Assembly: GCA_003210055.1 (NCBI GenBank)
Contig: QCNS01000008.1
Location: forward strand, 1 to 64,000
Source: SAR116 cluster bacterium AG-426-I14
GTDB taxonomy: Bacteria > Pseudomonadota > Alphaproteobacteria > Puniceispirillales > Marisalimonadaceae
Direction: 5' to 3'
Length of the DNA: 64,000 nucleotides
The notes under the pieces were generated by a model, which worked only from the letters and a program-made list of their open reading frames with translations, was not told the origin of the DNA and did no database searches. The position numbers and the translations under genes are program-made. The first letter of the stretch is position 1. Every line of letters starts with the position of its first letter. This document shows positions 1 through 64,000 of the stretch, piece by piece.

Positions 1-96
1 GTTTATTTAAATATTTGCCGTAATTTTTAACTTTCACATAAAATTCGCACAATAACCTAATTGGTTTTAAAACACAAGAACTTAAAATTTAAATTT

Positions 97-1443
97 TTAT
101 GGTATTAATGGTGACCAAGCTGGGTCAGAAGCATCACTTGGCGTTATAATTTTTACTTCTTTAAAACCAGTTACATCAATCTTAAATAAATTTACTTTCG
201 AAGGGTCTTTGTTTTTATCATTTGGTCTGTTTTGTTTAAAATACATTAATACCCTTCCGTTAGGAGCCCATGTGGGTCCTTCCACAAGATAACCTCTTGC
301 TAATAGTCTCTCACCAGAACCATCAGGATTCATAACGCCAATGTAAAAAGTACCTTTTAACATTTTAGTAAATGCTATCAAATCACCTTTAGGTGACCAT
401 ACAGGTGTTGCATATCTTCCTTTCCCATATGAAATCCTTTTTACATTTCTTCCCTTTTCATCCATTACATATATTTGTTGGGATCCTCCTCTATCAGAGT
501 TAAATGTTATCTTTTTGCCATCTGGTGAAAAACTTGGAGAGGTATCTATAGATGAGTTATTAGTTAATCTTTTGATCTTTTGCTTTTTTATATCCATTAC
601 ATAAATGTCAGTTATTCCCTTGTCGGAATAACTCATAATAATACTGCCTCCATCAGGAGAAAACCTTGGAGCAAATGTCATTCCTGGAAAAGAACCTAGT
701 AATTCTTGCTCACCAGTTTGAAGATTGAAAATATAAACTCTAGGTTCGTTGTTGTAATATGCTAAGTAAGTAATTTCTTGCGTGCTAGGTGAAAACCTTG
801 GCGTCAATACAAGAAAATTACCATCAGTAAGAAATTGGTGGTTTTCACCATCTTGATCCATTATTGCTAATCTTTTTTTCCTATTATTAGTTGGCCCAGA
901 TTCGGAAATATAGACAATTCGGGTATCAAAATACCCTTTATCTCCAGTTAATCTCTCAAAAGTCTCGTCAGATATAATATGCGCTACTCGTCTCCAAGAG
1001 TTTTTGTCAACAGTTAATCTTAATCCTATCATATCTGTTTCAGCAACAATATCCCATAATCTAAACTCAACTTCTATTTGATTAGATTCATTTAATTCGT
1101 TAACAGAACCAGTAACTAAAGCCTTAATTCCTAATGGCGTCCAATCAGAAAAAGTGGGTTTTACAGATGGACTTGTCGGAGGAGCAATAAAAGCAGCAGT
1201 TTCAGTGTTTTTAAATTGTCCAGAATTAACTAAATTATTAGTAATAACAGAAGAAATTAACCTTCCAATCTTACTAACCTTACCATTATTGTCAGTAAAG
1301 TCCGCTATTGCTATTGGTAATGGCTCAATTTTTCCTACATTTACTCTTACTTTTAAATCATTGGAAAAAGAGGAAAAACTTATAAGACAGAAAATTAATG
1401 TTTTTAAGACTAAATACATTTTTATATAAGTAATTTTGAACAT
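97..1443 (-). CDS. tolB: Tol-Pal system beta-propeller protein TolB
   Basis: Periplasmic TolB of the Tol-Pal envelope complex, which links the inner-membrane TolQRA motor to Pal and the outer membrane during cell constriction. The 448-residue length fits the family. A hydrophobic signal peptide lies at about residues 9-27, ending near SFSSFSND. An N-terminal alpha/beta domain follows, then repeated propeller blades with the typical motifs [14 protein letters not shown] and WSPKGD from about residue 200 to the end. A start at the second Met (residue 9) would give a more usual signal peptide, and neither start has a clear ribosome binding site. It is the last gene of tolQRAB here. The 96 bases beyond it hold no pal gene, so pal, if adjacent, is outside the window. 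Confidence 0.95.
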
Positions 1444-1519
1444 TGTTAAATTTTAAATAAGTTAATAATTTCTACTTTTTCATGACTATTTGGCATTAAT
1501 AAGGCAAATATTTGTAAAA

Positions 1520-2455
1520 TCAACCGTTAGTTGACGCAAACGATGGATCAAATTCAAATATAAATTTTTTCCATCTATCATATTTTTCTTTTGGTAATGG
1601 TAATGGTGAACATTCAAACACAGCTCTTCTCGCAGAATCTGCAGTTGCTCTGTATATTGGGCTTTTTCTATATTTCTGCTCTTCTAAAATTTTCACATTA
1701 ATAACAGTTCCATCTCGATTTGTATCAATCTGAAGGTCTATAAAGGTACCTTTTAGATCATAATTAGCTCCAAATGGTGGCGCCCAACATTGTCTTACAT
1801 GATATTTTAAAATATCAATTTCTGACATACTCAAGTTGACCTCTTCAGTTGAGCTAACTATATTCTTGTCCAAAGCTGCAATTAATTTGTTTTTAAGATC
1901 ATTAACTTGTTTAATTTTATTTTTTTCCTTTTTACTTGCCTTTTCTAGCTTTCTTTTCAAGTCATTGACTTGTTTAGACTTAACTATATTTTGTTCTTTA
2001 GCTTCTGCTAGACTTTTTAAAAGTCCTCTGGCAATAACCTTTTGTTTGTTATTTTTTTTTGTTTTCCTTTTTATAGGTTTAATGGGATTTAAAGCATTCT
2101 TTAATTTTGGTTCCTTTATCTTTTTGATACTTTGTTTAGGTTTGATTTTAGGCTTAGCTACAATTTTTTCAATTTTTCTATCGTCAATTTTAGATATTTC
2201 TTTTTTAGGAATAGGTTTTGGAACAGATGTTTTTTTTTCGATATTTTTTTTTAGGTTATGTTTGGTTTTTTTTTTGACATTTTTTTTTGATATTGAAACA
2301 GTCTTTAAAGAAGTTTGTTTTGCAGATGGTAATTCAAAAACTATATTAACTGGTTGTTCTTTAACTATATTTTTTTTAATTTCAGGTAAACCATTATATG
2401 CGATAGTAAAAATTAATACATGTAACCCAAAAGATAAAATTGATGCCTTGTACAT
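1520..2455 (-). CDS. tolA: Cell envelope integrity protein TolA
   Basis: TolA spans the periplasm and couples the TolQR proton motor to TolB/Pal. One N-terminal membrane segment lies at about residues 6-22. It is followed by a long, extremely lysine-rich helical stretch (about 50-200) and a small C-terminal TonB-like domain containing the RQCWAPPFGA motif and a DTNRDGTV strand. Sequence similarity to other TolA proteins is limited to the ends, as usual for the family. The helical part contains a short direct repeat, KQVNDLK, at residues 161-167 and 182-188. It sits directly after tolR with almost no spacer and before tolB, which makes the assignment secure despite the low-complexity middle. 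Confidence 0.9.
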   Translation of the reverse strand: MYKASILSFGLHVLIFTIAYNGLPEIKKNIVKEQPVNIVFELPSAKQTSLKTVSISKKNVKKKTKHNLKKNIEKKTSVPKPIPKKEISKIDDRKIEKIVAKPKIKPKQSIKKIKEPKLKNALNPIKPIKRKTKKNNKQKVIARGLLKSLAEAKEQNIVKSKQVNDLKRKLEKASKKEKNKIKQVNDLKNKLIAALDKNIVSSTEEVNLSMSEIDILKYHVRQCWAPPFGANYDLKGTFIDLQIDTNRDGTVINVKILEEQKYRKSPIYRATADSARRAVFECSPLPLPKEKYDRWKKFIFEFDPSFASTNG

Positions 2456-2456
2456 T

Positions 2457-2885
2457 TTAATTTTGCTTGAGTTTTGCCACTAGAGTTGCTTTTGAGAAAC
2501 CAGCTGTCTGGACTCTTGATAAAATATCGACAACCTTACCGTAATTAACTTTTTTGTCACCTCTAATGAATACTCTTATCTTCATATTATTATTTGCAAG
2601 TGCTTTTAATCTTGGAATTAATTTTTTACTATCAATCTCTCTATCTTGTATAAAAATTTTTCCGTTTGATTTAATTGATAAAATCAGAGGATCTCCTTTT
2701 TGGTTTAATTGTGAGGCTTTGGTTTTTGGAAGATCAACGCTAACCCCAACTGTAAGTAATGGAGCTGTAATCATAAAAACAATTAATAATACTAACATTA
2801 CGTCTACAAATGGAGTAACATTAATTTGACTCATAGATCTTCTTTTTTTACGCTTTTTTAAAAAAAATTGATTTTTTAATTCCAT
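2457..2885 (-). CDS. tolR: Proton-motive force protein TolR (ExbD family)
   Basis: TolR is the single-span, proton-conducting partner of TolQ. At 142 residues it has the family length. The family signature is a membrane segment at about residues 25-45 starting NVTPFVDVMLVLL, in which the Asp is the expected proton-binding residue. A compact periplasmic domain follows. Its ATG overlaps the tolQ stop codon as TAATG, so the two are translationally coupled, and tolA begins within two bases of its end. Confidence 0.95.
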   Translation of the reverse strand: MELKNQFFLKKRKKRRSMSQINVTPFVDVMLVLLIVFMITAPLLTVGVSVDLPKTKASQLNQKGDPLILSIKSNGKIFIQDREIDSKKLIPRLKALANNNMKIRVFIRGDKKVNYGKVVDILSRVQTAGFSKATLVAKLKQN

Positions 2886-3592
2886 TAACCCTTTTCCATT
2901 TTTCTAATTAAAACTGAACCAAATTCTATTCCAAAGAAATCAAGTCTATTACTTAATTTTTCAAGATCATTAGAGAATTTGTTGTAAGCCCATACAGCAG
3001 GAATTGCTGCAATTAAGCCCAATGCAGTAGCAAATAATGCTTCAGCTATCCCTGGAGCGACAACAGCCAAACTAGTATTATTACTTATTGCAATGGACTG
3101 AAAAGCATTAACAATTCCCCAAACAGTTCCAAATAAACCAATAAAAGGTGCGATAGAACCTATTGAAGCCAATATCGTCATACCTTGCTCAAATTTTTCT
3201 ATTTCTTTGTTTATTGCAATATGAATTGCACTTTGGATCCTAAAAGAAATATTTGTTAATTGCCTATCACTTAGTGAAATTTCACTTTTGTTTAATTCGT
3301 TCATACCACTCGAAAATATAAAAGAGAAAGAATCCTCACAATTACTTTTTACTTCTTGATAAAGGTTTTGTAAATCTGTTCCAGACCAAAATAATTCTTC
3401 AAACTCCATCTGTAATTTTTTTTCTTTCCTTAGAGAAATAGATTTGTTAATTATTATCGCCCAACACCAAATTGATAATAATAATAATAATATCATTACA
3501 GCTTTTACAATTGGATCTGCCTGAAAAAATAGACCAAATGCAGAAAAATCATGTCCTTGAGAAATTATCTCTGTTTTCACATCGGGTGTCAT
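2885..3592 (-). CDS. tolQ: Proton channel protein TolQ (MotA/TolQ/ExbB family)
   Basis: TolQ forms the multi-span channel that, with TolR, converts the proton gradient into force on TolA. The 235-residue protein has membrane segments at about residues 28-48, 137-157 and 173-195. The conserved stretches GSIAPFIGLFGTVWGI and APGIAEALFATALGL are diagnostic for TolQ/ExbB. It opens the tolQRAB block just downstream of ybgC, the usual proteobacterial order. ExbB is the alternative name for the fold, but the tolA and tolB neighbours settle the call. Confidence 0.95.
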   Translation of the reverse strand: MTPDVKTEIISQGHDFSAFGLFFQADPIVKAVMILLLLLSIWCWAIIINKSISLRKEKKLQMEFEELFWSGTDLQNLYQEVKSNCEDSFSFIFSSGMNELNKSEISLSDRQLTNISFRIQSAIHIAINKEIEKFEQGMTILASIGSIAPFIGLFGTVWGIVNAFQSIAISNNTSLAVVAPGIAEALFATALGLIAAIPAVWAYNKFSNDLEKLSNRLDFFGIEFGSVLIRKMEKG

Positions 3593-3621
3593 AATAATAA
3601 CCTTTCTTACTATCTATAGTT

Positions 3622-4104
3622 TTATTTATTAAAAAACGAATTTGTTAAAATGTTTTTAATCTTTCTCACTTTATTTTTTTTGTCAATCATGACTATTTGA
3701 ATACTACCTTTTACACACATAACATTTAATTTAAAGTTTTTATCAATGCTCCAAGCTAATTGTTCTAAAGTTATAAATGAGTTTTTGGCATATTTAAGGC
3801 GAGTTTCAATAATTATAAAATCATTCAAATGGAATGAGTTCGTTATATTTAGGTTAACTTCCCTAACGATAAAACTAAGCCCTTTGTCATCATTTAGTTT
3901 TTTTTGATCTAAATTTAACAAATTAAGCAAAGATGTTCTTGCTCTTTCAAAATAATTTAAATAATTCGAATGATAGACAATTCCTCCAGCGTCTGTGTCC
4001 TCATAAAAGACTCGCATTAAATAATAATGACTATTCAGGATAATAATTCCGTCAAAATTATTTATTAATTTTTTGTAAAATTTATTCGATTTATATAATG
4101 ACAT
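3622..4104 (-). CDS. ybgC: YbgC-type acyl-CoA thioesterase (Tol-Pal associated)
   Basis: Hotdog-fold thioesterase that usually heads the tol-pal operon and is linked to phospholipid or acyl-CoA turnover at the inner membrane. The signature YEDTDAGGIVYHSNYL, with the catalytic Asp and nearby His, is at about residues 34-49, followed by FERAR. At 160 residues it carries an N-terminal extension of about 25 residues relative to short family members. An internal Met just before the signature (residue 30) could be the true start. It lies 29 bases upstream of tolQ and just downstream of ruvB. Confidence 0.9.
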   Translation of the reverse strand: MSLYKSNKFYKKLINNFDGIIILNSHYYLMRVFYEDTDAGGIVYHSNYLNYFERARTSLLNLLNLDQKKLNDDKGLSFIVREVNLNITNSFHLNDFIIIETRLKYAKNSFITLEQLAWSIDKNFKLNVMCVKGSIQIVMIDKKNKVRKIKNILTNSFFNK

Positions 4105-4121
4105 AAGGAAAAATTATAAAT

Positions 4122-5153
4122 CTAAGTAATATTTGGATGGTCTTTATCATATGGCAATTTTAATCCTAAATGCGCCCATCCATTTTTAGTCAATAACCTT
4201 CCTCTATTTGATCTTTCAATAAAACCTTGTTGTAACAAATATGGCTCAACAATCTCTTCAATCATATCTTTTTGTTCAGATAAAACAGCAGATATAGTTT
4301 CAAGTCCAACTGGACCACCTAAAAACTTTTCTGCAATTAACTTTAAATATTTTCTATCCATAGTATCTAAACCAAATTCGTCAATATCAAGTTGGGCTAA
4401 CGCATCTTTTACTAACATAGTATTAATTTTATCAATTTTATTTACAGATAAAATATCTCGAATCCTTCTTAATAATCGCCCAGCCACTCTAGGAGTACCT
4501 CGAGCCCTTCTAGCAATTTCATTTGCCCCCTCTTCAGGTAAATTTAAATCTAATTTTTTTGCAGAATGTAACAATATATTTTTTAAATCTTCAATTTCAT
4601 AAAATTCCATCCTTATCTGGATTCCAAATCTATCTCTGAGCGGTGTGGTCAAAAGGCCGGCACGTGTAGTTGCTCCAACTAAAGTAAATGGAGGAACATC
4701 AATTCTTATAGATCTTGCACCTGGTCCTTCTCCTATAATTAAGTCTATTTGAAAATCTTCCATAGCAGAATAAAGGTATTCTTCAATATTATTCGATAAT
4801 CGATGAATTTCATCTATAAACAATATATCTTTTGGTTGCAAATTAGTTAAGATAGCTGCTAAATCACCAGTCTTATTTATAATTGGCCCAGATGTTGTTC
4901 TAATTCCCACATTTAATTCGTTAGAAATAATGTGAGATAATGTTGTTTTGCCTAATCCCGGAGGACCATGAAGAAGAATATGATCCATAGGTTCATCTCT
5001 TATAGATGCGGCTTTTATAAAAGTTGATAGATTTTTTTGAACTTGGGGTTGACCAATAAAATCATTAAGATTTTTTGGTCTTAAAGCTATATCAAACTTG
5101 TTAAACAACTCTTCGTTAAAAGTTGGGTTGTCATCATTTAATTCGTTTTCCAA
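4122..5153 (-). CDS. ruvB: Holliday junction branch migration ATPase RuvB
   Basis: Hexameric AAA+ motor that drives branch migration of Holliday junctions with RuvA. The sequence shows the Walker A motif [10 protein letters not shown], the Walker B DEIH, sensor TTRAGLL and the arginine-finger region LRDRFG. A C-terminal winged-helix domain has the typical GGPVGLETI and [12 protein letters not shown] segments. The 343-residue length is normal. It follows ruvA with three bases between them, in the order ruvC-ruvA-ruvB. Confidence 0.98.
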
Positions 5154-5156
5154 TTT

Positions 5157-5810
5157 TTATCCTGACAAGTTTTTTAATGCTAAAGGAATTATTTTTTCAA
5201 TACTTATATCAATCATATTACCATCTTTATTCAAGTCTTTCTTTACATTCATGACCGCCTTAAAAGCTTCACTTCTTGAGTAGCCTAAATTAACAATAGC
5301 AGAGATTGAGTCGTTAAAAAATTCTTCTTTTGCAGTGTTAGATTTTTTTTCTGATGGAACATTATTAACATTTTTATAACCATAGGTTTCTTCGTCAGAA
5401 AAATTAAAAGTATTAATTTTGTCTTGCAATTCTGATACAATTCTTGAAGCTACTTTAGAACCAATGCCGTCTGCATTTAAAAAAACTGTTTTATCTCCAG
5501 CAGTTATACCCAAAATAATATCATCTACTTCTAAAGCAGACAAAATTGAAAGTGATGCTTTTGGACCTATACCCTGAATTGATTGAAGAACCCTAAAAAT
5601 ATTAATTTCTTTTTGAGACAAGAAACCATACATCAATATTTTATCATCTTTAATTTGTAAATCCGTATAAAAAGTAACAACCGAACCAATTTCATGAGGA
5701 TGAGATAATGTTTTTTTAGAAACATTCAATTTGTATCCAATACCATTAACTTCAACTATTATAGATGAGTCGAGTTTTATTCTCAATTTACCTGTTACTG
5801 ATGCAATCAT
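5157..5810 (-). CDS. ruvA: Holliday junction DNA helicase subunit RuvA
   Basis: RuvA tetramers bind four-way junctions and load RuvB. The N-terminal OB fold begins MIASVTGKL. The tandem helix-hairpin-helix region contains QSIQGIGPKASLSIL and ADGIGSKVASRIVSEL at about residues 70-130. A flexible acidic linker and the C-terminal RuvB-binding domain (LGYSRSEAFKAV) follow. At 217 residues it is slightly longer than E. coli RuvA, mainly in the linker. It is an operon member between ruvC and ruvB. Confidence 0.97.
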   Translation of the reverse strand: MIASVTGKLRIKLDSSIIVEVNGIGYKLNVSKKTLSHPHEIGSVVTFYTDLQIKDDKILMYGFLSQKEINIFRVLQSIQGIGPKASLSILSALEVDDIILGITAGDKTVFLNADGIGSKVASRIVSELQDKINTFNFSDEETYGYKNVNNVPSEKKSNTAKEEFFNDSISAIVNLGYSRSEAFKAVMNVKKDLNKDGNMIDISIEKIIPLALKNLSG

Positions 5811-5822
5811 TTTATGAGAGAG

Positions 5823-6362
5823 TCACCTTTGATTTAACAGAGCTTTTTGAATTGCTCTACTTAAGTTATATTTTGAAGAATTAACTGTGTTATCTTGATA
5901 AGCTTCATAATTATTCGCCGTTATTGCTATAGCAAGTGCATCTGAACTATCATCATTTACGGGTGTTTGACCGAGTAGGATTTTAATCATTGAATTTACT
6001 TGTTGCTTGTCTGCATTACCAGTTCCAGTTACTGATTTTTTTACTAGCTTAGGTGCCAACTCTTTAATCGATATGTTAGTTTTTGCAGCTGCTAATAAAC
6101 AAATACCTCTTGCCATACCTAATTTCAAACTTGATATATTACCCTGTCCCACAAAAGTTTTCTCAACCCCAATGATTTTAGGTTTAAATTTTATAATTAT
6201 ATCCTCTAATTTTTGAAAAATATATAAAAGTCTTATACCATCATTAACATTGCTCTTAGTACTAATGATTCCATCACTAACGTATTTCACTTTTTCTTTC
6301 TCTACATGAATAACACCCCATCCAGTATATCTTAGGCCAGGATCAATACCAAGTATTCTCAA
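5823..6362 (-). CDS. ruvC: Crossover junction endodeoxyribonuclease RuvC
   Basis: Resolvase that cuts Holliday junctions symmetrically. The RNase H-like acidic residues are visible: the Asp of ILGIDPGLRYTGWG, the Glu of GVEKTF and the terminal Asp pair of DDSSDALAIAI. The 179-residue length is typical. It lies between yebC and ruvA, the common proteobacterial arrangement, with spacers of about a dozen bases. Confidence 0.97.
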   Translation of the reverse strand: MRILGIDPGLRYTGWGVIHVEKEKVKYVSDGIISTKSNVNDGIRLLYIFQKLEDIIIKFKPKIIGVEKTFVGQGNISSLKLGMARGICLLAAAKTNISIKELAPKLVKKSVTGTGNADKQQVNSMIKILLGQTPVNDDSSDALAIAITANNYEAYQDNTVNSSKYNLSRAIQKALLNQR

Positions 6363-6373
6363 TTTATTTTCCT

Positions 6374-7117
6374 TTAATAATTTAAATTTTTAACTATATC
6401 TTCGTTCAAATCAAAATTTCCAAAAACATTTTGAACGTCCTCACAATTATCCAATGCTTCCAAAAGTTTTAATAAAGTAAGAGTATTTTTTTCATCTAAA
6501 GCAACCAAACTTTCCGCATTCCATATTATTTCTGCTTGTTCATTTTCACCAAAACTTTTTTCAAGACCTTCACGGATTTCGTTAAAATTTTCTATTTTTG
6601 TTATAATTTCAATATTACCACTCTCCGTTGAAACATCTATTGCACCTAATTCTATAGCAAATTCCAAAATTTCATCTTGTTGAACTTTTTTAAAATCATA
6701 AATAATTTGACCTACGTTATTAAAAAGATAGGAGACAGATCCTGTTTCACTTAAATTGCCTGCATATTTTGCAAAAGAAGATCTTACTTCTGATGCAGTT
6801 CTATTTCTATTATCGGTTACCGCTTCAACAATAATGGCTATTCCTCCTGGTCCATACCCTTCGTAGCGAATTTCTTCTAAATTATCTTGATCCCCACTTC
6901 TAGCCTTTTTTAAAACTCTTTCAATATTTTCTCTAGGCATATTTGCTGCCTTACACGAAGCTAACGCTGTCCTCAATCTGGGATTGCTTGAGGGATCGAC
7001 ACTTGCCCTAGCGGCTACCTGCAATTCCTTTATTAGCCTAGCAAACTTCTTTGCTCTTCTGGCATCTTGAGCACCTTTACGATGCATAATGTTTTTAAAT
7101 TTTGAATGACCTGCCAT
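6374..7117 (-). CDS. yebC: YebC/PmpR family protein (TACO1-like)
   Basis: Member of the YebC/TACO1 family, whose members act as DNA-binding regulators or as translation factors at proline-rich stretches. The N-terminus MAGHSKFKNIMHRKGAQD and the motifs YEGYGPGG and VTDNRNRT are the family signature. The length is 247 residues. It sits just upstream of ruvC, a very common linkage. Which of the two described roles applies here cannot be told from the sequence. Confidence 0.95.
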   Translation of the reverse strand: MAGHSKFKNIMHRKGAQDARRAKKFARLIKELQVAARASVDPSSNPRLRTALASCKAANMPRENIERVLKKARSGDQDNLEEIRYEGYGPGGIAIIVEAVTDNRNRTASEVRSSFAKYAGNLSETGSVSYLFNNVGQIIYDFKKVQQDEILEFAIELGAIDVSTESGNIEIITKIENFNEIREGLEKSFGENEQAEIIWNAESLVALDEKNTLTLLKLLEALDNCEDVQNVFGNFDLNEDIVKNLNY

Positions 7118-7128
7118 AATTTATTTTA

Positions 7129-7935
7129 TTAAAGTCCTGTATTATCTATAACGCCACCTATTCTAACTGGTTTTATAGATTTTGCTAAACCATTTTTCTT
7201 TGTTTCAATTAAAACTCCGCATAATGTAGGGTTCCCCATAGAAACCTCTAAACGCGGAGTTTTTTCATTAATTCTTTTAAACTTTTTTATTGCTAAATCT
7301 TTTTCCATTCCAATAACAGAATTATAATCACCACTCATTCCAACATCAGTAATGTATGCTGTTCCATTATCCATAATTCTATAATCAGCTGTAGGAACAT
7401 GTGTATGAGTTCCTACAACGGCAGAAACATAACCATCTAACGAAAAACCTAAAGCTAGTTTCTCTGAGGTTGCTTCACCATGAACATCAACAATTGAAAA
7501 AAGAATATTTTCCTTTTTACTAAATTTTTTTTTTATTATTTCGATATAATCAAAAACTGGATTTGACTTCATCATAAATAGGTTTGTCATTAAATTTGCA
7601 ACACCTATAAGACCATAATTTGTATTAACAACTGTTAAACCTACCCCAGGCGTTCCTTCCATCATATTCAGAGGTCTCAATACTTTATTAGTTTCATTAA
7701 GGTATGGGATTATCTCTTTTTTGTCCCAAACATGATTTCCGGTAGTAAGAACATCAGCACCAGAAATAAAAAAGTTTTCACAAATTTCTTTAGTTACTCC
7801 AAAACCACCAGCCGAATTTTCAACATTTACTATTACTACATCAACATCATTATTTTGTTTGAAAAATTTGATTTTTTTATATGCCAAATTTCTTGCATTT
7901 CTTCCTACAATATCACCAATAAATAAAACTCTCAT
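7129..7935 (-). CDS. ymdB: YmdB family metallophosphoesterase
   Basis: Calcineurin-like phosphoesterase of the YmdB/TIGR00282 family, which hydrolyses cyclic nucleotides in characterised members. Metal ligands are visible in FIGDIVGR (N-terminus), NVENSAGGFG, TGNHVWDK, VDVHGEATSEK and GTHTHVPTAD. The length is 268 residues. Its start overlaps the end of fau by four bases, and yebC follows 11 bases downstream. The biological substrate in this organism is unknown. Confidence 0.9.
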   Translation of the reverse strand: MRVLFIGDIVGRNARNLAYKKIKFFKQNNDVDVVIVNVENSAGGFGVTKEICENFFISGADVLTTGNHVWDKKEIIPYLNETNKVLRPLNMMEGTPGVGLTVVNTNYGLIGVANLMTNLFMMKSNPVFDYIEIIKKKFSKKENILFSIVDVHGEATSEKLALGFSLDGYVSAVVGTHTHVPTADYRIMDNGTAYITDVGMSGDYNSVIGMEKDLAIKKFKRINEKTPRLEVSMGNPTLCGVLIETKKNGLAKSIKPVRIGGVIDNTGL

Positions 7936-8522
7936 CTATTAAATAAACCTTTTTTTTGGATTATCCTTTTTTCGGTTACTATTAAATCCATTTTCTGATC
8001 ATGGTCTAAAATTGGAACATTTTTTATTTCTTGTTTATCATAACCTAAACCAATTGCCAAAAAAGATTTTTTTTTTCGCATGAACTTAATAGTGGCATCA
8101 TAGTACCCCCCTCCATATCCAATCCTATTAAAGTTTTTATCAAAAGCGAGCATTGGTATCAACATTACATCTGGGAAAACTAATGTATTTGAATTTTTAG
8201 GTATTAAAGTTTTAAAATCTGAAAAATATAATTTCTCATGACCATCCCATTTAAGAAATTCTAAAATTTTTGTATTTTTTTTTATTTTTGGAAGACTAAT
8301 ATCAAATTCAAATTTAGAATTAAAATCTAAAATTTTTAGAGGAGATATTTCGTTATTAATCGGATAATATATAGCTATGTTATTTATAGTAAAATTGTTA
8401 CTAAAAATTAATGTTATTAATCTGTCAAATAAATTTTTACTAATAAAATCATTATTAGTGTTTTCAAAAATTTTATTTCTTGATTTTTTTAAAATATTTC
8501 TGAGTTGTTTTTTTTTATTCAT
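7932..8522 (-). CDS. fau: 5-formyltetrahydrofolate cyclo-ligase
   Basis: Converts 5-formyl-THF to 5,10-methenyl-THF with ATP, returning folate to the active one-carbon pool. The C-terminal signature GYGGGYYD at about residue 142 and the following LGYDKQEI region are diagnostic. I chose the start at 8522 (MNKKKQLRN). A longer frame to 8606 exists, but its first 28 codons run back into the 6S RNA gene and look non-coding. With that start the protein is 196 residues, a normal length. The gene lies immediately downstream of 6S RNA, as ygfA does behind ssrS in E. coli. Confidence 0.9.
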   Translation of the reverse strand: MNKKKQLRNILKKSRNKIFENTNNDFISKNLFDRLITLIFSNNFTINNIAIYYPINNEISPLKILDFNSKFEFDISLPKIKKNTKILEFLKWDGHEKLYFSDFKTLIPKNSNTLVFPDVMLIPMLAFDKNFNRIGYGGGYYDATIKFMRKKKSFLAIGLGYDKQEIKNVPILDHDQKMDLIVTEKRIIQKKGLFNR

Positions 8523-8529
8523 AAACTTA

Positions 8530-8684
8530 CAGGAAGCCAAAATTACGTTGGACTTATTATCCTCTGTTGCCTGGTTAAACAGGTGGGCACCACTTAATCT
8601 GACCAAGGTCAGAACAGAGGCAGTTCCCTAAACAGAATTTATGGCCCCAGGGATTAATTTTCCTGACGTTAATTTCAGCCTCCA
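8530..8684 (-). ncRNA. ssrS: 6S RNA
   Basis: Regulator RNA that binds RNA polymerase holoenzyme by mimicking an open promoter. The gap between zapA and fau is the conserved site for ssrS. The ends of the element form a long closing helix: the 5' arm is the complement of 8666-8683, and the 3' arm is the complement of 8532-8548. They pair over about 16 positions with a few G-U pairs and a small bulge. Between them lie GC-richer conserved-looking blocks, including CCCTGGGGCC, GGGAACTGCC and GTGGTGCCCACCTG on the minus strand, unusual in this AT-rich DNA. Boundaries are estimated from the helix. No covariance model was run. Confidence 0.85.
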
Positions 8685-8693
8685 AATTTTAAC

Positions 8694-9035
8694 TTAACTA
8701 TCCTTTAGAAGAGTTGCAACCTTATTTAATCTATTTGTAACTTTCTTTATCCATTCGAAAACTTCGTCATTTTCATTGTTAAAATCTGCATTTTTATTTT
8801 CAAGAGATTTCCCATTTCTAAACTGTTCAATTTCTTCTAATTTATCTGCTAAGATTAAAGAGGTCATAACCAATAATCTGTTATCACTTGCTCCAGTGTT
8901 ATTTTCTGTTAAACTTTTTAATGTATCGGAAACTAAATTTGCAGATTTTTTAACTCTTTCTTCTTCACCTTCTTTGCAGGAAATAGGATAAGTTTTGTCA
9001 TTTATCTGAACTTTTAATACAATTTCTTTTATCAT
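8694..9035 (-). CDS. zapA: Cell division protein ZapA
   Basis: ZapA binds and bundles FtsZ filaments at the division ring. The N-terminal beta-strand region (VQINDKTYPISCKEGEEER) and the following coiled-coil helix, with MTSLILADKLEE at about residues 58-69, match the family. At 113 residues it is of usual length. It is preceded by a small coiled-coil gene and followed by 6S RNA and fau, the conserved neighbourhood. Confidence 0.88.
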   Translation of the reverse strand: MIKEIVLKVQINDKTYPISCKEGEEERVKKSANLVSDTLKSLTENNTGASDNRLLVMTSLILADKLEEIEQFRNGKSLENKNADFNNENDEVFEWIKKVTNRLNKVATLLKDS

Positions 9036-9039
9036 ATAT

Positions 9040-9243
9040 TTACTTGGTTTTAATTAAATACTCTAAATCCCTTAAGTTTTTTTCTGTGTCTTCAATATAA
9101 TTTCTAATTTTATTCATATCACTTTTGAAATTTTCAATTTGGGATTTTTGGCTTAATTTTTCAGCGACGTTTTCTTCAATAAGCTTGAGCGAAATTTCAA
9201 AACTTTTCTTTAATTCTTCAAATTTTATCTCTTTGTTATCCAA
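9040..9243 (-). CDS. Small coiled-coil protein upstream of zapA
   Basis: A 67-residue, highly charged, helical protein with heptad-like spacing from about residue 10 to the end and no membrane segment. A DUF4164-like or ZapB-like short coiled-coil gene often precedes zapA in Alphaproteobacteria, which suggests a divisome accessory role. That is inference from position, because the sequence has too little complexity for a family call. It starts the long minus-strand run that ends at tolB. Confidence 0.6.
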   Translation of the reverse strand: MDNKEIKFEELKKSFEISLKLIEENVAEKLSQKSQIENFKSDMNKIRNYIEDTEKNLRDLEYLIKTK

Positions 9244-9419
9244 TGTTTTCTCTTCAATCCTATTTTAAAATTTTAAATCAATTAATGGGCTTTGTTCAAG
9301 CATAATTCATTTTTAATTGATATGCAAAAAGTTAAAAGTGTTGCTTACGTCTTAATTTAGATATATTGCTTTTGTTATATTATCTTAAATGTTAAAACTC
9401 TTATGATGGAGATTCTATT
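9244..9419. other. Divergent intergenic region
   Basis: 176 AT-rich bases between the minus-strand zapA run and the plus-strand aldolase operon, so it must hold promoters for both. A GGAG ribosome binding site precedes the aldolase ATG. I could not pick out -35/-10 pairs with convincing spacing on either strand. No RNA gene or hairpin is evident. Confidence 0.5.
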
Positions 9420-10346
9420 ATGAAGATAAGTAAAAATGTGAAGAAGATTTTAGAAAATTATGAAAGTGATAACCCTGGAGTAAAATCTAATCTAGCAAGA
9501 ATTCTAATGAATGGAAAACTTGGTGGAACAGGAAAGCTTCTAATATTACCTGTTGATCAAGGTTTTGAACATGGGCCAGCTAGATCTTTTTCAATGAATC
9601 AAATTGCATATGATCCAGAATATCATTTTAATCTTGCAATAGATGCAGGTTTGTCAGCTTTCGCTGCCCCATTAGGAATGCTTGAAGCGTGTGCTAACTC
9701 ATTTGCCGGACAAATACCTCTAATAATGAAGATTAATAGTTCGAACTCTCTTTCAAGAGACAAAGAAGGCCCAACACAAGCATTAACCGGTTCGGTCTCA
9801 GAGGCTGTAAGACTAGGTTGTTCTGCTGTTGGATTTACTATTTACCCTGGCTCTGATAGTTCTTTAGATATGATGAGTGAGATTCAAGACATAGCTGCTG
9901 AAGCTAAGGCAATGGGTTTGGCTGTGGTTTTATGGAGTTATCCTCGCGGAGGTAACATTAGTAAGGATGGAGAAACTGCAGTTGATATAGTAGCATATGC
10001 CGCTCATATGGCAGCTTTGTTAGGTGCTCACATTATAAAAGTTAAACCTCCAACAGAACATTTAGAGTTAGAAGAAGCAAAAAAGGAATATTTAAAGCAA
10101 AAAATTCCTATCAAAAACTTATCAGAACGCATAAGACATGTTGTTCAGTCTTGTTTTAATGGCAAAAGAATAGTTGTTTTCTCTGGAGGGTCCTCTAAAG
10201 ATACCGATGGCTTACTTACGGAAATAAAATCTATTTACCAAGGAGGTGCAAATGGTTCTATTATTGGAAGAAACTCTTTTCAAAGACCAAGAGAAGAGGC
10301 AATAAATCTATTGAATAGAATTATTGATATTTATAGAGGAAAATGA
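9420..10346 (+). CDS. fba: Class I fructose-bisphosphate aldolase (DhnA/FbaB type)
   Basis: Schiff-base aldolase that splits or forms fructose 1,6-bisphosphate in glycolysis and gluconeogenesis. The archaeal-type (DhnA) signature is clear: LILPVDQGFEHGP near residue 40, the phosphate-binding VFSGGSSKDTDG and NGSIIGRNSFQRP segments, and the Schiff-base Lys region HIIKVKPPTEH at about residue 203. The length is 308 residues. It has a good GGAG site before the ATG. Its stop is directly followed by the efp ATG, so the two are probably co-transcribed. Confidence 0.92.
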   Translation: MKISKNVKKILENYESDNPGVKSNLARILMNGKLGGTGKLLILPVDQGFEHGPARSFSMNQIAYDPEYHFNLAIDAGLSAFAAPLGMLEACANSFAGQIPLIMKINSSNSLSRDKEGPTQALTGSVSEAVRLGCSAVGFTIYPGSDSSLDMMSEIQDIAAEAKAMGLAVVLWSYPRGGNISKDGETAVDIVAYAAHMAALLGAHIIKVKPPTEHLELEEAKKEYLKQKIPIKNLSERIRHVVQSCFNGKRIVVFSGGSSKDTDGLLTEIKSIYQGGANGSIIGRNSFQRPREEAINLLNRIIDIYRGK

Positions 10347-10913
10347 ATGAAAATAAATGCTAATTCATTAAAAGTAGGTAATGTTTTAAGTCATAATAAC
10401 GAATTATGGACAGTAGTAAAAATTAATCATGTAAAACCAGGTAAAGGAGGAGCATTTATTCAAACTGAATTAAAAAATTTAAAAGATTTCAGAAAATTGA
10501 ATGAAAGATTTAGATCAACAGAAAATCTTGAAAGAATTATTCTAGAAGAAAAAAAAGCCACTTTTCTCTATAAAGATAGTTTAAATTACATTTTTATGGA
10601 TACTGAAACGTACGATCAAATAGAAATTAATGAACATATTATAGGTGAACAAAAAGTATTTTTAACTGATGGAATGGAAATTACAATTAATACATTTGAA
10701 AATGATATAACTTCTGTAATTCTGCCTGAAACATGTGAAGTTGAAGTTATTGAAGCAGATGCAGTTATCAAAGGTCAAACTGTATCATCATCCTTTAAAC
10801 CAGCAATAGTGAATAATAATATTAAAGTAATGGTTCCTCCACATATTGAAATTGGTACAAAAATTATTGTTAGACCAATAGATGGATCATATGTTGAAAA
10901 ATCAAAAAATTAA
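10347..10913 (+). CDS. efp: Translation elongation factor P
   Basis: EF-P relieves ribosome stalling at consecutive prolines. All three beta-barrel domains are present in 188 residues. Domain I has the loop KPGKGGAFIQ at about residues 32-41, whose Lys is the residue modified in many bacteria. The C-terminal domain ends GTKIIVRPIDGSYVEKSK. No EpmA or EpmB-like modification gene is in the window. The ATG immediately follows the aldolase stop, with an AGAGG site inside the aldolase end. Confidence 0.96.
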   Translation: MKINANSLKVGNVLSHNNELWTVVKINHVKPGKGGAFIQTELKNLKDFRKLNERFRSTENLERIILEEKKATFLYKDSLNYIFMDTETYDQIEINEHIIGEQKVFLTDGMEITINTFENDITSVILPETCEVEVIEADAVIKGQTVSSSFKPAIVNNNIKVMVPPHIEIGTKIIVRPIDGSYVEKSKN

Positions 10914-10936
10914 ATTAAATCTGTTGCAGGAATAAA

Positions 10937-11710
10937 ATGTCTATCAAATCGCCATTAATTAATGTAATTCAAAAATCTATATCAAGAGTATCTCGAAGAC
11001 TTGTTAGAGATTTTGGTGAAATTGAAAATCTTCAATTATCTGATGAAAAAATTGAAAGATTTGCTTATAATAGCTTTTCTTACGTTCATAAAACTCTGGA
11101 GGATGAACTTAAACTTAGCCGACCTGAATGGCCTTTTTTTACAAGAAAAAATTATAACCCCAGTAACATGAGTTTTGATAAAGTTGAATATTCTTGGATT
11201 GTTGAACCAATAAATGGTTATGATAATTTTGTCAGAGGTATCCCATTATTTGCAATATCTATTGCAGTAAAAAAAAATCAAGAAATCATTGCTAGTTCAA
11301 TTTTTGATCCTAATCGTGATGAATTTTTTTTTGCAGAGAAAGGTAAGGGAGCATATTTAAATGATAGACGTATTAGAGTTTCAAATAGAAAAAGTTTAAA
11401 GAACTCTCTAATATGTATTGAAAATAATTTTGAAAATATTCTACCAAAAAAACTTTCTGAATTACAAAGAATAAATAATATTAAAATTAGATTGATTTCA
11501 TGTACTTCGCTATGTTTTGCATGGTTATCAAGTGGTAAAATTGACTGTTTTGTAGGTAAAAATGTTAACAACTTTATATCTGAGAGTGGTAAATTAATTT
11601 TGAGAGAATCAGGAGGTTTTTATTCAGAATTTTCATCAGAAACTAATTTTGATTTAATTGTTGCAAACCCCTCAATCCATAAAGAAATTATAAAGTCAAT
11701 GAATTTTTAA
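10937..11710 (+). CDS. SuhB/inositol monophosphatase-like protein, probably catalytically inactive
   Basis: The fold is that of the inositol monophosphatase family: the region from LINVIQ through IPLFAISIAV, FDPNRDEFFFAEKGKGAYLNDRRIRVS and the C-terminal ANPSIHKEI aligns well with SuhB-type enzymes. However, the Mg-binding motifs are all changed. The usual D-P-[LI]-D-G-T is E-P-I-N-G-Y (residues 90-95), the upstream Glu-Glu pair is replaced near residues 70-72, and the C-terminal Trp-Asp motif is Phe-Ile (213-214). I infer loss of phosphatase activity with the fold kept. E. coli SuhB has a non-enzymatic role in rRNA antitermination, so a retained scaffold role is possible. It follows efp with an AGGA ribosome site, and the frame is intact over 257 residues. 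Confidence 0.8.
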   Translation: MSIKSPLINVIQKSISRVSRRLVRDFGEIENLQLSDEKIERFAYNSFSYVHKTLEDELKLSRPEWPFFTRKNYNPSNMSFDKVEYSWIVEPINGYDNFVRGIPLFAISIAVKKNQEIIASSIFDPNRDEFFFAEKGKGAYLNDRRIRVSNRKSLKNSLICIENNFENILPKKLSELQRINNIKIRLISCTSLCFAWLSSGKIDCFVGKNVNNFISESGKLILRESGGFYSEFSSETNFDLIVANPSIHKEIIKSMNF

Positions 11711-11770
11711 TAAAACTTAAATTTTAAAGTTGATTGCGTTAAAAACCGAAATAAAATAAAATATAAAAAT

Positions 11771-12802
11771 ATGACAAATCCAAATAAATATGCTTTTAGA
11801 ATGATACTATTGTTGTTAATAGTTGGATGTTTGTCATGGGTTCTTTATGAACCTTTAAAAGAAGCCTTTGACGGTAATCAGGCTCTAAATGGAGTAATAT
11901 TAGGAACTTTTTTAGTGGGTATCATTTTCTCTTTTAGACAAACTTTTAGGCTAAGTAGAGAAGCTAATTGGTTAAAATATATCAAACGAACAGACACACT
12001 CTTGCCAGCCAACCTCGCCTCTAAAACAAAACCAGTCTTACTTGCCCCTGTTGCAGCCGTTCTTAGTGAAGATAGAACTGAAAATCCATCATTAACTGCT
12101 AACTCATTATCAACAATTTTAGGTGGAGTGTCATCTAGATTAGACGAAAATAGAGACATATTGAGATATATGATTGGACTATTAGTTTTTTTAGGCCTAC
12201 TTGGTACCTTTTGGGGATTGCTCCAAACAATTTCTTCTGTTTCAACTGTAATCAATACTTTAGATATTCCAAATACGAATACAAATGAAAATATTTTTAA
12301 TAAGATACTTAATGGTTTAAATGCCCCAATGTCTGGTATGTCTACTGCCTTTTCATCATCATTATTCGGTTTAGGAAGTTCTTTAATATTAGGTTTTTTA
12401 GATTTACAAGTGGGACAAGCAAATAATAGATTTTTTAATGAATTGGAAGATTGGTTATCTCAAATGGCAATTTTTACAACTACAAATGAGCCAGGAAATG
12501 TTGGATTAGGTGAAGCAGCTATAGAAAATCTTGCTATAGTCTCTAAACGAGCAGCTCAGCAAGAAAATGAAAACGTCAGAATATCAGAAAAATTAAACGA
12601 TTTAAACTTAGCCCTCAATAGGTTAGTAGAAAAATTGGATGAAGAAAAAAATTTAAAAGAACAACTAAATGATTTAAATGTAAACGTAAAAAATATTTTA
12701 GAAACAGACAAAATAAATTCAGCTGAATTACTTAATGGACTAACTATTGAGTTAAGAGCTATTGGAAAACAACTTAATAATTCTAATAAAAGTAATAATT
12801 AA
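11771..12802 (+). CDS. MotA/TolQ/ExbB-like stator protein (non-flagellar)
   Basis: Predicted inner-membrane proton-channel subunit of 343 residues. Membrane segments lie at about residues 9-27, 35-53, 130-150 and 190-213. The last two (GLLVFLGLLGTFWGLLQTI and a Ser/Gly-rich helix) match the pore helices of the MotA/ExbB superfamily. A cytoplasmic helical tail with coiled-coil character runs from about 250 to the end. It is paired with the MotB/OmpA-like gene three bases downstream. No flagellar gene is seen, and the tail is far shorter than that of ZorA. The work this stator powers is unknown. Confidence 0.75.
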   Translation: MTNPNKYAFRMILLLLIVGCLSWVLYEPLKEAFDGNQALNGVILGTFLVGIIFSFRQTFRLSREANWLKYIKRTDTLLPANLASKTKPVLLAPVAAVLSEDRTENPSLTANSLSTILGGVSSRLDENRDILRYMIGLLVFLGLLGTFWGLLQTISSVSTVINTLDIPNTNTNENIFNKILNGLNAPMSGMSTAFSSSLFGLGSSLILGFLDLQVGQANNRFFNELEDWLSQMAIFTTTNEPGNVGLGEAAIENLAIVSKRAAQQENENVRISEKLNDLNLALNRLVEKLDEEKNLKEQLNDLNVNVKNILETDKINSAELLNGLTIELRAIGKQLNNSNKSNN

Positions 12803-12805
12803 ATA

Positions 12806-13927
12806 ATGTTATCTCAAAAATTTAGACCTAAACCTGAGAATTATACATGGCCAGGTTTTGTTGATGCTTTAGCAAGTTTGTTAATGGTAATCATTTTTGT
12901 TTTAATGGTTTTTGTAATAGCTCAATTTTATGTTTCTCAAAAATTAAGTGGTAAAGATAGAGCTCTTATTGAAATGGAAAGCAAAATTATTGCACTCAAC
13001 GAACAACTTGCTATTGAAAAAAAAGTTAACTCTAAACTATCTTCAGATCTTAATATACTCGAAAATAAATATAATAATCAACAAATCATATTATCACAAA
13101 AAGAAAATTTAATTAAAAACAATGAAACAATTTTAAATCTTAAAGAATTTGAAATAAACAAGTTGAATGAGGAATTAAAAAATAAAATACTTGTTCTATC
13201 AAATATGAAAATAAAATTAGATAATGTTAAAAATTTGTCATCAAAAAAAGATGCTAACTTTAAAAAAACAGAAAGTGACTTATTAGCCTCAAAAAAAGAG
13301 ATAAAAGCTTTACTTGCAGCTTCAAAAAAATTGCAGTCTAGAATAAATAAGTTGAAAAACTTGCTTGCTGTATATAAAGCCAAAGATATTAAGGATAAAG
13401 TGAAAAACCTTAATTTGGGTAAAAATCTAAACTCTGCATTAGCGAGAAGAGTTGAAGAACTTCAAAAATTTAAATCGGAGTTTTTTGGAAGAGTTAAAGA
13501 AAAACTCAAGAATAGACCTGAAATTAAAATTGTTGGAGATAGGTTTGTTTTTCAGTCTGAAGTTTTATTTCAAACTGCATCTGCAAAGATTGAACAAAAA
13601 GGTGAAAAAGAACTTGAAAGACTAGCTTCAATTCTTCTCGACATTGAGAATACACTTCCAAAAGATATAAATTGGATTTTACAAATTGAAGGTCATACAG
13701 ATAACTTGCCCGTAAAAGAAAACCAAGAATTTGCAGATAATTGGGAGTTATCAACTGAAAGAGCTCTTTCTGTTCTGAGGTTTTTTATAAAACAAGGTTT
13801 AAAACCAGAAAGACTATTTGCTTCTGGATATGGAAGTTTTAAACCAATAGATAATAAAAATAACGAAAAAAGTAGATCAAAAAATAGAAGGATTGAGATT
13901 AAAATTACTCAAAAGTTAGGTTCCTAA
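12806..13927 (+). CDS. MotB-like OmpA-domain peptidoglycan-binding protein
   Basis: Single-span partner of the preceding MotA-like channel. A short cytoplasmic N-terminus leads to the membrane helix at about residues 20-45, which begins FVDALASLLMV. The Asp at residue 20 occupies the position of the proton-binding Asp in MotB. A long periplasmic coiled coil (about 55-225) follows, then a C-terminal OmpA domain with EGHTDNLPV, NWELSTERA and SKNRRIEIKI, which should bind peptidoglycan. The length is 373 residues. The coiled coil is longer than in MotB, suggesting a stalk that reaches the cell wall. Confidence 0.8.
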   Translation: MLSQKFRPKPENYTWPGFVDALASLLMVIIFVLMVFVIAQFYVSQKLSGKDRALIEMESKIIALNEQLAIEKKVNSKLSSDLNILENKYNNQQIILSQKENLIKNNETILNLKEFEINKLNEELKNKILVLSNMKIKLDNVKNLSSKKDANFKKTESDLLASKKEIKALLAASKKLQSRINKLKNLLAVYKAKDIKDKVKNLNLGKNLNSALARRVEELQKFKSEFFGRVKEKLKNRPEIKIVGDRFVFQSEVLFQTASAKIEQKGEKELERLASILLDIENTLPKDINWILQIEGHTDNLPVKENQEFADNWELSTERALSVLRFFIKQGLKPERLFASGYGSFKPIDNKNNEKSRSKNRRIEIKITQKLGS

Positions 13928-13929
13928 GA

Positions 13930-14229
13930 ATGTTAAATAAATTCTTAGTTTACTTTAATGCTCGTTCTTTAAAACACCTTTTAATTATTTTTTTAGTGTT
14001 TTCAATAAGTGGTTCGCTTACTATTTATTTATCAGAACCATTAATATTTTTATTAAATATTGACTATTTGTTAAATACAAAAGTTCTGTATTATACGACC
14101 AGAATACTGATTATTTTTCCTCTTTATCAAATTATTTTACTTTTCGTAGGATTTATTTTTGGGGAATATGAATATTTTGTAGAATTTGAAAAGAAAACAT
14201 TTAAAAAATTATTCTCAATTAAAAAGTAA
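13930..14229 (+). CDS. Small two-span membrane protein (DUF6787-like)
   Basis: A 99-residue protein with hydrophobic helices at about residues 17-42 and 60-80 and a charged C-terminus. The phrases FSISGSLTIYLSEPLI and FPLYQIILLFVGFIFGEY resemble a family I recall as DUF6787. That recall is weak and the function is unknown. It starts two bases after the MotB-like stop, so it is probably co-transcribed with the stator pair and may be an accessory part of it. Confidence 0.6.
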   Translation: MLNKFLVYFNARSLKHLLIIFLVFSISGSLTIYLSEPLIFLLNIDYLLNTKVLYYTTRILIIFPLYQIILLFVGFIFGEYEYFVEFEKKTFKKLFSIKK

Positions 14230-14281
14230 TTGCTTGATATTTATAAAAAAAAATTATATATCAAAAATATTAGGTTGAAAT

Positions 14282-14509
14282 ATGAAAAAAAATATACATC
14301 CAGATTACCATGAAATTACAGTTGTAATGACAGATGGAACAAGTTTTAAAACAAAATCAACATATGGTAAAGCGGGTGATACTCTTAAGTTAGATATAGA
14401 TCCAATATCACATCCAGCTTGGACAGGACAGCACCGAATTTTAGACTCAGGCGGACAAGTGGCTCGATTTAACAAAAGGTTTTCTGGTATTGGATCTAAA
14501 AAAGATTAA
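14282..14509 (+). CDS. rpmE: 50S ribosomal protein L31
   Basis: L31 bridges the large and small ribosomal subunits. The 75-residue sequence starts [19 protein letters not shown] and contains [10 protein letters not shown] and ARFNKRFSG, the family pattern. The zinc-binding cysteines of the C+ form are absent, so this is the zinc-independent form. Its last four bases overlap the glyS stop on the other strand. Confidence 0.95.
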
Positions 14510-16590
14510 TCTTTAATTTTGTCAAATCTTACAAAACTTGCGAATACATTTATTATCTCTGTTAATAGCTTTAATCTGTTTTTTTTAATTTTTTCATCAT
14601 TATCATTTACCAGAGTTTTATCAAAAAAATTTGTAATTATTTGGTTTGAATTTAAAAAGAAGTTTATTACGTTTTTATCAAGTTTTATTTTATGATCAAT
14701 TTTACTCGATATAGTTCTTATTTTTTTAAGATAGTTGTATAGAGTTATCTCACTTGGTGTTTTAAGAGATGATACGTTGATAGAATTAGGTAAATTGCTT
14801 GGTTCAACATTTTTTAATATATTAAAAATTCTCTTATAGTTTTTTAAAAATAAATTTCCTTTTTTAGTACTAATAAAATTTTTTAAATTTATAACATTTT
14901 TTTTCAACAAATATATCGGTGTTTTTGATGTTTTTGAATTTGACAAAATGGCTTCAATAAAGTCATTTGTTATTTTTTCCTCTAACAAAATTATTTTAAA
15001 CCTCTCAAGAGTAAATTTTGTAAGAGACTGTTCTAGAGATTTATCACTTATAGATCGTTTTTCTAATACAAGTTGAAATAATGTATTTAAGTCTAAATTT
15101 AACTGCTTGTAGAGCAAAATTCTAATTATTCCATTAGCACATCTTCTTAATCCGAAAGGATCTCTTGAACCAGTGGGTTGTAATCCAATTGAAAAAAAAC
15201 TTGTTAGAGTATCAATACTATTACTTAACGATAAAATGCATCCTAAATCGTTTCTGGGATAATCATCTTCCTGACGTTGGGGTTTATATTGATCCATTAA
15301 TGCAATTTTGAATTCATTATTGTATCCATTATATCCTGAATAATATCCTCCCATAACACCTTGTAATTCTGGAAATTCTCCGACCATATTTGATAAAAGA
15401 TCAACTTTAGAAAATAAGCCTGCATTTTTAACTTGTGAAAGATTTTTATATTTAAAATACTTTTTTAAAATAATTGCTAAGTCAGAAATCCTTTGACTTC
15501 TCTGTTTCAAATTTCCTAAATTTTCAAAAAAAGTTACATTTTCTAGACCTTCAAGCCATTGTTCAAATGGGATTTTTAAATCAGCATCCCAAAAGAATAA
15601 CGCGTCTGAGAGTCTAGCTTTTAATACTTTTTCGTTACCTAATAAAATAGTTTTATTTTTCTTAGTTAAATTTGGAGTATTAGTAATAACTATAAAGAAT
15701 GGTGCAGTTTTATTTGATTTATTTAACAAAGAAAAATATTTCTGATGCACTTTCATACTTGTAGATAAAACTTCAAAAGGAAGTTTCATAAATTGCTTTT
15801 CTATTTTACATAGTATTGCATTAGGAAATTCCACTAACCCATTTACCTCATCAAGTAATTCTAAATCTTGATATAATTTTAAATTATTATTATATGTAAG
15901 AGTTTTTATTTGTTCTAAAATTATTTTTTTTCTCTCTTTTCTATCAACATAAACAAAATGATTTCTCATTTTATTTTTATATGATTGTATATTATTTATT
16001 TTAACTTTTTTATCACAAAATCTATGTCCAAATGTAGTATCAGAAAAAATTATTTTTTCATTTTTTCCTATTATTATTTTCCCGTTAATTAGTTTATTAT
16101 CTAACAGAACTAAAATATTTCTTAATGGTCTTGCCCACTTAATATCGGAATTAGCCCATCTTTGGCTTTTTGGCCAATTAAAATTTGATATTATATCTGC
16201 CAAAATATCTTCTAAAAGATATTTAGTTAACTTACCTCTAACAACTTTATCAATAAAATAAAACTCTCCTTTGTCTGTTTTTTTTATTTTTAGTTTCTGT
16301 TTTTTTTCGTTATGTGTTTTTAAAAACCCGTTTATAGCTATATCTTTAGCTTGAATATTAGGACCTTTAATTTCTAAAAATTGAGTTTTCTGCTTTTCAT
16401 TCAATCCTTTTGCAATTAATGCTAAACGTCTAGGAGTAGAAAACAGTTCATAATCTTTAAAGTGAATTCCTCTAGTTTCACAACCTTCTTTAAATAATTT
16501 AAAAAATTCCATTTCAGCATTTATCTGCATTCTAGATGGTATTTCCTCTGAGAATAATTCGATAAGGCAGTTAACTGTTTTATTTATCAT
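14506..16590 (-). CDS. glyS: Glycyl-tRNA synthetase beta subunit
   Basis: Beta subunit of the heterotetrameric glycyl-tRNA synthetase, needed for tRNA binding. The sequence starts with the [14 protein letters not shown] region and contains [44 protein letters not shown] and [17 protein letters not shown], all characteristic. At 694 residues the length is normal. It overlaps the end of glyQ by 11 bases, giving translational coupling and matched subunit synthesis. Confidence 0.97.
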
Positions 16591-17461
16591 TTTTACCTAT
16601 CCACTCTAAGCAACATTTACGAGACATATTTCTGACTTTTAGAATATAACCTTGTCTTTCCGAAACAGAAACAACTCCTCTTGCATCTAATAAATTAAAA
16701 ATATGACTTGCCTTAATACATTGATCATATGCTGGTAGAACCAGGGTTGGCTGATGATTTAATAATGACATACACTCTCTTTCACAATCGTCAAAATGTC
16801 TAAATAATAGTTCAGTATCAGCTTTAGTAAAATTATAGTTGGAATACTCCATTTCTGACCTTGAAAAAATATCCCCATATGTTTTTCCACCTTTAACTTT
16901 AGAAATACCATCAAAATCAATATCAAAAACGTTATCGATATCTTGGATATACATTGCTAATCTCTCTATCCCATAAGTAATTTCTACTGCAACAGGTTTA
17001 ACTTCTATTCCTCCAAACTGCTGGAAATATGTAAATTGTGTAATTTCCATACCGTCGCACCATACCTCCCAACCTAATCCAGATGCGCCTAAAGTAGGAC
17101 TCTCCCAATCATCCTCTACAAATCTTATGTCATGATTCCTATGATTTAAGTCTAATGCCTTTAAACTTTCTAAATATAAATTTTGTATTTCATCTATTGA
17201 AGGTTTTATTATGACTTGAAATTGATAATAATGTTGCAATCTATTTGGATTTTTTCCATACCTGCCATCTGTTGGTCTTCGTGATGGTTGAACATAGGCT
17301 GCTTTCCAATAATGATCAGGACCTAAAACCCTCAATGCAGTTGCAGGATGAAAAGTTCCTGCTCCAACTTCCATATCATAAGGTTGTAAAATGACACAAC
17401 CTTGCTCAGACCAAAATTGTTGTAGTTTTAAAATAATTTCCTGGAAAGATAACTTTTTCAT
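16580..17461 (-). CDS. glyQ: Glycyl-tRNA synthetase alpha subunit
   Basis: Catalytic class II subunit that charges tRNA-Gly. Recognised by [24 protein letters not shown] at the start (shown in two parts: residues 5-18 and 19-28), [30 protein letters not shown] and the C-terminal [16 protein letters not shown]. The length is 293 residues. It heads the glyQ-glyS pair, with 53 bases separating it from the upstream small gene. Confidence 0.97.
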
Positions 17462-17514
17462 GTTAGTTTACAAATTTTCATTAAATTTAATTTTTTAAAA
17501 TTTAATCAGTTGAT

Positions 17515-17748
17515 TTAATTATTTAATGGACATTTTTCATTGTCACAACTTTCTGTACTCCACAAACCACAAACCTTGCACTGAAAAGCCTCTATATTTT
17601 CTTTATCATCATTATTCTTTTTTGAATTTTTAAGATTCTTATTTCTTTTTTCAATAAACTTAAAACCATACCATATTATCAATAATATAATTACAAGCCA
17701 AAAAATTTTATTGAGAGAAAAAATCACACTATAAACCAAATTTTCCAA
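17515..17748 (-). CDS. Small membrane protein with C-terminal cysteine cluster
   Basis: A 77-residue protein with one hydrophobic helix at about residues 14-30, a charged linker and a C-terminal cluster CKVCG...SCDNEKCP that could bind zinc or iron. Short proteins of this layout (one span plus a Cys-rich tail) recall the PP0621-like group, but I cannot assign a family with certainty and give no function. Its start overlaps the end of the S49 peptidase gene by 20 bases, suggesting co-translation. Confidence 0.6.
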   Translation of the reverse strand: MENLVYSVIFSLNKIFWLVIILLIIWYGFKFIEKRNKNLKNSKKNNDDKENIEAFQCKVCGLWSTESCDNEKCPLNN

Positions 17749-18529
17749 AATTTATTTTTTGTTCAACTTTATCTAAAAGGTTTTCAAATGCAACGCTAAT
17801 TAAGTTACCAAAATCAAAAAGTTTTTTCTTAGGTGAATATTCTTTAATTTTAACATTTTCCCCAAATCTCTCTTTTAACACACTCTTCATTTCTCCTATT
17901 TCATCCACCAAACCTATCTTTTTTGCAGTTTCACCCGACCAAAAACTACCTGAAAATATTTCTTTTTCTTTATTATCTAACTTACTGCCTCGTCTAGATT
18001 TTACAAAATCTATAAATTGTTCATGAAGCTCATTTTGAACATTCTTAAGCTTTTTAACGTCTTCATTTTTTTCAGGAGAAAAGGGATCTAAAATTGACTT
18101 ATTTTTCCCTGCTGTATATATCCTTCTTTCAATACCAAGTTTTTCTATAGCTTTGTTAAAACCAAAACCAGCTGAAATGACACCAATAGATCCTACAATT
18201 GAAGCTTTACTTGAAAAAATTTCATTTCCCGCACAAGCTAACCAGTAACCACCAGAAGCAGCCACATCTTCTATAAAGGATAAAACTGGAATATCTTTTT
18301 CTTTTGACAGTTGAATAATGCGCTTTGCTAAAAACTCAGATTGTACTGGGGATCCACCAGGTGAATTGATTTGCAAAGCAACTGCTTTAACATTTTTGTT
18401 TTGAAATGCTTGTTCTATTGATTTATCAAAATCTTGTATATTCAAGCCTTTTCTTCTTCCCATATTAGGAGCAATAATACCTGTAAAAACTATTGTAGAC
18501 ACAAGCTTCTTTTTTTTAAATCTAAACAT
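17729..18529 (-). CDS. sppA: S49 family signal peptide peptidase (SppA/SohB-like)
   Basis: Envelope serine protease of the S49 family, which degrades cleaved signal peptides and other membrane fragments. Motifs include LQINSPGGSPVQSEF, the nucleophile segment DVAASGGYWLACAG and GSIGVISAGFG. A later Lys-rich stretch (TAGKNKSILDPF) probably supplies the general-base Lys, and KIGLVDEIGE completes the pattern. At 266 residues it is the short single-domain form. The N-terminus is basic and only weakly hydrophobic. Confidence 0.9.
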   Translation of the reverse strand: MFRFKKKKLVSTIVFTGIIAPNMGRRKGLNIQDFDKSIEQAFQNKNVKAVALQINSPGGSPVQSEFLAKRIIQLSKEKDIPVLSFIEDVAASGGYWLACAGNEIFSSKASIVGSIGVISAGFGFNKAIEKLGIERRIYTAGKNKSILDPFSPEKNEDVKKLKNVQNELHEQFIDFVKSRRGSKLDNKEKEIFSGSFWSGETAKKIGLVDEIGEMKSVLKERFGENVKIKEYSPKKKLFDFGNLISVAFENLLDKVEQKINFGKFGL

Positions 18530-18679
18530 ATTTATCCATAATTTATATTAACTCATTATTATTCTTAATATATTATATTTTCTTAAGAAACATAGTTTTT
18601 TAATACATTTAAATAATTTTTATAAAAATATATAACAAAATATATTAAAAGTTATGATATGATTAAAAGTTAATGAATT
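18530..18679. other. Divergent intergenic region
   Basis: 150 very AT-rich bases between the minus-strand peptidase gene and the plus-strand polyprenyl synthase. It should carry promoters for both directions, but base composition makes -10-like sequences abundant and no single pair stands out. No RNA gene or repeat is seen. Confidence 0.45.
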
Positions 18680-18685
18680 TTGAAT

Positions 18686-19669
18686 ATGTCCATAGAAAAA
18701 AAAATTAGCCTTTTAGATGTTTTCGAAGAAAGTTTAAAAAAAGTTGATAATGAGATTTTTAAAAGATTAGATGCTACTATACCTTTACTTGCAGAAATTG
18801 GTACTCATTTAATAAAAGCCAAAGGAAAAAGAATAAGACCAATTTTGACATTAGCGATGGCTGGTCAATTAAATGATTTTTCTAGAAATCCAATTTTACT
18901 TGCAACTGCAGTGGAATTTATTCATACAGCCACTTTACTCCATGATGATGTAGTAGATGAATCGGATTTTAGAAGGGGAGTAAAAACAGCTAATAGAATT
19001 TGGGGTAATGAAGCTTCTGTCCTTGCAGGTGATTTTTTATTTGCTCAATCATTTGATCTTATGGTTGAAACCAACTCTTTGGATGCTCTTTCCTCCTTGT
19101 CAAAAGCATCTTGTAAAATTACACAAGGTGAATTTAAACAAATGCAAATTTCTAACAACCCAAATACAAAAATTGATGATTATTTTGAAGTAATTGGTGG
19201 AAAAACAGCTCAACTTTTTGGGTCAGCTTGTGAATCAGGAATAATAGTTGCAAATGGAAATGAAGAACAAATAAATGCTGCCCATTCCTACGGTTTTAAC
19301 ATAGGATTAGCTTTTCAAATAATTGATGATGTTATAGATTATACTTTAGAAAAAAATGTCTCTGGAAAAAATATAGGAGATGATTTTAAATTAGGTAAGA
19401 CAACGTTACCAATTATTCTTGCTTGGGAAAAAAGTGATAAAAATGAAAAAGACTTTTGGATTAGGACAATAAAATTATTGGAACAAAATGAAAAAGATTT
19501 TGAATATGCTAAAAACATAATGAAAAAGTATAAAATAATTGAAGAATGCAAAAAATTAGCTAGTGATTTTATTAATATCTCCATTTCTTCACTGAATGTT
19601 TTTCCAGAAAACAAGTATAAAATTCATCTTAAAGAGCTTGCTAATGAAAGTTTGATGCGAACTAAATAA
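18686..19669 (+). CDS. ispB: All-trans polyprenyl diphosphate synthase (octaprenyl-type)
   Basis: Makes the polyprenyl side chain of ubiquinone by adding isopentenyl units. Both Asp-rich motifs are present: LLHDDVVDESDFRRG (first) and FQIIDDVIDY (second), with the GKRIRP substrate-binding segment near residue 50. The frame extends to a TTG at 18680, but I prefer the ATG at 18686 (MSIEKK), giving 327 residues. The exact chain length made is not deducible. The next gene begins four bases after the stop. Confidence 0.92.
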   Translation: MSIEKKISLLDVFEESLKKVDNEIFKRLDATIPLLAEIGTHLIKAKGKRIRPILTLAMAGQLNDFSRNPILLATAVEFIHTATLLHDDVVDESDFRRGVKTANRIWGNEASVLAGDFLFAQSFDLMVETNSLDALSSLSKASCKITQGEFKQMQISNNPNTKIDDYFEVIGGKTAQLFGSACESGIIVANGNEEQINAAHSYGFNIGLAFQIIDDVIDYTLEKNVSGKNIGDDFKLGKTTLPIILAWEKSDKNEKDFWIRTIKLLEQNEKDFEYAKNIMKKYKIIEECKKLASDFINISISSLNVFPENKYKIHLKELANESLMRTK

Positions 19670-19673
19670 CTTC

Positions 19674-20342
19674 ATGAAAAAATTAAATAAAATATATTCA
19701 AACAGATTGAATAATTTAAGAAAAATTAGAGAAAATCTATTTAATCTCATTAAAAATAATAAAGACTTTAATTTACGAATTTTATCCAGAGAATTAGGTA
19801 AAAATGATGCTTATCTTCAACAATATATTAAAAGAGGTAGTCCTAATTTCCTCCCAGAGGAGGAAAGATTTAAGTTATCAAAAATGCTTAATTTAAATTA
19901 TGAAGAACTTACACCAAGTTGGATTTTAAAAAGAAATGATAAAGAAACATTAAATGTATGTGTTGAAAATAATGCTACTACTACTAACTTTTTGAAATTA
20001 CCAATTGAATTTTTTAGTGATATAAAAATTTCTGATAAAAAAAATTTAAAATTCTCTAAATTTGTTTTTAAAGATAATACCTCTAATTTTAAAAATTTTA
20101 TTTATACAATTTCAGACTTTGGAATAAAAAAGTTTCAAGATAACAATAATTATATTTTAAATGATAAAAAAAATTTTTTTATTGTCAATCTTACTCTTGA
20201 TGAAAGAGATATTATAAATAATGTCAATAAACTCATTGTAAAACCATTAGAAAAAAAATATTCTTCTTTTAGAATTGACGAGAATAAATTAAATATTTAT
20301 GGGAAAATTTTATACATAAGTAACTATGTTTACATAAATTAA
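19674..20342 (+). CDS. HTH regulator with degenerate S24/LexA-like C-terminus
   Basis: The 222-residue protein has an N-terminal helix-turn-helix region at about residues 33-60 (LRILSRELGKNDAYLQQYI, then RGSP, then LPEEERFKL). This is the pattern of the XRE/S24 regulators common in Alphaproteobacteria. The C-terminal 100 residues resemble an S24 fold in outline, ending VKPLEKKYSSFRI...LNIYGKILYIS. The usual catalytic Ser motif (G-D-S-M) is not recognisable at the equivalent place (ISDFGIKKFQDNNNYI) and no catalytic Lys motif is evident. It is tightly packed between ispB and the methyltransferase. The target is unknown. Confidence 0.6.
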   Translation: MKKLNKIYSNRLNNLRKIRENLFNLIKNNKDFNLRILSRELGKNDAYLQQYIKRGSPNFLPEEERFKLSKMLNLNYEELTPSWILKRNDKETLNVCVENNATTTNFLKLPIEFFSDIKISDKKNLKFSKFVFKDNTSNFKNFIYTISDFGIKKFQDNNNYILNDKKNFFIVNLTLDERDIINNVNKLIVKPLEKKYSSFRIDENKLNIYGKILYISNYVYIN

Positions 20343-20344
20343 TT

Positions 20345-21664
20345 ATGAATGAATTCCCAGTTGATAAATCACAATCTGATAAATTTGTTAAGATTAAAAT
20401 AGAGAAACTTAATAAATTTGGTTTAGGTAATGTCAAAAAATATTTCCCAGAACATGGATTATGTTATATAGACGTTCCCTACACTCTTCCTGGAGAAGTT
20501 TCATTAATTAAAATAAATAAAAATAAAAGCAAAAAGTTTTTAGGTACATTAGTAAAATCAGAAACTCATTCACCAAACAGAATAGTTCCAAATTGTGTTC
20601 ATTTCAAAAAATGTGGAGGATGTTTAATCCAACATTTAGATTTTGAAAAATATTTAAATTGGAAGTTTGAATTAATATTAAGTCCAATTTCAGAAATTTC
20701 TTCTCAAACTGAATTTAAAGAAATACTATTTGCTAAAACATTTTCAAGACGACGTGCAAAAGTATTTGTAAAGAAAAAAGATAATTTATTTTTTATTGGA
20801 TTTAAAAAATTTAAATCTAATGATATTACAGATATATCTAATTGTATAATCCTTGAACCTAAAATATTAAAAGTTGTCAAATCTCTTGAAAAACATCTGA
20901 ATAAAGTTCTGAAAAATGGAGATAATTTAACATTACATCTTAACAAAATCGATGCTGGAATAGATGTATTAATTGAAACAAAAAATGAATTGAATTATCA
21001 ACAACTTAACTTTTTTAGTGATTGGGCAAAACATAATGAAATAGTTAGAATATCACTAAAAAAAAAAAATTATTATGAATTAATAGCATTATATGACAAA
21101 TCATATTTAAGCTTACCAAATTCAAATTTGTACATTCTTCCTCCCCCAGGTGGTTTTTTTCAAGCCACAAAATTTGCTGAAGAAATCATGGTAAAAAGTA
21201 TTTTACATTATTTAAATTCTCATAAGAAATATAAAATACTTGAATTATTTTGTGGAGCAGGAACTTTTACTATACCTTTATTAAAAAATAAGCATAAACT
21301 ATATTCTATTGACCTAGATGTTCATTCCATAAATAACCTAATACAAGCTTCTAAAGATCAAGGTCTCTATAATAATCTTGAAACATCAATTGAGAACCTT
21401 TTTAAAAACCCAGTAGAAAATAAATTTATAGACAATTTTGATTTAGTAATTATTGACCCTCCAAGAATAGGAGCAAAAAGTCAGTTCCTAAAAATTGCTC
21501 AATCAAAAGTTAAAAAAGTAATTAGTATTTCATGTAACATAAAATCATTTACATCAGATGCTAAAATTTTATTAAATAATGGTTTTAAATTAAAAACTTT
21601 AATTCCTATAGATCAATTCTTGTATACTTATCACCTTGAAATAATTGCATTTTTTGAAAGATAA
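20345..21664 (+). CDS. 23S rRNA (uracil-5-)-methyltransferase, RlmD/TrmA family
   Basis: SAM-dependent m5U methyltransferase. The N-terminal TRAM domain (about residues 15-70) is followed by the iron-sulfur cysteine pattern CVHFKKCGGC and a fourth Cys in DISNCIIL. The Rossmann domain has the SAM motif LELFCGAGTFTIPL and IDPPRIGAKS, and the catalytic Cys lies in SISCNIKSF near the C-terminus. Four Fe-S cysteines and TRAM favour the RlmD/RumA type over TrmA. The target position in 23S rRNA is by family analogy. The length is 439 residues. Confidence 0.88.
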   Translation: MNEFPVDKSQSDKFVKIKIEKLNKFGLGNVKKYFPEHGLCYIDVPYTLPGEVSLIKINKNKSKKFLGTLVKSETHSPNRIVPNCVHFKKCGGCLIQHLDFEKYLNWKFELILSPISEISSQTEFKEILFAKTFSRRRAKVFVKKKDNLFFIGFKKFKSNDITDISNCIILEPKILKVVKSLEKHLNKVLKNGDNLTLHLNKIDAGIDVLIETKNELNYQQLNFFSDWAKHNEIVRISLKKKNYYELIALYDKSYLSLPNSNLYILPPPGGFFQATKFAEEIMVKSILHYLNSHKKYKILELFCGAGTFTIPLLKNKHKLYSIDLDVHSINNLIQASKDQGLYNNLETSIENLFKNPVENKFIDNFDLVIIDPPRIGAKSQFLKIAQSKVKKVISISCNIKSFTSDAKILLNNGFKLKTLIPIDQFLYTYHLEIIAFFER

Positions 21665-21671
21665 AAAACAA

Positions 21672-23219
21672 TTAGCCTGTAATACCAATTTGCCAGGGAG
21701 CAAACTCATGGCGTCCTAGGTTTAAAATTTCACTTTTAGTTTTTTTACCAGATGCGAAAGAAATAAAATCTTCAAAAATTTGGATACCCATTTCTTCAAT
21801 ATTTTTATTCCCATCAACTACTAAACCACAATTAATATCCATGTCTTCAATCATTTTTTCATATAAATTTGAGTTAGTAGCAAGTTTTACAGATGGAGTT
21901 GGTTTTGCACCAAAACATGAACCTCTTCCTGTTGTAAATGCAATTAAATTTGCTCCTCCTGCAATTTGACCTGTTGCGGATACTGGATCAAATCCAGGGG
22001 TGTCCATAAAAACAAATCCTTTTTTCTCCACTTTTTCTGCATAATTATATACCTCCATCAATCCTGTAGTACCACCCTTCATTGCTGAACCAAGAGACTT
22101 TTCCAAGATATTTGCAAGACCACCTTTTTGATTTCCTGGGCTGACTGTACCATTAATTTGTACATCTCTTCCTAAAGAATAAATATTTTTCCACCAATTG
22201 ACTCTATTCATTAATTTTTCTGCAACAGAAATATTAACTGCTCTTGCAGTTAAACTATCTTCTACACCGTAAATTTCTGGCGTTTCTGATAAAATTGCTG
22301 TTCCTCCATGACTTATCAAAATATCAACAGCTTTTCCTAAAGATGGATTGGCTGAAATAGAGGAGAATGCGTCTGACCCCCCGCACTGTAGTCCAACCAT
22401 TAAATTTGATAAAGCAACATCTTCTCTCTCAATTTCATTAGCTTTATTTAACATTCCCTCAATATATTCTATACCAGCTTTAATAGTTGCCGTTGTACCT
22501 CCATTTTCTTGCATAACTAATGTCTTTACATTACTGGTTTCAGTAATACCCTGATGTTGGAACAATCCTCCAACTTGGCACCTTTCACAACCTAATCCTA
22601 CAACTAATGTTGATGCAACATTTGGATGATTTATATAACCACCAAGTGTTCTGTAAAGCAAATCCATTGGTTCGCCAGATAATTCCATTCCACAACCTGT
22701 AGAGTGACTAAAGGCAGCTACACCATCAATATTTGGATAGTTTTTAAGTTTTTCTGGAGTGAAATAAGAAGCAATTTCATGTACGACGGTTGCAGAACAA
22801 TTTACAGTAGATACTACTCCTATAAAATTTCTAGTACCTACTCGTCCATCTGAACGCTTGTAACCTCTAAATGTTCTCTTAATTTTATCTTTTATAAAAT
22901 TTGTTGCTTGATATTTTGAACAATATTGGTGCTCTCTTTTAAATTCTTTAAAAACAACATTTTTGTTAGTCAAAACTTGGCCTTTAATTATATTAGAGTC
23001 TGCAAATCCAATTATTGTTCCATATTTCAAAATTGGTTCATTTTCTGCTATGTCTACTTTTGCAATTTTTTGACCAGCTAATATAGGAGCATCAATTGTT
23101 AATTTAAAATTATTTAAACTTTCCCCAGCACTCATGTTGTCTAGTGCGATAACAATATTATCTTCATTGTTTAAGACTATTGCTTTTGAGTTTTCATTAT
23201 ATTTTTTTTGTTCAATCAT
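21672..23219 (-). CDS. UxaA family altronate/galactarate-type dehydratase
   Basis: Dehydrates a sugar acid to a 2-keto-3-deoxy acid. It combines an N-terminal SAF-like domain (about residues 12-90) with the UxaA core, in line with one-gene forms of about 500 residues. Motifs include RSDGRVGTRNFIGVVSTVNC, HSTGCGMELSGEP, VGLGCERCQVGG and VGLQCGGSDAFSSISANP, whose cysteines may bind a metal. The final section has FTTGRGSCFGAKPTPSVK. The substrate is uncertain (altronate, galactarate or another acid). It is the last of three minus-strand genes with the RraA-like and IlvD/Edd-like genes. Confidence 0.82.
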   Translation of the reverse strand: MIEQKKYNENSKAIVLNNEDNIVIALDNMSAGESLNNFKLTIDAPILAGQKIAKVDIAENEPILKYGTIIGFADSNIIKGQVLTNKNVVFKEFKREHQYCSKYQATNFIKDKIKRTFRGYKRSDGRVGTRNFIGVVSTVNCSATVVHEIASYFTPEKLKNYPNIDGVAAFSHSTGCGMELSGEPMDLLYRTLGGYINHPNVASTLVVGLGCERCQVGGLFQHQGITETSNVKTLVMQENGGTTATIKAGIEYIEGMLNKANEIEREDVALSNLMVGLQCGGSDAFSSISANPSLGKAVDILISHGGTAILSETPEIYGVEDSLTARAVNISVAEKLMNRVNWWKNIYSLGRDVQINGTVSPGNQKGGLANILEKSLGSAMKGGTTGLMEVYNYAEKVEKKGFVFMDTPGFDPVSATGQIAGGANLIAFTTGRGSCFGAKPTPSVKLATNSNLYEKMIEDMDINCGLVVDGNKNIEEMGIQIFEDFISFASGKKTKSEILNLGRHEFAPWQIGITG

Positions 23220-23241
23220 ATTTTAAAATTCCAAAAATTTA

Positions 23242-23961
23242 TTAATTCTTATCTGAGTTAGTTTTTAACCAATTATCATAATTAATTTTTTCTTGTTCAT
23301 CCGTAAGAGGGTATAAACCTTTTATCGACGACCCATTACTTACCTTATCAATTACATAATCCTCATATATAGTCATTGATTTAACTGTAACAGAAATTTC
23401 GTTAATAATTTTAAATGGGATTACAACCACTCCTTCTTGATCGCCTACTATTAAATCTCCAGGCCAAATAGCAACATCTCCACAACCAATCGGTGTATTT
23501 GTTTCTATGGCTTGATGTAAAGTAAGATTAGTTGGAGAAGATGGTCTATGATGATAAGCAGGAATTTTAATATTTCTAATTTCATTTGAATCTCGAAACC
23601 CACCATCAGTAACGACACCAGCACAACCTCTTACCATCAACCTAGTTATTAAAATTGCACCGGCTGATGCAGCTCTGGGGTCTTTTCGACTATCAAAAAC
23701 CATTACATAATCCTTGGGACAGTTTTCAATTGCAAAACGTTGAGGATGATCAGAATTTTCAAATACATCTATTGTATTAAGATCTTCTCTAGCTGGAATA
23801 TATCTTAGAGTGTATGCCAAACCAACCATATTTGGTAGATTTGGATTTAGAGGGTATACACCTTGGATAAATTGATTTCTTAAACCCCTTTTAAATAAGG
23901 CAGTACAAATAGAAGCGACACTTACTTGAGAAAAAATATCTTTAATTTTATTATTCAACAT
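23242..23961 (-). CDS. RraA-like family protein (possible 2-keto acid aldolase)
   Basis: The 239-residue protein belongs to the RraA/HMG aldolase family, seen in MVGLAYTLR, RGCAGVVTDGGFRDSNEI and GDLIVGDQEGVVVIP. True RraA regulators of RNase E are shorter. Longer members such as this one are usually metal-dependent aldolases or decarboxylases acting on 4-hydroxy-2-oxo acids, with the Asp of the TDGGFRD motif placing the metal. Being next to two sugar-acid dehydratases, an aldolase step in the same pathway is the best inference. Confidence 0.75.
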   Translation of the reverse strand: MLNNKIKDIFSQVSVASICTALFKRGLRNQFIQGVYPLNPNLPNMVGLAYTLRYIPAREDLNTIDVFENSDHPQRFAIENCPKDYVMVFDSRKDPRAASAGAILITRLMVRGCAGVVTDGGFRDSNEIRNIKIPAYHHRPSSPTNLTLHQAIETNTPIGCGDVAIWPGDLIVGDQEGVVVIPFKIINEISVTVKSMTIYEDYVIDKVSNGSSIKGLYPLTDEQEKINYDNWLKTNSDKN

Positions 23962-23971
23962 GAATTATTCT

Positions 23972-25705
23972 CTAAAAAATATCAGGTTCTTTTGCTGATT
24001 TTCCAAAGTTAGTCTCTAAAAAATCAAAGTCACAACCCTCATTTGCCTGTTTAACATGATTACTATACATCCATAGCCAACCTCTACCAGCTTTTGGCTT
24101 TATTGGCTTGATATTTTTTTTCCGTTTAGACAGTGTTAAACTATCTACAATCATATTTATTTTTCTTGAAGTAACATCCAATTCAATTATATCTCCTGTT
24201 TCTAACAATGATAAAGGTCCACCTACATAACTTTCAGGAGCAACATGAAGAATACATGCACCATAACTGGTACCACTCATTCTTGCATCTGAAATTCTTA
24301 CCATATCTCTGATACCTTTTTTTAGTAGTTTCTTCGGAATTGGTATCATACCCCATTCGGGCATACCAGGACCTCCAACAGGCCCAACATTTCTTAATAC
24401 TAAAACATGATTTTCCGTTACATCAAAATCATCATTATCTATCTTTTCTTTCATTTCAGGGTAACTATCAAATACTATAGCTGGACCTTTATGTTTTAAA
24501 AATTTTTTATCACATGCTGCAGGCTTTATCACACAACCATCTGGAGCTAGGTTCCCTTTGAGAACAGCTAAAGAACCTTCTTTATAAATTGGTTTATTTA
24601 ATGGTCGAATTACATCCTCATTAATTGTTTTTTTATCGCATATGATATCTTTTAACTTTAATCCTGAGACTGTTTTTTCATTTAAGTTTAATTTATCATA
24701 TAACTCATACATTAGAGATAATAAACCTCCAGCATAAAAGAAATCTTCCATAAGATAGTTTTTACCGGAAGGTCTTACATTTGCTATTAGAGGTATTATT
24801 CTACCTTTTTTATCTAAATCATCCATTGTTAAGTCTATACCTGCTCGTCTTGCCATTGCAATTAGATGAATAATTGCATTTGTAGAACAACCCAAAGCCA
24901 TCGCTACTGTTACTGCGTTATCAACCGATTTTTCTGTAATAATTTTAGATGGTAATAAATTTTCCCTTACCATATTTACAATTCTTTTACCAACACTGCT
25001 AGACATTTTAATATGATTTGAGTCAGCCGCTGGTATTGAACTTGCTCCGGGCAAACACAATCCTATAGCCTCAGCTATTGCAGTCATTGTGCTGGCTGTT
25101 CCCATAGTCATACAATGTCCATATGACCTCGCAATACCTGCTTCAACATCCTCCCAATCTTGTTCACTAATATTACCTGCTCTATACTCATCCCAATATT
25201 TCCAACCATCTGACCCACTGCCAAGGAACTTACCCTTAAAATTACCTCTTAACATTGGGCCAGCTGGTAAAAAAATTGTGGGTAAATCATTACTAATGGC
25301 ACCCATTATTAATGCTGGAGTAGTTTTATCACAACCTCCCATTAAAACGACACCATCAATTGGGTGTGATCTAATAAGCTCTTCTACTTCCATAGAAAGC
25401 ATATTTCTATATAACATTGTAGTAGGTTTTACATACATTTCTGCTAAAGATATGGCTGGCAACTCAATTGGGAAACCCCCAGATTGCAAAACACCTCTTT
25501 TTACATCCTCAACGCGCTGTTTGAAATGCATATGACAAGGTTGAATATCAGACCATGAGTTAATTATACCTATTAAGGGCTTACCTTCCCAATCTTCTCT
25601 AGTATACCCCATTTGCATTGCACGAGATCTATGGCCAAATGATCTAACGTCATTTGGTTCAAACCATCGTGAACTTCTAAACCTTTTACTATTTTTGTTT
25701 ATCAT
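23972..25705 (-). CDS. IlvD/Edd family dehydratase (L-arabinonate/D-xylonate type)
   Basis: Iron-sulfur dehydratase of 577 residues. The cysteines expected to hold the cluster lie in WSDIQPCHMH, VLMGGCDKTTPAL and YGHCMTMGTAS, and the C-terminal RISDARMSGTSYGACILH is the family signature. The N-terminal FRSSRWFEPNDVRSFGHRSR resembles aldonic-acid dehydratases (L-arabinonate, D-xylonate) rather than the branched-chain amino acid enzyme. That and the neighbours point to sugar-acid breakdown. It is the first gene of the three-gene minus-strand cluster. Confidence 0.82.
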   Translation of the reverse strand: MINKNSKRFRSSRWFEPNDVRSFGHRSRAMQMGYTREDWEGKPLIGIINSWSDIQPCHMHFKQRVEDVKRGVLQSGGFPIELPAISLAEMYVKPTTMLYRNMLSMEVEELIRSHPIDGVVLMGGCDKTTPALIMGAISNDLPTIFLPAGPMLRGNFKGKFLGSGSDGWKYWDEYRAGNISEQDWEDVEAGIARSYGHCMTMGTASTMTAIAEAIGLCLPGASSIPAADSNHIKMSSSVGKRIVNMVRENLLPSKIITEKSVDNAVTVAMALGCSTNAIIHLIAMARRAGIDLTMDDLDKKGRIIPLIANVRPSGKNYLMEDFFYAGGLLSLMYELYDKLNLNEKTVSGLKLKDIICDKKTINEDVIRPLNKPIYKEGSLAVLKGNLAPDGCVIKPAACDKKFLKHKGPAIVFDSYPEMKEKIDNDDFDVTENHVLVLRNVGPVGGPGMPEWGMIPIPKKLLKKGIRDMVRISDARMSGTSYGACILHVAPESYVGGPLSLLETGDIIELDVTSRKINMIVDSLTLSKRKKNIKPIKPKAGRGWLWMYSNHVKQANEGCDFDFLETNFGKSAKEPDIF

Positions 25706-25796
25706 TTTTTTTTTAAATAGATTAAAATTATTATTTAAAACAGAATAATGGTAAAGAAATATTTAATAAAACTTGATTTTAATGTCTTTGATAAGA

Positions 25797-25873
25797 TGGT
25801 GGTCCCGGCAGGACTCGAACCTGCGACCTATCCATTATGAGTGGAGAGCTCTAACCAACTGAGCTACAGGACC
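25797..25873 (-). tRNA. tRNA with CAU anticodon (Met elongator or Ile2)
   Basis: The minus strand reads as a full cloverleaf: acceptor stem GGTCCTG pairing with CGGGACC, D-arm GCTC-loop-GAGC, anticodon loop CTCATAA with CAT at positions 34-36, and a T-arm GCAGG-TTCGAGT-CCTGC. Discriminator A and the 3' CCA are encoded. One weak pair exists at the top of the anticodon stem. The anticodon fits elongator Met or lysidine-modified Ile2. I cannot decide between them by eye, but the lack of three G-C pairs in the anticodon stem argues against initiator tRNA. It follows rpoD on the same strand. Confidence 0.95.
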
Positions 25874-25931
25874 TTATGAGTATTATGTATATAAGTTAAG
25901 AAATTAAATGTAAAGTCAAAGAGTTAGAAAA

Positions 25932-27932
25932 TTAAGTTTCTAGAAATGATCTTAATTTTCTAGATCTAGATGGATGTTTTAGTTTTCTTAAAGCTTTAGC
26001 CTCAATTTGTCTTATTCTTTCTCTTGTAACACTAAATTGTTGACCAACCTCCTCTAAAGTATGATCTGTATTCATCCCAATACCAAACCTCATCCTTAAA
26101 ACTCTCTCTTCTCTTGGGGTAAGACTAGCTAAAATTCTTGTAGTAGTTTCTCTTAAATTTACATGAATTGCCGCCTCTAATGGTTGCACTGCATTTTTGT
26201 CTTCAATAAAATCTCCCAAGTGACTATCATCTTCATCACCAACAGGAGTTTCAAGAGAAATTGGTTCTTTTGCAATTTTCAAAACTTTTCTTACTTTTTC
26301 AAGAGGCATCGATAATTTAGCTGACAATTCTTCTGGTGTTGGCTCTCTGCCAATTTCATGAAGCATTTGACGTGAAGTTCTAACCAATTTATTTATTGTC
26401 TCAATCATATGGACAGGGATTCGAATTGTTCTTGCTTGGTCAGCGATTGATCTGGTTATAGCCTGCCTGATCCACCAAGTAGCATAGGTAGAAAACTTAT
26501 ATCCTCTTCTGTATTCAAATTTATCAACAGCTTTCATTAAGCCAATGTTACCTTCTTGGATTAAATCTAAAAACTGTAACCCACGATTAGTATATTTTTT
26601 TGCAATTGATATCACTAACCTCAAATTTGCTTCTACCATCTCCTTTTTTGCTCTGCCAGCTTCTCTTTCTCCTTTTTGAATCACTTTAACTAGATTTTTA
26701 AAATCTTGTATCGGTAAATTAACTCTGCTTAAAAACTTAGATATCTCTTCAAAAATCTCATCAATTTCTTGTTTATTATCAACTAAAAATTTGGCCCAAA
26801 TTTTTGAATTATTAACTTTTTTTGACCAATTATGATAAATTTCAGATGACATCCATTTTTTTAAAAAATCATTTCTCTTTATTCCTGAACTCACAGCTAA
26901 TCTTAAAATTTTACCTTCAAGATTAGAGATATTTTTATTTAAACCATATATTTCATCTATTAATTCTTCTTGTTTATTAGGATTTAAATAAATTTTATCC
27001 ATTTGTTTGATTAATAAAACACGATTATCTTCTAGTTTTTTTTCTGATCTCAAAACCAGTTGTTCTCCCTTCAATAATCTGTTAATTTTTCTCTCATTTA
27101 AAGCATTCATCTCTTTAAAAGTATTTGAGACACCATCAATCATTTCTAAAATATTAGATTTAATTTCTGCTTCCATTGCTACCAAAGATAAATTTGCCTC
27201 TTCTTCATCATCATCCTCATCGTCATTATCGAAGTCATCAGTTTCATTTTCGCTTTCGTCATCTTTATTTCTAACTTTTGCATTCTCTTCTTTGGAAACT
27301 TCCACTTGATCTTTCTTAACTCTAATTACATCAGTTTTTAGAACAATCTCATCAATATTGTTTGTCTCAGGTTCATTTGCACCTCCATTTAAACGAGCAT
27401 ATGTAGTTTCAAGATCAATTATATCGCGAAGCATCATTGAACCATTATCAACATTATCTCTCCAATTTAAAAAATGTTTCATTGTGATTGGACATTCATA
27501 TAGACCTCCAATCATCAATTCTTTACCTGCTTCTATTCGCTTGGCTATAGCAATTTCACCCTCTCTAGATAACAGTTCTACTGAACCCATTTCTTTTAAA
27601 TACATTCTTACTGGATCGTCTGATCTAGTACCCTCATCTTCAGATACATTTCCTACAGTTTTATCTTCTAGTTCCTCTTGATTTGTTTCTTCATTTTGCT
27701 CAATTACATTAATGCCAAGTTCACTTAGAGCAGTATACCAGTCTTCGATTTGATCAGCTGTTAGTGCATCTGAAGGCAGAGCTTTACTTAATTCTTCGTG
27801 GGTTATGTAACCAGTGGATTTAGCCTTTTTAACTAAAGCTTTAATCTCTGCGTTTTTCATATCTAAGACAGGGCTGTCAGAGTTAGTGGTTTTTTGATCT
27901 TCTTCTTTCTTAACTTTTGAAGTACTACGCAT
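25932..27932 (-). CDS. rpoD: RNA polymerase primary sigma factor RpoD
   Basis: Housekeeping sigma-70 factor of 666 residues. Region 1.1 is at the N-terminus and region 1.2 is [21 protein letters not shown] strongly acidic run follows near residues 225-245, then the non-conserved region. Region 2 has [20 protein letters not shown] and [17 protein letters not shown], region 3 follows, and region 4 has [19 protein letters not shown]. All elements for -10 and -35 recognition are intact. It follows dnaG with 23 bases between, the classic macromolecular synthesis linkage. Confidence 0.98.
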
Positions 27933-27955
27933 AATTTATACCTTGGATTATGTGT

Positions 27956-29623
27956 TTAATTTCTATTTATTTTAGTTTTGTTTAGCATATAAATTAATTC
28001 TTTAAGTAATGGTTCACACGTTACAATATTTAAATCATTATTATTAATAGGAAATCTTGACAATATATCCTTGAATTTGAAATCATTCAGAACTTTACCG
28101 TAACCACTACTATCTAGATTTTTTTTTAATTCCTCACTAGTTATATTTGGCATTAAACTCAAAATTTTCAATAATTCAACCTTTATTTCATCCAATTTAT
28201 TATTTTTGAATTTAATTTTTTTTATTTCTTTTTGATTTTCATTTAATAATTTAGGAAAACAAATAATTAGCGAGAGTATTGCTTTATATCTTAAGTCAAC
28301 TCCTACATCTGGTAATTTGGTTTTAAAGTCATAAGAAAAATGGTTTTTAACTTTAGTCTCTGTGAAAGTCTGTTTGTTTTTATAACGAAGATTTTTTATT
28401 CTTTTATCTAACTCATCTTTTATAGCTATCTTGAGATCATAGTTTTTTATTAAATTTGTTTTTTGTCTTATAAATGTCCAGAATTTAGCATTAGTTTCAG
28501 GCTCATCATCATTTTTTAATTTAAGTCCCATATACCAAATCATGTCGGCAATACTCAAACTCTTTTTTAATTTATTATTGAATGCCTCCAGCCCATTTTC
28601 GATAATATACTCCTCTGGGTCTAAATTTTTACTCAAAAACACAAACCTTATTTTTTTCCCTAATTTCAAAAGATTAAGACTTTTTTCAAAAAACCTTATT
28701 GTAGCATTTTTCCCTGCTTCATCTCCATCAAAGACAACAAAAATATTATCGGATAAGTTTAAACTTTGTTCAATTTGAACTTCTGTTATAGAAGTACCAA
28801 GAGATGCAACCGCAAAAAATCCAAATTTTCTGAGAGATATTACGTCCATATAACCCTCACAAATAATTAGAAAATTATTTTTATTTTTTTTAAAATTATT
28901 AGCTCCAAACAGAATATTTCTTTTTTTGAAAATTTCGTTTTCAGCTGAGTTTAGATATTTGGGCATTTGACCATCAAATATCACTCTGCCACCAAAACCA
29001 ACAACTCTTTTATCTACTGTAAAAATTGGTATGATCAATCTATTTATAAAATAACTCTGCAATGTATTTGTTTTTATGTTTAGCTTTCCTATTCCAGATT
29101 TTATTATTTGATTACGATCATATCCCTTTTTTATAAGAACATCTATTAATGTTGGTTTATGATTCGATGGAGGAGCAAAACCAATAGAGTACTCCTCTAC
29201 ATGTTTTGAATTTATTTTTCTTTTTGCAAGATATTGTCTAGCTTTTTCTCCATTATTACCATTCAAATAATTTATAAAGTAATTTTTAGCTTCATTATTT
29301 ATTTTAAATGACGAATCATCTGAAAAATTGAAAGAAGATTTAATATTAACACCAGCTAGTTGAGATAAATAATTTAAAGCTTCTTTAAAATTTAAATTTT
29401 CCTTTTCCATTACAAAGTTAAAAATATCTCCATGTTTTCCACAGCCAAAACAATGGTAAAAACCCTTGTCATCAAGTACATTAAATGAGGGTGTCTTTTC
29501 ATTATGGAATGGACATAAAGCTACAAATCTTGATTCGCCTTTTTTTTTTAAAGAAACACTTTTAGATATAATATCTGAAAGTTTCAATTTGTTTTTTATT
29601 TCGTTTCTAACATTATCTAACAA
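27956..29623 (-). CDS. dnaG: DNA primase DnaG
   Basis: Primes lagging-strand synthesis. The N-terminal zinc finger is visible as CPFHNEKTPSF and YHCFGCGKHGD (about residues 37-65). The catalytic core has FGGRVI and the TOPRIM elements CEGYMDVIS and VFDGDEAGKNA at about residues 255-305. The C-terminal DnaB-binding part is short and divergent, and at 555 residues the protein is a little short for the family. It lies between yqeY and rpoD. Confidence 0.96.
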   Translation of the reverse strand: MLDNVRNEIKNKLKLSDIISKSVSLKKKGESRFVALCPFHNEKTPSFNVLDDKGFYHCFGCGKHGDIFNFVMEKENLNFKEALNYLSQLAGVNIKSSFNFSDDSSFKINNEAKNYFINYLNGNNGEKARQYLAKRKINSKHVEEYSIGFAPPSNHKPTLIDVLIKKGYDRNQIIKSGIGKLNIKTNTLQSYFINRLIIPIFTVDKRVVGFGGRVIFDGQMPKYLNSAENEIFKKRNILFGANNFKKNKNNFLIICEGYMDVISLRKFGFFAVASLGTSITEVQIEQSLNLSDNIFVVFDGDEAGKNATIRFFEKSLNLLKLGKKIRFVFLSKNLDPEEYIIENGLEAFNNKLKKSLSIADMIWYMGLKLKNDDEPETNAKFWTFIRQKTNLIKNYDLKIAIKDELDKRIKNLRYKNKQTFTETKVKNHFSYDFKTKLPDVGVDLRYKAILSLIICFPKLLNENQKEIKKIKFKNNKLDEIKVELLKILSLMPNITSEELKKNLDSSGYGKVLNDFKFKDILSRFPINNNDLNIVTCEPLLKELIYMLNKTKINRN

Positions 29624-29651
29624 ATTACTATTCCAAACTTTTTTCAGCGAT

Positions 29652-30110
29652 TCATTTAAGCAAAATATCTTTTATTATTTTACTAGCAAAGCTAAAATCC
29701 ATATTGGACTCATAATTCTCTTTTAAATGAAGCATAACCTTGCCCATATCCTTTATTGAGTAAGCTTCTATTTCTTTAATTGTTTTTTTGACAATTTCCT
29801 TGGTTTCTCCCTCTGAAAGTTGTTTAGGCAAAAATTTTGAGATTATTACAATTTCTTCTTCCTCATTTTTAACTAAATCAAACCGCTTACCTTTTTTATA
29901 TAAAATTATGGATTCTTCTCTTTGCTTAATCATTTTTTTTAACAATGAAATTATATCATTTTCATTGATACCACCTGAGTCTCCACTTCCTCTAACAACA
30001 ATATCTCTATCTTTTATAGCAGCCAAAATTAACCTAATTGTTCTTATAGCTACAATATCTTTAGCCTTTAGAGCGTATTTTAGTTCTGAATTAAAATTTT
30101 CTCTCATCAC
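29652..30110 (-). CDS. GatB/YqeY domain-containing protein
   Basis: A 152-residue helical protein of the YqeY family, related to the tail domain of GatB and thought to bind tRNA. Recognised by LKYALKAKDIVAIRTIRLIL, MIKQREESIILYKKGKR and FLPKQLSEGE. It is the first gene of the yqeY-dnaG-rpoD run and diverges from carA, an arrangement common in Alphaproteobacteria. The precise function is not established. Confidence 0.9.
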   Translation of the reverse strand: MMRENFNSELKYALKAKDIVAIRTIRLILAAIKDRDIVVRGSGDSGGINENDIISLLKKMIKQREESIILYKKGKRFDLVKNEEEEIVIISKFLPKQLSEGETKEIVKKTIKEIEAYSIKDMGKVMLHLKENYESNMDFSFASKIIKDILLK

Positions 30111-30146
30111 ATTTTACCTGTTAAATAAAAGTATTATTTAATTTTA

Positions 30147-30175
30147 TTGACGTGAATTGTAAACCATTTTAATTA
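30147..30175 (+). promoter_or_regulatory. Candidate sigma-70 promoter for carAB
   Basis: TTGACG at 30147-30152 and TAATTA at 30170-30175 are separated by 17 bases, about 75 bases before the carA ATG. The -35 is good and the -10 poor. In sequence this AT-rich a chance match is quite possible. Confidence 0.3.
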
Positions 30176-30247
30176 ATTATAAATTAAAAGATTAAATTAT
30201 TTTTAAATCATTTTTAATTAATAGCTAACCAAATGATATTTTGAAAT

Positions 30248-31465
30248 ATGATAAATCAAATCACAAAGGGCTATATACCTTTCAATCTAAAGAATTTTAA
30301 AACATTAGAACAAAACTCAGTTTTAATTTTAGAAAATGGTGAATTCTTTTTAGGTTATGGTTTTGGAGCAAAGACCATAGGAATTGGTGAATTATGTTTC
30401 AACACTTCAATGACGGGTTACCAGGAAATTATTACAGATCCTTCTTATTCAAAACAAATCATTAACTTTACATTTCCTCACATAGGAAATGTAGGAACAA
30501 ATAAAGAAGATTTTGAAAGTAAGAAATCTTATGCATGTGGAATAATAACAAGACTTTTACCAACAAATTTTTCAAATTGGAGATCTATGTCTACATTAGA
30601 TAGCTGGCTTAAAAAATTAAATGTGCCTGGAATAGCTGGAATTGATACAAGATTATTAACAAAAAAAATTAGAAAGTCAGAATCAACTAATGCTCTTATT
30701 TTCCATTCCAATAAAGGAAAATTTGATTTTGAAAAATTAATATCAAAGCTAAATTCACATCCATCAATGAAAGGCTTAGAGCTATTGTCTTTGGTCTCAA
30801 CAAAGAAAAAATATGATTGGAAAGAGGGAATTAATTTACTCTTAAAAAATAAAAAACATGAGGAAAGAGGCAAAAAAGACTTAAAAACTATAGTAGCTCT
30901 TGATTTTGGTATTAAGAAAAACATTTTGAGAAATTTGTACGAGAGGAATTTAAATGTAGTTGTTTTACCTCAAAACTCAGATTTTAATTTAATCATGAGT
31001 TATAAACCTTCAGGTATATTTCTTTCAAATGGACCTGGTGATCCAAGTGCTACATCAAAAAAAATATTTGAGGTACTGACCAAATTAATACAAGTCAAAA
31101 TTCCTATTTTTGGAATATGCATAGGCCATCAACTAATTGCTCTTTCACTGGGGGCAAAAACAAAAAAAATGAAACAAGGACACAGAGGGGCTAATCATCC
31201 AGTAAAAAATTTAGTTAAAAATCAGGTAGAAATAACAAGTCAAAATCACGGTTTTTACGTTGAAAAAGAAACTTTGCCAAAACATTTGTCAATAACTCAT
31301 TTATCTTTGTTTGACAATTCTATAGAGGGACTATCCCACAAAACATTACCAGTTTTTTCCGTTCAGTTCCATCCTGAAGCATCTCCTGGACCAACTGACT
31401 CCTCATACCTTTTTGACAAATTTTATGAATTAATATTGAAATATAATTATGCCAAAAAGAACTGA
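30248..31465 (+). CDS. carA: Carbamoyl-phosphate synthase small subunit
   Basis: Glutaminase subunit that supplies ammonia to CarB for carbamoyl phosphate (arginine and pyrimidine synthesis). The N-terminal CarA domain has [17 protein letters not shown]. The class I amidotransferase domain has [11 protein letters not shown], the nucleophile Cys in [15 protein letters not shown] and the catalytic His-Glu in [13 protein letters not shown]. The length is 405 residues. Its end overlaps the carB start by 17 bases, consistent with coupled synthesis of the two subunits. Confidence 0.97.
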
Positions 31466-34400
31466 CATTAAATCTATTTTAATCATTGGTGCAGGACCAA
31501 TTATTATTGGTCAAGCCTGTGAATTTGATTATTCAGGTGCACAAGCTTGTAAAGCACTAAAAGAGGAAGGATATCGAATAATATTGGTAAATTCAAATCC
31601 TGCCACAATCATGACAGATCCAATAATGGCTGATGCGACCTATATTGAACCAATAGAAAAAAACATAATTAAACAAATTATTAAAATAGAAAAGCCTGAC
31701 GCAATATTACCAACAATGGGAGGACAAACGGCACTAAATGTAACTTTAGAATTACACACTGATGGTATTTTATTAGATAAAAATATAGAAATTATTGGTG
31801 CTAAACCTGAATCTATTAAAAAGGCTGAAGACAGAGATTTATTTAAAAAATCAATGGATAAAATAGGTTTATCATCTGCCAAGGCTAGAGTAATAAACAA
31901 TATTGAAGATGCATTAGCTTCTCTAAATTATGTTGGACTTCCATCTATTATAAGACCGTCATTCACTTTAGGAGGTGAGGGTGGTGGCGTTGCGTATAAT
32001 AAAAACGAATTTATTAAAATTGTAGAAAATGGTCTAAAACTCTCACCAATCAACGAAGTTTTAATTGAAGAATCATTGATAGGTTGGAAAGAGTATGAAA
32101 TGGAAGTGGTTAGAGATAATAATGATAATTGTATTATAGTTTGTTCCATTGAAAATATTGATCCCATGGGTATACATACAGGAGACTCTATCACAGTTGC
32201 GCCAGCCTTAACTTTGACTGACAAAGAGTTTCAAAAAATGCGAAACGCTAGTATAGATATTTTAAAAGAAATTGGAGTTGATACAGGTGGCTCAAATGTA
32301 CAATTTGCTGTCAATCCTGAGGATGGGCGACAAATAGTAATTGAAATGAATCCTAGAGTAAGTCGTTCATCGGCATTGGCGTCTAAAGCGACTGGCTTTC
32401 CAATTGCAAAAATTGCAGCAAAATTAGCAATTGGTTATACTTTAGATGAACTTATAAATGATATTACTAAAACTACACCAGCAAGCTTTGAACCTACAAT
32501 TGATTATGTTGTTACAAAAATTCCAAGGTTTACTTTTGAGAAATTTCCAGGTTCTAAAAAGGTATTGACAACATCAATGAAATCAGTTGGTGAAGCAATG
32601 GCAATAGGTAGATCTTTTCAAGAATCGTTTCAAAAAGCTCTAAGATCTCTTGAGAACGATATGGATGGAATTGATGAATTAAGTGAAAGTTTTATCAAGG
32701 AAAATAAAGATGATTTTGAAATTTTACTTTCAAAGTCAATACCAGAGAGAGTTTTAATAATTGGTGAAGCTATAAGACAGCAGTTTCCAATTGAAAAAAT
32801 CAATGAAATAACAGGATGGGATATTTGGTTTTTAGAACAGATTCAAGGCATAATTGAACTGGAACAAATTATAAAGAAAAAAGGATTAATCGAGACAAAA
32901 GAATTTATCCAAAATATTAAGTCTATGGGATTTTCTGATAAAAAGATTTCACATTTAGCAAAAAAAACAGAAAATTATGTGTTTAATTTAAGAAAAAAAT
33001 TAAATGTAAGTCCAGTTTATAAAAGAGTTGATACTTGTTCAGCAGAATTTTTTTCAGAAACTGCCTATCTTTATAGCTCATATGAACCTTTTGCGCTTCA
33101 AGATTGTGAATCGAACCCTAGTAAAAATAAGAAAGTAATTATTTTAGGAGGTGGACCTAATAGAATTGGTCAAGGTATAGAATTTGATTATTGTTGTGTT
33201 CATGCATCATACAGTCTATCTGAATTAAACATAGAAACAATTATGATAAATTGTAACCCAGAAACTGTCTCCACGGATTATGACACTTCAGATAAATTAT
33301 ACTTTGAACCATTAACTTCTGAAGATGTGTTAGAAATAATAGAAAAAGAAAGTCAAAATGGAAACTTGTTAGGCGTAATTGTTCAACTTGGTGGCCAAAC
33401 ACCGTTAAAAATTTCATCAGATTTAGAAAAAAATAAAGTTAAAATATTAGGTACCTCTTTTGATGCAATTGACCTTGCTGAGGATAGAGAAAGATTTCAA
33501 AAATTAATAAGAAAATTAAAATTAAAACAACCGAAAAGTGGTTTTGCAACTTCAAAAAAAGAAGCTTTAAAAATTTCATCCAAGCTGGGATTCCCTTTAG
33601 TTATAAGGCCAAGTTATGTATTGGGTGGTCGCGCTATGGAAATAATTCATGATAAAGGCCAACTTGAAAAATATATTTTTGCAGCTGTTAATGTTTCAGG
33701 TAAAAATCCAGTTTTAATTGATAAATTCATTAAAAACGCAAAAGAAATTGATGTAGATGCTATCAGTGATGGGAAAGAGGTTTTTGTTGCCGGAATTATG
33801 GAACATATAGAAGAAGCTGGTATTCATTCAGGCGACTCAGCATGTGTTATACCTCCTCAAAATATATCAGATAAAATTATAAAACAAATTGTTAATCAAA
33901 CAAAATTAATTGCAAAAGAGTTAAATGTTAAAGGTTTTATGAATATTCAATTTGCAGTAAAAAATGATATTGTTTTCATTTTGGAGGTAAACCCAAGAGG
34001 AAGTAGAACAATACCTTTTGTTGCAAAATCTACAGGTGTTCCATTAGTTAAAATTGCATCACAAGTTATGATAGGGGAAAAATTAAAAAAATTTAATCTC
34101 AGCATGCGAAAACCTAACCACGTATCAGTCAAAGAAGCTGTATTCCCTTTTTCAAGATTTCCCGGAACAGATATTATTTTAGGACCAGAGATGAAATCTA
34201 CTGGAGAAGTCATGGGTATAGCAGATAGTTTTGATAATGCATTTTTTAAGAGTCAGTTAGGAGCAAATGTAAATCTACCTAAAGAAGGAAATATTTTTAT
34301 ATCTGTCAAAGATGAGGATAAGGAAAAAATTGTAGATTTTTGTAAAACAATTCAAAAATTGAACTTTAAAATATTAGCTACTAAAGGAACTTCTAAAATA

Positions 34401-34679
34401 CTTAAAAATTATGGGGTTGACTCATTGAAAATCAAAAAAGTGTATGAGGGAAGACCAAATGTTGTGGATTACATGTTATCAGGTGAAATAAATCTTGTAA
34501 TCAACACAGTAGAAGGTTTAAAATCCATAGAAGATAGCTTTTCACTCAGGCAAACGGCACTAACAAATAATATTCCATATTATACAACTATACAGGGTGC
34601 TAATGCAGTGATTTCTGCTATAAAGAGTGTTTTAAACAAAAATATTGTTGTAAGATCATTACAATCATATTTTAGTTGA
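31449..34679 (+). CDS. carB: Carbamoyl-phosphate synthase large subunit
   Basis: Synthetase subunit with two tandem ATP-grasp halves that phosphorylate bicarbonate and then carbamate. The first half has [27 protein letters not shown] and [19 protein letters not shown]. The second has [28 protein letters not shown] and [19 protein letters not shown]. The C-terminal MGS-like allosteric domain (about residue 940 on) includes ATKGTSKIL. The length is 1076 residues. The ATG lies inside the carA tail. Confidence 0.98.
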
Positions 34680-34698
34680 ATTAGGAATTTTTATAAAA

Positions 34699-35175
34699 AT
34701 GGACAAAGTACCTTTTACTCAAGATGGTCTAGAAAAATTAAAAGTTGAGTATAATAATCTAAAAAAAATTGAAAGACCCTCTGTAATTAAAGCTATATCC
34801 ATTGCAAGAGAGCATGGGGATTTGTCTGAGAATGCAGAATATCATGCTGCAAAAGAAAAACAATCATTTATCGAAGGAAGAATATCTGAGTTAGAGGATG
34901 TTTTAAGCAGAGCCGAAATAATTGATCTTTCAAAGTTAAATGGAACTAAAGTTACGTTTGGTACAACCGTAAAAGTTTTTGATGAAAACTTAAATAAAGA
35001 AATTTCTTATTCTATCGTGGGACCTTACGAAACCAATCTAGAAAAAAAGCATATTTCTGTTACATCACCTCTTGCCAGGGCGTTATTGGGTAAAGAAGTT
35101 AATTCTGTTGTTGAGGCCAATACACCAAGAGGTACTAAAGTATATGAGATTGTAAATATTGAAATAATTAAATAG
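34699..35175 (+). CDS. greA: Transcription elongation factor GreA
   Basis: Rescues backtracked RNA polymerase by stimulating transcript cleavage. The N-terminal coiled coil carries the tip acidic motif within AREHGDLSENAEYHAAKE (Asp and Glu at about residues 41-45). The C-terminal FKBP-like domain has SPLARALLGKEVN. The length is 158 residues. It follows carB by 19 bases, a frequent alphaproteobacterial neighbour. Confidence 0.97.
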   Translation: MDKVPFTQDGLEKLKVEYNNLKKIERPSVIKAISIAREHGDLSENAEYHAAKEKQSFIEGRISELEDVLSRAEIIDLSKLNGTKVTFGTTVKVFDENLNKEISYSIVGPYETNLEKKHISVTSPLARALLGKEVNSVVEANTPRGTKVYEIVNIEIIK

Positions 35176-35204
35176 GCATTACTTAAATCTAATTGAAAAA
35201 AAAT

Positions 35205-35219
35205 TTCTAATTATTAGAA
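35205..35219. repeat. Short perfect palindrome upstream of the ELM1-like gene
   Basis: A 15-base inverted repeat, TTCTAAT-T-ATTAGAA, in the 79-base gap between greA and the ELM1-like gene. It could be an operator. There is no T-run to make it a convincing terminator, and chance is plausible in AT-rich DNA. Confidence 0.25.
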
Positions 35220-35254
35220 TACTAAGATAAAGCCAAAAAAACCTATGTAAACTT

Positions 35255-36241
35255 ATGTTAAGCAATTGTTTGATACTCAGCGATGGTTCTAAAGGTATGG
35301 AAAACCAATCAATCGCTCTAGCAAAAATATTAGAAATTAACTTCAAAGTTATAAGAATAAAGCCTAATTATATTATAAGGTTTTTTCCAAGTTTAGCATA
35401 TTATTTTCATTTCTTATTCATTAAAAGTTTATATTTTTTAAAGATATTTGAACATGATTCTATTATAACTACTGGTAAAAGAATGTCAGGTTATTCAATA
35501 TTAATTAAAAAAATTCAACAGCATAAAATAATAAATATTCATATTCAAAATCCAAAAATTTATTCTGGTTTTTTTGACTTACTAATTTTGCCTAAACACG
35601 ATAATGTTAAAGGTCAAAACATTATATCAACAATAGGATCTCTGACATTTTTTGATCAAAGTGATATTAATCATAGTTTTAAATTAATTAAAAAAAAACC
35701 ATTTGTGTTCAATAAGCCTACAGTTTTTCTTTTGCTTGGGGGAAATAATAAAAGATATAATCCATCTTATAGTGACTTCTCTAGGTTTTTAATAGAAGTA
35801 AAAAAATCTGTTGAAGGAATAAATGCCAATTTAATAATTTCTACCTCTCGAAGAACTCCTAAAAAAGTTTCAAAAATTATAAAAGTTTTATTTAAAAATT
35901 ATCATAATGATTATTTTTTAATAAATGAAAAGGATAAACATTATTATCCCGGAATTTTAAAAAAAACAAATTTTGCAATTGTGACAAGCGATAGTGTAAA
36001 TATGGTAAGTGAAATTTCTAATACTAAAATACCTCTTTTCGTAGGGTATTTAAGAAAAGAGAATGGTAAAATATCTGAATTTCACAAATCACTTGAAAAA
36101 AATAATTATTCTAGAACTTTTAAAGGGGAATTATTTTTTTATAAAAAAAATGTTTTTAAATTTAATCAAATTTTAAAAAAAAAAGTTATTAAATACATAA
36201 AAAGTTTATCTAAACAAGACAGATTTGTTATTTCTAAATAG
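35255..36241 (+). CDS. ELM1-like protein (mitochondrial fission ELM1 family)
   Basis: A 328-residue member of the ELM1/GtrOC1-like family, common in Alphaproteobacteria and known in plants for mitochondrial fission. The N-terminal LILSDGSKGMENQSIALAK and the later FLLLGGNNKRY and VTSDSVNMVSEISNTKIPLF segments are characteristic. The fold resembles GT-B glycosyltransferases. The bacterial function is not established and I do not assign one. Its last 36 bases overlap the 3' end of msrP on the other strand. Confidence 0.8.
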   Translation: MLSNCLILSDGSKGMENQSIALAKILEINFKVIRIKPNYIIRFFPSLAYYFHFLFIKSLYFLKIFEHDSIITTGKRMSGYSILIKKIQQHKIINIHIQNPKIYSGFFDLLILPKHDNVKGQNIISTIGSLTFFDQSDINHSFKLIKKKPFVFNKPTVFLLLGGNNKRYNPSYSDFSRFLIEVKKSVEGINANLIISTSRRTPKKVSKIIKVLFKNYHNDYFLINEKDKHYYPGILKKTNFAIVTSDSVNMVSEISNTKIPLFVGYLRKENGKISEFHKSLEKNNYSRTFKGELFFYKKNVFKFNQILKKKVIKYIKSLSKQDRFVISK

Positions 36242-37177
36242 TGACTTATAAAGGTACTTAACTTCTCTTTCATATCCATTAAATATTAATGTTTTACGAA
36301 CTTTTGAAGAACCTAATATTTTTTCATATTCTTGAGACCATCTTGGATGGGGGAATTTTGGATTTACATTAGCCCAAAAACCATATTCTTGAGGAGCTAA
36401 TTTTTCCCAAAGACCAATTGGTCTATCTTTAACAAAACTAATTTTAACTATTGATTTAATAGATTTAAACCCATATTTCCATGGTAAAACTAATCTAACA
36501 GGTGAACCATTTTGATTCGGTAATTTCTTGCCATAAATACCTGTAGCTAAAAAGGTTAGATCATTTTTTGCTTCTTCTATACTTATTCCTTCTGTGTAAG
36601 GCCAAGGATACCATTTCTGTTTCTGTCCCGGAGCTACATCAGGATTAAAAAAAGTTTCAAACCTTACATATTTTGCTTCTATTTTTGGTTCTACTAAGGA
36701 AAGTAACTTTTGAAATGATATCCCCATCCATGGAACAGTCATAGACCAAGCTTCAACACATCTAAATCTATATATTCTCTCCTCTTCCCCTCCTAAAAGT
36801 CGAATAAAATCTCTAATATCATATTTTTTTGGATTTTTAACTAAACCATCAATTTCTATCAACCATGGATTTGTAACTAATTTCCCAGCTCTTCTCCATA
36901 TATTTTTACTAGAGCCAAACTCATAAAAATTAGTATAAGTTGTAGCAAATCTCTCTTCTGTTATTTTTCTATCTATAATATATTTTTCATTTATCTTTGA
37001 AGTTAATGAATATCCAACACTTGAATGAGTTTGATAAGAAGGAAAACTCATAAGAAAAGGAGAAATTGAAAAAGATAACAAAGGTTTTAAAACAGACCTT
37101 CTGTTTAAAAACTTTTCTTCTGATGTGACTTCATTAGCTGAAATATTCCAACTTTCTTTTTTTTTTATAAAAAACAT
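36206..37177 (-). CDS. msrP: MsrP/YedY molybdopterin methionine sulfoxide reductase
   Basis: Periplasmic molybdenum enzyme that repairs oxidised methionines in envelope proteins. A twin-arginine signal, NRRSVLKPLLSF, lies near residue 26. The Mo-ligand Cys is in YRFRCVEAWSMTVPWMG at about residue 136, and LVLPWKYGFKSIKSIVKI completes the sulfite-oxidase-type fold. At 323 residues it is of family length. No gene for the heme partner MsrQ is adjacent. The molybdopterin genes moaD and moaE lie about 6 kb away in the window. Confidence 0.92.
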   Translation of the reverse strand: MFFIKKKESWNISANEVTSEEKFLNRRSVLKPLLSFSISPFLMSFPSYQTHSSVGYSLTSKINEKYIIDRKITEERFATTYTNFYEFGSSKNIWRRAGKLVTNPWLIEIDGLVKNPKKYDIRDFIRLLGGEEERIYRFRCVEAWSMTVPWMGISFQKLLSLVEPKIEAKYVRFETFFNPDVAPGQKQKWYPWPYTEGISIEEAKNDLTFLATGIYGKKLPNQNGSPVRLVLPWKYGFKSIKSIVKISFVKDRPIGLWEKLAPQEYGFWANVNPKFPHPRWSQEYEKILGSSKVRKTLIFNGYEREVKYLYKSLFRNNKSVLFR

Positions 37178-37178
37178 C

Positions 37179-38381
37179 TTAATCTAAACTCTCTACTGAT
37201 AGTTTAATATTTTGTAGAGCTTCTTCTAATATTTCATAACTGGTTGCATATGATACACGAAAATATGGCTCTAGTCCAAATGCAACTCCGGGAACAGCTG
37301 CAACTTTAGCGTTTTCAAGAAGCCATTCAGTCACATCAGTATCATTATTTAAAATTTTCCCATTTTGAGTTTTTTTCCCAAGTAATCCCTCAACGTTTGG
37401 ATATGCATAAAATGCTCCCTTTGGCATCAAACATTTAATTCCGTCTATATCATTTAATTTATTTACTACTAAGTTTCGTCTTTTATCAAAAGCCTCTAAA
37501 CAAGGTCTTAAAAAGTCTCTGCTACCCTCTATACCAGCTAAAGCAGCATATTGTGAAATCGATGAAGCATTTGATGTAGACTGGCCTTGAATTTTAATCA
37601 TTGCTTTAATTAAATCTTCTCTTCCAGCTGCATAGCCAATTCTCCAACCAGTCATACAGTAACTTTTTGAAACACCATTTACTGTTAAGATTCTATCTTT
37701 TAAATCTGGGGCTACTTGAGCCAATGTAAAAAATTTAAAGTCATCATATGTTATATATTCATATATATCATCCGTAATGACATTTACATGAGGATGATTT
37801 CTTAAAACTTTTGCTATATCTTCCAATTCACTTTTTTTGTAACATGAACCTGAGGGGTTTGATGGGCTATTTAAAATCAACCATTTTGTATTATTAGTTA
37901 TGAATGAATTTAGATTGTGTGCATCTATTTTAAAATCTTTTTCTATATCACAATTTAAAAACTTAGGAATACCTCCAGCTAATAATGTCATATCAGGGTA
38001 AGAGACCCAATAAGGTGTAGGAATTATCACTTCATCTTTTGGATTTAAAGTAGCTAGTAATGCATTAAATAGAATTTGTTTTCCACCTACTCCAACTATT
38101 ACTTCTTGCGGTTTGAATTTTATAGAATTATCATTTGAAAATTTGTTAACTATAGCTTCTTTTAATTCTGTTATTCCCTCAACATTTGTATACTTTGTGT
38201 GTCCAGCATAAATAGCCTTGATTGCAGCCTCTTTTATGTGTTCAGGTGTATCAAAATCTGGTTCACCAGAAGATAAACTAATAACATTCTCTCCTTTAGA
38301 TTTCAATTCTCTTGCTTTGGCCGTAATAACCATTGTTGGTGAAGGTTTTATTTTTTTTAAATTTTCCGAAATAAATTTCAT
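37179..38381 (-). CDS. aspC: Class I PLP-dependent aminotransferase (aspartate type)
   Basis: Transfers amino groups between aspartate or a related amino acid and 2-oxoglutarate. Motifs include VISLSSGEPDFDTPEHI, LNSPSNPSGSCY and the PLP-Lys segment VSKSYCMTGWRIGYAAG at about residue 235, with an Arg-containing FRVSYATS near the end. It follows the AatA-type layout of alphaproteobacterial aspartate aminotransferases, with 400 residues. It ends one base before msrP begins, so both are probably one transcript. Confidence 0.9.
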   Translation of the reverse strand: MKFISENLKKIKPSPTMVITAKARELKSKGENVISLSSGEPDFDTPEHIKEAAIKAIYAGHTKYTNVEGITELKEAIVNKFSNDNSIKFKPQEVIVGVGGKQILFNALLATLNPKDEVIIPTPYWVSYPDMTLLAGGIPKFLNCDIEKDFKIDAHNLNSFITNNTKWLILNSPSNPSGSCYKKSELEDIAKVLRNHPHVNVITDDIYEYITYDDFKFFTLAQVAPDLKDRILTVNGVSKSYCMTGWRIGYAAGREDLIKAMIKIQGQSTSNASSISQYAALAGIEGSRDFLRPCLEAFDKRRNLVVNKLNDIDGIKCLMPKGAFYAYPNVEGLLGKKTQNGKILNNDTDVTEWLLENAKVAAVPGVAFGLEPYFRVSYATSYEILEEALQNIKLSVESLD

Positions 38382-38488
38382 TTAAAACTCCAATAAATTA
38401 ATGTAATTAGTAATTTCAATTTAACAAATTTTGTAATAAATTTTTATTGCAGTATTGACCTTACAATAATTAAACATAAATCAACTTT

Positions 38489-40516
38489 ATGTCTACAAAC
38501 AATGACAAAAACAAACAAAATTTAGAGAAAAACTTTGATTTAAAATCAAAATTTAAACCTGCAGGAGATCAACCTAAAGCAATAAATGACTTGATAAAAG
38601 GAATTAAAAATAAAGAAAAAGATCAAGTTTTATTAGGTGTGACTGGTTCGGGCAAAACTTTCACTATGGCTAACGTTATTAATACTCTAAACAGACCAGC
38701 TTTAATTATGGCACCAAATAAGACGCTAGCCGCTCAGCTTTATGGCGAAATGAAAGAATTTTTTCCTAAAAATGCCGTAGAATATTTTGTTTCTTATTAT
38801 GATTATTATCAACCAGAGGCATATGTACCTAGATCAGATACTTACATTGAAAAAGAAGCAAGTATAAATGAACAAATTGATAGAATGAGACATTCTGCAA
38901 CAAGATCACTTTTAGAAAGAAAAGATGTTATTATTGTTGCTTCAGTTTCATGTATTTACGGTATTGGTTCTGTTGAGACCTACTCTAAAATGACTGTTGA
39001 ATTAGTAATTGGTCAAAATATAACTAGACAAAACTTATTAAGAAATTTAACTGAATTACAATATAAAAGAAATGACCTTTCATTCCACAGAGGAACATTT
39101 AGAGTTAGAGGTGACATTGTAGAAATTTTTCCTGCTCATTATGAAAGTATTGCATGGAGAATTAATTTTTTTGGAGATGAAATAGAGGATCTTTATGAAA
39201 TTGATGCTTTGACAGGAAAAAAAAATAATAAATTAGAAAAAATTAAAATATTTGCGAATTCTCACTATGTCACTCCCAAGCCTACATTAACTCAAGCAAT
39301 AAAATCTATTAAAATAGAGCTTAAAAAAAGGTTAAATGAATTTTATGAAGAAAATAAACTGCTTGAAGCACAGAGATTGGAGCAAAGGACTAATTTTGAT
39401 TTAGCTATGATAGAAGCTACTGGAACTTGTCCTGGCATAGAAAATTACAGTAGATACTTATCTGGAAGAAATGAGGGAGAACCACCTCCAACATTATTTG
39501 AATATCTTCCAAATGATTCTATAATTTTTACTGACGAAAGTCATATTAGTGTAAGTCAAATAGGTGCGATGTATAAAGGTGATTTTAGTAGAAAGTCAAC
39601 TTTATCAGAATTTGGTTTCAGACTTCCATCTTGTTTGGATAATAGACCTTTAAAGTTTGAAGAATGGGAATATTTTAGACCTCAAACCATCTATGTCTCT
39701 GCCACCCCTGGAGAATGGGAATTGAATAAAACTCAAGGAGTATTTATTGAACAGTTAGTTCGCCCAACAGGTTTGGTAGATCCAAAAGTTCTTGTCAGAC
39801 CTACTAAAGACCAAGTAGATGATTTAATATTTGAATCTAAAAATGAGATCAAAAAAGAAAATAGAATTTTAGTTACTACTCTGACAAAAAAAATGGCCGA
39901 AGCTTTGACTGAATATATGCATGAAGCAGGTCTTAAAGTTAAGTATCTCCACTCTGACATAGATACTTTGGAAAGAGTTGAAATTATTAGAGATTTGAGA
40001 CTTGGTTCATTTGATGTTTTAATTGGAATAAATCTCCTTAGAGAGGGACTTGATATTCCTGAATGCTCACTTGTTGCCGTTTTAGATGCAGATAAAGAAG
40101 GATTTTTAAGATCAAAAACATCATTAGTTCAAACAATTGGAAGAGCAGCAAGAAACATAGATGGTAGAGTCATATTATATGCTGACGAAATTACCGGATC
40201 AATGAAATATGCTATTGATGAAACTGAAAGGAGAAGACAAAAACAGATGACTTTCAATAAGGAAAATAAAATATTTCCTAAAACCATTAAAAATAAGGTT
40301 ACAGATATACTTGAAGATATAGAAAATAATGAAAATGAAAAAGTTAACTTTATTAATAAAGATAAAAAAACAATTAAACAGAGTATTGAAGAATTACAAA
40401 AAGAAATGGAAAATGCCGCTATGAATCTAGAGTTTGAGGAAGCGGCAAAATTGAGAGATAAAATAAAATTTCTACAAAAAAAAGAACTTGGGTTATTGTC
40501 AATTATAAAATCATGA
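38489..40516 (+). CDS. uvrB: Excinuclease ABC subunit B
   Basis: Damage-verifying helicase-like subunit of nucleotide excision repair. It shows Walker [14 protein letters not shown], the beta-hairpin region [24 protein letters not shown], helicase motifs ATPGEWEL and [12 protein letters not shown], and a C-terminal UVR motif ([13 protein letters not shown]) that contacts UvrC. The length is 675 residues. Its stop overlaps the uvrC start by four bases, an unusually direct uvrB-uvrC coupling. Confidence 0.98.
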
Positions 40517-42381
40517 ATAATAAATCTGCAAAAAAAGAAGAAACTTTTTCCATAGGTATTGCACTTCTCAAAGAGGAATTAAAAACTATTCCCTCAAAAC
40601 CTGGTATCTATAAATTTTTAGATAGTGAAAATAAAATACTTTACATAGGTAAAGCTAAAAATTTATTAAAAAGAGTAAGTTTTTATACTCAACCAAAAAG
40701 ATTAAATACTAGGTTAACAAAAATGATTGGAAACCTAAGAAGTATCAATGTTGAAATAACAAACACAGAAGTTGAAGCTTTATTATTGGAGTCAAATTTA
40801 ATCAAAAAATTTCAACCAATTTATAATATTTTGTTAAAAGATGATAAAAGCTTTAGTTCAATTTATATATCTACTAAAGAGGAATTTCCTCAGATTTCTT
40901 CTCATAGAGGGAAAAAGAATAAGGTCGGAGAATATTTTGGTCCATTTATTTCAAGAGGTGCTATATACAAGACTCTTGAAACAATTCAAAAGATTTTTTT
41001 ACTTAGGAACTGCACTGACAACGTATTTTATTCAAGAAAGAGACCTTGTCTTCAATACCAAATTAAAAGATGCTGTGCACCATGTGTAAATCTAATTAGT
41101 AAAAATGATTATAAAAAGAAAGTAAGTGAGTCTATAAATTTTTTATCTGGGAATACAAAAGTTGTAAAAGACTCTATTGCAAAAAAAATGAGAATAGAGT
41201 CTTCAAAACAAAATTATGAAAAAGCAGCAATTTATAGAAATAGACTCCAAGCATTAGCTGATATAACAGCATTTCAAACCATCAATAATGAAAATATTGA
41301 AGACTTAGATGTTTTGATTGTTAAAAAAGAAAATACATATGCAGTTGTTCAAACAACTATTTTTAGGTCAGGAAGTAATTACGGATCCACCCAATTTTTT
41401 CCGAGAATAAACTCAGAAGATACGCTCGAAGAAATTTTAGAAGCTTTTATTAGCCAATTTTATAATAATCATTTGCCTCCAAAATTAATATTAGTTAATT
41501 GTTTACCAGAAAATGCTAGTTTAATACAAAAATTTTTATCAAAGATCTTAAAATCTAATTCCGTTATTCAACTCCCAAAAAGAGGTTTGAAACTTGAAAT
41601 TTTAAAAAACTGTGAAAAAAATGCTACAGAAGTTTTAAATAGAAAAATTTTTGAACGTTCATCTAATCGAAAAAATTTAGAGTTATTTTCTAAAAAATTC
41701 AAAATTAAATCCAATCTAAATAAAATTGAAGTTTATGATAACTCGCACATCCAAGGTAGTTACTCTATTGGTGCAATGATATCTTTTTCTGAGGAAGGAT
41801 TTTTAAAATCATCTTATAGAAAATTTAATTTTTCTAATATTAAACAAAATAATTCAGGTGTAAAAATAAATAACGATTATTTAATGATGGAAAAAATGAT
41901 AGAAAGAAGATTTAAAAAAAATTCAACATTAGTATTTCCTGAAGTAGTAATAATTGATGGAGGAAAAGGTCATTTAAAAATAGTTTCAGAAATATTGGAA
42001 AAATTATCGTTAAATAATATTTTTTTATTAGCTATTGCAAAAGGAAATAAAAGAAATGATGGAAATGAAAAGTTCTATATAAACTTGAATGAATTTATTG
42101 AATTAGATAAATATGATCCATTAAGATTTTTTATTCAAAACCTGCGTGATGAAGCTCACAGATTTGCTATAGGAGTTCACAGGAACAAAAGAAATAAAAG
42201 TTTGTTTGTTAACCCTTTAGATGAAATTAATGGCATTGGTCAAAAAAGAAAACAGAATCTTTTAAATTATTTTGGTTCAGCTAAAGCTGTTAAAAAGGCA
42301 AGTTTAACCGATTTAATGAAAGTACCTAATTTAAACAAAAAAACCGCGCAAACTATATATAATTTTTTTAATGATAGTTGA
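40513..42381 (+). CDS. uvrC: Excinuclease ABC subunit C
   Basis: Dual-incision nuclease of nucleotide excision repair. An N-terminal GIY-YIG domain ([20 protein letters not shown]) makes the 3' cut. A UVR motif at about 210-245 follows ([19 protein letters not shown]). The RNase H-like C-terminal nuclease has [16 protein letters not shown] and [13 protein letters not shown], and a helix-hairpin-helix pair ends the protein. The length is 622 residues. It is followed by pgsA, moaD and moaE, a conserved alphaproteobacterial order. Confidence 0.98.
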
Positions 42382-42406
42382 TCAAAATTGTTTAAAATAG
42401 TATTAA

Positions 42407-42979
42407 ATGGCAAAAATTATTCAAAAAACTTTACCAAATATTCTAACTTCTTTTCGTTGTATCAGTGCTTTAATAGTTCCTATTTTGATTGTTTATGGAG
42501 ATGAGGTAGGAGCTATTATTGCACCAGTAATATTTATAATAGCTTGTTTTACCGATTTTTTTGATGGTTATTTTGCAAGAAAATATAATGTTGTTTCTAA
42601 TTATGGAAGAATAATTGATCCTGTCGCTGACAAAATGCTAGTAGTTGGAACTTTATTTGCACTTTGTTCAGAAAACTTTTTTAACTATCATTATACCTTT
42701 ATACCTGCATTTTTGATAATAATGCGCGAAATCCTTATTAGTGGCTTAAGAGAACAAGTAGCAAAAAATAAAAACATAATCCACGTATCAATTTTAGCAA
42801 AATGGAAAACCACTTTTCAAATGACCGCATGTTCATCCTACTTAATATTGAGGTCACATGAGTATTTTTTTAACTCTTTGTTAGTAGAGTATATATCTAT
42901 TATGTTGATTTGGGTTGCTGCATTTATTACAATTATTACGTGTTACGATTATTTAAAACAAGTTTGGTCAAATTTATAA
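42407..42979 (+). CDS. pgsA: CDP-diacylglycerol-glycerol-3-phosphate 3-phosphatidyltransferase
   Basis: Inner-membrane enzyme committing CDP-diacylglycerol to phosphatidylglycerol. The CDP-alcohol phosphatidyltransferase signature is present: FDGYFARKYN, then GRIIDPVADKMLV at about residues 48-76, with several membrane helices. The length is 190 residues. It lies 25 bases after uvrC. Confidence 0.95.
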   Translation: MAKIIQKTLPNILTSFRCISALIVPILIVYGDEVGAIIAPVIFIIACFTDFFDGYFARKYNVVSNYGRIIDPVADKMLVVGTLFALCSENFFNYHYTFIPAFLIIMREILISGLREQVAKNKNIIHVSILAKWKTTFQMTACSSYLILRSHEYFFNSLLVEYISIMLIWVAAFITIITCYDYLKQVWSNL

Positions 42980-42997
42980 TTTTTTTGGATAAAAGAT

Positions 42998-43249
42998 ATG
43001 ATTATTAAATATTTTTCATGGGTGAAAGATCTCGCAGAAACAAATGAAGAATCCATTGAATTACCTGAAAATGTAAAAGACATAAAAGATTTGATAAGTT
43101 TTTTAGAAAAAAAAAATAAAAAGTATAAAGAAATATTTTCAAAAAAACATTTGATTAAAATTGCAGTTAATAAAGAGTATGTTAACACTTCTTTTAAGAT
43201 AAATAAAAATGACGAAATAGCTTTTTTCCCTCCGGTTACTGGAGGATAG
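42998..43249 (+). CDS. moaD: Molybdopterin synthase sulfur-carrier subunit MoaD
   Basis: Ubiquitin-fold sulfur carrier for the dithiolene of molybdopterin. It has 83 residues and ends in the required FFPPVTGG; the terminal Gly is thiocarboxylated. It sits two bases before moaE, and the pair would form the synthase. The cofactor could serve MsrP encoded in this window. Confidence 0.93.
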   Translation: MIIKYFSWVKDLAETNEESIELPENVKDIKDLISFLEKKNKKYKEIFSKKHLIKIAVNKEYVNTSFKINKNDEIAFFPPVTGG

Positions 43250-43251
43250 CT

Positions 43252-43716
43252 GTGAATGTCATAACACCTAAGATAAAAATACAAAATGCAGACTTTGATA
43301 CAAATTATGAAAATAATAATTTAATAGTTAAGAACAGTGGTGCTCTTGTAAATTTTGTAGGAACTGTCAGAGGTAATTTACAAAGTTCAGAAAAAATATT
43401 GTCGATGACTTTGGAACATTATCCAGGTATGACAGAAAACGAAATATTAAATATAGTAAACAAAGCGATAAAAAAATGGGAGATAGAAAACGTAACTGTT
43501 ATTCATCGAGTTGGAAAACTTTTCCCTAGAGATAACATTGTTTATGTAGGTGTAAGTTCAAGACATAGACAAAATGCATTTGATGCATGTAACTTTATAA
43601 TTGATTGGCTCAAGACTAATGCACCTTTTTGGAAATCAGAGGAGATTGAAGGTGCAAAAAACTGGGTCAAAGCAAGAGATGAAGATACCTTAGCTCTAAA
43701 AAAATGGGATAACTAA
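43252..43716 (+). CDS. moaE: Molybdopterin synthase catalytic subunit MoaE
   Basis: Accepts sulfur from MoaD and converts precursor Z to molybdopterin. The conserved FVGTVRG (Arg), GVSSRHRQNAFDAC and the Lys pair in APFWKSEEIEGAKNWVKA are visible. The length is 154 residues. The start at 43252 is a GTG two bases after the moaD stop. Confidence 0.94.
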   Translation: MNVITPKIKIQNADFDTNYENNNLIVKNSGALVNFVGTVRGNLQSSEKILSMTLEHYPGMTENEILNIVNKAIKKWEIENVTVIHRVGKLFPRDNIVYVGVSSRHRQNAFDACNFIIDWLKTNAPFWKSEEIEGAKNWVKARDEDTLALKKWDN

Positions 43717-43720
43717 ATTA

Positions 43721-44596
43721 TCATTTTTTTACTAATTCAGTGTAGCACTCGATAAGTTTATTAGAAAGATCACCTGGCTTGAATTTATAAATCCCACCTA
43801 TTTCTTGAACAGGCGTTACTTCTGCAGCTGTTCCCGTTAAAAAACATTCCTCCGCTTTTTCCATTTCTTCTGGCATTATTGACCTTTCAATAGTGTCCAC
43901 GCCTAATTTTCTAGCTAGCTCAATTACAGTTCTTCTTGTAATACCATCTAAAAAACAATCAGGCTTTGGTGTATGCAAATTCCCATCTGGCATTTTAAAA
44001 AAAATGTTTGCACCAGTTGCCTCAGCAACTTGACCTCTCCAATCCAACATAAGCGCATCGCTATACCCTTTTGCTTCTGCGTCATGTTTAGATAATGTAC
44101 AAATCATATAAAGACCTGCAGCTTTAACATGGACTGGAGCTGTTTTTGGATCTGGTCTTTTCCATTTTGCAATATCAAGTTTAATACCTTTCATTTTTTG
44201 TTCTGGATCGAAGTAGCTTGGCCAAGCCCAAGCCGCTATAGCAACATTAATTTTTGTAGTTTGTGCAGATACAGCCATCATTTCGCTCCCTCTCCAAACT
44301 ACTGGCCTTACATAAGCATCAGAGAAACCATTCTCTTTTAAGGTGGAATTTTTTGCTTCTAGGATTTCTTCAACAGTGAATGGTATCTTCATATCCATAG
44401 TTTTAGCCGCATTAAATAATCTCTCAGTATGCTCTTTTGATTTAAAAATTTTACCATTATAAGCCCTTTCACCCTCAAAGACTGAACTAGCATAATGAAG
44501 ACCGTGATTTAGAACATGAACATTTGCTTTTTTCCATTCAACTAATTCACCATTGAACCATATTTTTCCTTCTCTATTTTCAAATGATTGTTCCAC
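43721..44596 (-). CDS. ilvE: Branched-chain amino acid aminotransferase
   Basis: Fold-type IV PLP enzyme for the last step of Ile, Leu and Val synthesis. Motifs are GEREYNGK-like FEGERAYNGKIFKS, the PLP-Lys in APVHVKAAGLYMI, VAEATGANIFF and FLTGTAAEVTPV. The open frame extends to 44638, but I take the GTG at 44596 (VEQSFENREGK), which has an AAGAGG ribosome site seven bases upstream and matches the family N-terminus. That gives 291 residues. It is convergent with moaE, with only a few bases between. Confidence 0.9.
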   Translation of the reverse strand: MEQSFENREGKIWFNGELVEWKKANVHVLNHGLHYASSVFEGERAYNGKIFKSKEHTERLFNAAKTMDMKIPFTVEEILEAKNSTLKENGFSDAYVRPVVWRGSEMMAVSAQTTKINVAIAAWAWPSYFDPEQKMKGIKLDIAKWKRPDPKTAPVHVKAAGLYMICTLSKHDAEAKGYSDALMLDWRGQVAEATGANIFFKMPDGNLHTPKPDCFLDGITRRTVIELARKLGVDTIERSIMPEEMEKAEECFLTGTAAEVTPVQEIGGIYKFKPGDLSNKLIECYTELVKK

Positions 44597-44738
44597 TAAA
44601 AACCTCTTAAATATTGCTGCATAAAATAATATTAACAAATTACTAGAATTTTTAAAAAATTGTAACTAATAAATTTATAATATTGTTTAAAATAAATTTG
44701 ATTTAATTTAACTATAGATAATATATATATAGACATAT

Positions 44739-44756
44739 AAGGAGATTTATAAAATT
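44739..44756 (+). promoter_or_regulatory. Ribosome binding site that sets a non-canonical ompR start
   Basis: AAGGAG at 44739-44744 is a strong Shine-Dalgarno sequence. The only plausible in-frame initiation codon at the right distance is ATT at 44754-44756, nine bases on. No ATG, GTG or TTG occurs in the ompR frame between the in-frame stop at 44730-44732 and the TTG at 44814. Confidence 0.55.
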
Positions 44757-45446
44757 TTAGAAATAAATCCACATATTCTTATTATTGACGACGATGAAAG
44801 ATTAAGAAATTTATTGCGAAGATTTCTTGTTAGCAAAGAATTTTTAGTAACTGATGCAAAAGATACGATTAATGCTAAACAAATTATGAATAGTATTATT
44901 TTTGACTTAGTAGTTCTAGACATCATGATGCCTGGTCAAAATGGTTTAGATTTTTTAAAAGAAATTAGACAAAATAGTAAAGTGCCAGTATTAATGTTGA
45001 CAGCTATGTCTACTCCTGAAAATAGACTTGATGGTCTTGAAACAGGAGCAGATGATTACATGACAAAACCATTTGAACCAAAGGAACTTCTGCTAAGAAT
45101 TCAAAATATATTGAAAAGAAATAGTAATTTAAATTTTAATAAAACCAATTTAGATCTTGAATTTGGTCCATTTTTTTTTAATTTAGATACTCAAAACTTA
45201 TATAAAAATGGTATATCAGTTCATCTAACAACATCAGAACAAAACTTATTGAAATGCTTTGCAGAATCACCAAATAAAGCACTTTCAAGAGATGATTTAA
45301 ATAATATGCTTGGTGGTAAAATGGAGATAAGATCTATAGATGTTGCAATTACAAGAATTAGAAAAAAAATTGAACAAGATCAAAGATACCCAATCTATCT
45401 GCAAACTGTAAGAGGAATTGGTTGGATGCTAAAAACACATAATTAA
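44754..45446 (+). CDS. ompR: OmpR-family response regulator
   Basis: DNA-binding response regulator paired with the EnvZ-like kinase 24 bases downstream. The receiver domain has the acidic pocket IIDDDER, phospho-acceptor Asp in LVVLDIMMPGQNG, the Thr in MLTAMS and the Lys in MTKPFEP. The C-terminal winged helix has DVAITRIRKKIEQD and YLQTVRGIGWML. I propose an ATT start at 44754, giving 230 residues. The first canonical start codon in frame (TTG 44814) would delete the acidic pocket and first strand. A sequencing error is the other explanation. Confidence 0.88.
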   Translation: MLEINPHILIIDDDERLRNLLRRFLVSKEFLVTDAKDTINAKQIMNSIIFDLVVLDIMMPGQNGLDFLKEIRQNSKVPVLMLTAMSTPENRLDGLETGADDYMTKPFEPKELLLRIQNILKRNSNLNFNKTNLDLEFGPFFFNLDTQNLYKNGISVHLTTSEQNLLKCFAESPNKALSRDDLNNMLGGKMEIRSIDVAITRIRKKIEQDQRYPIYLQTVRGIGWMLKTHN

Positions 45447-45470
45447 AAATTAAGTTTTGGAATTGTAAAT

Positions 45471-46781
45471 ATGCGCTTGAGAAATGTTACACCGAAAAGT
45501 CTATTTGGACGAATGTTAGCAATTATTCTTGTGCCAATTATTTTAGTTCAAATCATATCCGTTTTTATATTTTACGAAAGACATTGGGACTCAGTTTCAA
45601 GACATATGTCTAGTAATTTGGCAAATGATTTAGGTTTCTTGATAGATGAGCTTGGGCCAAGTCCATCCAACGAGCAAAGAGCGCTGTCTGCAACAAGAGC
45701 TAGACAATATTTTGGAATTATTTTTTACTGGTTTGAAGGTGGAATTTTAAAACCGAATCAACTTTTAGAAAATAAATTTACTAACTTTAAATTAGCACTA
45801 CAAAATAGAATTAAAAAACCCTTCTATTTGTCAACAGAGGAAAATACAGGAAGAATAATAGTCGATATCCAACTCGCAAATGGAATCGTGAGAATGAATA
45901 TAGATAAAAAACGGTTGTTTGTCTCAACTGGATTAACTTTTATCATGTGGTCAATTGGTGCATCAGTGATTTTATTTTCAATTGCTATAATCTTTTTACG
46001 AGGTCAAGTAAGACCAATTTTAAGACTAGCTCAAGCTGCAAGACAAATTGGTTTTGGGAGAGATGTAACTAATTATCAAATTGAAGGTGCAACGGAAGTT
46101 CGTCTTGCTGGCAGAGCTTTTCAAGCTATGCGTCATAGATTAAAACGCCAAATTACTGAACGGATGGACTTGTTAGCTGGTGTAAGTCATGACCTACGTA
46201 CTCCTATAACAAGAATGAAGCTTCAATTAGCTATGAGTGATCATAAAAATGGTATAGAAAATGAGTTAGAGGAAGATTTAAATGAAATGGAAAACATGAT
46301 TGATAGTTATTTAGACTTTGCCCGTAACGAGAGAGAAGAGGAGATGGTAGAAGCTAGTTTATTTAAAATAATCCAACAAGCAGCAAAACTCTCAGATCCA
46401 AAACAAAAAAATATTCATATTCTCCCTCCTACAAATGATATACCAATTTTTCCAATGCAAGTCAGATCAATAAATCGTGCATTGACAAATTTATTTGATA
46501 ACGCTGTAAAATATGCTGGAAAAACGAACGTAACAACTCAAGTGTTTGATGACCATTGTGAGGTATTTATAGATGATAATGGCCCTGGTATACCTAGAGA
46601 AAAAAGAGATGAGGCTCTACTTCCCTTCAATAGATTAGAACATTCGAGGAATAAAAATACGGGTGGAACAGGTTTAGGCTTGTCAATAGCTAATAATTCT
46701 ATTTTAGCACATGGTGGTCAATTGTTCCTAGAAGATAGTCCACTTGGAGGACTTAGAGTTAAGATATTATTACCATTATAA
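45471..46781 (+). CDS. envZ: EnvZ-type sensor histidine kinase
   Basis: Inner-membrane sensor kinase that phosphorylates the preceding regulator. Membrane helices lie at about residues 13-35 and 153-176, flanking a periplasmic domain of about 115 residues. HAMP follows to about 229. The phospho-acceptor His is residue 240 in AGVSHDLRTPITRMK. The ATPase domain has an N-box (NLFDNAVKYAG), DDNGPGIPREKRDE and GGTGLGLSIANN. The length is 436 residues. The signal sensed is unknown; osmotic or envelope stress is the family theme. Confidence 0.93.
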   Translation: MRLRNVTPKSLFGRMLAIILVPIILVQIISVFIFYERHWDSVSRHMSSNLANDLGFLIDELGPSPSNEQRALSATRARQYFGIIFYWFEGGILKPNQLLENKFTNFKLALQNRIKKPFYLSTEENTGRIIVDIQLANGIVRMNIDKKRLFVSTGLTFIMWSIGASVILFSIAIIFLRGQVRPILRLAQAARQIGFGRDVTNYQIEGATEVRLAGRAFQAMRHRLKRQITERMDLLAGVSHDLRTPITRMKLQLAMSDHKNGIENELEEDLNEMENMIDSYLDFARNEREEEMVEASLFKIIQQAAKLSDPKQKNIHILPPTNDIPIFPMQVRSINRALTNLFDNAVKYAGKTNVTTQVFDDHCEVFIDDNGPGIPREKRDEALLPFNRLEHSRNKNTGGTGLGLSIANNSILAHGGQLFLEDSPLGGLRVKILLPL

Positions 46782-46785
46782 CTTT

Positions 46786-47379
46786 TTATGTTTCATTAAA
46801 AATAAAATTTATTTCAAAAAGCTTTTTTAAATCATTATCTACTTCTCTCATAATTAAATTTATATTTTCAGTTTCATCATTTAAAAAATTATTTATATTC
46901 TTTACAAACAGTCCATTTAACAGAATAGCTTTTAAATTTAGCTTTACAAAATTGGTTTTATCTCCAGATAATTTCAGTAATTTTAACATAAAAAAATGAT
47001 TATCTAATAATAATACGTTGAAGTTTATAAATTTTTTATTTAAATTGTTACTCATTCTAGAAATTGCAAACTTATAATGAAGTAAGTTTTCAAATCTAAG
47101 AAAAATTCCTTCTAATATTATTTCAAAATTTGTTAACATTTCATTTGATGTTTCTTTTTGAAGCTCAAAAATAATTTTATTATCTAAGTTTTTTAAAAAA
47201 ATCTTTAAAAAGATTAAATTGTTTGTTTTTTCTTCAAAGGGATACATAGACTGTAAATCACTAAGTTTAATTTTTGTTTTTTTTGAAATTTTTTCTAATG
47301 AATAATCATCTTCTTTATGATCCATGAGTATATCCATAAAAGTCTTTACAACCTTATTTTCTATTTCTACAAAATTCAT
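46786..47379 (-). CDS. TetR/COQ9-like helical protein
   Basis: A 197-residue all-helical protein. Residues about 20-50 (DYSLEKISKKTKIKLSDLQSMYPF) resemble the helix-turn-helix of TetR regulators. COQ9-type ubiquinone proteins share that fold. It lies just downstream of proC and near ubiK, where Alphaproteobacteria often carry a TetR-like gene. The sequence is Lys/Asn/Leu-rich and weakly conserved, so I cannot say whether it binds DNA, lipid or neither. It ends five bases from the envZ stop on the other strand. Confidence 0.55.
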   Translation of the reverse strand: MNFVEIENKVVKTFMDILMDHKEDDYSLEKISKKTKIKLSDLQSMYPFEEKTNNLIFLKIFLKNLDNKIIFELQKETSNEMLTNFEIILEGIFLRFENLLHYKFAISRMSNNLNKKFINFNVLLLDNHFFMLKLLKLSGDKTNFVKLNLKAILLNGLFVKNINNFLNDETENINLIMREVDNDLKKLFEINFIFNET

Positions 47380-47389
47380 TTTTAATAAC

Positions 47390-48199
47390 TCAACTATTAC
47401 CTAACTCTTTGGCTCTTTTTACCGCTGCATTTAGAGTCTTAGTAAAAATTTTATTAAGCCCGTTTTTGTTGTTCATTAAAATTGATAACGCAGCTTCGGT
47501 AGTTCCACCAGGACTTGTGACATCTTTGCGCAATTTTGAAAGGTTTTGTTTTGTTTCTTTCAAAAGCTTGGCAGAACCAATAAAAGTCTGAAATGCTAAA
47601 ATTTCAGATTCATTTTTTTTTAAACCTAATTTTACTCCAACTTCAGTCAAAACTTCGGTTAAATAAAAGTAATATGCTGGACCAGATCCTGAAATTGAGG
47701 TAACAATATCAATTAATTTTTCATTTTTTAATAAAATAATTTCACCAATTGATTTTAAAATTATTTTAATATTTTCTATTTCTTTTTTCAAAATATTTGT
47801 TGAGTTATAAATGCCAGTAACTCCCGATAAAACTGACGAAGGTAAGTTTGGCATTGCTCTTACAATTTTAATTTCTTTTGATATTTTTTCTTTAAACCAT
47901 GTAGTAGATATACCAGCCACAATTGAAATAAAAATAATGTTTTTTTTGTAAATTTTTTTAAGGTAATCAATTATGTCTTTTAATTGTTGAGGTTTTATTG
48001 CAATTAAAATTACATCTGGACTTTTTTTTGCTTCAAAATAGTCTTCAAAAGAATTGTAAAAAATAATATTATTTTTCTTTGAACTTGAAACTTTTTCTTT
48101 TTCAATAACAGAAATCTCTATTTTTAATTTTTTTTTCAACCAGCCTCTTGCTAGTGATGAACCCATTTTTCCGAAACCAATTAATAAAATTTTCGTCAT
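47390..48199 (-). CDS. proC: Pyrroline-5-carboxylate reductase
   Basis: NAD(P)H-dependent last step of proline synthesis. The Rossmann motif LLIGFGKMGSSLARGW opens the protein. VRAMPNLPSSVLSGVTG and ISGSGPAYYFYLTEVL with DVTSPGGTTEAALSIL give the substrate site. The open frame reaches 48247, but I take the ATG at 48199 (MTKILL), where the nucleotide-binding strand should begin. That gives 269 residues. It lies between ubiK and the TetR-like gene. Confidence 0.94.
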   Translation of the reverse strand: MTKILLIGFGKMGSSLARGWLKKKLKIEISVIEKEKVSSSKKNNIIFYNSFEDYFEAKKSPDVILIAIKPQQLKDIIDYLKKIYKKNIIFISIVAGISTTWFKEKISKEIKIVRAMPNLPSSVLSGVTGIYNSTNILKKEIENIKIILKSIGEIILLKNEKLIDIVTSISGSGPAYYFYLTEVLTEVGVKLGLKKNESEILAFQTFIGSAKLLKETKQNLSKLRKDVTSPGGTTEAALSILMNNKNGLNKIFTKTLNAAVKRAKELGNS

Positions 48200-48374
48200 T
48201 TTTAATAAAATATTAAATGTTTTAATATTTTTGTTTAACACAAACAACTGTGTATATACAATTTTATTTTAAAACAATTTATGTTAAAAGGATAAAATTT
48301 ATCTTTGTATTGTTTTACAAACTTTATTCAACTAATAGATTTCATGAGAGTATCAATATACTTAAATAAATAAA

Positions 48375-48605
48375 TTATTTTTTCTTTTTAAGAAAATTTA
48401 TTTCAGCATAAAGTTGATTAACTCTATCTTCTAAAGCATGAAAGTCCTCTCTGGATACATAACCTTTTGAATTCATAATCTTCTGAATCTTGTTTTGGAT
48501 TAAGTTATCGATTTCATTTTTCAAGCCTGAAAACGTTGAGATAAAACCTGACGTAACTGACTTTATGTCACTAAACAACATTTTATTTTTATTCATATTA
48601 CTCAC
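48375..48605 (-). CDS. ubiK: Ubiquinone biosynthesis accessory factor UbiK (BMFP family)
   Basis: A 76-residue coiled-coil protein of the BMFP/DUF526 family, which assists aerobic ubiquinone synthesis with UbiJ in characterised bacteria. The C-terminal pattern YVSREDFHALEDRVNQLYAEI followed by a Lys-rich tail is diagnostic (shown at about residues 49-69). Functionally it suits the polyprenyl synthase and cytochrome bc1 genes in this window. The 175 bases between it and proC look like plain AT-rich spacer. Confidence 0.85.
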   Translation of the reverse strand: MSNMNKNKMLFSDIKSVTSGFISTFSGLKNEIDNLIQNKIQKIMNSKGYVSREDFHALEDRVNQLYAEINFLKKKK

Positions 48606-48681
48606 TTAATTTGATAGTTTATATTGATATTGTTATTAAATAAAAATTTACAATTATTAATATATTTATATCCTAATTAAT

Positions 48682-49479
48682 ATGAATTTTCCATATATAC
48701 ATCCTATAGCATTTAGTATTGGACCTCTTGATATTCGTTGGTATTCTTTATCTTATATTGCTGGAATATTAATTAGTTGGATTATAGTTAGAAAATTCTT
48801 AATCAATTCAAATAAAAATATAAGTAAAGAATTCATTGATGAACTATTAAATTATACCGTTATCGGAATAATAGTTGGTGGTAGATTAGGATATGTATTA
48901 TTCTATAATTTTGAATATTATTTTTTTTCACCAATTGAAATATTAAAAATATGGAATGGTGGTATGTCATTCCATGGCGGACTAATAGGAATTATATTGG
49001 CTATTGTAATCTATTCAAATAAAAGAAAGATAAATTATTTAGAAATAACTGATATGATTGCATTAGTTAGTCCTATAGGAATATTTTTTGGAAGAATAGC
49101 TAATTTCATAAATGGAGAATTGTTCGGTAGAATTACAAATAGTAAGTTTGGAATTATTTTTCCAAATGGAGGAGATCTTCCAAGACACCCTAGTCAGTTG
49201 TATGAAGCTTTTTTTGAAGGAATTGCGATTTTCTTGATTTTGAACATATTATTTTTTTTTAGTAAATTTAGATTATATACAGGTTTTTTTTCAGGGATGT
49301 TTTTATTCTTGTATGGTTTTTTTAGATTTATTGTTGAATATTTTAGAGAACCAGACTCTCAAATTGGATATTTCTTTGAATTTGTTACTTTAGGACAAAT
49401 ATTATGCATTCCAATGATTATTTTAGGAATTTTTATTATTTCAAAAGTTATTAAAAAACAAAAACATGCAAAATCATAA
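48682..49479 (+). CDS. lgt: Prolipoprotein diacylglyceryl transferase
   Basis: Inner-membrane enzyme that adds diacylglycerol to the lipobox Cys of lipoproteins. Characteristic segments are IRWYSLSYIAGI, GGRLGYVLFYN, MSFHGGLIGII and GRIANFINGELFGR, followed by RHPSQLYEAFFEG. About seven membrane helices are visible in 265 residues. Its end overlaps the next gene by 14 bases, suggesting one operon through pgeF. Confidence 0.96.
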   Translation: MNFPYIHPIAFSIGPLDIRWYSLSYIAGILISWIIVRKFLINSNKNISKEFIDELLNYTVIGIIVGGRLGYVLFYNFEYYFFSPIEILKIWNGGMSFHGGLIGIILAIVIYSNKRKINYLEITDMIALVSPIGIFFGRIANFINGELFGRITNSKFGIIFPNGGDLPRHPSQLYEAFFEGIAIFLILNILFFFSKFRLYTGFFSGMFLFLYGFFRFIVEYFREPDSQIGYFFEFVTLGQILCIPMIILGIFIISKVIKKQKHAKS

Positions 49480-50641
49480 GATTATAAAAAAAATCAAAAA
49501 AATAATTGCCCTTGAAGGATATATTTCAATATATGATTTTTTAGATATTTCCCTCTATGATAAAAAAGATGGTTTTTATACAGTAAATAAAGAAATACTT
49601 GGAGCAAAAGGTCATTTTGTAACTGGACCAGAGATTTCTCAAATTTTTGGAGAACTAGTAACAATTTGGTTAATCGATTTTTTAAAAAAAACAAATTACA
49701 AAATAATAAATTTAATTGAACTCGGACCTGGAAATGGAACATTGATGGCAGATATGTTAAGAGTTTTTAAAAATATTTATTCTGATCAGTTAAAAATAAA
49801 CTTACATTTTTTAGAGAGTTCTGAACACCTGCAAATTAGACAAAAAAAAGCAATAAATAATTACAATTTAAAAGTATTCTGGCATAAAAACTTTGATAAT
49901 CTAGAAAAAAAATTGACGAACGCACCATGTATTTTTATTGCTAATGAGTTTTTTGATTGCTTGCCAATAAACCAATATATCTTAACAGACGGAAAAGAAT
50001 GGGAATCTAAAAACTGGAAAAAATTATGCGTTAAATATAATGAAAATCAATTTTACTTTGATAATTTACCTCTTGAGAATAATGAGAAAAATTTAATCGA
50101 AGAAATGTTGATTAATCATAGAGCTAATTTTAGCAAAGAAAAAAAAATAAAGTTTTTAGAAATTTCACCTCTGACAAATAGAATAATTTTAAGTATATCA
50201 AAACTTTTAAATAAATTTAATGGATTTACTTTATTTTTAGATTATGGCAAAAATAATCCATTTGGGAACACATTACAAGCAATATACCAGAATAGAAAAA
50301 TTTCCTTTTTTGAAAAAATTGGTCTTTCTGATTATACTAGTTTAGTGGACTTTTCAAATATTTATAATATCGCAAGGATTCATGATTTGATTGTATACCC
50401 ACCTATTAGTCAAAGAGATTTTTTCCTTCAGCTTGGTATTTTACAAAGAGCAGAACTGTTGAGTAAAAATTGCTCTAATTTAGAGAGAAGAAACTTATTA
50501 AGTTCAGTTGATAGGCTTATATCAAAAAAACATATGGGTGAAATTTTTAGAGTTTTTTGTATGACCAAAGAGAATTTTCAACCTATTGGATTTACAAAGT
50601 CAAATAAAGAAAATATATATGATAACTCATTCATTTCTTAG
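49466..50641 (+). CDS. MidA/NDUFAF7-like SAM-dependent methyltransferase
   Basis: Class I methyltransferase of the DUF185/NDUFAF7 family. The N-terminal ALEGYISIYDFLDISLYDKK and FVTGPEISQIFGEL and the SAM-binding ELGPGNGTLMADML are characteristic, as is IANEFFDCLPINQY. In eukaryotes the homologue methylates an Arg of a complex I subunit (NDUFS2), so a role in respiratory complex I is possible but not shown for bacteria. The length is 391 residues. It is coupled to lgt and pgeF by overlaps. Confidence 0.85.
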   Translation: MQNHKIIKKIKKIIALEGYISIYDFLDISLYDKKDGFYTVNKEILGAKGHFVTGPEISQIFGELVTIWLIDFLKKTNYKIINLIELGPGNGTLMADMLRVFKNIYSDQLKINLHFLESSEHLQIRQKKAINNYNLKVFWHKNFDNLEKKLTNAPCIFIANEFFDCLPINQYILTDGKEWESKNWKKLCVKYNENQFYFDNLPLENNEKNLIEEMLINHRANFSKEKKIKFLEISPLTNRIILSISKLLNKFNGFTLFLDYGKNNPFGNTLQAIYQNRKISFFEKIGLSDYTSLVDFSNIYNIARIHDLIVYPPISQRDFFLQLGILQRAELLSKNCSNLERRNLLSSVDRLISKKHMGEIFRVFCMTKENFQPIGFTKSNKENIYDNSFIS

Positions 50642-51392
50642 TATGCAAAATGTTGCTCATGGTTTTTTTTCATCTAAAGGAGGTGTTTCAAAAAAACCTT
50701 TTTTCAGTCTTAATTGTAGTTTTGATGTTCAAGATGAAAGAAAAAATGTAATACAAAATTTAGAAAAAGTTAAAAAAAAATTACGTTTAAAAAACTTATT
50801 AAAAATTAATCAAATACATTCTTCAAAAGTTAAAATTATAGAAAACCTTAAAAGTTTTAATTCAAAAATTGAAGGGGATGGAATAGTAACAAATCTTAAG
50901 AAAGTTGGAATTGCTATTTTGACTGCAGATTGTTGTCCAATTTTGTTAATGGACAAAAAAAATGAAATTATTGCAGCTTGTCATGCTGGTTGGAGAGGTG
51001 CTGTGTCTGGCATAGTTGAAGAAACTGTAAAAAGTATGGTTGATATTGGTGCAAATAAAAAAACTATTGTAGCTGTAATTGGTCCAACAATACATAAAAA
51101 ATCCTACGAAATTGGAAACGATGTTTTTAAGATAATAAGAAAAACAGATGTTTTTAAAAAAGAAATCATTACAGAGCTAAATAATGGAAAATATTTATTT
51201 GATCTTCCTTTATTTATAAAGCAAAAGCTTATCTTATCAGATGTCAGAAAAATTGGAGATGTAAACATTGATACCTATTCAAATATAAGTTTTTTCAGTC
51301 ATAGAAGAAAATTTCACGAAACATCAAAACTAAGAGAAAATAATAAAAAAATTTTAACTGGTAGACAAATTTCAATTATCGGATTAATTTAG
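50619..51392 (+). CDS. pgeF: Polyphenol oxidase/purine nucleoside phosphorylase family protein PgeF
   Basis: Member of the YfiH/YlmD family, long called laccase and now known for peptidoglycan editing (PgeF) and nucleoside hydrolysis in characterised cases. Metal ligands are in VAHGFFSSKGGVS, ILTADCCPIL and CHAGWRGAVSGI. I chose the ATG at 50619, since the N-terminus then matches relatives and the longer frame to 50586 lies inside the methyltransferase gene. Overlap with that gene is 23 bases. The length is 257 residues. Confidence 0.87.
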   Translation: MITHSFLSMQNVAHGFFSSKGGVSKKPFFSLNCSFDVQDERKNVIQNLEKVKKKLRLKNLLKINQIHSSKVKIIENLKSFNSKIEGDGIVTNLKKVGIAILTADCCPILLMDKKNEIIAACHAGWRGAVSGIVEETVKSMVDIGANKKTIVAVIGPTIHKKSYEIGNDVFKIIRKTDVFKKEIITELNNGKYLFDLPLFIKQKLILSDVRKIGDVNIDTYSNISFFSHRRKFHETSKLRENNKKILTGRQISIIGLI

Positions 51393-51492
51393 TTTTTTTA
51401 TGCCACATTTAATAATTTTTATGATAATGATTTTTATAGGTTTTTTTATAATGTTTTTTTTATAATAAATTTAATTTTTACAAAACAGATTT

Positions 51493-52425
51493 ATGAAAAT
51501 ACTTACATGTAACTCCAATTTGCCTTTAGCAGACGCAATTTCAAAAAATTTAAACATCAACCTTGTTCAGGCAGAGGTTAAACGCTTTGCAGATATGGAA
51601 ATATTTGTTGAAGTGAAAGAAAATGTAAGAGGGGAAGATATGTTTGTTATACAATCTACCTGTTATCCAGCTAATGATCATTTAATGGAACTATTAGTTA
51701 CTCTTGATGCATTAAAAAGAGCAAGTGCAAAAAGAGTTACAGCCGTTCTACCTTATTTTGGTTATGCTAGACAAGATAGAAAATCTGGCCCAAGAACTCC
51801 AATTTCTGCAAAATTAGTTGCTAATCTTATCACTTCTGCAGGTGCAGATAGAATTTTAACTATGGATTTACATGCAGGACAAATACAAGGTTTTTTTGAT
51901 ATCCCTACAGATAATTTAGTTTCTGGACCTGTTTTCATAAAAGATATAAAAGAAAGAAATATTGATGCTCCTATCGTCGTCGTCTCTCCAGACGTTGGAG
52001 GAGTTGTCAGGGCAAGGGCAATAGCAAAAAGAATTAATGCAAACTTGGCTATCATTGATAAAAGAAGAGAAAAGGCTGGAGAGTCTGAAGTTATGAATAT
52101 TATTGGTGATGTATCAAATCATCATTGTATATTAGTGGATGACATTGTTGATTCTGGTGGAACCTTGTGTAATGCGGCTGTTGCCCTAATTGAAGCAGGA
52201 GGATTGTCAGTTGATGCATATGTTACCCATGGGGTGTTATCTGGTTCTGCCGTGTCAAAAATAATTAATTCACCACTTGAAAATTTAGTTACAACAGATT
52301 CAATAAAGGCCACGGAAACCGTTAAGTTAGCATCTAATATCAGGCAATTATCTATTGCACCTCTTTTAGGTGAAGCGATTAGAAGAGTTCATACAGAATC
52401 TTCTGTTTCAAGTTTATTCAATTAA
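51493..52425 (+). CDS. prs: Ribose-phosphate pyrophosphokinase
   Basis: Makes PRPP from ribose 5-phosphate and ATP for nucleotides, His and Trp. Key segments: [36 protein letters not shown], the divalent-cation site [29 protein letters not shown] and the PRPP loop [15 protein letters not shown]. The length is 310 residues. Roughly 100 AT-rich bases precede it and hold nothing recognisable. Confidence 0.98.
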
Positions 52426-52496
52426 ATAATATTTTTACTTTCATTTTTTTCTATTAAAGGTTATTAATTCATCATTCATTTGCACCCCTGGAGGCA

Positions 52497-52523
52497 ATGA
52501 AACTAATTAGGAGTAAAATTTAA
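52497..52523 (+). CDS. Possible leader minigene of rplY
   Basis: An eight-codon frame (MKLIRSKI, stop TAA) whose stop shares its last base with the rplY ATG (TAATG). GGAGG stands only two bases before its ATG, closer than normal. A separate AGGAG at the proper distance serves rplY itself. It could be a coupling or autoregulatory leader, or chance. Confidence 0.2.
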   Translation: MKLIRSKI

Positions 52524-53188
52524 TGGAAACAATTGATATTGAAGCAAATTTTCGAGAAAAAGTTGGTAAGGGGTCTGCTAGATTTGCAAGAAGAAATGGT
52601 TTAGTCCCTGCTGTTATATATGGTAACAAAGAAAAAGCTATATCTATCTCTTTGGACTCTAAAAATTGGAAGCAACTAATTCAAAAACCAGGTATTTTTG
52701 GTCAACTTTTGAATATAAATATTGATAAAGAAAAATACTTTGTGCTACCAAGAGACATTCAACTTCACCCTGTAACCGAAGAAACACTTCATGTAGATTT
52801 TTTAAGGGTTACTAGCAATTCAACTGTAAATGTTGGTATTTTAGTTGAATTTATAAATGAAGATAAATGTACCGGTTTAAAACTTGGGGGAGTTTTAAAC
52901 GTTGTACGTTCACAAGTAGAATTAAAGTGTCCTGCTACGTCAATTCCTGAAAAAATCACGGTTGATTTGGAAGGTCTTAATGTTGGTGACACAATTCACA
53001 TTAGTTCTATATCACTACCAGATGGATGTGTTCCTACTATTGCCGATAGAGATTTTACTGTTGCTACAATTGCATCACCTAGGGGTGGAATGAGCGATGA
53101 AGAAGAGCAAACTACTGAAGAAGAAACTACTACAGATGATGAAACAACAGAAAGTCAAAAAGAAGAAGACAAAAAAGAAGGTGAATAA
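52523..53188 (+). CDS. rplY: 50S ribosomal protein L25/CTC
   Basis: 5S rRNA-binding protein of the long CTC form. The N-terminal L25 domain runs to about residue 95 (GKGSARFARRNGLVPAVIYG; PRDIQLHPVTEETLHVDFLR). A second beta domain follows to about 185 (KCPATSIPEKITVDLEGLN; LPDGCVPTIADRDFTVATI). A highly acidic Thr/Glu tail ends the 221 residues. AGGAG sits nine bases upstream of the ATG. pth follows, the usual rplY-pth-ychF order. Confidence 0.96.
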   Translation: METIDIEANFREKVGKGSARFARRNGLVPAVIYGNKEKAISISLDSKNWKQLIQKPGIFGQLLNINIDKEKYFVLPRDIQLHPVTEETLHVDFLRVTSNSTVNVGILVEFINEDKCTGLKLGGVLNVVRSQVELKCPATSIPEKITVDLEGLNVGDTIHISSISLPDGCVPTIADRDFTVATIASPRGGMSDEEEQTTEEETTTDDETTESQKEEDKKEGE

Positions 53189-53205
53189 TATAATTAATTA
53201 ATCAA

Positions 53206-53766
53206 ATGTATCTTTTTATTGGTTTAGGAAACCCTGGATTAAAATATATGTACAATAGACATAATATCGGTTATCTGATTATCGATAAAATATATGAAGT
53301 ATACAAATTCCCAAAATTTCTTCAGAAAAAGAATTCTTTTTTATCAATTAAAAAAATAGAAAATCAAAAAGTAATATTACTTAAACCAACTACTTTCATG
53401 AATCTTTCTGGAGTTAGTGTGCAAAACATAAAATCTTTTTACAATATAAAAAATGAAAATATTTTTGTTTTTCATGATGAAATAGATTTGAAGCCCTCTG
53501 AAATTAAAATCAAAAAAGGTGGGGGTAACAATGGTCATAATGGATTAAAATCAATAGATAATTTTATTGGTAACGATTATTACAGAATAAGAATAGGTGT
53601 AGGGAGACCTGCTAATAATATGTTATATAAAAAAAGTGAAATTGTCTCTAATTGGGTGTTATCTGATTTTTCAAATAAAGAAAAAAAAGAATGGTTAGAG
53701 AGTAGTCTTAATTTAATTTCAGAAAAATTCAAAAGCTTAAAAAATAAGGAATTTGATGTTTTTTGA
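53206..53766 (+). CDS. pth: Peptidyl-tRNA hydrolase
   Basis: Recycles peptidyl-tRNA released from stalled ribosomes. It shows FIGLGNPGLKYMYNRHNIGY (catalytic His), LLKPTTFMNLSG, VFHDEIDL (catalytic Asp) and KKGGGNNGHNGLKSI. The length is 186 residues. It lies 17 bases after rplY and 31 before ychF. Confidence 0.97.
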   Translation: MYLFIGLGNPGLKYMYNRHNIGYLIIDKIYEVYKFPKFLQKKNSFLSIKKIENQKVILLKPTTFMNLSGVSVQNIKSFYNIKNENIFVFHDEIDLKPSEIKIKKGGGNNGHNGLKSIDNFIGNDYYRIRIGVGRPANNMLYKKSEIVSNWVLSDFSNKEKKEWLESSLNLISEKFKSLKNKEFDVF

Positions 53767-53797
53767 CAATAATATTTTACTAATTTTGGAGTGATTT

Positions 53798-54898
53798 TTG
53801 GGTTTTAAATGTGGTATAATAGGATTACCAAACGTTGGCAAATCAACATTATTTAATGCATTGACTGAAACAACTTCAGCTGATGCTGCTAACTACCCCT
53901 TTTGCACTATTGAACCAAATATTGGTAATGTAATAGTACCAGATAAAAGACTAGACGAATTAGCTAAAATAGCAAATTCAAGAAATGTTATTCCAACCCA
54001 AATTCAATTTGTTGATATAGCTGGTTTGGTTAAAGGTGCAAGTAAAGGAGAAGGGTTGGGTAACAAATTTCTTTCTCATATTAGGGAAGTTGACGCAATC
54101 ATTCATGTTTTAAGATGCTTTGAAAATTCTGAAATCACTCATGTAAATGAAAAGGTAAATCCAATAAATGATGTTGAAACAGTGGAAACTGAGTTATTAC
54201 TTGCTGATATCTCTACCTTAGAAAAACAAATGATGAATTTAAAAAAAAAAATCAGAGGAAATGATCCAGAACTAAAAAAACTCTATGGTCTTATGGAGAT
54301 TTTAATTAATCACCTTACTGAAGGAAAAAAAGCTGAGGAATATCATCCCCCTAATGTAGATGATTATAAACTTATTAAAAGCTTACATCTTTTAACCTCA
54401 AAACCTCAATTATATGTATGTAATGTTTCTGAGAACGACATTATCGATGGAAATAATTATACTACACAAGTTATAAATAATTTTTCGAAAAATAATTCTA
54501 AAGTAATTTTAATTTCTAGCTTGATAGAATCTGAAATAGCCATGTTAAATAATTCGGATAAAAAAGAATTTTTAGGTGATCTTGGTTTAAATGAAACTGG
54601 ATTGGCAAAATTAATCAAATATGGATATGAGCTTTTAAATTTGATTACTTTTTTTACTGTAGGACCAAAAGAAACTAGAGCTTGGACAGTGAATAAAGGT
54701 TCTTCAGCTTCCAAAGCTGCTGGAAAGATACATTCTGATTTTGAAAAAGGATTTATAAGAGCTGAAACATTCGGTTATAATGAATTTATACAATTTAATG
54801 GAGAACAAGGCACTAAAGATGCTGGTAGATTAAGAATAGAAGGTTCTGATTACATCGTTCAAGATGGTGATATATTTAATTTTAGGTTTAATGTATAA
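53798..54898 (+). CDS. ychF: Redox-regulated ATPase/GTPase YchF
   Basis: OBG-family P-loop protein that prefers ATP and binds ribosomes. It has P-loop GLPNVGKSTLFNAL, the switch YPFCTIEPNIG and FVDIAGLVKGASKGEGLG, a coiled-coil insertion and a C-terminal TGS domain (TFFTVGPKETRAWTV to the end). The start is a TTG with a GGAG site seven bases upstream; no ATG fits the P-loop position. The length is 366 residues. Confidence 0.96.
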   Translation: MGFKCGIIGLPNVGKSTLFNALTETTSADAANYPFCTIEPNIGNVIVPDKRLDELAKIANSRNVIPTQIQFVDIAGLVKGASKGEGLGNKFLSHIREVDAIIHVLRCFENSEITHVNEKVNPINDVETVETELLLADISTLEKQMMNLKKKIRGNDPELKKLYGLMEILINHLTEGKKAEEYHPPNVDDYKLIKSLHLLTSKPQLYVCNVSENDIIDGNNYTTQVINNFSKNNSKVILISSLIESEIAMLNNSDKKEFLGDLGLNETGLAKLIKYGYELLNLITFFTVGPKETRAWTVNKGSSASKAAGKIHSDFEKGFIRAETFGYNEFIQFNGEQGTKDAGRLRIEGSDYIVQDGDIFNFRFNV

Positions 54899-54913
54899 AT
54901 TTTAGGAGTAACA

Positions 54914-55579
54914 ATGTCACAATATACAAAATTGTTAACAAAAGATGATCATCACTTTGAAGCTTTTGTTACTCGACCAAGACATATAGTAAAAGGTGGA
55001 ATTGTAATAATTCAAGAGATTTTTGGAGTGAATAATCATATTAAAGAAGTATGTAACCATTACTCTAAACAGGGATATTTATGCATATCACCTTGCCTTT
55101 TTGATAGACAAAAGCCAAAAATTGAATTGGGTTACGATGATAATAGTATTGCTGAAGGAAGGAGATTAAAAGAATTATATAATGATGTTGCTCTTCAAGA
55201 GATTGAGGCATCCATTTCATACGTTCGTTCAGCTGGTAAAGTTAGTGTTATAGGATATTGTTGGGGTGGCTCACTTGCTTGGAGATCTGCATGTACCTTT
55301 GATGAATTGTCAGCTAGTATTGTATATTATGGAGGAGATGTTCCAAAATTAAGTAAACTTAAACCAAGGTGTGAGGTTATCTGTCACTTTGGAGAGTTAG
55401 ATAAATCTATTCCTATAAATTTAGTTAATGATTTTAAAACATTTCATAAGAATGTTAGGGTATACACTTATCCCGCTGATCATGGTTTTAACTGTGATCA
55501 TAGAATACAGTACAACCCAAAGTGTGCAGAAATTGCATTCGATAGAAGTATAAAATTTCTTGAAACTTTTTTGACTTAA
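54914..55579 (+). CDS. Dienelactone hydrolase family protein
   Basis: Alpha/beta hydrolase. The Cys nucleophile lies in VIGYCWGGSLAW, the Asp in CHFGELDKSIP and the His in YPADHGFNCDH, in the order and spacing of carboxymethylenebutenolidase. The length is 221 residues. The substrate is unknown; no aromatic degradation genes are near. Its last four bases overlap the petC stop on the opposite strand. Confidence 0.88.
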   Translation: MSQYTKLLTKDDHHFEAFVTRPRHIVKGGIVIIQEIFGVNNHIKEVCNHYSKQGYLCISPCLFDRQKPKIELGYDDNSIAEGRRLKELYNDVALQEIEASISYVRSAGKVSVIGYCWGGSLAWRSACTFDELSASIVYYGGDVPKLSKLKPRCEVICHFGELDKSIPINLVNDFKTFHKNVRVYTYPADHGFNCDHRIQYNPKCAEIAFDRSIKFLETFLT

Positions 55580-56352
55580 ACCTTTTTCTTTATTGGAGCC
55601 CAAATTTGTTTCATTGAGAAATAAGCAAGAATAGAAAACACAATCAAAAAAGAAATTACTGTAACACCAAGTCTTTTCCTATTCTCCATTTCTGGCTCAG
55701 ATGCCCATGCTAAAAAAGTTGTAACATCTTTAGACATTTGCAATTCTGTTGCCTTTGTACCATCGGCGTACTCCACTCCATCTTCATATATAGGTTGTGG
55801 CATACCTATGAGTTTACCTGGATAATAAGTATTATAATACATTCCCTCAGGCACATTGAAATCTTTTGGTGCATCTTTATAACCGCTTAAAAGAGCATGT
55901 AAATAGTTTGCTCCATCTGCTCTTGCTTTGACAATAAGAGATAAATCTGGAGGATAAGCTCCTCCATTAGCAGCTCGTGCCGCTTGCTCGTTTGGATAAG
56001 GAGAGACAAAAGTATCACTTGGTCTGCCAGGTCTTACAAAAGGTTCGCCATTATCGTTTGGTCCATCTGTTATTTCGAATTGAGCAGAAAGTGCTTTTAA
56101 TTCTTCATTATTGTAACCAAGCCCGCTTAAATGTCTGTATGATAACAACCTCATCCCATGACAGCCTGAACAAACTTCCCTGTAAACTTGAAAACCGCGT
56201 TGAGCCGATGCTTTATCAAAAGTTCCAAAAATTCCTGAAAATGACCAATCTTGGGATGGGTATTCAATGTTAGTCGAAGCCGCTAGAGAAGTTTTATAAA
56301 AACATAAAAATATTATAAAAAAATATATTTTAAATGTTAAATTTTTATACAT
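55576..56352 (-). CDS. petC: Cytochrome c1 of the bc1 complex
   Basis: Membrane-anchored c-type cytochrome passing electrons from the Rieske protein to soluble cytochrome c. An N-terminal signal peptide leads to the heme motif CSGCHG (about residues 62-67) with RLLSYRHLSG. The likely Met ligand is in KLIGMPQPI, and a C-terminal anchor helix sits at about 230-250. The length is 258 residues. It is the last gene of the petABC operon and starts directly after petB. Confidence 0.95.
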   Translation of the reverse strand: MYKNLTFKIYFFIIFLCFYKTSLAASTNIEYPSQDWSFSGIFGTFDKASAQRGFQVYREVCSGCHGMRLLSYRHLSGLGYNNEELKALSAQFEITDGPNDNGEPFVRPGRPSDTFVSPYPNEQAARAANGGAYPPDLSLIVKARADGANYLHALLSGYKDAPKDFNVPEGMYYNTYYPGKLIGMPQPIYEDGVEYADGTKATELQMSKDVTTFLAWASEPEMENRKRLGVTVISFLIVFSILAYFSMKQIWAPIKKKV

Positions 56353-57603
56353 TTACTTCTTCTCTCTTACTGCTGCTGCTGTTGAAAAACTTGAGCTGGA
56401 GAGTATTGGCTTAGAAATAGATATCGGCAATGGTCTTGTTTTTTCAATATTTGGTAAAAGAGGTAATAAGATAATAAAATGAAAAAAGTAATAACCTGTA
56501 GCAACTCTAGACAATAGTACGTAAATTCCTTCAGCTGGCTTTGCCCCTAGATAGCCAAGGAGAATACAATCAAAAACTAAAATCCAAAAGAATAGTTTAT
56601 AAATAGGTCTAAACTGAGAAGATCTTATTGGAGATTTATCTAGCCACGGTAAAATAAATAGTACTGCAATTGCTCCAAACATGAACAACACGCCTCCGAG
56701 CTTATCTGGTATAGCTCTCAGGATAGCATAAAATGGAAGAAAATACCATTCAGGAACTATATGAGCAGGTGTTTGCATTGCATTAGCAGGTATGTAATTG
56801 TCAGGATGACCCATAAAGTTAGGAAAAAAGAATACAGCTGCAGCAAAAATAGTTGCAAAAACTGAAAGCCCGAACAAATCCTTAATTGTGTAATATGGAT
56901 GAAATGGAATTGTATCTTGTTTGCCTTTGGCATCAATACCTATCGGGTTATTAGAACCAAACCTATGTAATGCAACAAGGTGAAGAATAACTAAACCTAC
57001 AATTAAAAAAGGAAGTAAATAATGTAATGAGAAAAACCTATTTAAAGTAGGATTGTCTACTGAAAATCCTCCCCATAACCAAGTAACAATGCTCTCACCA
57101 ACTAGAGGAACCGCAGAAAACAAATTTGTTATAACTGTTGCACCCCAAAAACTCATCTGTCCCCATGGTAAAACGTAACCCATAAAAGCAGTAGCCATCA
57201 TTAATAGTAAAATTAGTACACCTAATATCCATAGTATTTCCCTTGGAGCCTTATATGAACCATAATAAAGCCCACGGAAAATATGGATATAAACTACAAT
57301 AAAGAAAAAACTAGCACCATTCATGTGAATATATCTTAATAACCACCCATGGTTAACATCCCTCATAATTCTCTCAACTGAGTCAAAGGCATAATCTACA
57401 TGAGCGGTATAATTCATCGAAAGAACTATTCCAGTAATTATCATTACGACAAGTGTTATACCAGCCAATGATCCAAAATTCCAAAAATAGTTTAAATTTT
57501 TTGGGGTTGGATATTCATTTAACTCATGATTAAGAAATGTAAATATTGGTAGTCTATAATCAATCCATTCAACAACAGAATTCTTACTTTTATTTTTACT
57601 CAT
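56353..57603 (-). CDS. petB: Cytochrome b of the bc1 complex
   Basis: Core quinol-oxidising subunit with eight membrane helices over 416 residues. The paired heme-ligand His residues lie in [22 protein letters not shown] and in [20 protein letters not shown]. The quinol-site segments WGATVITNL and [17 protein letters not shown] are present. It is a full-length fused form (not split as in chloroplasts). petA precedes it by 17 bases. Confidence 0.97.
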
Positions 57604-57620
57604 TTTTATTTAAATCCTTA

Positions 57621-58148
57621 CTAACCTATTCTTATTAACTTATCTGACAAAAATTTATAATTTGGAACTTCCAAGTTTACAGGTGCGGGACCTTTTCTTA
57701 TCCTTCCAGAATGATCATAATGAGACCCATGACAAGGACAAAACCAACCTCCATACTCACCTTTTACATCGCCGGTTTTTTGTCCAAGAGGGACACAGCC
57801 CAAATGAGTACAAACACCAACTAACACTATATATTTTTCATTTAAAACTCTATCTTCATCTTTTTGAGGATCTTTAAGATTATCTAAATTTTCTTTTTTA
57901 GCAGACATAATTTCTTCTTTTGTTCTATGCCTTATAAAGACTGGTTTCCCTCTCCACTTAACTGTGATTGCTTGTCCTTCTTCTAACGGCTCAAGATCAA
58001 CTTCTGTTGATGCTAATGCAAGAGTATCTGCAGCTGGATTCATTTGGTCAATTAATGGCCAAACAAATGAACCGGCTCCAACCGCTCCAAACGCATAAGT
58101 TGATATAACTAAAAAATCTCTTCTATTATTGTTTTCTTTTTTTGCCAT
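57621..58148 (-). CDS. petA: Ubiquinol-cytochrome c reductase iron-sulfur (Rieske) subunit
   Basis: Carries the mobile [2Fe-2S] cluster of complex III. A twin-arginine-like NNRRDFLVIST precedes the single membrane anchor (about residues 15-35). Cluster ligands are in CTHLGCVPLG and CPCHGSHYD. The length is 175 residues. It is the first gene of petABC; the 92 bases before it separate it from hemF and could hold a promoter. Confidence 0.97.
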   Translation of the reverse strand: MAKKENNNRRDFLVISTYAFGAVGAGSFVWPLIDQMNPAADTLALASTEVDLEPLEEGQAITVKWRGKPVFIRHRTKEEIMSAKKENLDNLKDPQKDEDRVLNEKYIVLVGVCTHLGCVPLGQKTGDVKGEYGGWFCPCHGSHYDHSGRIRKGPAPVNLEVPNYKFLSDKLIRIG

Positions 58149-58240
58149 AAAATTCTTAGATGTAACCTAATATTTATATAGACCCGAATAAGAATAATTT
58201 CTAGTAATTTTTTAATTAATTTTCATTTTAATTACTTTTT

Positions 58241-59164
58241 TTACTTCCATGAAACTTGAGGCGGTAAACTCATCAATATTGCTTCAGGATTACCCCCTGT
58301 TTTTAAGCCAAAAACTGTTCCTCTATCATATAACAAATTAAATTCTACGTATCTGCCTCTTTTTTCTAATTGTTCTAATTTATCTTTTTTTGAATAATCT
58401 TGGAACATTCTTTCTTTAATTATATTTGAATATACTTCGCTAAATGTTAATCCAACATCTCTAACAAACTCCAGGTCTTTATCCCAATCAAGAGAATTAA
58501 AGTAATCAAAAAAAATACCTCCTATACCTCTTGGTTCATTTCTATGAGGTAAAAAAAAATATTCATCACACCATAATTTATAGTCTTCATAATAATTTTT
58601 GTTGTATTTATCACACATTTTTTTAATATGGCTGTGAAATAATTTTTCTACTTTTTTATCATTTGTCATTGGAGTAAGATCACATCCACCACCAAACCAA
58701 GTTTTCTTACTTGAACCTTCTCCAGTTACAAGGAATCTAGTATTCATATGTGCTGCAGGGATCTTTGGATTAGACATGTGAGAAACTACAGAAATACCAG
58801 ATGCCCAAAAACGACCAGTTTCTTCTGCACCAGGAATTTGAGATTTAAATTCTTCAGAAAATTGGCCATGTACAGTTGAAATATTAACTCCTACTTTTTC
58901 AAACAAATCCCCTCTCATCGTCGACATTACTCCTCCTCCTCCTCCATCACGTAACCATTTTTTTTTCTCAAAATCATAGGTTTTATTATTAATTTTGGTT
59001 TTATTTTCACTATATTTTTTTTCCAATTTTAAAAAAGAATCACAAATCATATCTCTTAAATCTAAAAACCATTTTTCAGCAGTTTTCTTTTTAAAGTTTA
59101 TTAGTTTTTCATTAACAACTTTTGGTTGATTATGAATATCATTTATAAGTTTCTTTTTATTCAT
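58241..59164 (-). CDS. hemF: Oxygen-dependent coproporphyrinogen III oxidase
   Basis: Aerobic decarboxylation step of heme synthesis. The signature GGGGGVMSTMRG and FEKVGVNISTVHGQF, the middle MNTRFLVTGEG and the C-terminal RGRYVEFNLLYDRGT are diagnostic. The length is 307 residues. The ATG follows the cca stop with no spacer. Its heme product is needed for the cytochromes encoded downstream. Confidence 0.96.
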   Translation of the reverse strand: MNKKKLINDIHNQPKVVNEKLINFKKKTAEKWFLDLRDMICDSFLKLEKKYSENKTKINNKTYDFEKKKWLRDGGGGGVMSTMRGDLFEKVGVNISTVHGQFSEEFKSQIPGAEETGRFWASGISVVSHMSNPKIPAAHMNTRFLVTGEGSSKKTWFGGGCDLTPMTNDKKVEKLFHSHIKKMCDKYNKNYYEDYKLWCDEYFFLPHRNEPRGIGGIFFDYFNSLDWDKDLEFVRDVGLTFSEVYSNIIKERMFQDYSKKDKLEQLEKRGRYVEFNLLYDRGTVFGLKTGGNPEAILMSLPPQVSWK

Positions 59165-59992
59165 TTAAATACTTGTCTGATTTTGTAGATAATATTTTAA
59201 TTTATTTTTCAAAGTTTCATCTTCTTTTAATATTTCATCTAAAAAATAATAGTCTAAATCCAAAGATTTAATAATTTTAATGCTATTACAAAAGAATTTA
59301 TTTTCAAAAATTTTTTTAAATTCATAAAATAATTTTTTTTTTGGAATTTTTTTTAATAAGCACGAATTATCTTTAAAAAAATCTATGTATTCTGGAGGTA
59401 TAATTGGATTTTTAAAAATTGAACAAAATCTAATGTATCGCATTATTCTCAAATAATCTTCTAAACACTTTTTTTTATAATCACCTATAAAATTTAATTT
59501 GGAATTTTTTATATCTTGATAACCATTATAAAAATCTATTATTTCACCTTCGATATTTAAGTAAAGAGAGTTAATTGTAAGGTCTCTTCTTTTTGAGTCA
59601 GCTGATAAATTTTTAGAAAATAAAACTTTTGAATGGCGACCATCATGATTGAAATCTTCTCTTAAACAAGTTAAATTACAATCAATTTTACCAAACTTTA
59701 AAAAGAAGACACCGTAATTTAAAAATTTATTTTCTATATGTATTTTATTTTCTTTTAATAATTTTAATATCTCTTCTGGATTCCCATCAATTGCTATATC
59801 TATGTCCTTGACTGACTGCCCAATAATAAAATCTCTTAAAGCTCCACCAACTATCCAACTTTTAAAATTATAATAAGCTACAGTTTTTAAAAATAAATAA
59901 ATTTTATCGTTTATTAAAAAATTATTTTTTGATTTTAAAATTATTTTGTTATTATTTGAAAGTTTTAAAAAATTAATTTTTATTAAACTCAC
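59165..59992 (-). CDS. cca: CCA tRNA nucleotidyltransferase/poly(A) polymerase-type, C-terminally short
   Basis: Class II nucleotidyltransferase that adds or repairs the 3' CCA of tRNA. The head domain has WIVGGALRDFI, the metal-binding DIDIAIDG (residues 63-70), REDFNHDGRHSKV and RRDLTINSLYLN, and EDYLRIMRYIRF starts the neck. The protein ends at 275 residues, over 100 shorter than typical relatives, so most of the body and tail is missing. The stop abuts the hemF ATG. The catalytic head looks intact. Confidence 0.85.
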   Translation of the reverse strand: MSLIKINFLKLSNNNKIILKSKNNFLINDKIYLFLKTVAYYNFKSWIVGGALRDFIIGQSVKDIDIAIDGNPEEILKLLKENKIHIENKFLNYGVFFLKFGKIDCNLTCLREDFNHDGRHSKVLFSKNLSADSKRRDLTINSLYLNIEGEIIDFYNGYQDIKNSKLNFIGDYKKKCLEDYLRIMRYIRFCSIFKNPIIPPEYIDFFKDNSCLLKKIPKKKLFYEFKKIFENKFFCNSIKIIKSLDLDYYFLDEILKEDETLKNKLKYYLQNQTSI

Positions 59993-60230
59993 CGCCTAAC
60001 ACCTTTCCATTTATAACCTGAGGTGGAGTATATTTTGTGTCAATACTTCCTGAAAATTGCTCTAGATAGAAGAATCCATACAACAAAATTATTATAAATG
60101 TCATAAGTCCGCTAATAGTAGCTAGAAACAAAGAGTTACTTCGATTAATTTTTTTTGAAATGTAATAAACTATAAAAGAAATTAACAAGGCTCCTAGTAA
60201 AGCCAAACCTATAATCAAATATCGTCGCAT
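59973..60230 (-). CDS. DUF6111-like membrane protein
   Basis: An 85-residue protein with membrane helices at about residues 5-22 and 33-55 and a C-terminal TPPQVINGKVLGGEF that resembles the tail of the alphaproteobacterial DUF6111 family. It sits between the Nudix gene and cca, its usual place, and overlaps both (16 and 20 bases). The function is unknown. Confidence 0.7.
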   Translation of the reverse strand: MRRYLIIGLALLGALLISFIVYYISKKINRSNSLFLATISGLMTFIIILLYGFFYLEQFSGSIDTKYTPPQVINGKVLGGEFNKN

Positions 60231-60829
60231 GGTGGAAACTCCCTTAAATTTAAACCAGCTGAAATTGTTACTAAAATCCGTGCTGTAAGACCCCAGATAT
60301 TTTCATTTTCATATTCTACTTTCCATGTCATTTCCATTTTTGAATTTTTTGGAGCCTTAATTCTTTTATGATTTGATGGTGATAAAAGTTTTTTTGCTTC
60401 AACAATAAATATTTTTTCAACTTCAGTAAAACATGGAGTAATTTTATTTTCTAAATCAATACTATTTTTCAGAAAAGCAATATAAGGCCTAACTGCATAA
60501 CCGGTTCCAGTATAAAAAAAAGGTAAGTAACCCAGGACTTTTAAATCTTTTTTGAAAATATTAATTTCTTCTTGTGTTTCACGAAAAGCTGTTTCCAAAA
60601 GACTTTTATCTTTTTTCTCAATCTTTCCTCCTGGAAATGCTATTTGACCTGCATGTTGCCTTAAATTATTTTTTCTTTTAATAACTATAATTTTTTCTTC
60701 AGAGTCATTTTCACTTAACAAAAAAATAACCATAATAGCAGCTTGATTATATTCTTTTAAATCTCTTTCAATATCACCTGCAAAGTTACAATTATCTATA
60801 CATTGTTTTAATTTTATCTCTGAAATCAT
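60215..60829 (-). CDS. Nudix hydrolase, CoA pyrophosphatase type
   Basis: The Nudix box GGKIEKKDKSLLETAFRETQEE follows the pattern GX5EX7REUXEE (residues about 67-88). The upstream LRQHAGQIAFPGG is the NudL/CoA pyrophosphatase signature. The length is 204 residues. It probably hydrolyses CoA or related nucleotide derivatives. It starts the minus-strand run toward cca, hemF and petABC. Confidence 0.87.
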   Translation of the reverse strand: MISEIKLKQCIDNCNFAGDIERDLKEYNQAAIMVIFLLSENDSEEKIIVIKRKNNLRQHAGQIAFPGGKIEKKDKSLLETAFRETQEEINIFKKDLKVLGYLPFFYTGTGYAVRPYIAFLKNSIDLENKITPCFTEVEKIFIVEAKKLLSPSNHKRIKAPKNSKMEMTWKVEYENENIWGLTARILVTISAGLNLREFPPCDDI

Positions 60830-60913
60830 TGAATTAATTTAACAGCCTTTTCTAAATTGTATGATTAATTGAATTTTTAATATATAATATATTAAAAAAA
60901 AATAAGAGTTGTA

Positions 60914-61828
60914 ATGTATATTTATTTACCGATAGCCGAACAACCTATTCATGCTTTAGTTGTTTTGGGGATAGGGTGGCTTATAGGTGTCATAATGGGA
61001 ATGGTAGGAATTGGTGGTGGTTTCTTACTTACACCATTAATGATATTTTTTGGGATACCCTCTCCTGTTGCAGTTGCCTCAGTAGCAAACCAAATTGTAG
61101 CACCATCAGTATCTGGTGTTCTTTCACACTGGAAAAGTGGAAACGTAGATATTAAAATGGGAATCATTTTATTATTAGGAGGTGTTCTTGGTTCTTCGAT
61201 TGGAGTTTTGATATTTAATGTTTTAAATAACATTGGCCAGCTAGACCTAGTTATAAAATTTTCATATTTTCTTTTTTTATCTGCAATTGGTACTCTAATG
61301 TTCATTGAGTCTTTAAGATTAATAATAAGAGTAAGAAAAGGAAAAGTTACAAGAGGGAAACTTCACCAACATAATTGGTTACATGGTTTACCATTTAAAA
61401 CTAGGTTTAGAAAATCAAAACTTTACATTTCTGTGTTATTACCATTATTAATTGGCGTTATAGTTGGTATTCTTGCAGCCTTGATGGGTATAGGTGGTGG
61501 TTTTATAATTGTCCCGGCTATGATTTATTTACTTGGAATGCCTACTTCACTTGTTGTTGGAACATCTCTATTTCAGATAATTTTTGTAGCATCTAATACT
61601 ACAATTTTACAAGCTTCTCAGAACCAAACTGTTGATATTGTATTGGCTTTCTTACTTTTACTGGGCTCTGTAATTGGAGTTCAATTTGGTTCTAGGTTCT
61701 CTAATTTAATGAAAGGAGAACATTTGAGATTTTTTCTTTCTATTATTATTCTACTAGTTGGTTTTAAGTTATTTTCTGATCTTATAACAATTCCAAAAGA
61801 TATATTCTCGATCATAGTTTTAAAATGA
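60914..61828 (+). CDS. TSUP (TauE/SafE) family transporter
   Basis: Multi-span transporter of the TauE/SafE group, associated with sulfite, sulfonate or related organic anion movement. It has two similar halves, each with the glycine motif: GMVGIGGGFLLTPLM at about residue 30 and AALMGIGGGFIIVPAM at about 193. About eight membrane helices are seen. The length is 304 residues. Its stop overlaps the next gene by four bases. The substrate is not determined. Confidence 0.88.
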   Translation: MYIYLPIAEQPIHALVVLGIGWLIGVIMGMVGIGGGFLLTPLMIFFGIPSPVAVASVANQIVAPSVSGVLSHWKSGNVDIKMGIILLLGGVLGSSIGVLIFNVLNNIGQLDLVIKFSYFLFLSAIGTLMFIESLRLIIRVRKGKVTRGKLHQHNWLHGLPFKTRFRKSKLYISVLLPLLIGVIVGILAALMGIGGGFIIVPAMIYLLGMPTSLVVGTSLFQIIFVASNTTILQASQNQTVDIVLAFLLLLGSVIGVQFGSRFSNLMKGEHLRFFLSIIILLVGFKLFSDLITIPKDIFSIIVLK

Positions 61829-62586
61829 AAAATTTTTTCAAAATATTGACATGTTTCTTGATATATTTTTTATGTTTAAAAAACCTGATGGTAATTGCAA
61901 ATGAAAATATTGTAGCTGATTTATCCGAAAATAATGTAGAAATTTCAACAACATTCTCTGGAGCAAAAATTTTATTATTTGGAGCTTATGATGGTAAAAA
62001 AGATGATGATATTATTGTGATTGTATCAGGACCTAAAGGTCAAGTAAAAGTTGAAAAGAAGTCAAAAAAATATGGCATTTGGATGATTTCAGATTCTATT
62101 ATTTTTAACAATGTACCAAAATATTATTATATTGCATCTAATAGAAAAATTATAAATATCACAAACAAAAAGGAAATTATTAAAAAAGGATTTGATTTAA
62201 ATACTCTAAAATTAGGTAATACAGAAAAAAAAATAAGTTTGCCAGAAAGAGAAATTTGGCGAAAAGCTCTCACAAGAAATATGATAAGTCAGAAATTTTG
62301 GAAACTAGATGAGAGTTCAATTTTGCTCAATAAAAATACCTTATTTAGAAAAACTTTATCACTACCGTCTAATGTCTCAACAGGTTTGTTTAATGTAATA
62401 ATAATGCATTATCGTAAAGGATTGTTAATTTCTAGGGAAGAAAGTTCAATTAAAATAAGCAAAAGTGGAATTAGCGCTAGTATTTATAATATTGCACAAG
62501 AATATTCGGCATTATATGGTATTATTGCCGTTGTACTTGCAGTGTTTATAGGTTGGTTTGCAAACATGATATTTAGAAGGATTTGA
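61825..62586 (+). CDS. TIGR02186 family periplasmic/membrane protein
   Basis: Alphaproteobacterial family without known function, commonly located next to a TSUP transporter. A signal peptide covers about residues 1-26, and a beta-rich periplasmic domain follows, with TTFSGAKILLFGAYDG and IIVIVSGPKGQVKVEKK. A single C-terminal helix (YGIIAVVLAVFIGWFANMI) anchors the protein. The length is 253 residues. Its overlap with the transporter gene suggests a partner or substrate-binding role. Confidence 0.82.
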   Translation: MKNFFKILTCFLIYFLCLKNLMVIANENIVADLSENNVEISTTFSGAKILLFGAYDGKKDDDIIVIVSGPKGQVKVEKKSKKYGIWMISDSIIFNNVPKYYYIASNRKIINITNKKEIIKKGFDLNTLKLGNTEKKISLPEREIWRKALTRNMISQKFWKLDESSILLNKNTLFRKTLSLPSNVSTGLFNVIIMHYRKGLLISREESSIKISKSGISASIYNIAQEYSALYGIIAVVLAVFIGWFANMIFRRI

Positions 62587-62593
62587 TTACAAA

Positions 62594-63094
62594 ATGGCAA
62601 AAAATATCAAATTAAATAAAATCAATAAGTCAAAAATTAAAAGGATTTTTCTAGTTGTTGTAGACGAAACTGCTGAGATGCATCAAGCTCTTTACTATGC
62701 TGCAAGAAGAGCTGCAACTGGTAATGGTGAAGTTGCTTTATTCAGATGTATTGAACCACCTGAAGGGCAACTTTGGGGAGGAGTAACAAACATTATGGAA
62801 GCTGAAGCTGAAGCATCAAGTAAAACTTTATTAGTTGAATTGAGCCAATATTGTGAAGATTTAGGTACTAAAAAACCAAAAACTTATCTAAAAAAAGGTA
62901 ATACATCTGATGAATTAATAAAATTAATTAATAATGAGTCACGTATAACAGTTTTAGTTCTGGGAGCATCCACTGAAACTGGTAATCCCGGACCTTTAAT
63001 TAACTTTATAATGAATGGAAGTAATGAGTGTAGGATTCCTATTACAATCGTTCCTGGAAATTTAACAGACGAACAAATTGATAACTTAATATAA
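62594..63094 (+). CDS. Universal stress protein UspA-like
   Basis: The Rossmann-like Usp fold is seen in RIFLVVVDETAEMHQALYYAA and VLVLGASTETGNPGP. The usual G-x2-G-x9-G nucleotide loop is not clearly retained. The length is 166 residues with an extended basic N-terminus. It is the third gene of the TSUP-TIGR02186-Usp set, eight bases after the previous stop. The function is inferred only at family level. Confidence 0.78.
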   Translation: MAKNIKLNKINKSKIKRIFLVVVDETAEMHQALYYAARRAATGNGEVALFRCIEPPEGQLWGGVTNIMEAEAEASSKTLLVELSQYCEDLGTKKPKTYLKKGNTSDELIKLINNESRITVLVLGASTETGNPGPLINFIMNGSNECRIPITIVPGNLTDEQIDNLI

Positions 63095-63151
63095 ACTTTG
63101 AATTTTTAATAATTTGATATAAACATAAAAGAACACTAGTAAGGAAAAAAA

Positions 63152-63682
63152 TTGTTTAAAAAAATTTTATTTATAATTGGTATATTAATCATGGCAACAA
63201 ATACAAAAAACTTAAAAGCAAGTAATAGTATGTTTATTACTCTTGAAACAACCAAAGGGAGTATAATAATCAAAACTCTTCCTAAAATTGCACCTAATCA
63301 TGTTAAACGTATTAAAGAACTCGTAAAAAATGGTTTTTATGATGGAATTATTTTTCATAGAGTGATTCCAGGTTTTATGGCACAAACTGGAGATCCTTTG
63401 GGAAATGGTACTGGCGGTTCAGGTAAAAATTTAAAAGCTGAATTCTCAGATTATGAATACAAATATGGAACAGTCGGTATGGCTAGATCTATGAATCCCG
63501 ATAGTGGTGACAGCCAGTTTTTTATATGCTTTGATGGATGTACACATTTGACTGGTCAGTATACCGTGTGGGGTCAAGTTGAAAGTGGTATGAAAAATGT
63601 TGAAAAAATTGAAGTAGGTGAACCCCCTTCTTCTCCTGACAAAATAAAAAAAGCTTATTTAGGTAAAAAAAAGCCTAAATAG
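63152..63682 (+). CDS. Periplasmic cyclophilin-type peptidylprolyl isomerase
   Basis: Catalyses proline cis-trans isomerisation in exported proteins. A TTG start with AAGGAA upstream gives an N-terminal signal peptide (FKKILFIIGILIMA); the ATG at 63191 would remove most of it, so I prefer TTG. The cyclophilin core has IIFHRVIPGFMAQTGDP, GTGGSG and DSGDSQFFICFDG. The length is 176 residues. Its 3' end overlaps the pyruvate kinase stop on the other strand by eight bases. Confidence 0.9.
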   Translation: MFKKILFIIGILIMATNTKNLKASNSMFITLETTKGSIIIKTLPKIAPNHVKRIKELVKNGFYDGIIFHRVIPGFMAQTGDPLGNGTGGSGKNLKAEFSDYEYKYGTVGMARSMNPDSGDSQFFICFDGCTHLTGQYTVWGQVESGMKNVEKIEVGEPPSSPDKIKKAYLGKKKPK

Positions 63683-64000
63683 TTACTACTCTTATTGAAT
63701 TAGTAGATCCTGATATACCAAAAGGCATTCCTGCGACAACTACTATATTTTGTCCATTATTAGCAATTCTATTTTTTTTTATAATCGTTCTAGCTTCCTG
63801 TATTGCCGCTTCATATCCTTGAACTTTACTTAAGTACGTTCTTGAACCCCAAATTAAAGACATTCTTCTTCTAACTTGGTTTTCAGGTGTCATAACAATT
63901 AGCATTAAATCTGGTCTTTCTCTACTAATTCTTAAAGCAGTTTTTCCAGATGCTGTAAATGCAACTATTGCTCTTGCATTGACAGTTTCAGCTAAATCAA
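63675..64000 (-). CDS. pyk: Pyruvate kinase, C-terminal part (5' end outside window)
   Basis: The frame is open from the stop at 63675 to the window edge. It reads DLAETVNARAIVAFTASGKT, RISRERPDLMLIVMTPENQ and VVVAGMPFGISGSTNSIRV, the C-terminal regulatory domain of pyruvate kinase with its TASGKTA motif and the terminal PFGISGSTN region. The catalytic domain lies beyond 64000. It is a boundary truncation, not a broken gene. Confidence 0.92.
   Translation of the reverse strand, partial: DLAETVNARAIVAFTASGKTALRISRERPDLMLIVMTPENQVRRRMSLIWGSRTYLSKVQGYEAAIQEARTIIKKNRIANNGQNIVVVAGMPFGISGSTNSIRVVTI

Follow-up and report, generated by a model that had tools for sequence, protein, structure and literature searches.

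Sequence comparisons indicate that the catalytic site of SuhB, a protein of the inositol monophosphatase (IMPase) family, has been lost many separate times in Alphaproteobacteria. The SuhB encoded in the SAR116 window (the whole stretch of DNA analyzed, 64,000 nucleotides) is one such case. We consider it somewhat probable that these proteins represent a recurrent pseudoenzyme kept for a noncatalytic role, most likely in the Nus/rRNA transcription complex. The first-pass annotation of this DNA had proposed a selected pseudoenzyme, and that part of its reading is well supported by a loss that is both clade-wide and recurrent, the open frames, omega values of ~0.1, and the retention of noncatalytic invariant residues.

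A SuhB fold without its metal ligands

The suhB frame (Table 1) has an ATG start with AGGA 5' of the start codon, and its product matches the Pfam Inositol_P profile (PF00459) over residues 48 to 253 (E = 3.9e-24; 86 bits, cutoff of 27). The best match among PDB sequences is Bartonella SuhB (3luz; E = 4.8e-33), and the SuhB proteins of P. aeruginosa and E. coli match as well. An AlphaFold model based on 51 relatives has a mean pLDDT of 90.4, and Foldseek matches it to 3luz (E = 8.5e-23; TM score = 0.81), to E. coli SuhB, to 6ib8 (SuhB-NusA AR2), and to SuhB as present in the rrn antitermination complex (6tqn). The IMPase-family fold and open frame described in the first-pass annotation are borne out by these matches, and both sequence and model indicate that the fold is kept. 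The closest solved structure, Bartonella henselae SuhB (3luz and 3lv0), has the alphaproteobacterial N-terminal motif (RDYGEVQNLQ) but, unlike the window protein, retains D-P-L-D-G-T.

Table 1. Features of the suhB region of the window (former residues in E. coli numbering)
Feature	Position	Strand	Basis
Fructose-bisphosphate aldolase (class I), at the head of the likely operon	9420..10346	+	
efp (elongation factor P), upstream neighbor conserved in catalytic and degenerate genomes	10347..10913	+	
Putative suhB-type pseudoenzyme CDS, 257 aa	10937..11710	+	open frame, Pfam, PDB matches, model
RDFGEIENLQ, residues 24-33, end of first helix; alphaproteobacterial SuhB motif	11006..11035	+	
E37, replacing invariant K34	11045..11047	+	alignment
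F47, replacing invariant D44	11075..11077	+	alignment
R70-K71, replacing metal-ligand pair E67-E68	11144..11149	+	alignment
E-P-I-N-G-Y, replacing D84-P-[LI]-D87-G-T89	11204..11221	+	alignment
R185, retained invariant Arg (E. coli R183)	11489..11491	+	alignment
F213-I214, replacing W211-D212	11573..11578	+	alignment
MotA/TolQ/ExbB-type gene, downstream neighbor outside proposed function	11771..12802	+	profile match

By alignment, all four metal ligands are replaced in the window SuhB: E67 by R70, D84 by E90, D87 by N93, and D212 by I214. The three motif changes originally read from the letters were recovered, with E-P-I-N-G-Y in place of D-P-[LI]-D-G-T at exactly 11204 to 11221, the upstream Glu-Glu pair aligning with R70-K71, and the C-terminal Trp-Asp aligning with F213-I214. 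Also replaced are K34 and D44, each present in 199 of 199 catalytic alphaproteobacterial SuhB proteins, and T89 (198 of 199), which is Y95 here. Chance or sequencing error is excluded as the source of the lost site, because a congener (59% identity) and every member of the window's family that was read share the loss. With all metal ligands gone, the window SuhB is not expected to use the known IMPase mechanism to hydrolyze phosphate monoesters.

It seems to us quite improbable that SuhB remains active as an enzyme, whether through a rebuilt site or through a new chemistry. The substitutions are conserved in the family, and one genus (g2) has N/D/N/Q at the former ligands and R or K at the former T89; but the window protein has lost K34 and D44 along with every ligand, the residues at the ligand sites are unrelated between degenerate lineages, and no alternative ligand set is invariant. 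A basic residue substituting for the metal was rejected as a general feature: R or K occupies the T89 position in 31 of 40 cases in the window family but is not common elsewhere among degenerate lineages, and the window protein has Y95 there.

Genomic setting and family paralogues

The genes for fructose-bisphosphate aldolase, efp, suhB, MotA/ExbB, and OmpA follow one another in this order. The first three likely form an operon, because the aldolase stop codon is followed immediately by efp, and suhB follows efp by 23 nt. Positions 11771 to 13927 hold the MotA/TolQ/ExbB-type gene, whose match to ZorA is weak and sub-cutoff (E = 2e-4), and then a gene for an OmpA-domain peptidoglycan-binding protein.

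The window genome (1.88 Mb; 78% complete) encodes three further Inositol_P family members with intact motifs, namely, a CysQ-Sua5 fusion, a CysQ/HisN-like protein, and a HisN-like protein. These distant paralogues have the family fold in common with the window SuhB but, unlike it, keep the Glu and DPIDGT motifs. The first-pass annotation had suggested looking for a second, catalytic SuhB copy; none was found among these CysQ-like, HisN-like, and CysQ-Sua5 proteins, an absence that is not final because the genome is only 78% complete. In the fusion (contig C2, ~4959 to 5687, minus strand), CysQ (3'(2'),5'-bisphosphate nucleotidase) is joined to the TsaC/Sua5 threonylcarbamoyl-AMP synthase in a single frame of 594 to 598 aa. 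Frames of ~540 to 613 aa at equivalent CysQ matches recur across the window's family (f1), and none was listed for the related families f2 to f4.

Loss across the SAR116 family and state of the site in its order

The named members of f1 are SAR116 cluster single-cell genomes. The site is lost in every f1 copy read, always at the efp-linked locus, and an order census found suhB in the f1 genomes whose completeness is 84% or higher. The sister families f2 and f4 keep E/D/D/D apart from one partial case, and the site is lost in f3 too, either separately from f1 or jointly with it. The partial case belongs to genus g17 of f4, in which E67 has become K and T89 has become N while D84, D87, and D212 are kept; in an otherwise catalytic family, this sequence may represent an intermediate.

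On the efp tree, the order forms one clade (support, 99), with f1 beside the catalytic f2 and f4. The efp-linked locus and the monophyly of the order, which the approximately unbiased (AU) test does not reject (P = 0.46), mark the window protein as an alphaproteobacterial orthologue, and the sequence evidence indicates a vertically inherited, efp-linked alphaproteobacterial SuhB. The clade-wide alignment that had been recommended as a check found all f1 copies read to be degenerate and the loss to recur across the class.

Recurrence across Alphaproteobacteria

The class search covered 337 alphaproteobacterial genomes, taken at a completeness of ≥85% with the window's own genome added, and 314 genomes had a match. 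We read 157 copies from outside the order; because this class sample was deliberately weighted toward weak matches, its rates are not population estimates. Degenerate copies, keeping no more than two of the four ligands, were found in 35 of the 157 genomes of this weighted sample, representing 22 families, and one further copy keeps three ligands. Degenerate SuhB is present in at least 35 of the 314 matching genomes. Catalytic and degenerate states both occur within families f31, f100, f26, f74, and f65, with f100 including “Candidatus Endolissoclinum faulkneri” L5 and probably its sister strain L2. Among the weak class matches, several (e.g., L196, L198, and L199) are very long-branched SuhB sequences from genomes of 0.6 to 2 Mb, and some close relatives of these genomes (G268 and G427) had no match at all.

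The full SuhB tree, in which long degenerate branches are drawn together, gives 4 state changes, and the tree built by a careful search without the three ligand motifs gives 8 (bootstrap range, 6 to 10). The efp tree, which is weakly resolved but unaffected by the active site, gives ~17 changes, at least 6 of them on well-supported branches. A single origin of the degenerate form was rejected by the AU test, in which uniting all degenerate copies gave P = 1.3e-4. Repeated loss might still be mistaken for the spread, vertically or by transfer, of a single ancient noncatalytic paralogue, a reading consistent with the clustering of degenerate sequences on the SuhB tree. We regard it as very improbable: the clustering fits long-branch attraction, the AU test that rejects one degenerate clade leaves order monophyly standing, and catalytic copies occupy the same efp locus in close relatives (e.g., in f26, f31, and f100). 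Because the same change occurred many times, we strongly infer that the function selected at the efp-linked locus in degenerate lineages needs no catalysis.

Selection and retained residues

Degenerate SuhB clades are under strong purifying selection. Two degenerate genera gave codon-model omega values of 0.099 and 0.121, versus 0.087 for the catalytic sister (kappa stayed at 1 in these estimates), and NG86 medians were 0.138 for degenerate copies (235 pairs) versus 0.085 for catalytic copies (324 pairs). The dN/dS comparison that the first-pass annotation had called for thus came out at an omega of ~0.1 in degenerate genera. A pseudogene or sequencing error is ruled out by these values together with the open frames and the identical loss in relatives. 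Relaxed decay toward a pseudogene in streamlined genomes is, in our opinion, extremely improbable; degenerate copies are indeed commoner in small genomes (median, 1.4 versus 2.0 Mb; P = 0.004 in a biased sample), but all frames are open, omega is ~0.1, the noncatalytic invariants are kept, and suhB persists in the more complete f1 genomes of the census.

The pattern of retention was read from 37 columns with ≥95% conservation among the 199 catalytic copies, 10 of them in the active site and 27 elsewhere. In 24 degenerate copies, one per family, 23% of the active-site columns are retained versus 84% of the others (P = 6e-6). Four of the ten active-site columns themselves define the degenerate class; the remaining six (K34, D44, E68, P85, T89, and W211) are likewise only 23% kept. 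A loosened pattern for the RDFGExExLQ motif matches 96 of the 105 degenerate copies and 196 of the 200 catalytic ones.

Proposed role in the Nus/rRNA transcription complex

In E. coli, both the NusA AR2 domain and nut RNA are bound by SuhB, which NusB/E entry requires (PMC6614801); the suhB phenotype does not depend on the phosphatase activity of the protein (PMC6614801; PMC4807359). Homology and the presence of NusA AR2 make a Nus role the most likely one for the degenerate proteins as well. Degenerate SuhB would serve as a scaffold on RNA polymerase, binding NusA AR2 and nut-like RNA as E. coli SuhB does. This scaffold would aid NusB/NusE loading and support rRNA synthesis and folding, with the retained RDFGExExLQ element and Arg185 as candidate contact sites.

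NusA of the window genome has both C-terminal repeats, with an AR2 that is 37% identical to that of E. coli (E = 3e-11). Two AR2-contact positions of E. coli SuhB (K251, aligned with K249, and L254, aligned with I252) are kept in the window family and variable in other alphaproteobacteria. The window SuhB and E. coli SuhB (6ib7, 6ib8, and 6tqn) have in common the fold, a full-length alignment, the R183 equivalent, and other noncatalytic invariants. In contrast, the E. coli protein has every ligand in place and is active as an IMPase, carries NYETPDAVEA where alphaproteobacteria carry RDFGExExLQ, and is encoded in a different genomic context; its RNA polymerase-contact residue R184 aligns with L186 in the window protein. 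The natural separation of function that the first-pass annotation had raised for the Nus complex is plausible. NusA AR2 is present, but R184 is not kept and RDFGExExLQ is absent from E. coli SuhB, which counts against it. A literature search found no binding or transcription data on alphaproteobacterial SuhB.

A search for 16S, and thereby for boxA in the rRNA leader, found no 16S match in the genomes of the window family that were covered; a search for boxA near the window suhB gave no match above chance. The rRNA leader pattern matched only “Ca. Endolissoclinum,” in which the L2 and L5 leaders contain a boxA-like block (TGCTTTTTGACA...) that is 98% identical versus a leader mean of 63%. We read this block as a candidate boxA from its likeness to known leaders. 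Degenerate SuhB is present in these same genomes. About 280 nt before 16S, the leaders of the two strains have in common the near-identical block TGCTTTTTGACATTGTTTGTGAAGATGAAAGGGATGCG[TC]GGGCGGCGG.

Alternatively, the pseudoenzyme may have been selected for a noncatalytic role outside the Nus complex, for example, as a partner of EF-P, translation, or ribosome assembly through the RDFGExExLQ surface. This reading is rather unlikely but still substantial in our estimation. In the class sample, efp lies directly upstream of suhB in 26 of the 35 degenerate genomes and in 100 of the 121 catalytic ones, a linkage that could equally mean translation, and the best-conserved motif is not common to E. 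coli SuhB. However, neighbor conservation may reflect mere operon inertia, the fold and best structural matches include SuhB of Nus complexes, and NusA AR2 is encoded in the window genome. A role in the Nus complex is the reading that we prefer, at the strength given at the outset.

Implications

SuhB is already known as a moonlighting Nus factor; its repeated natural loss of the active site appears to be new. A literature search, with most subscription papers outside its scope, found no paper that paired SuhB or inositol monophosphatase with the term pseudoenzyme. To our knowledge, E. coli mutants are so far the sole approach taken to the question of whether SuhB IMPase activity matters for rRNA transcription. 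More tentatively, it is possible that SuhB function is noncatalytic throughout the class, exerted through an RDFGExExLQ and Arg185 surface that is partly missing in E. coli and engaging an undescribed transcription or translation partner, with catalysis being dispensable and independently lost more than 12 times.

Lineages that drop the active site and yet keep SuhB constitute a repeated natural experiment on what is essential in this protein, and comparison of catalytic and degenerate SuhB points to specific candidate contact residues. Many genes of marine and symbiotic Alphaproteobacteria that are annotated as “inositol monophosphatase” should not encode that enzyme, which would affect metabolic models.
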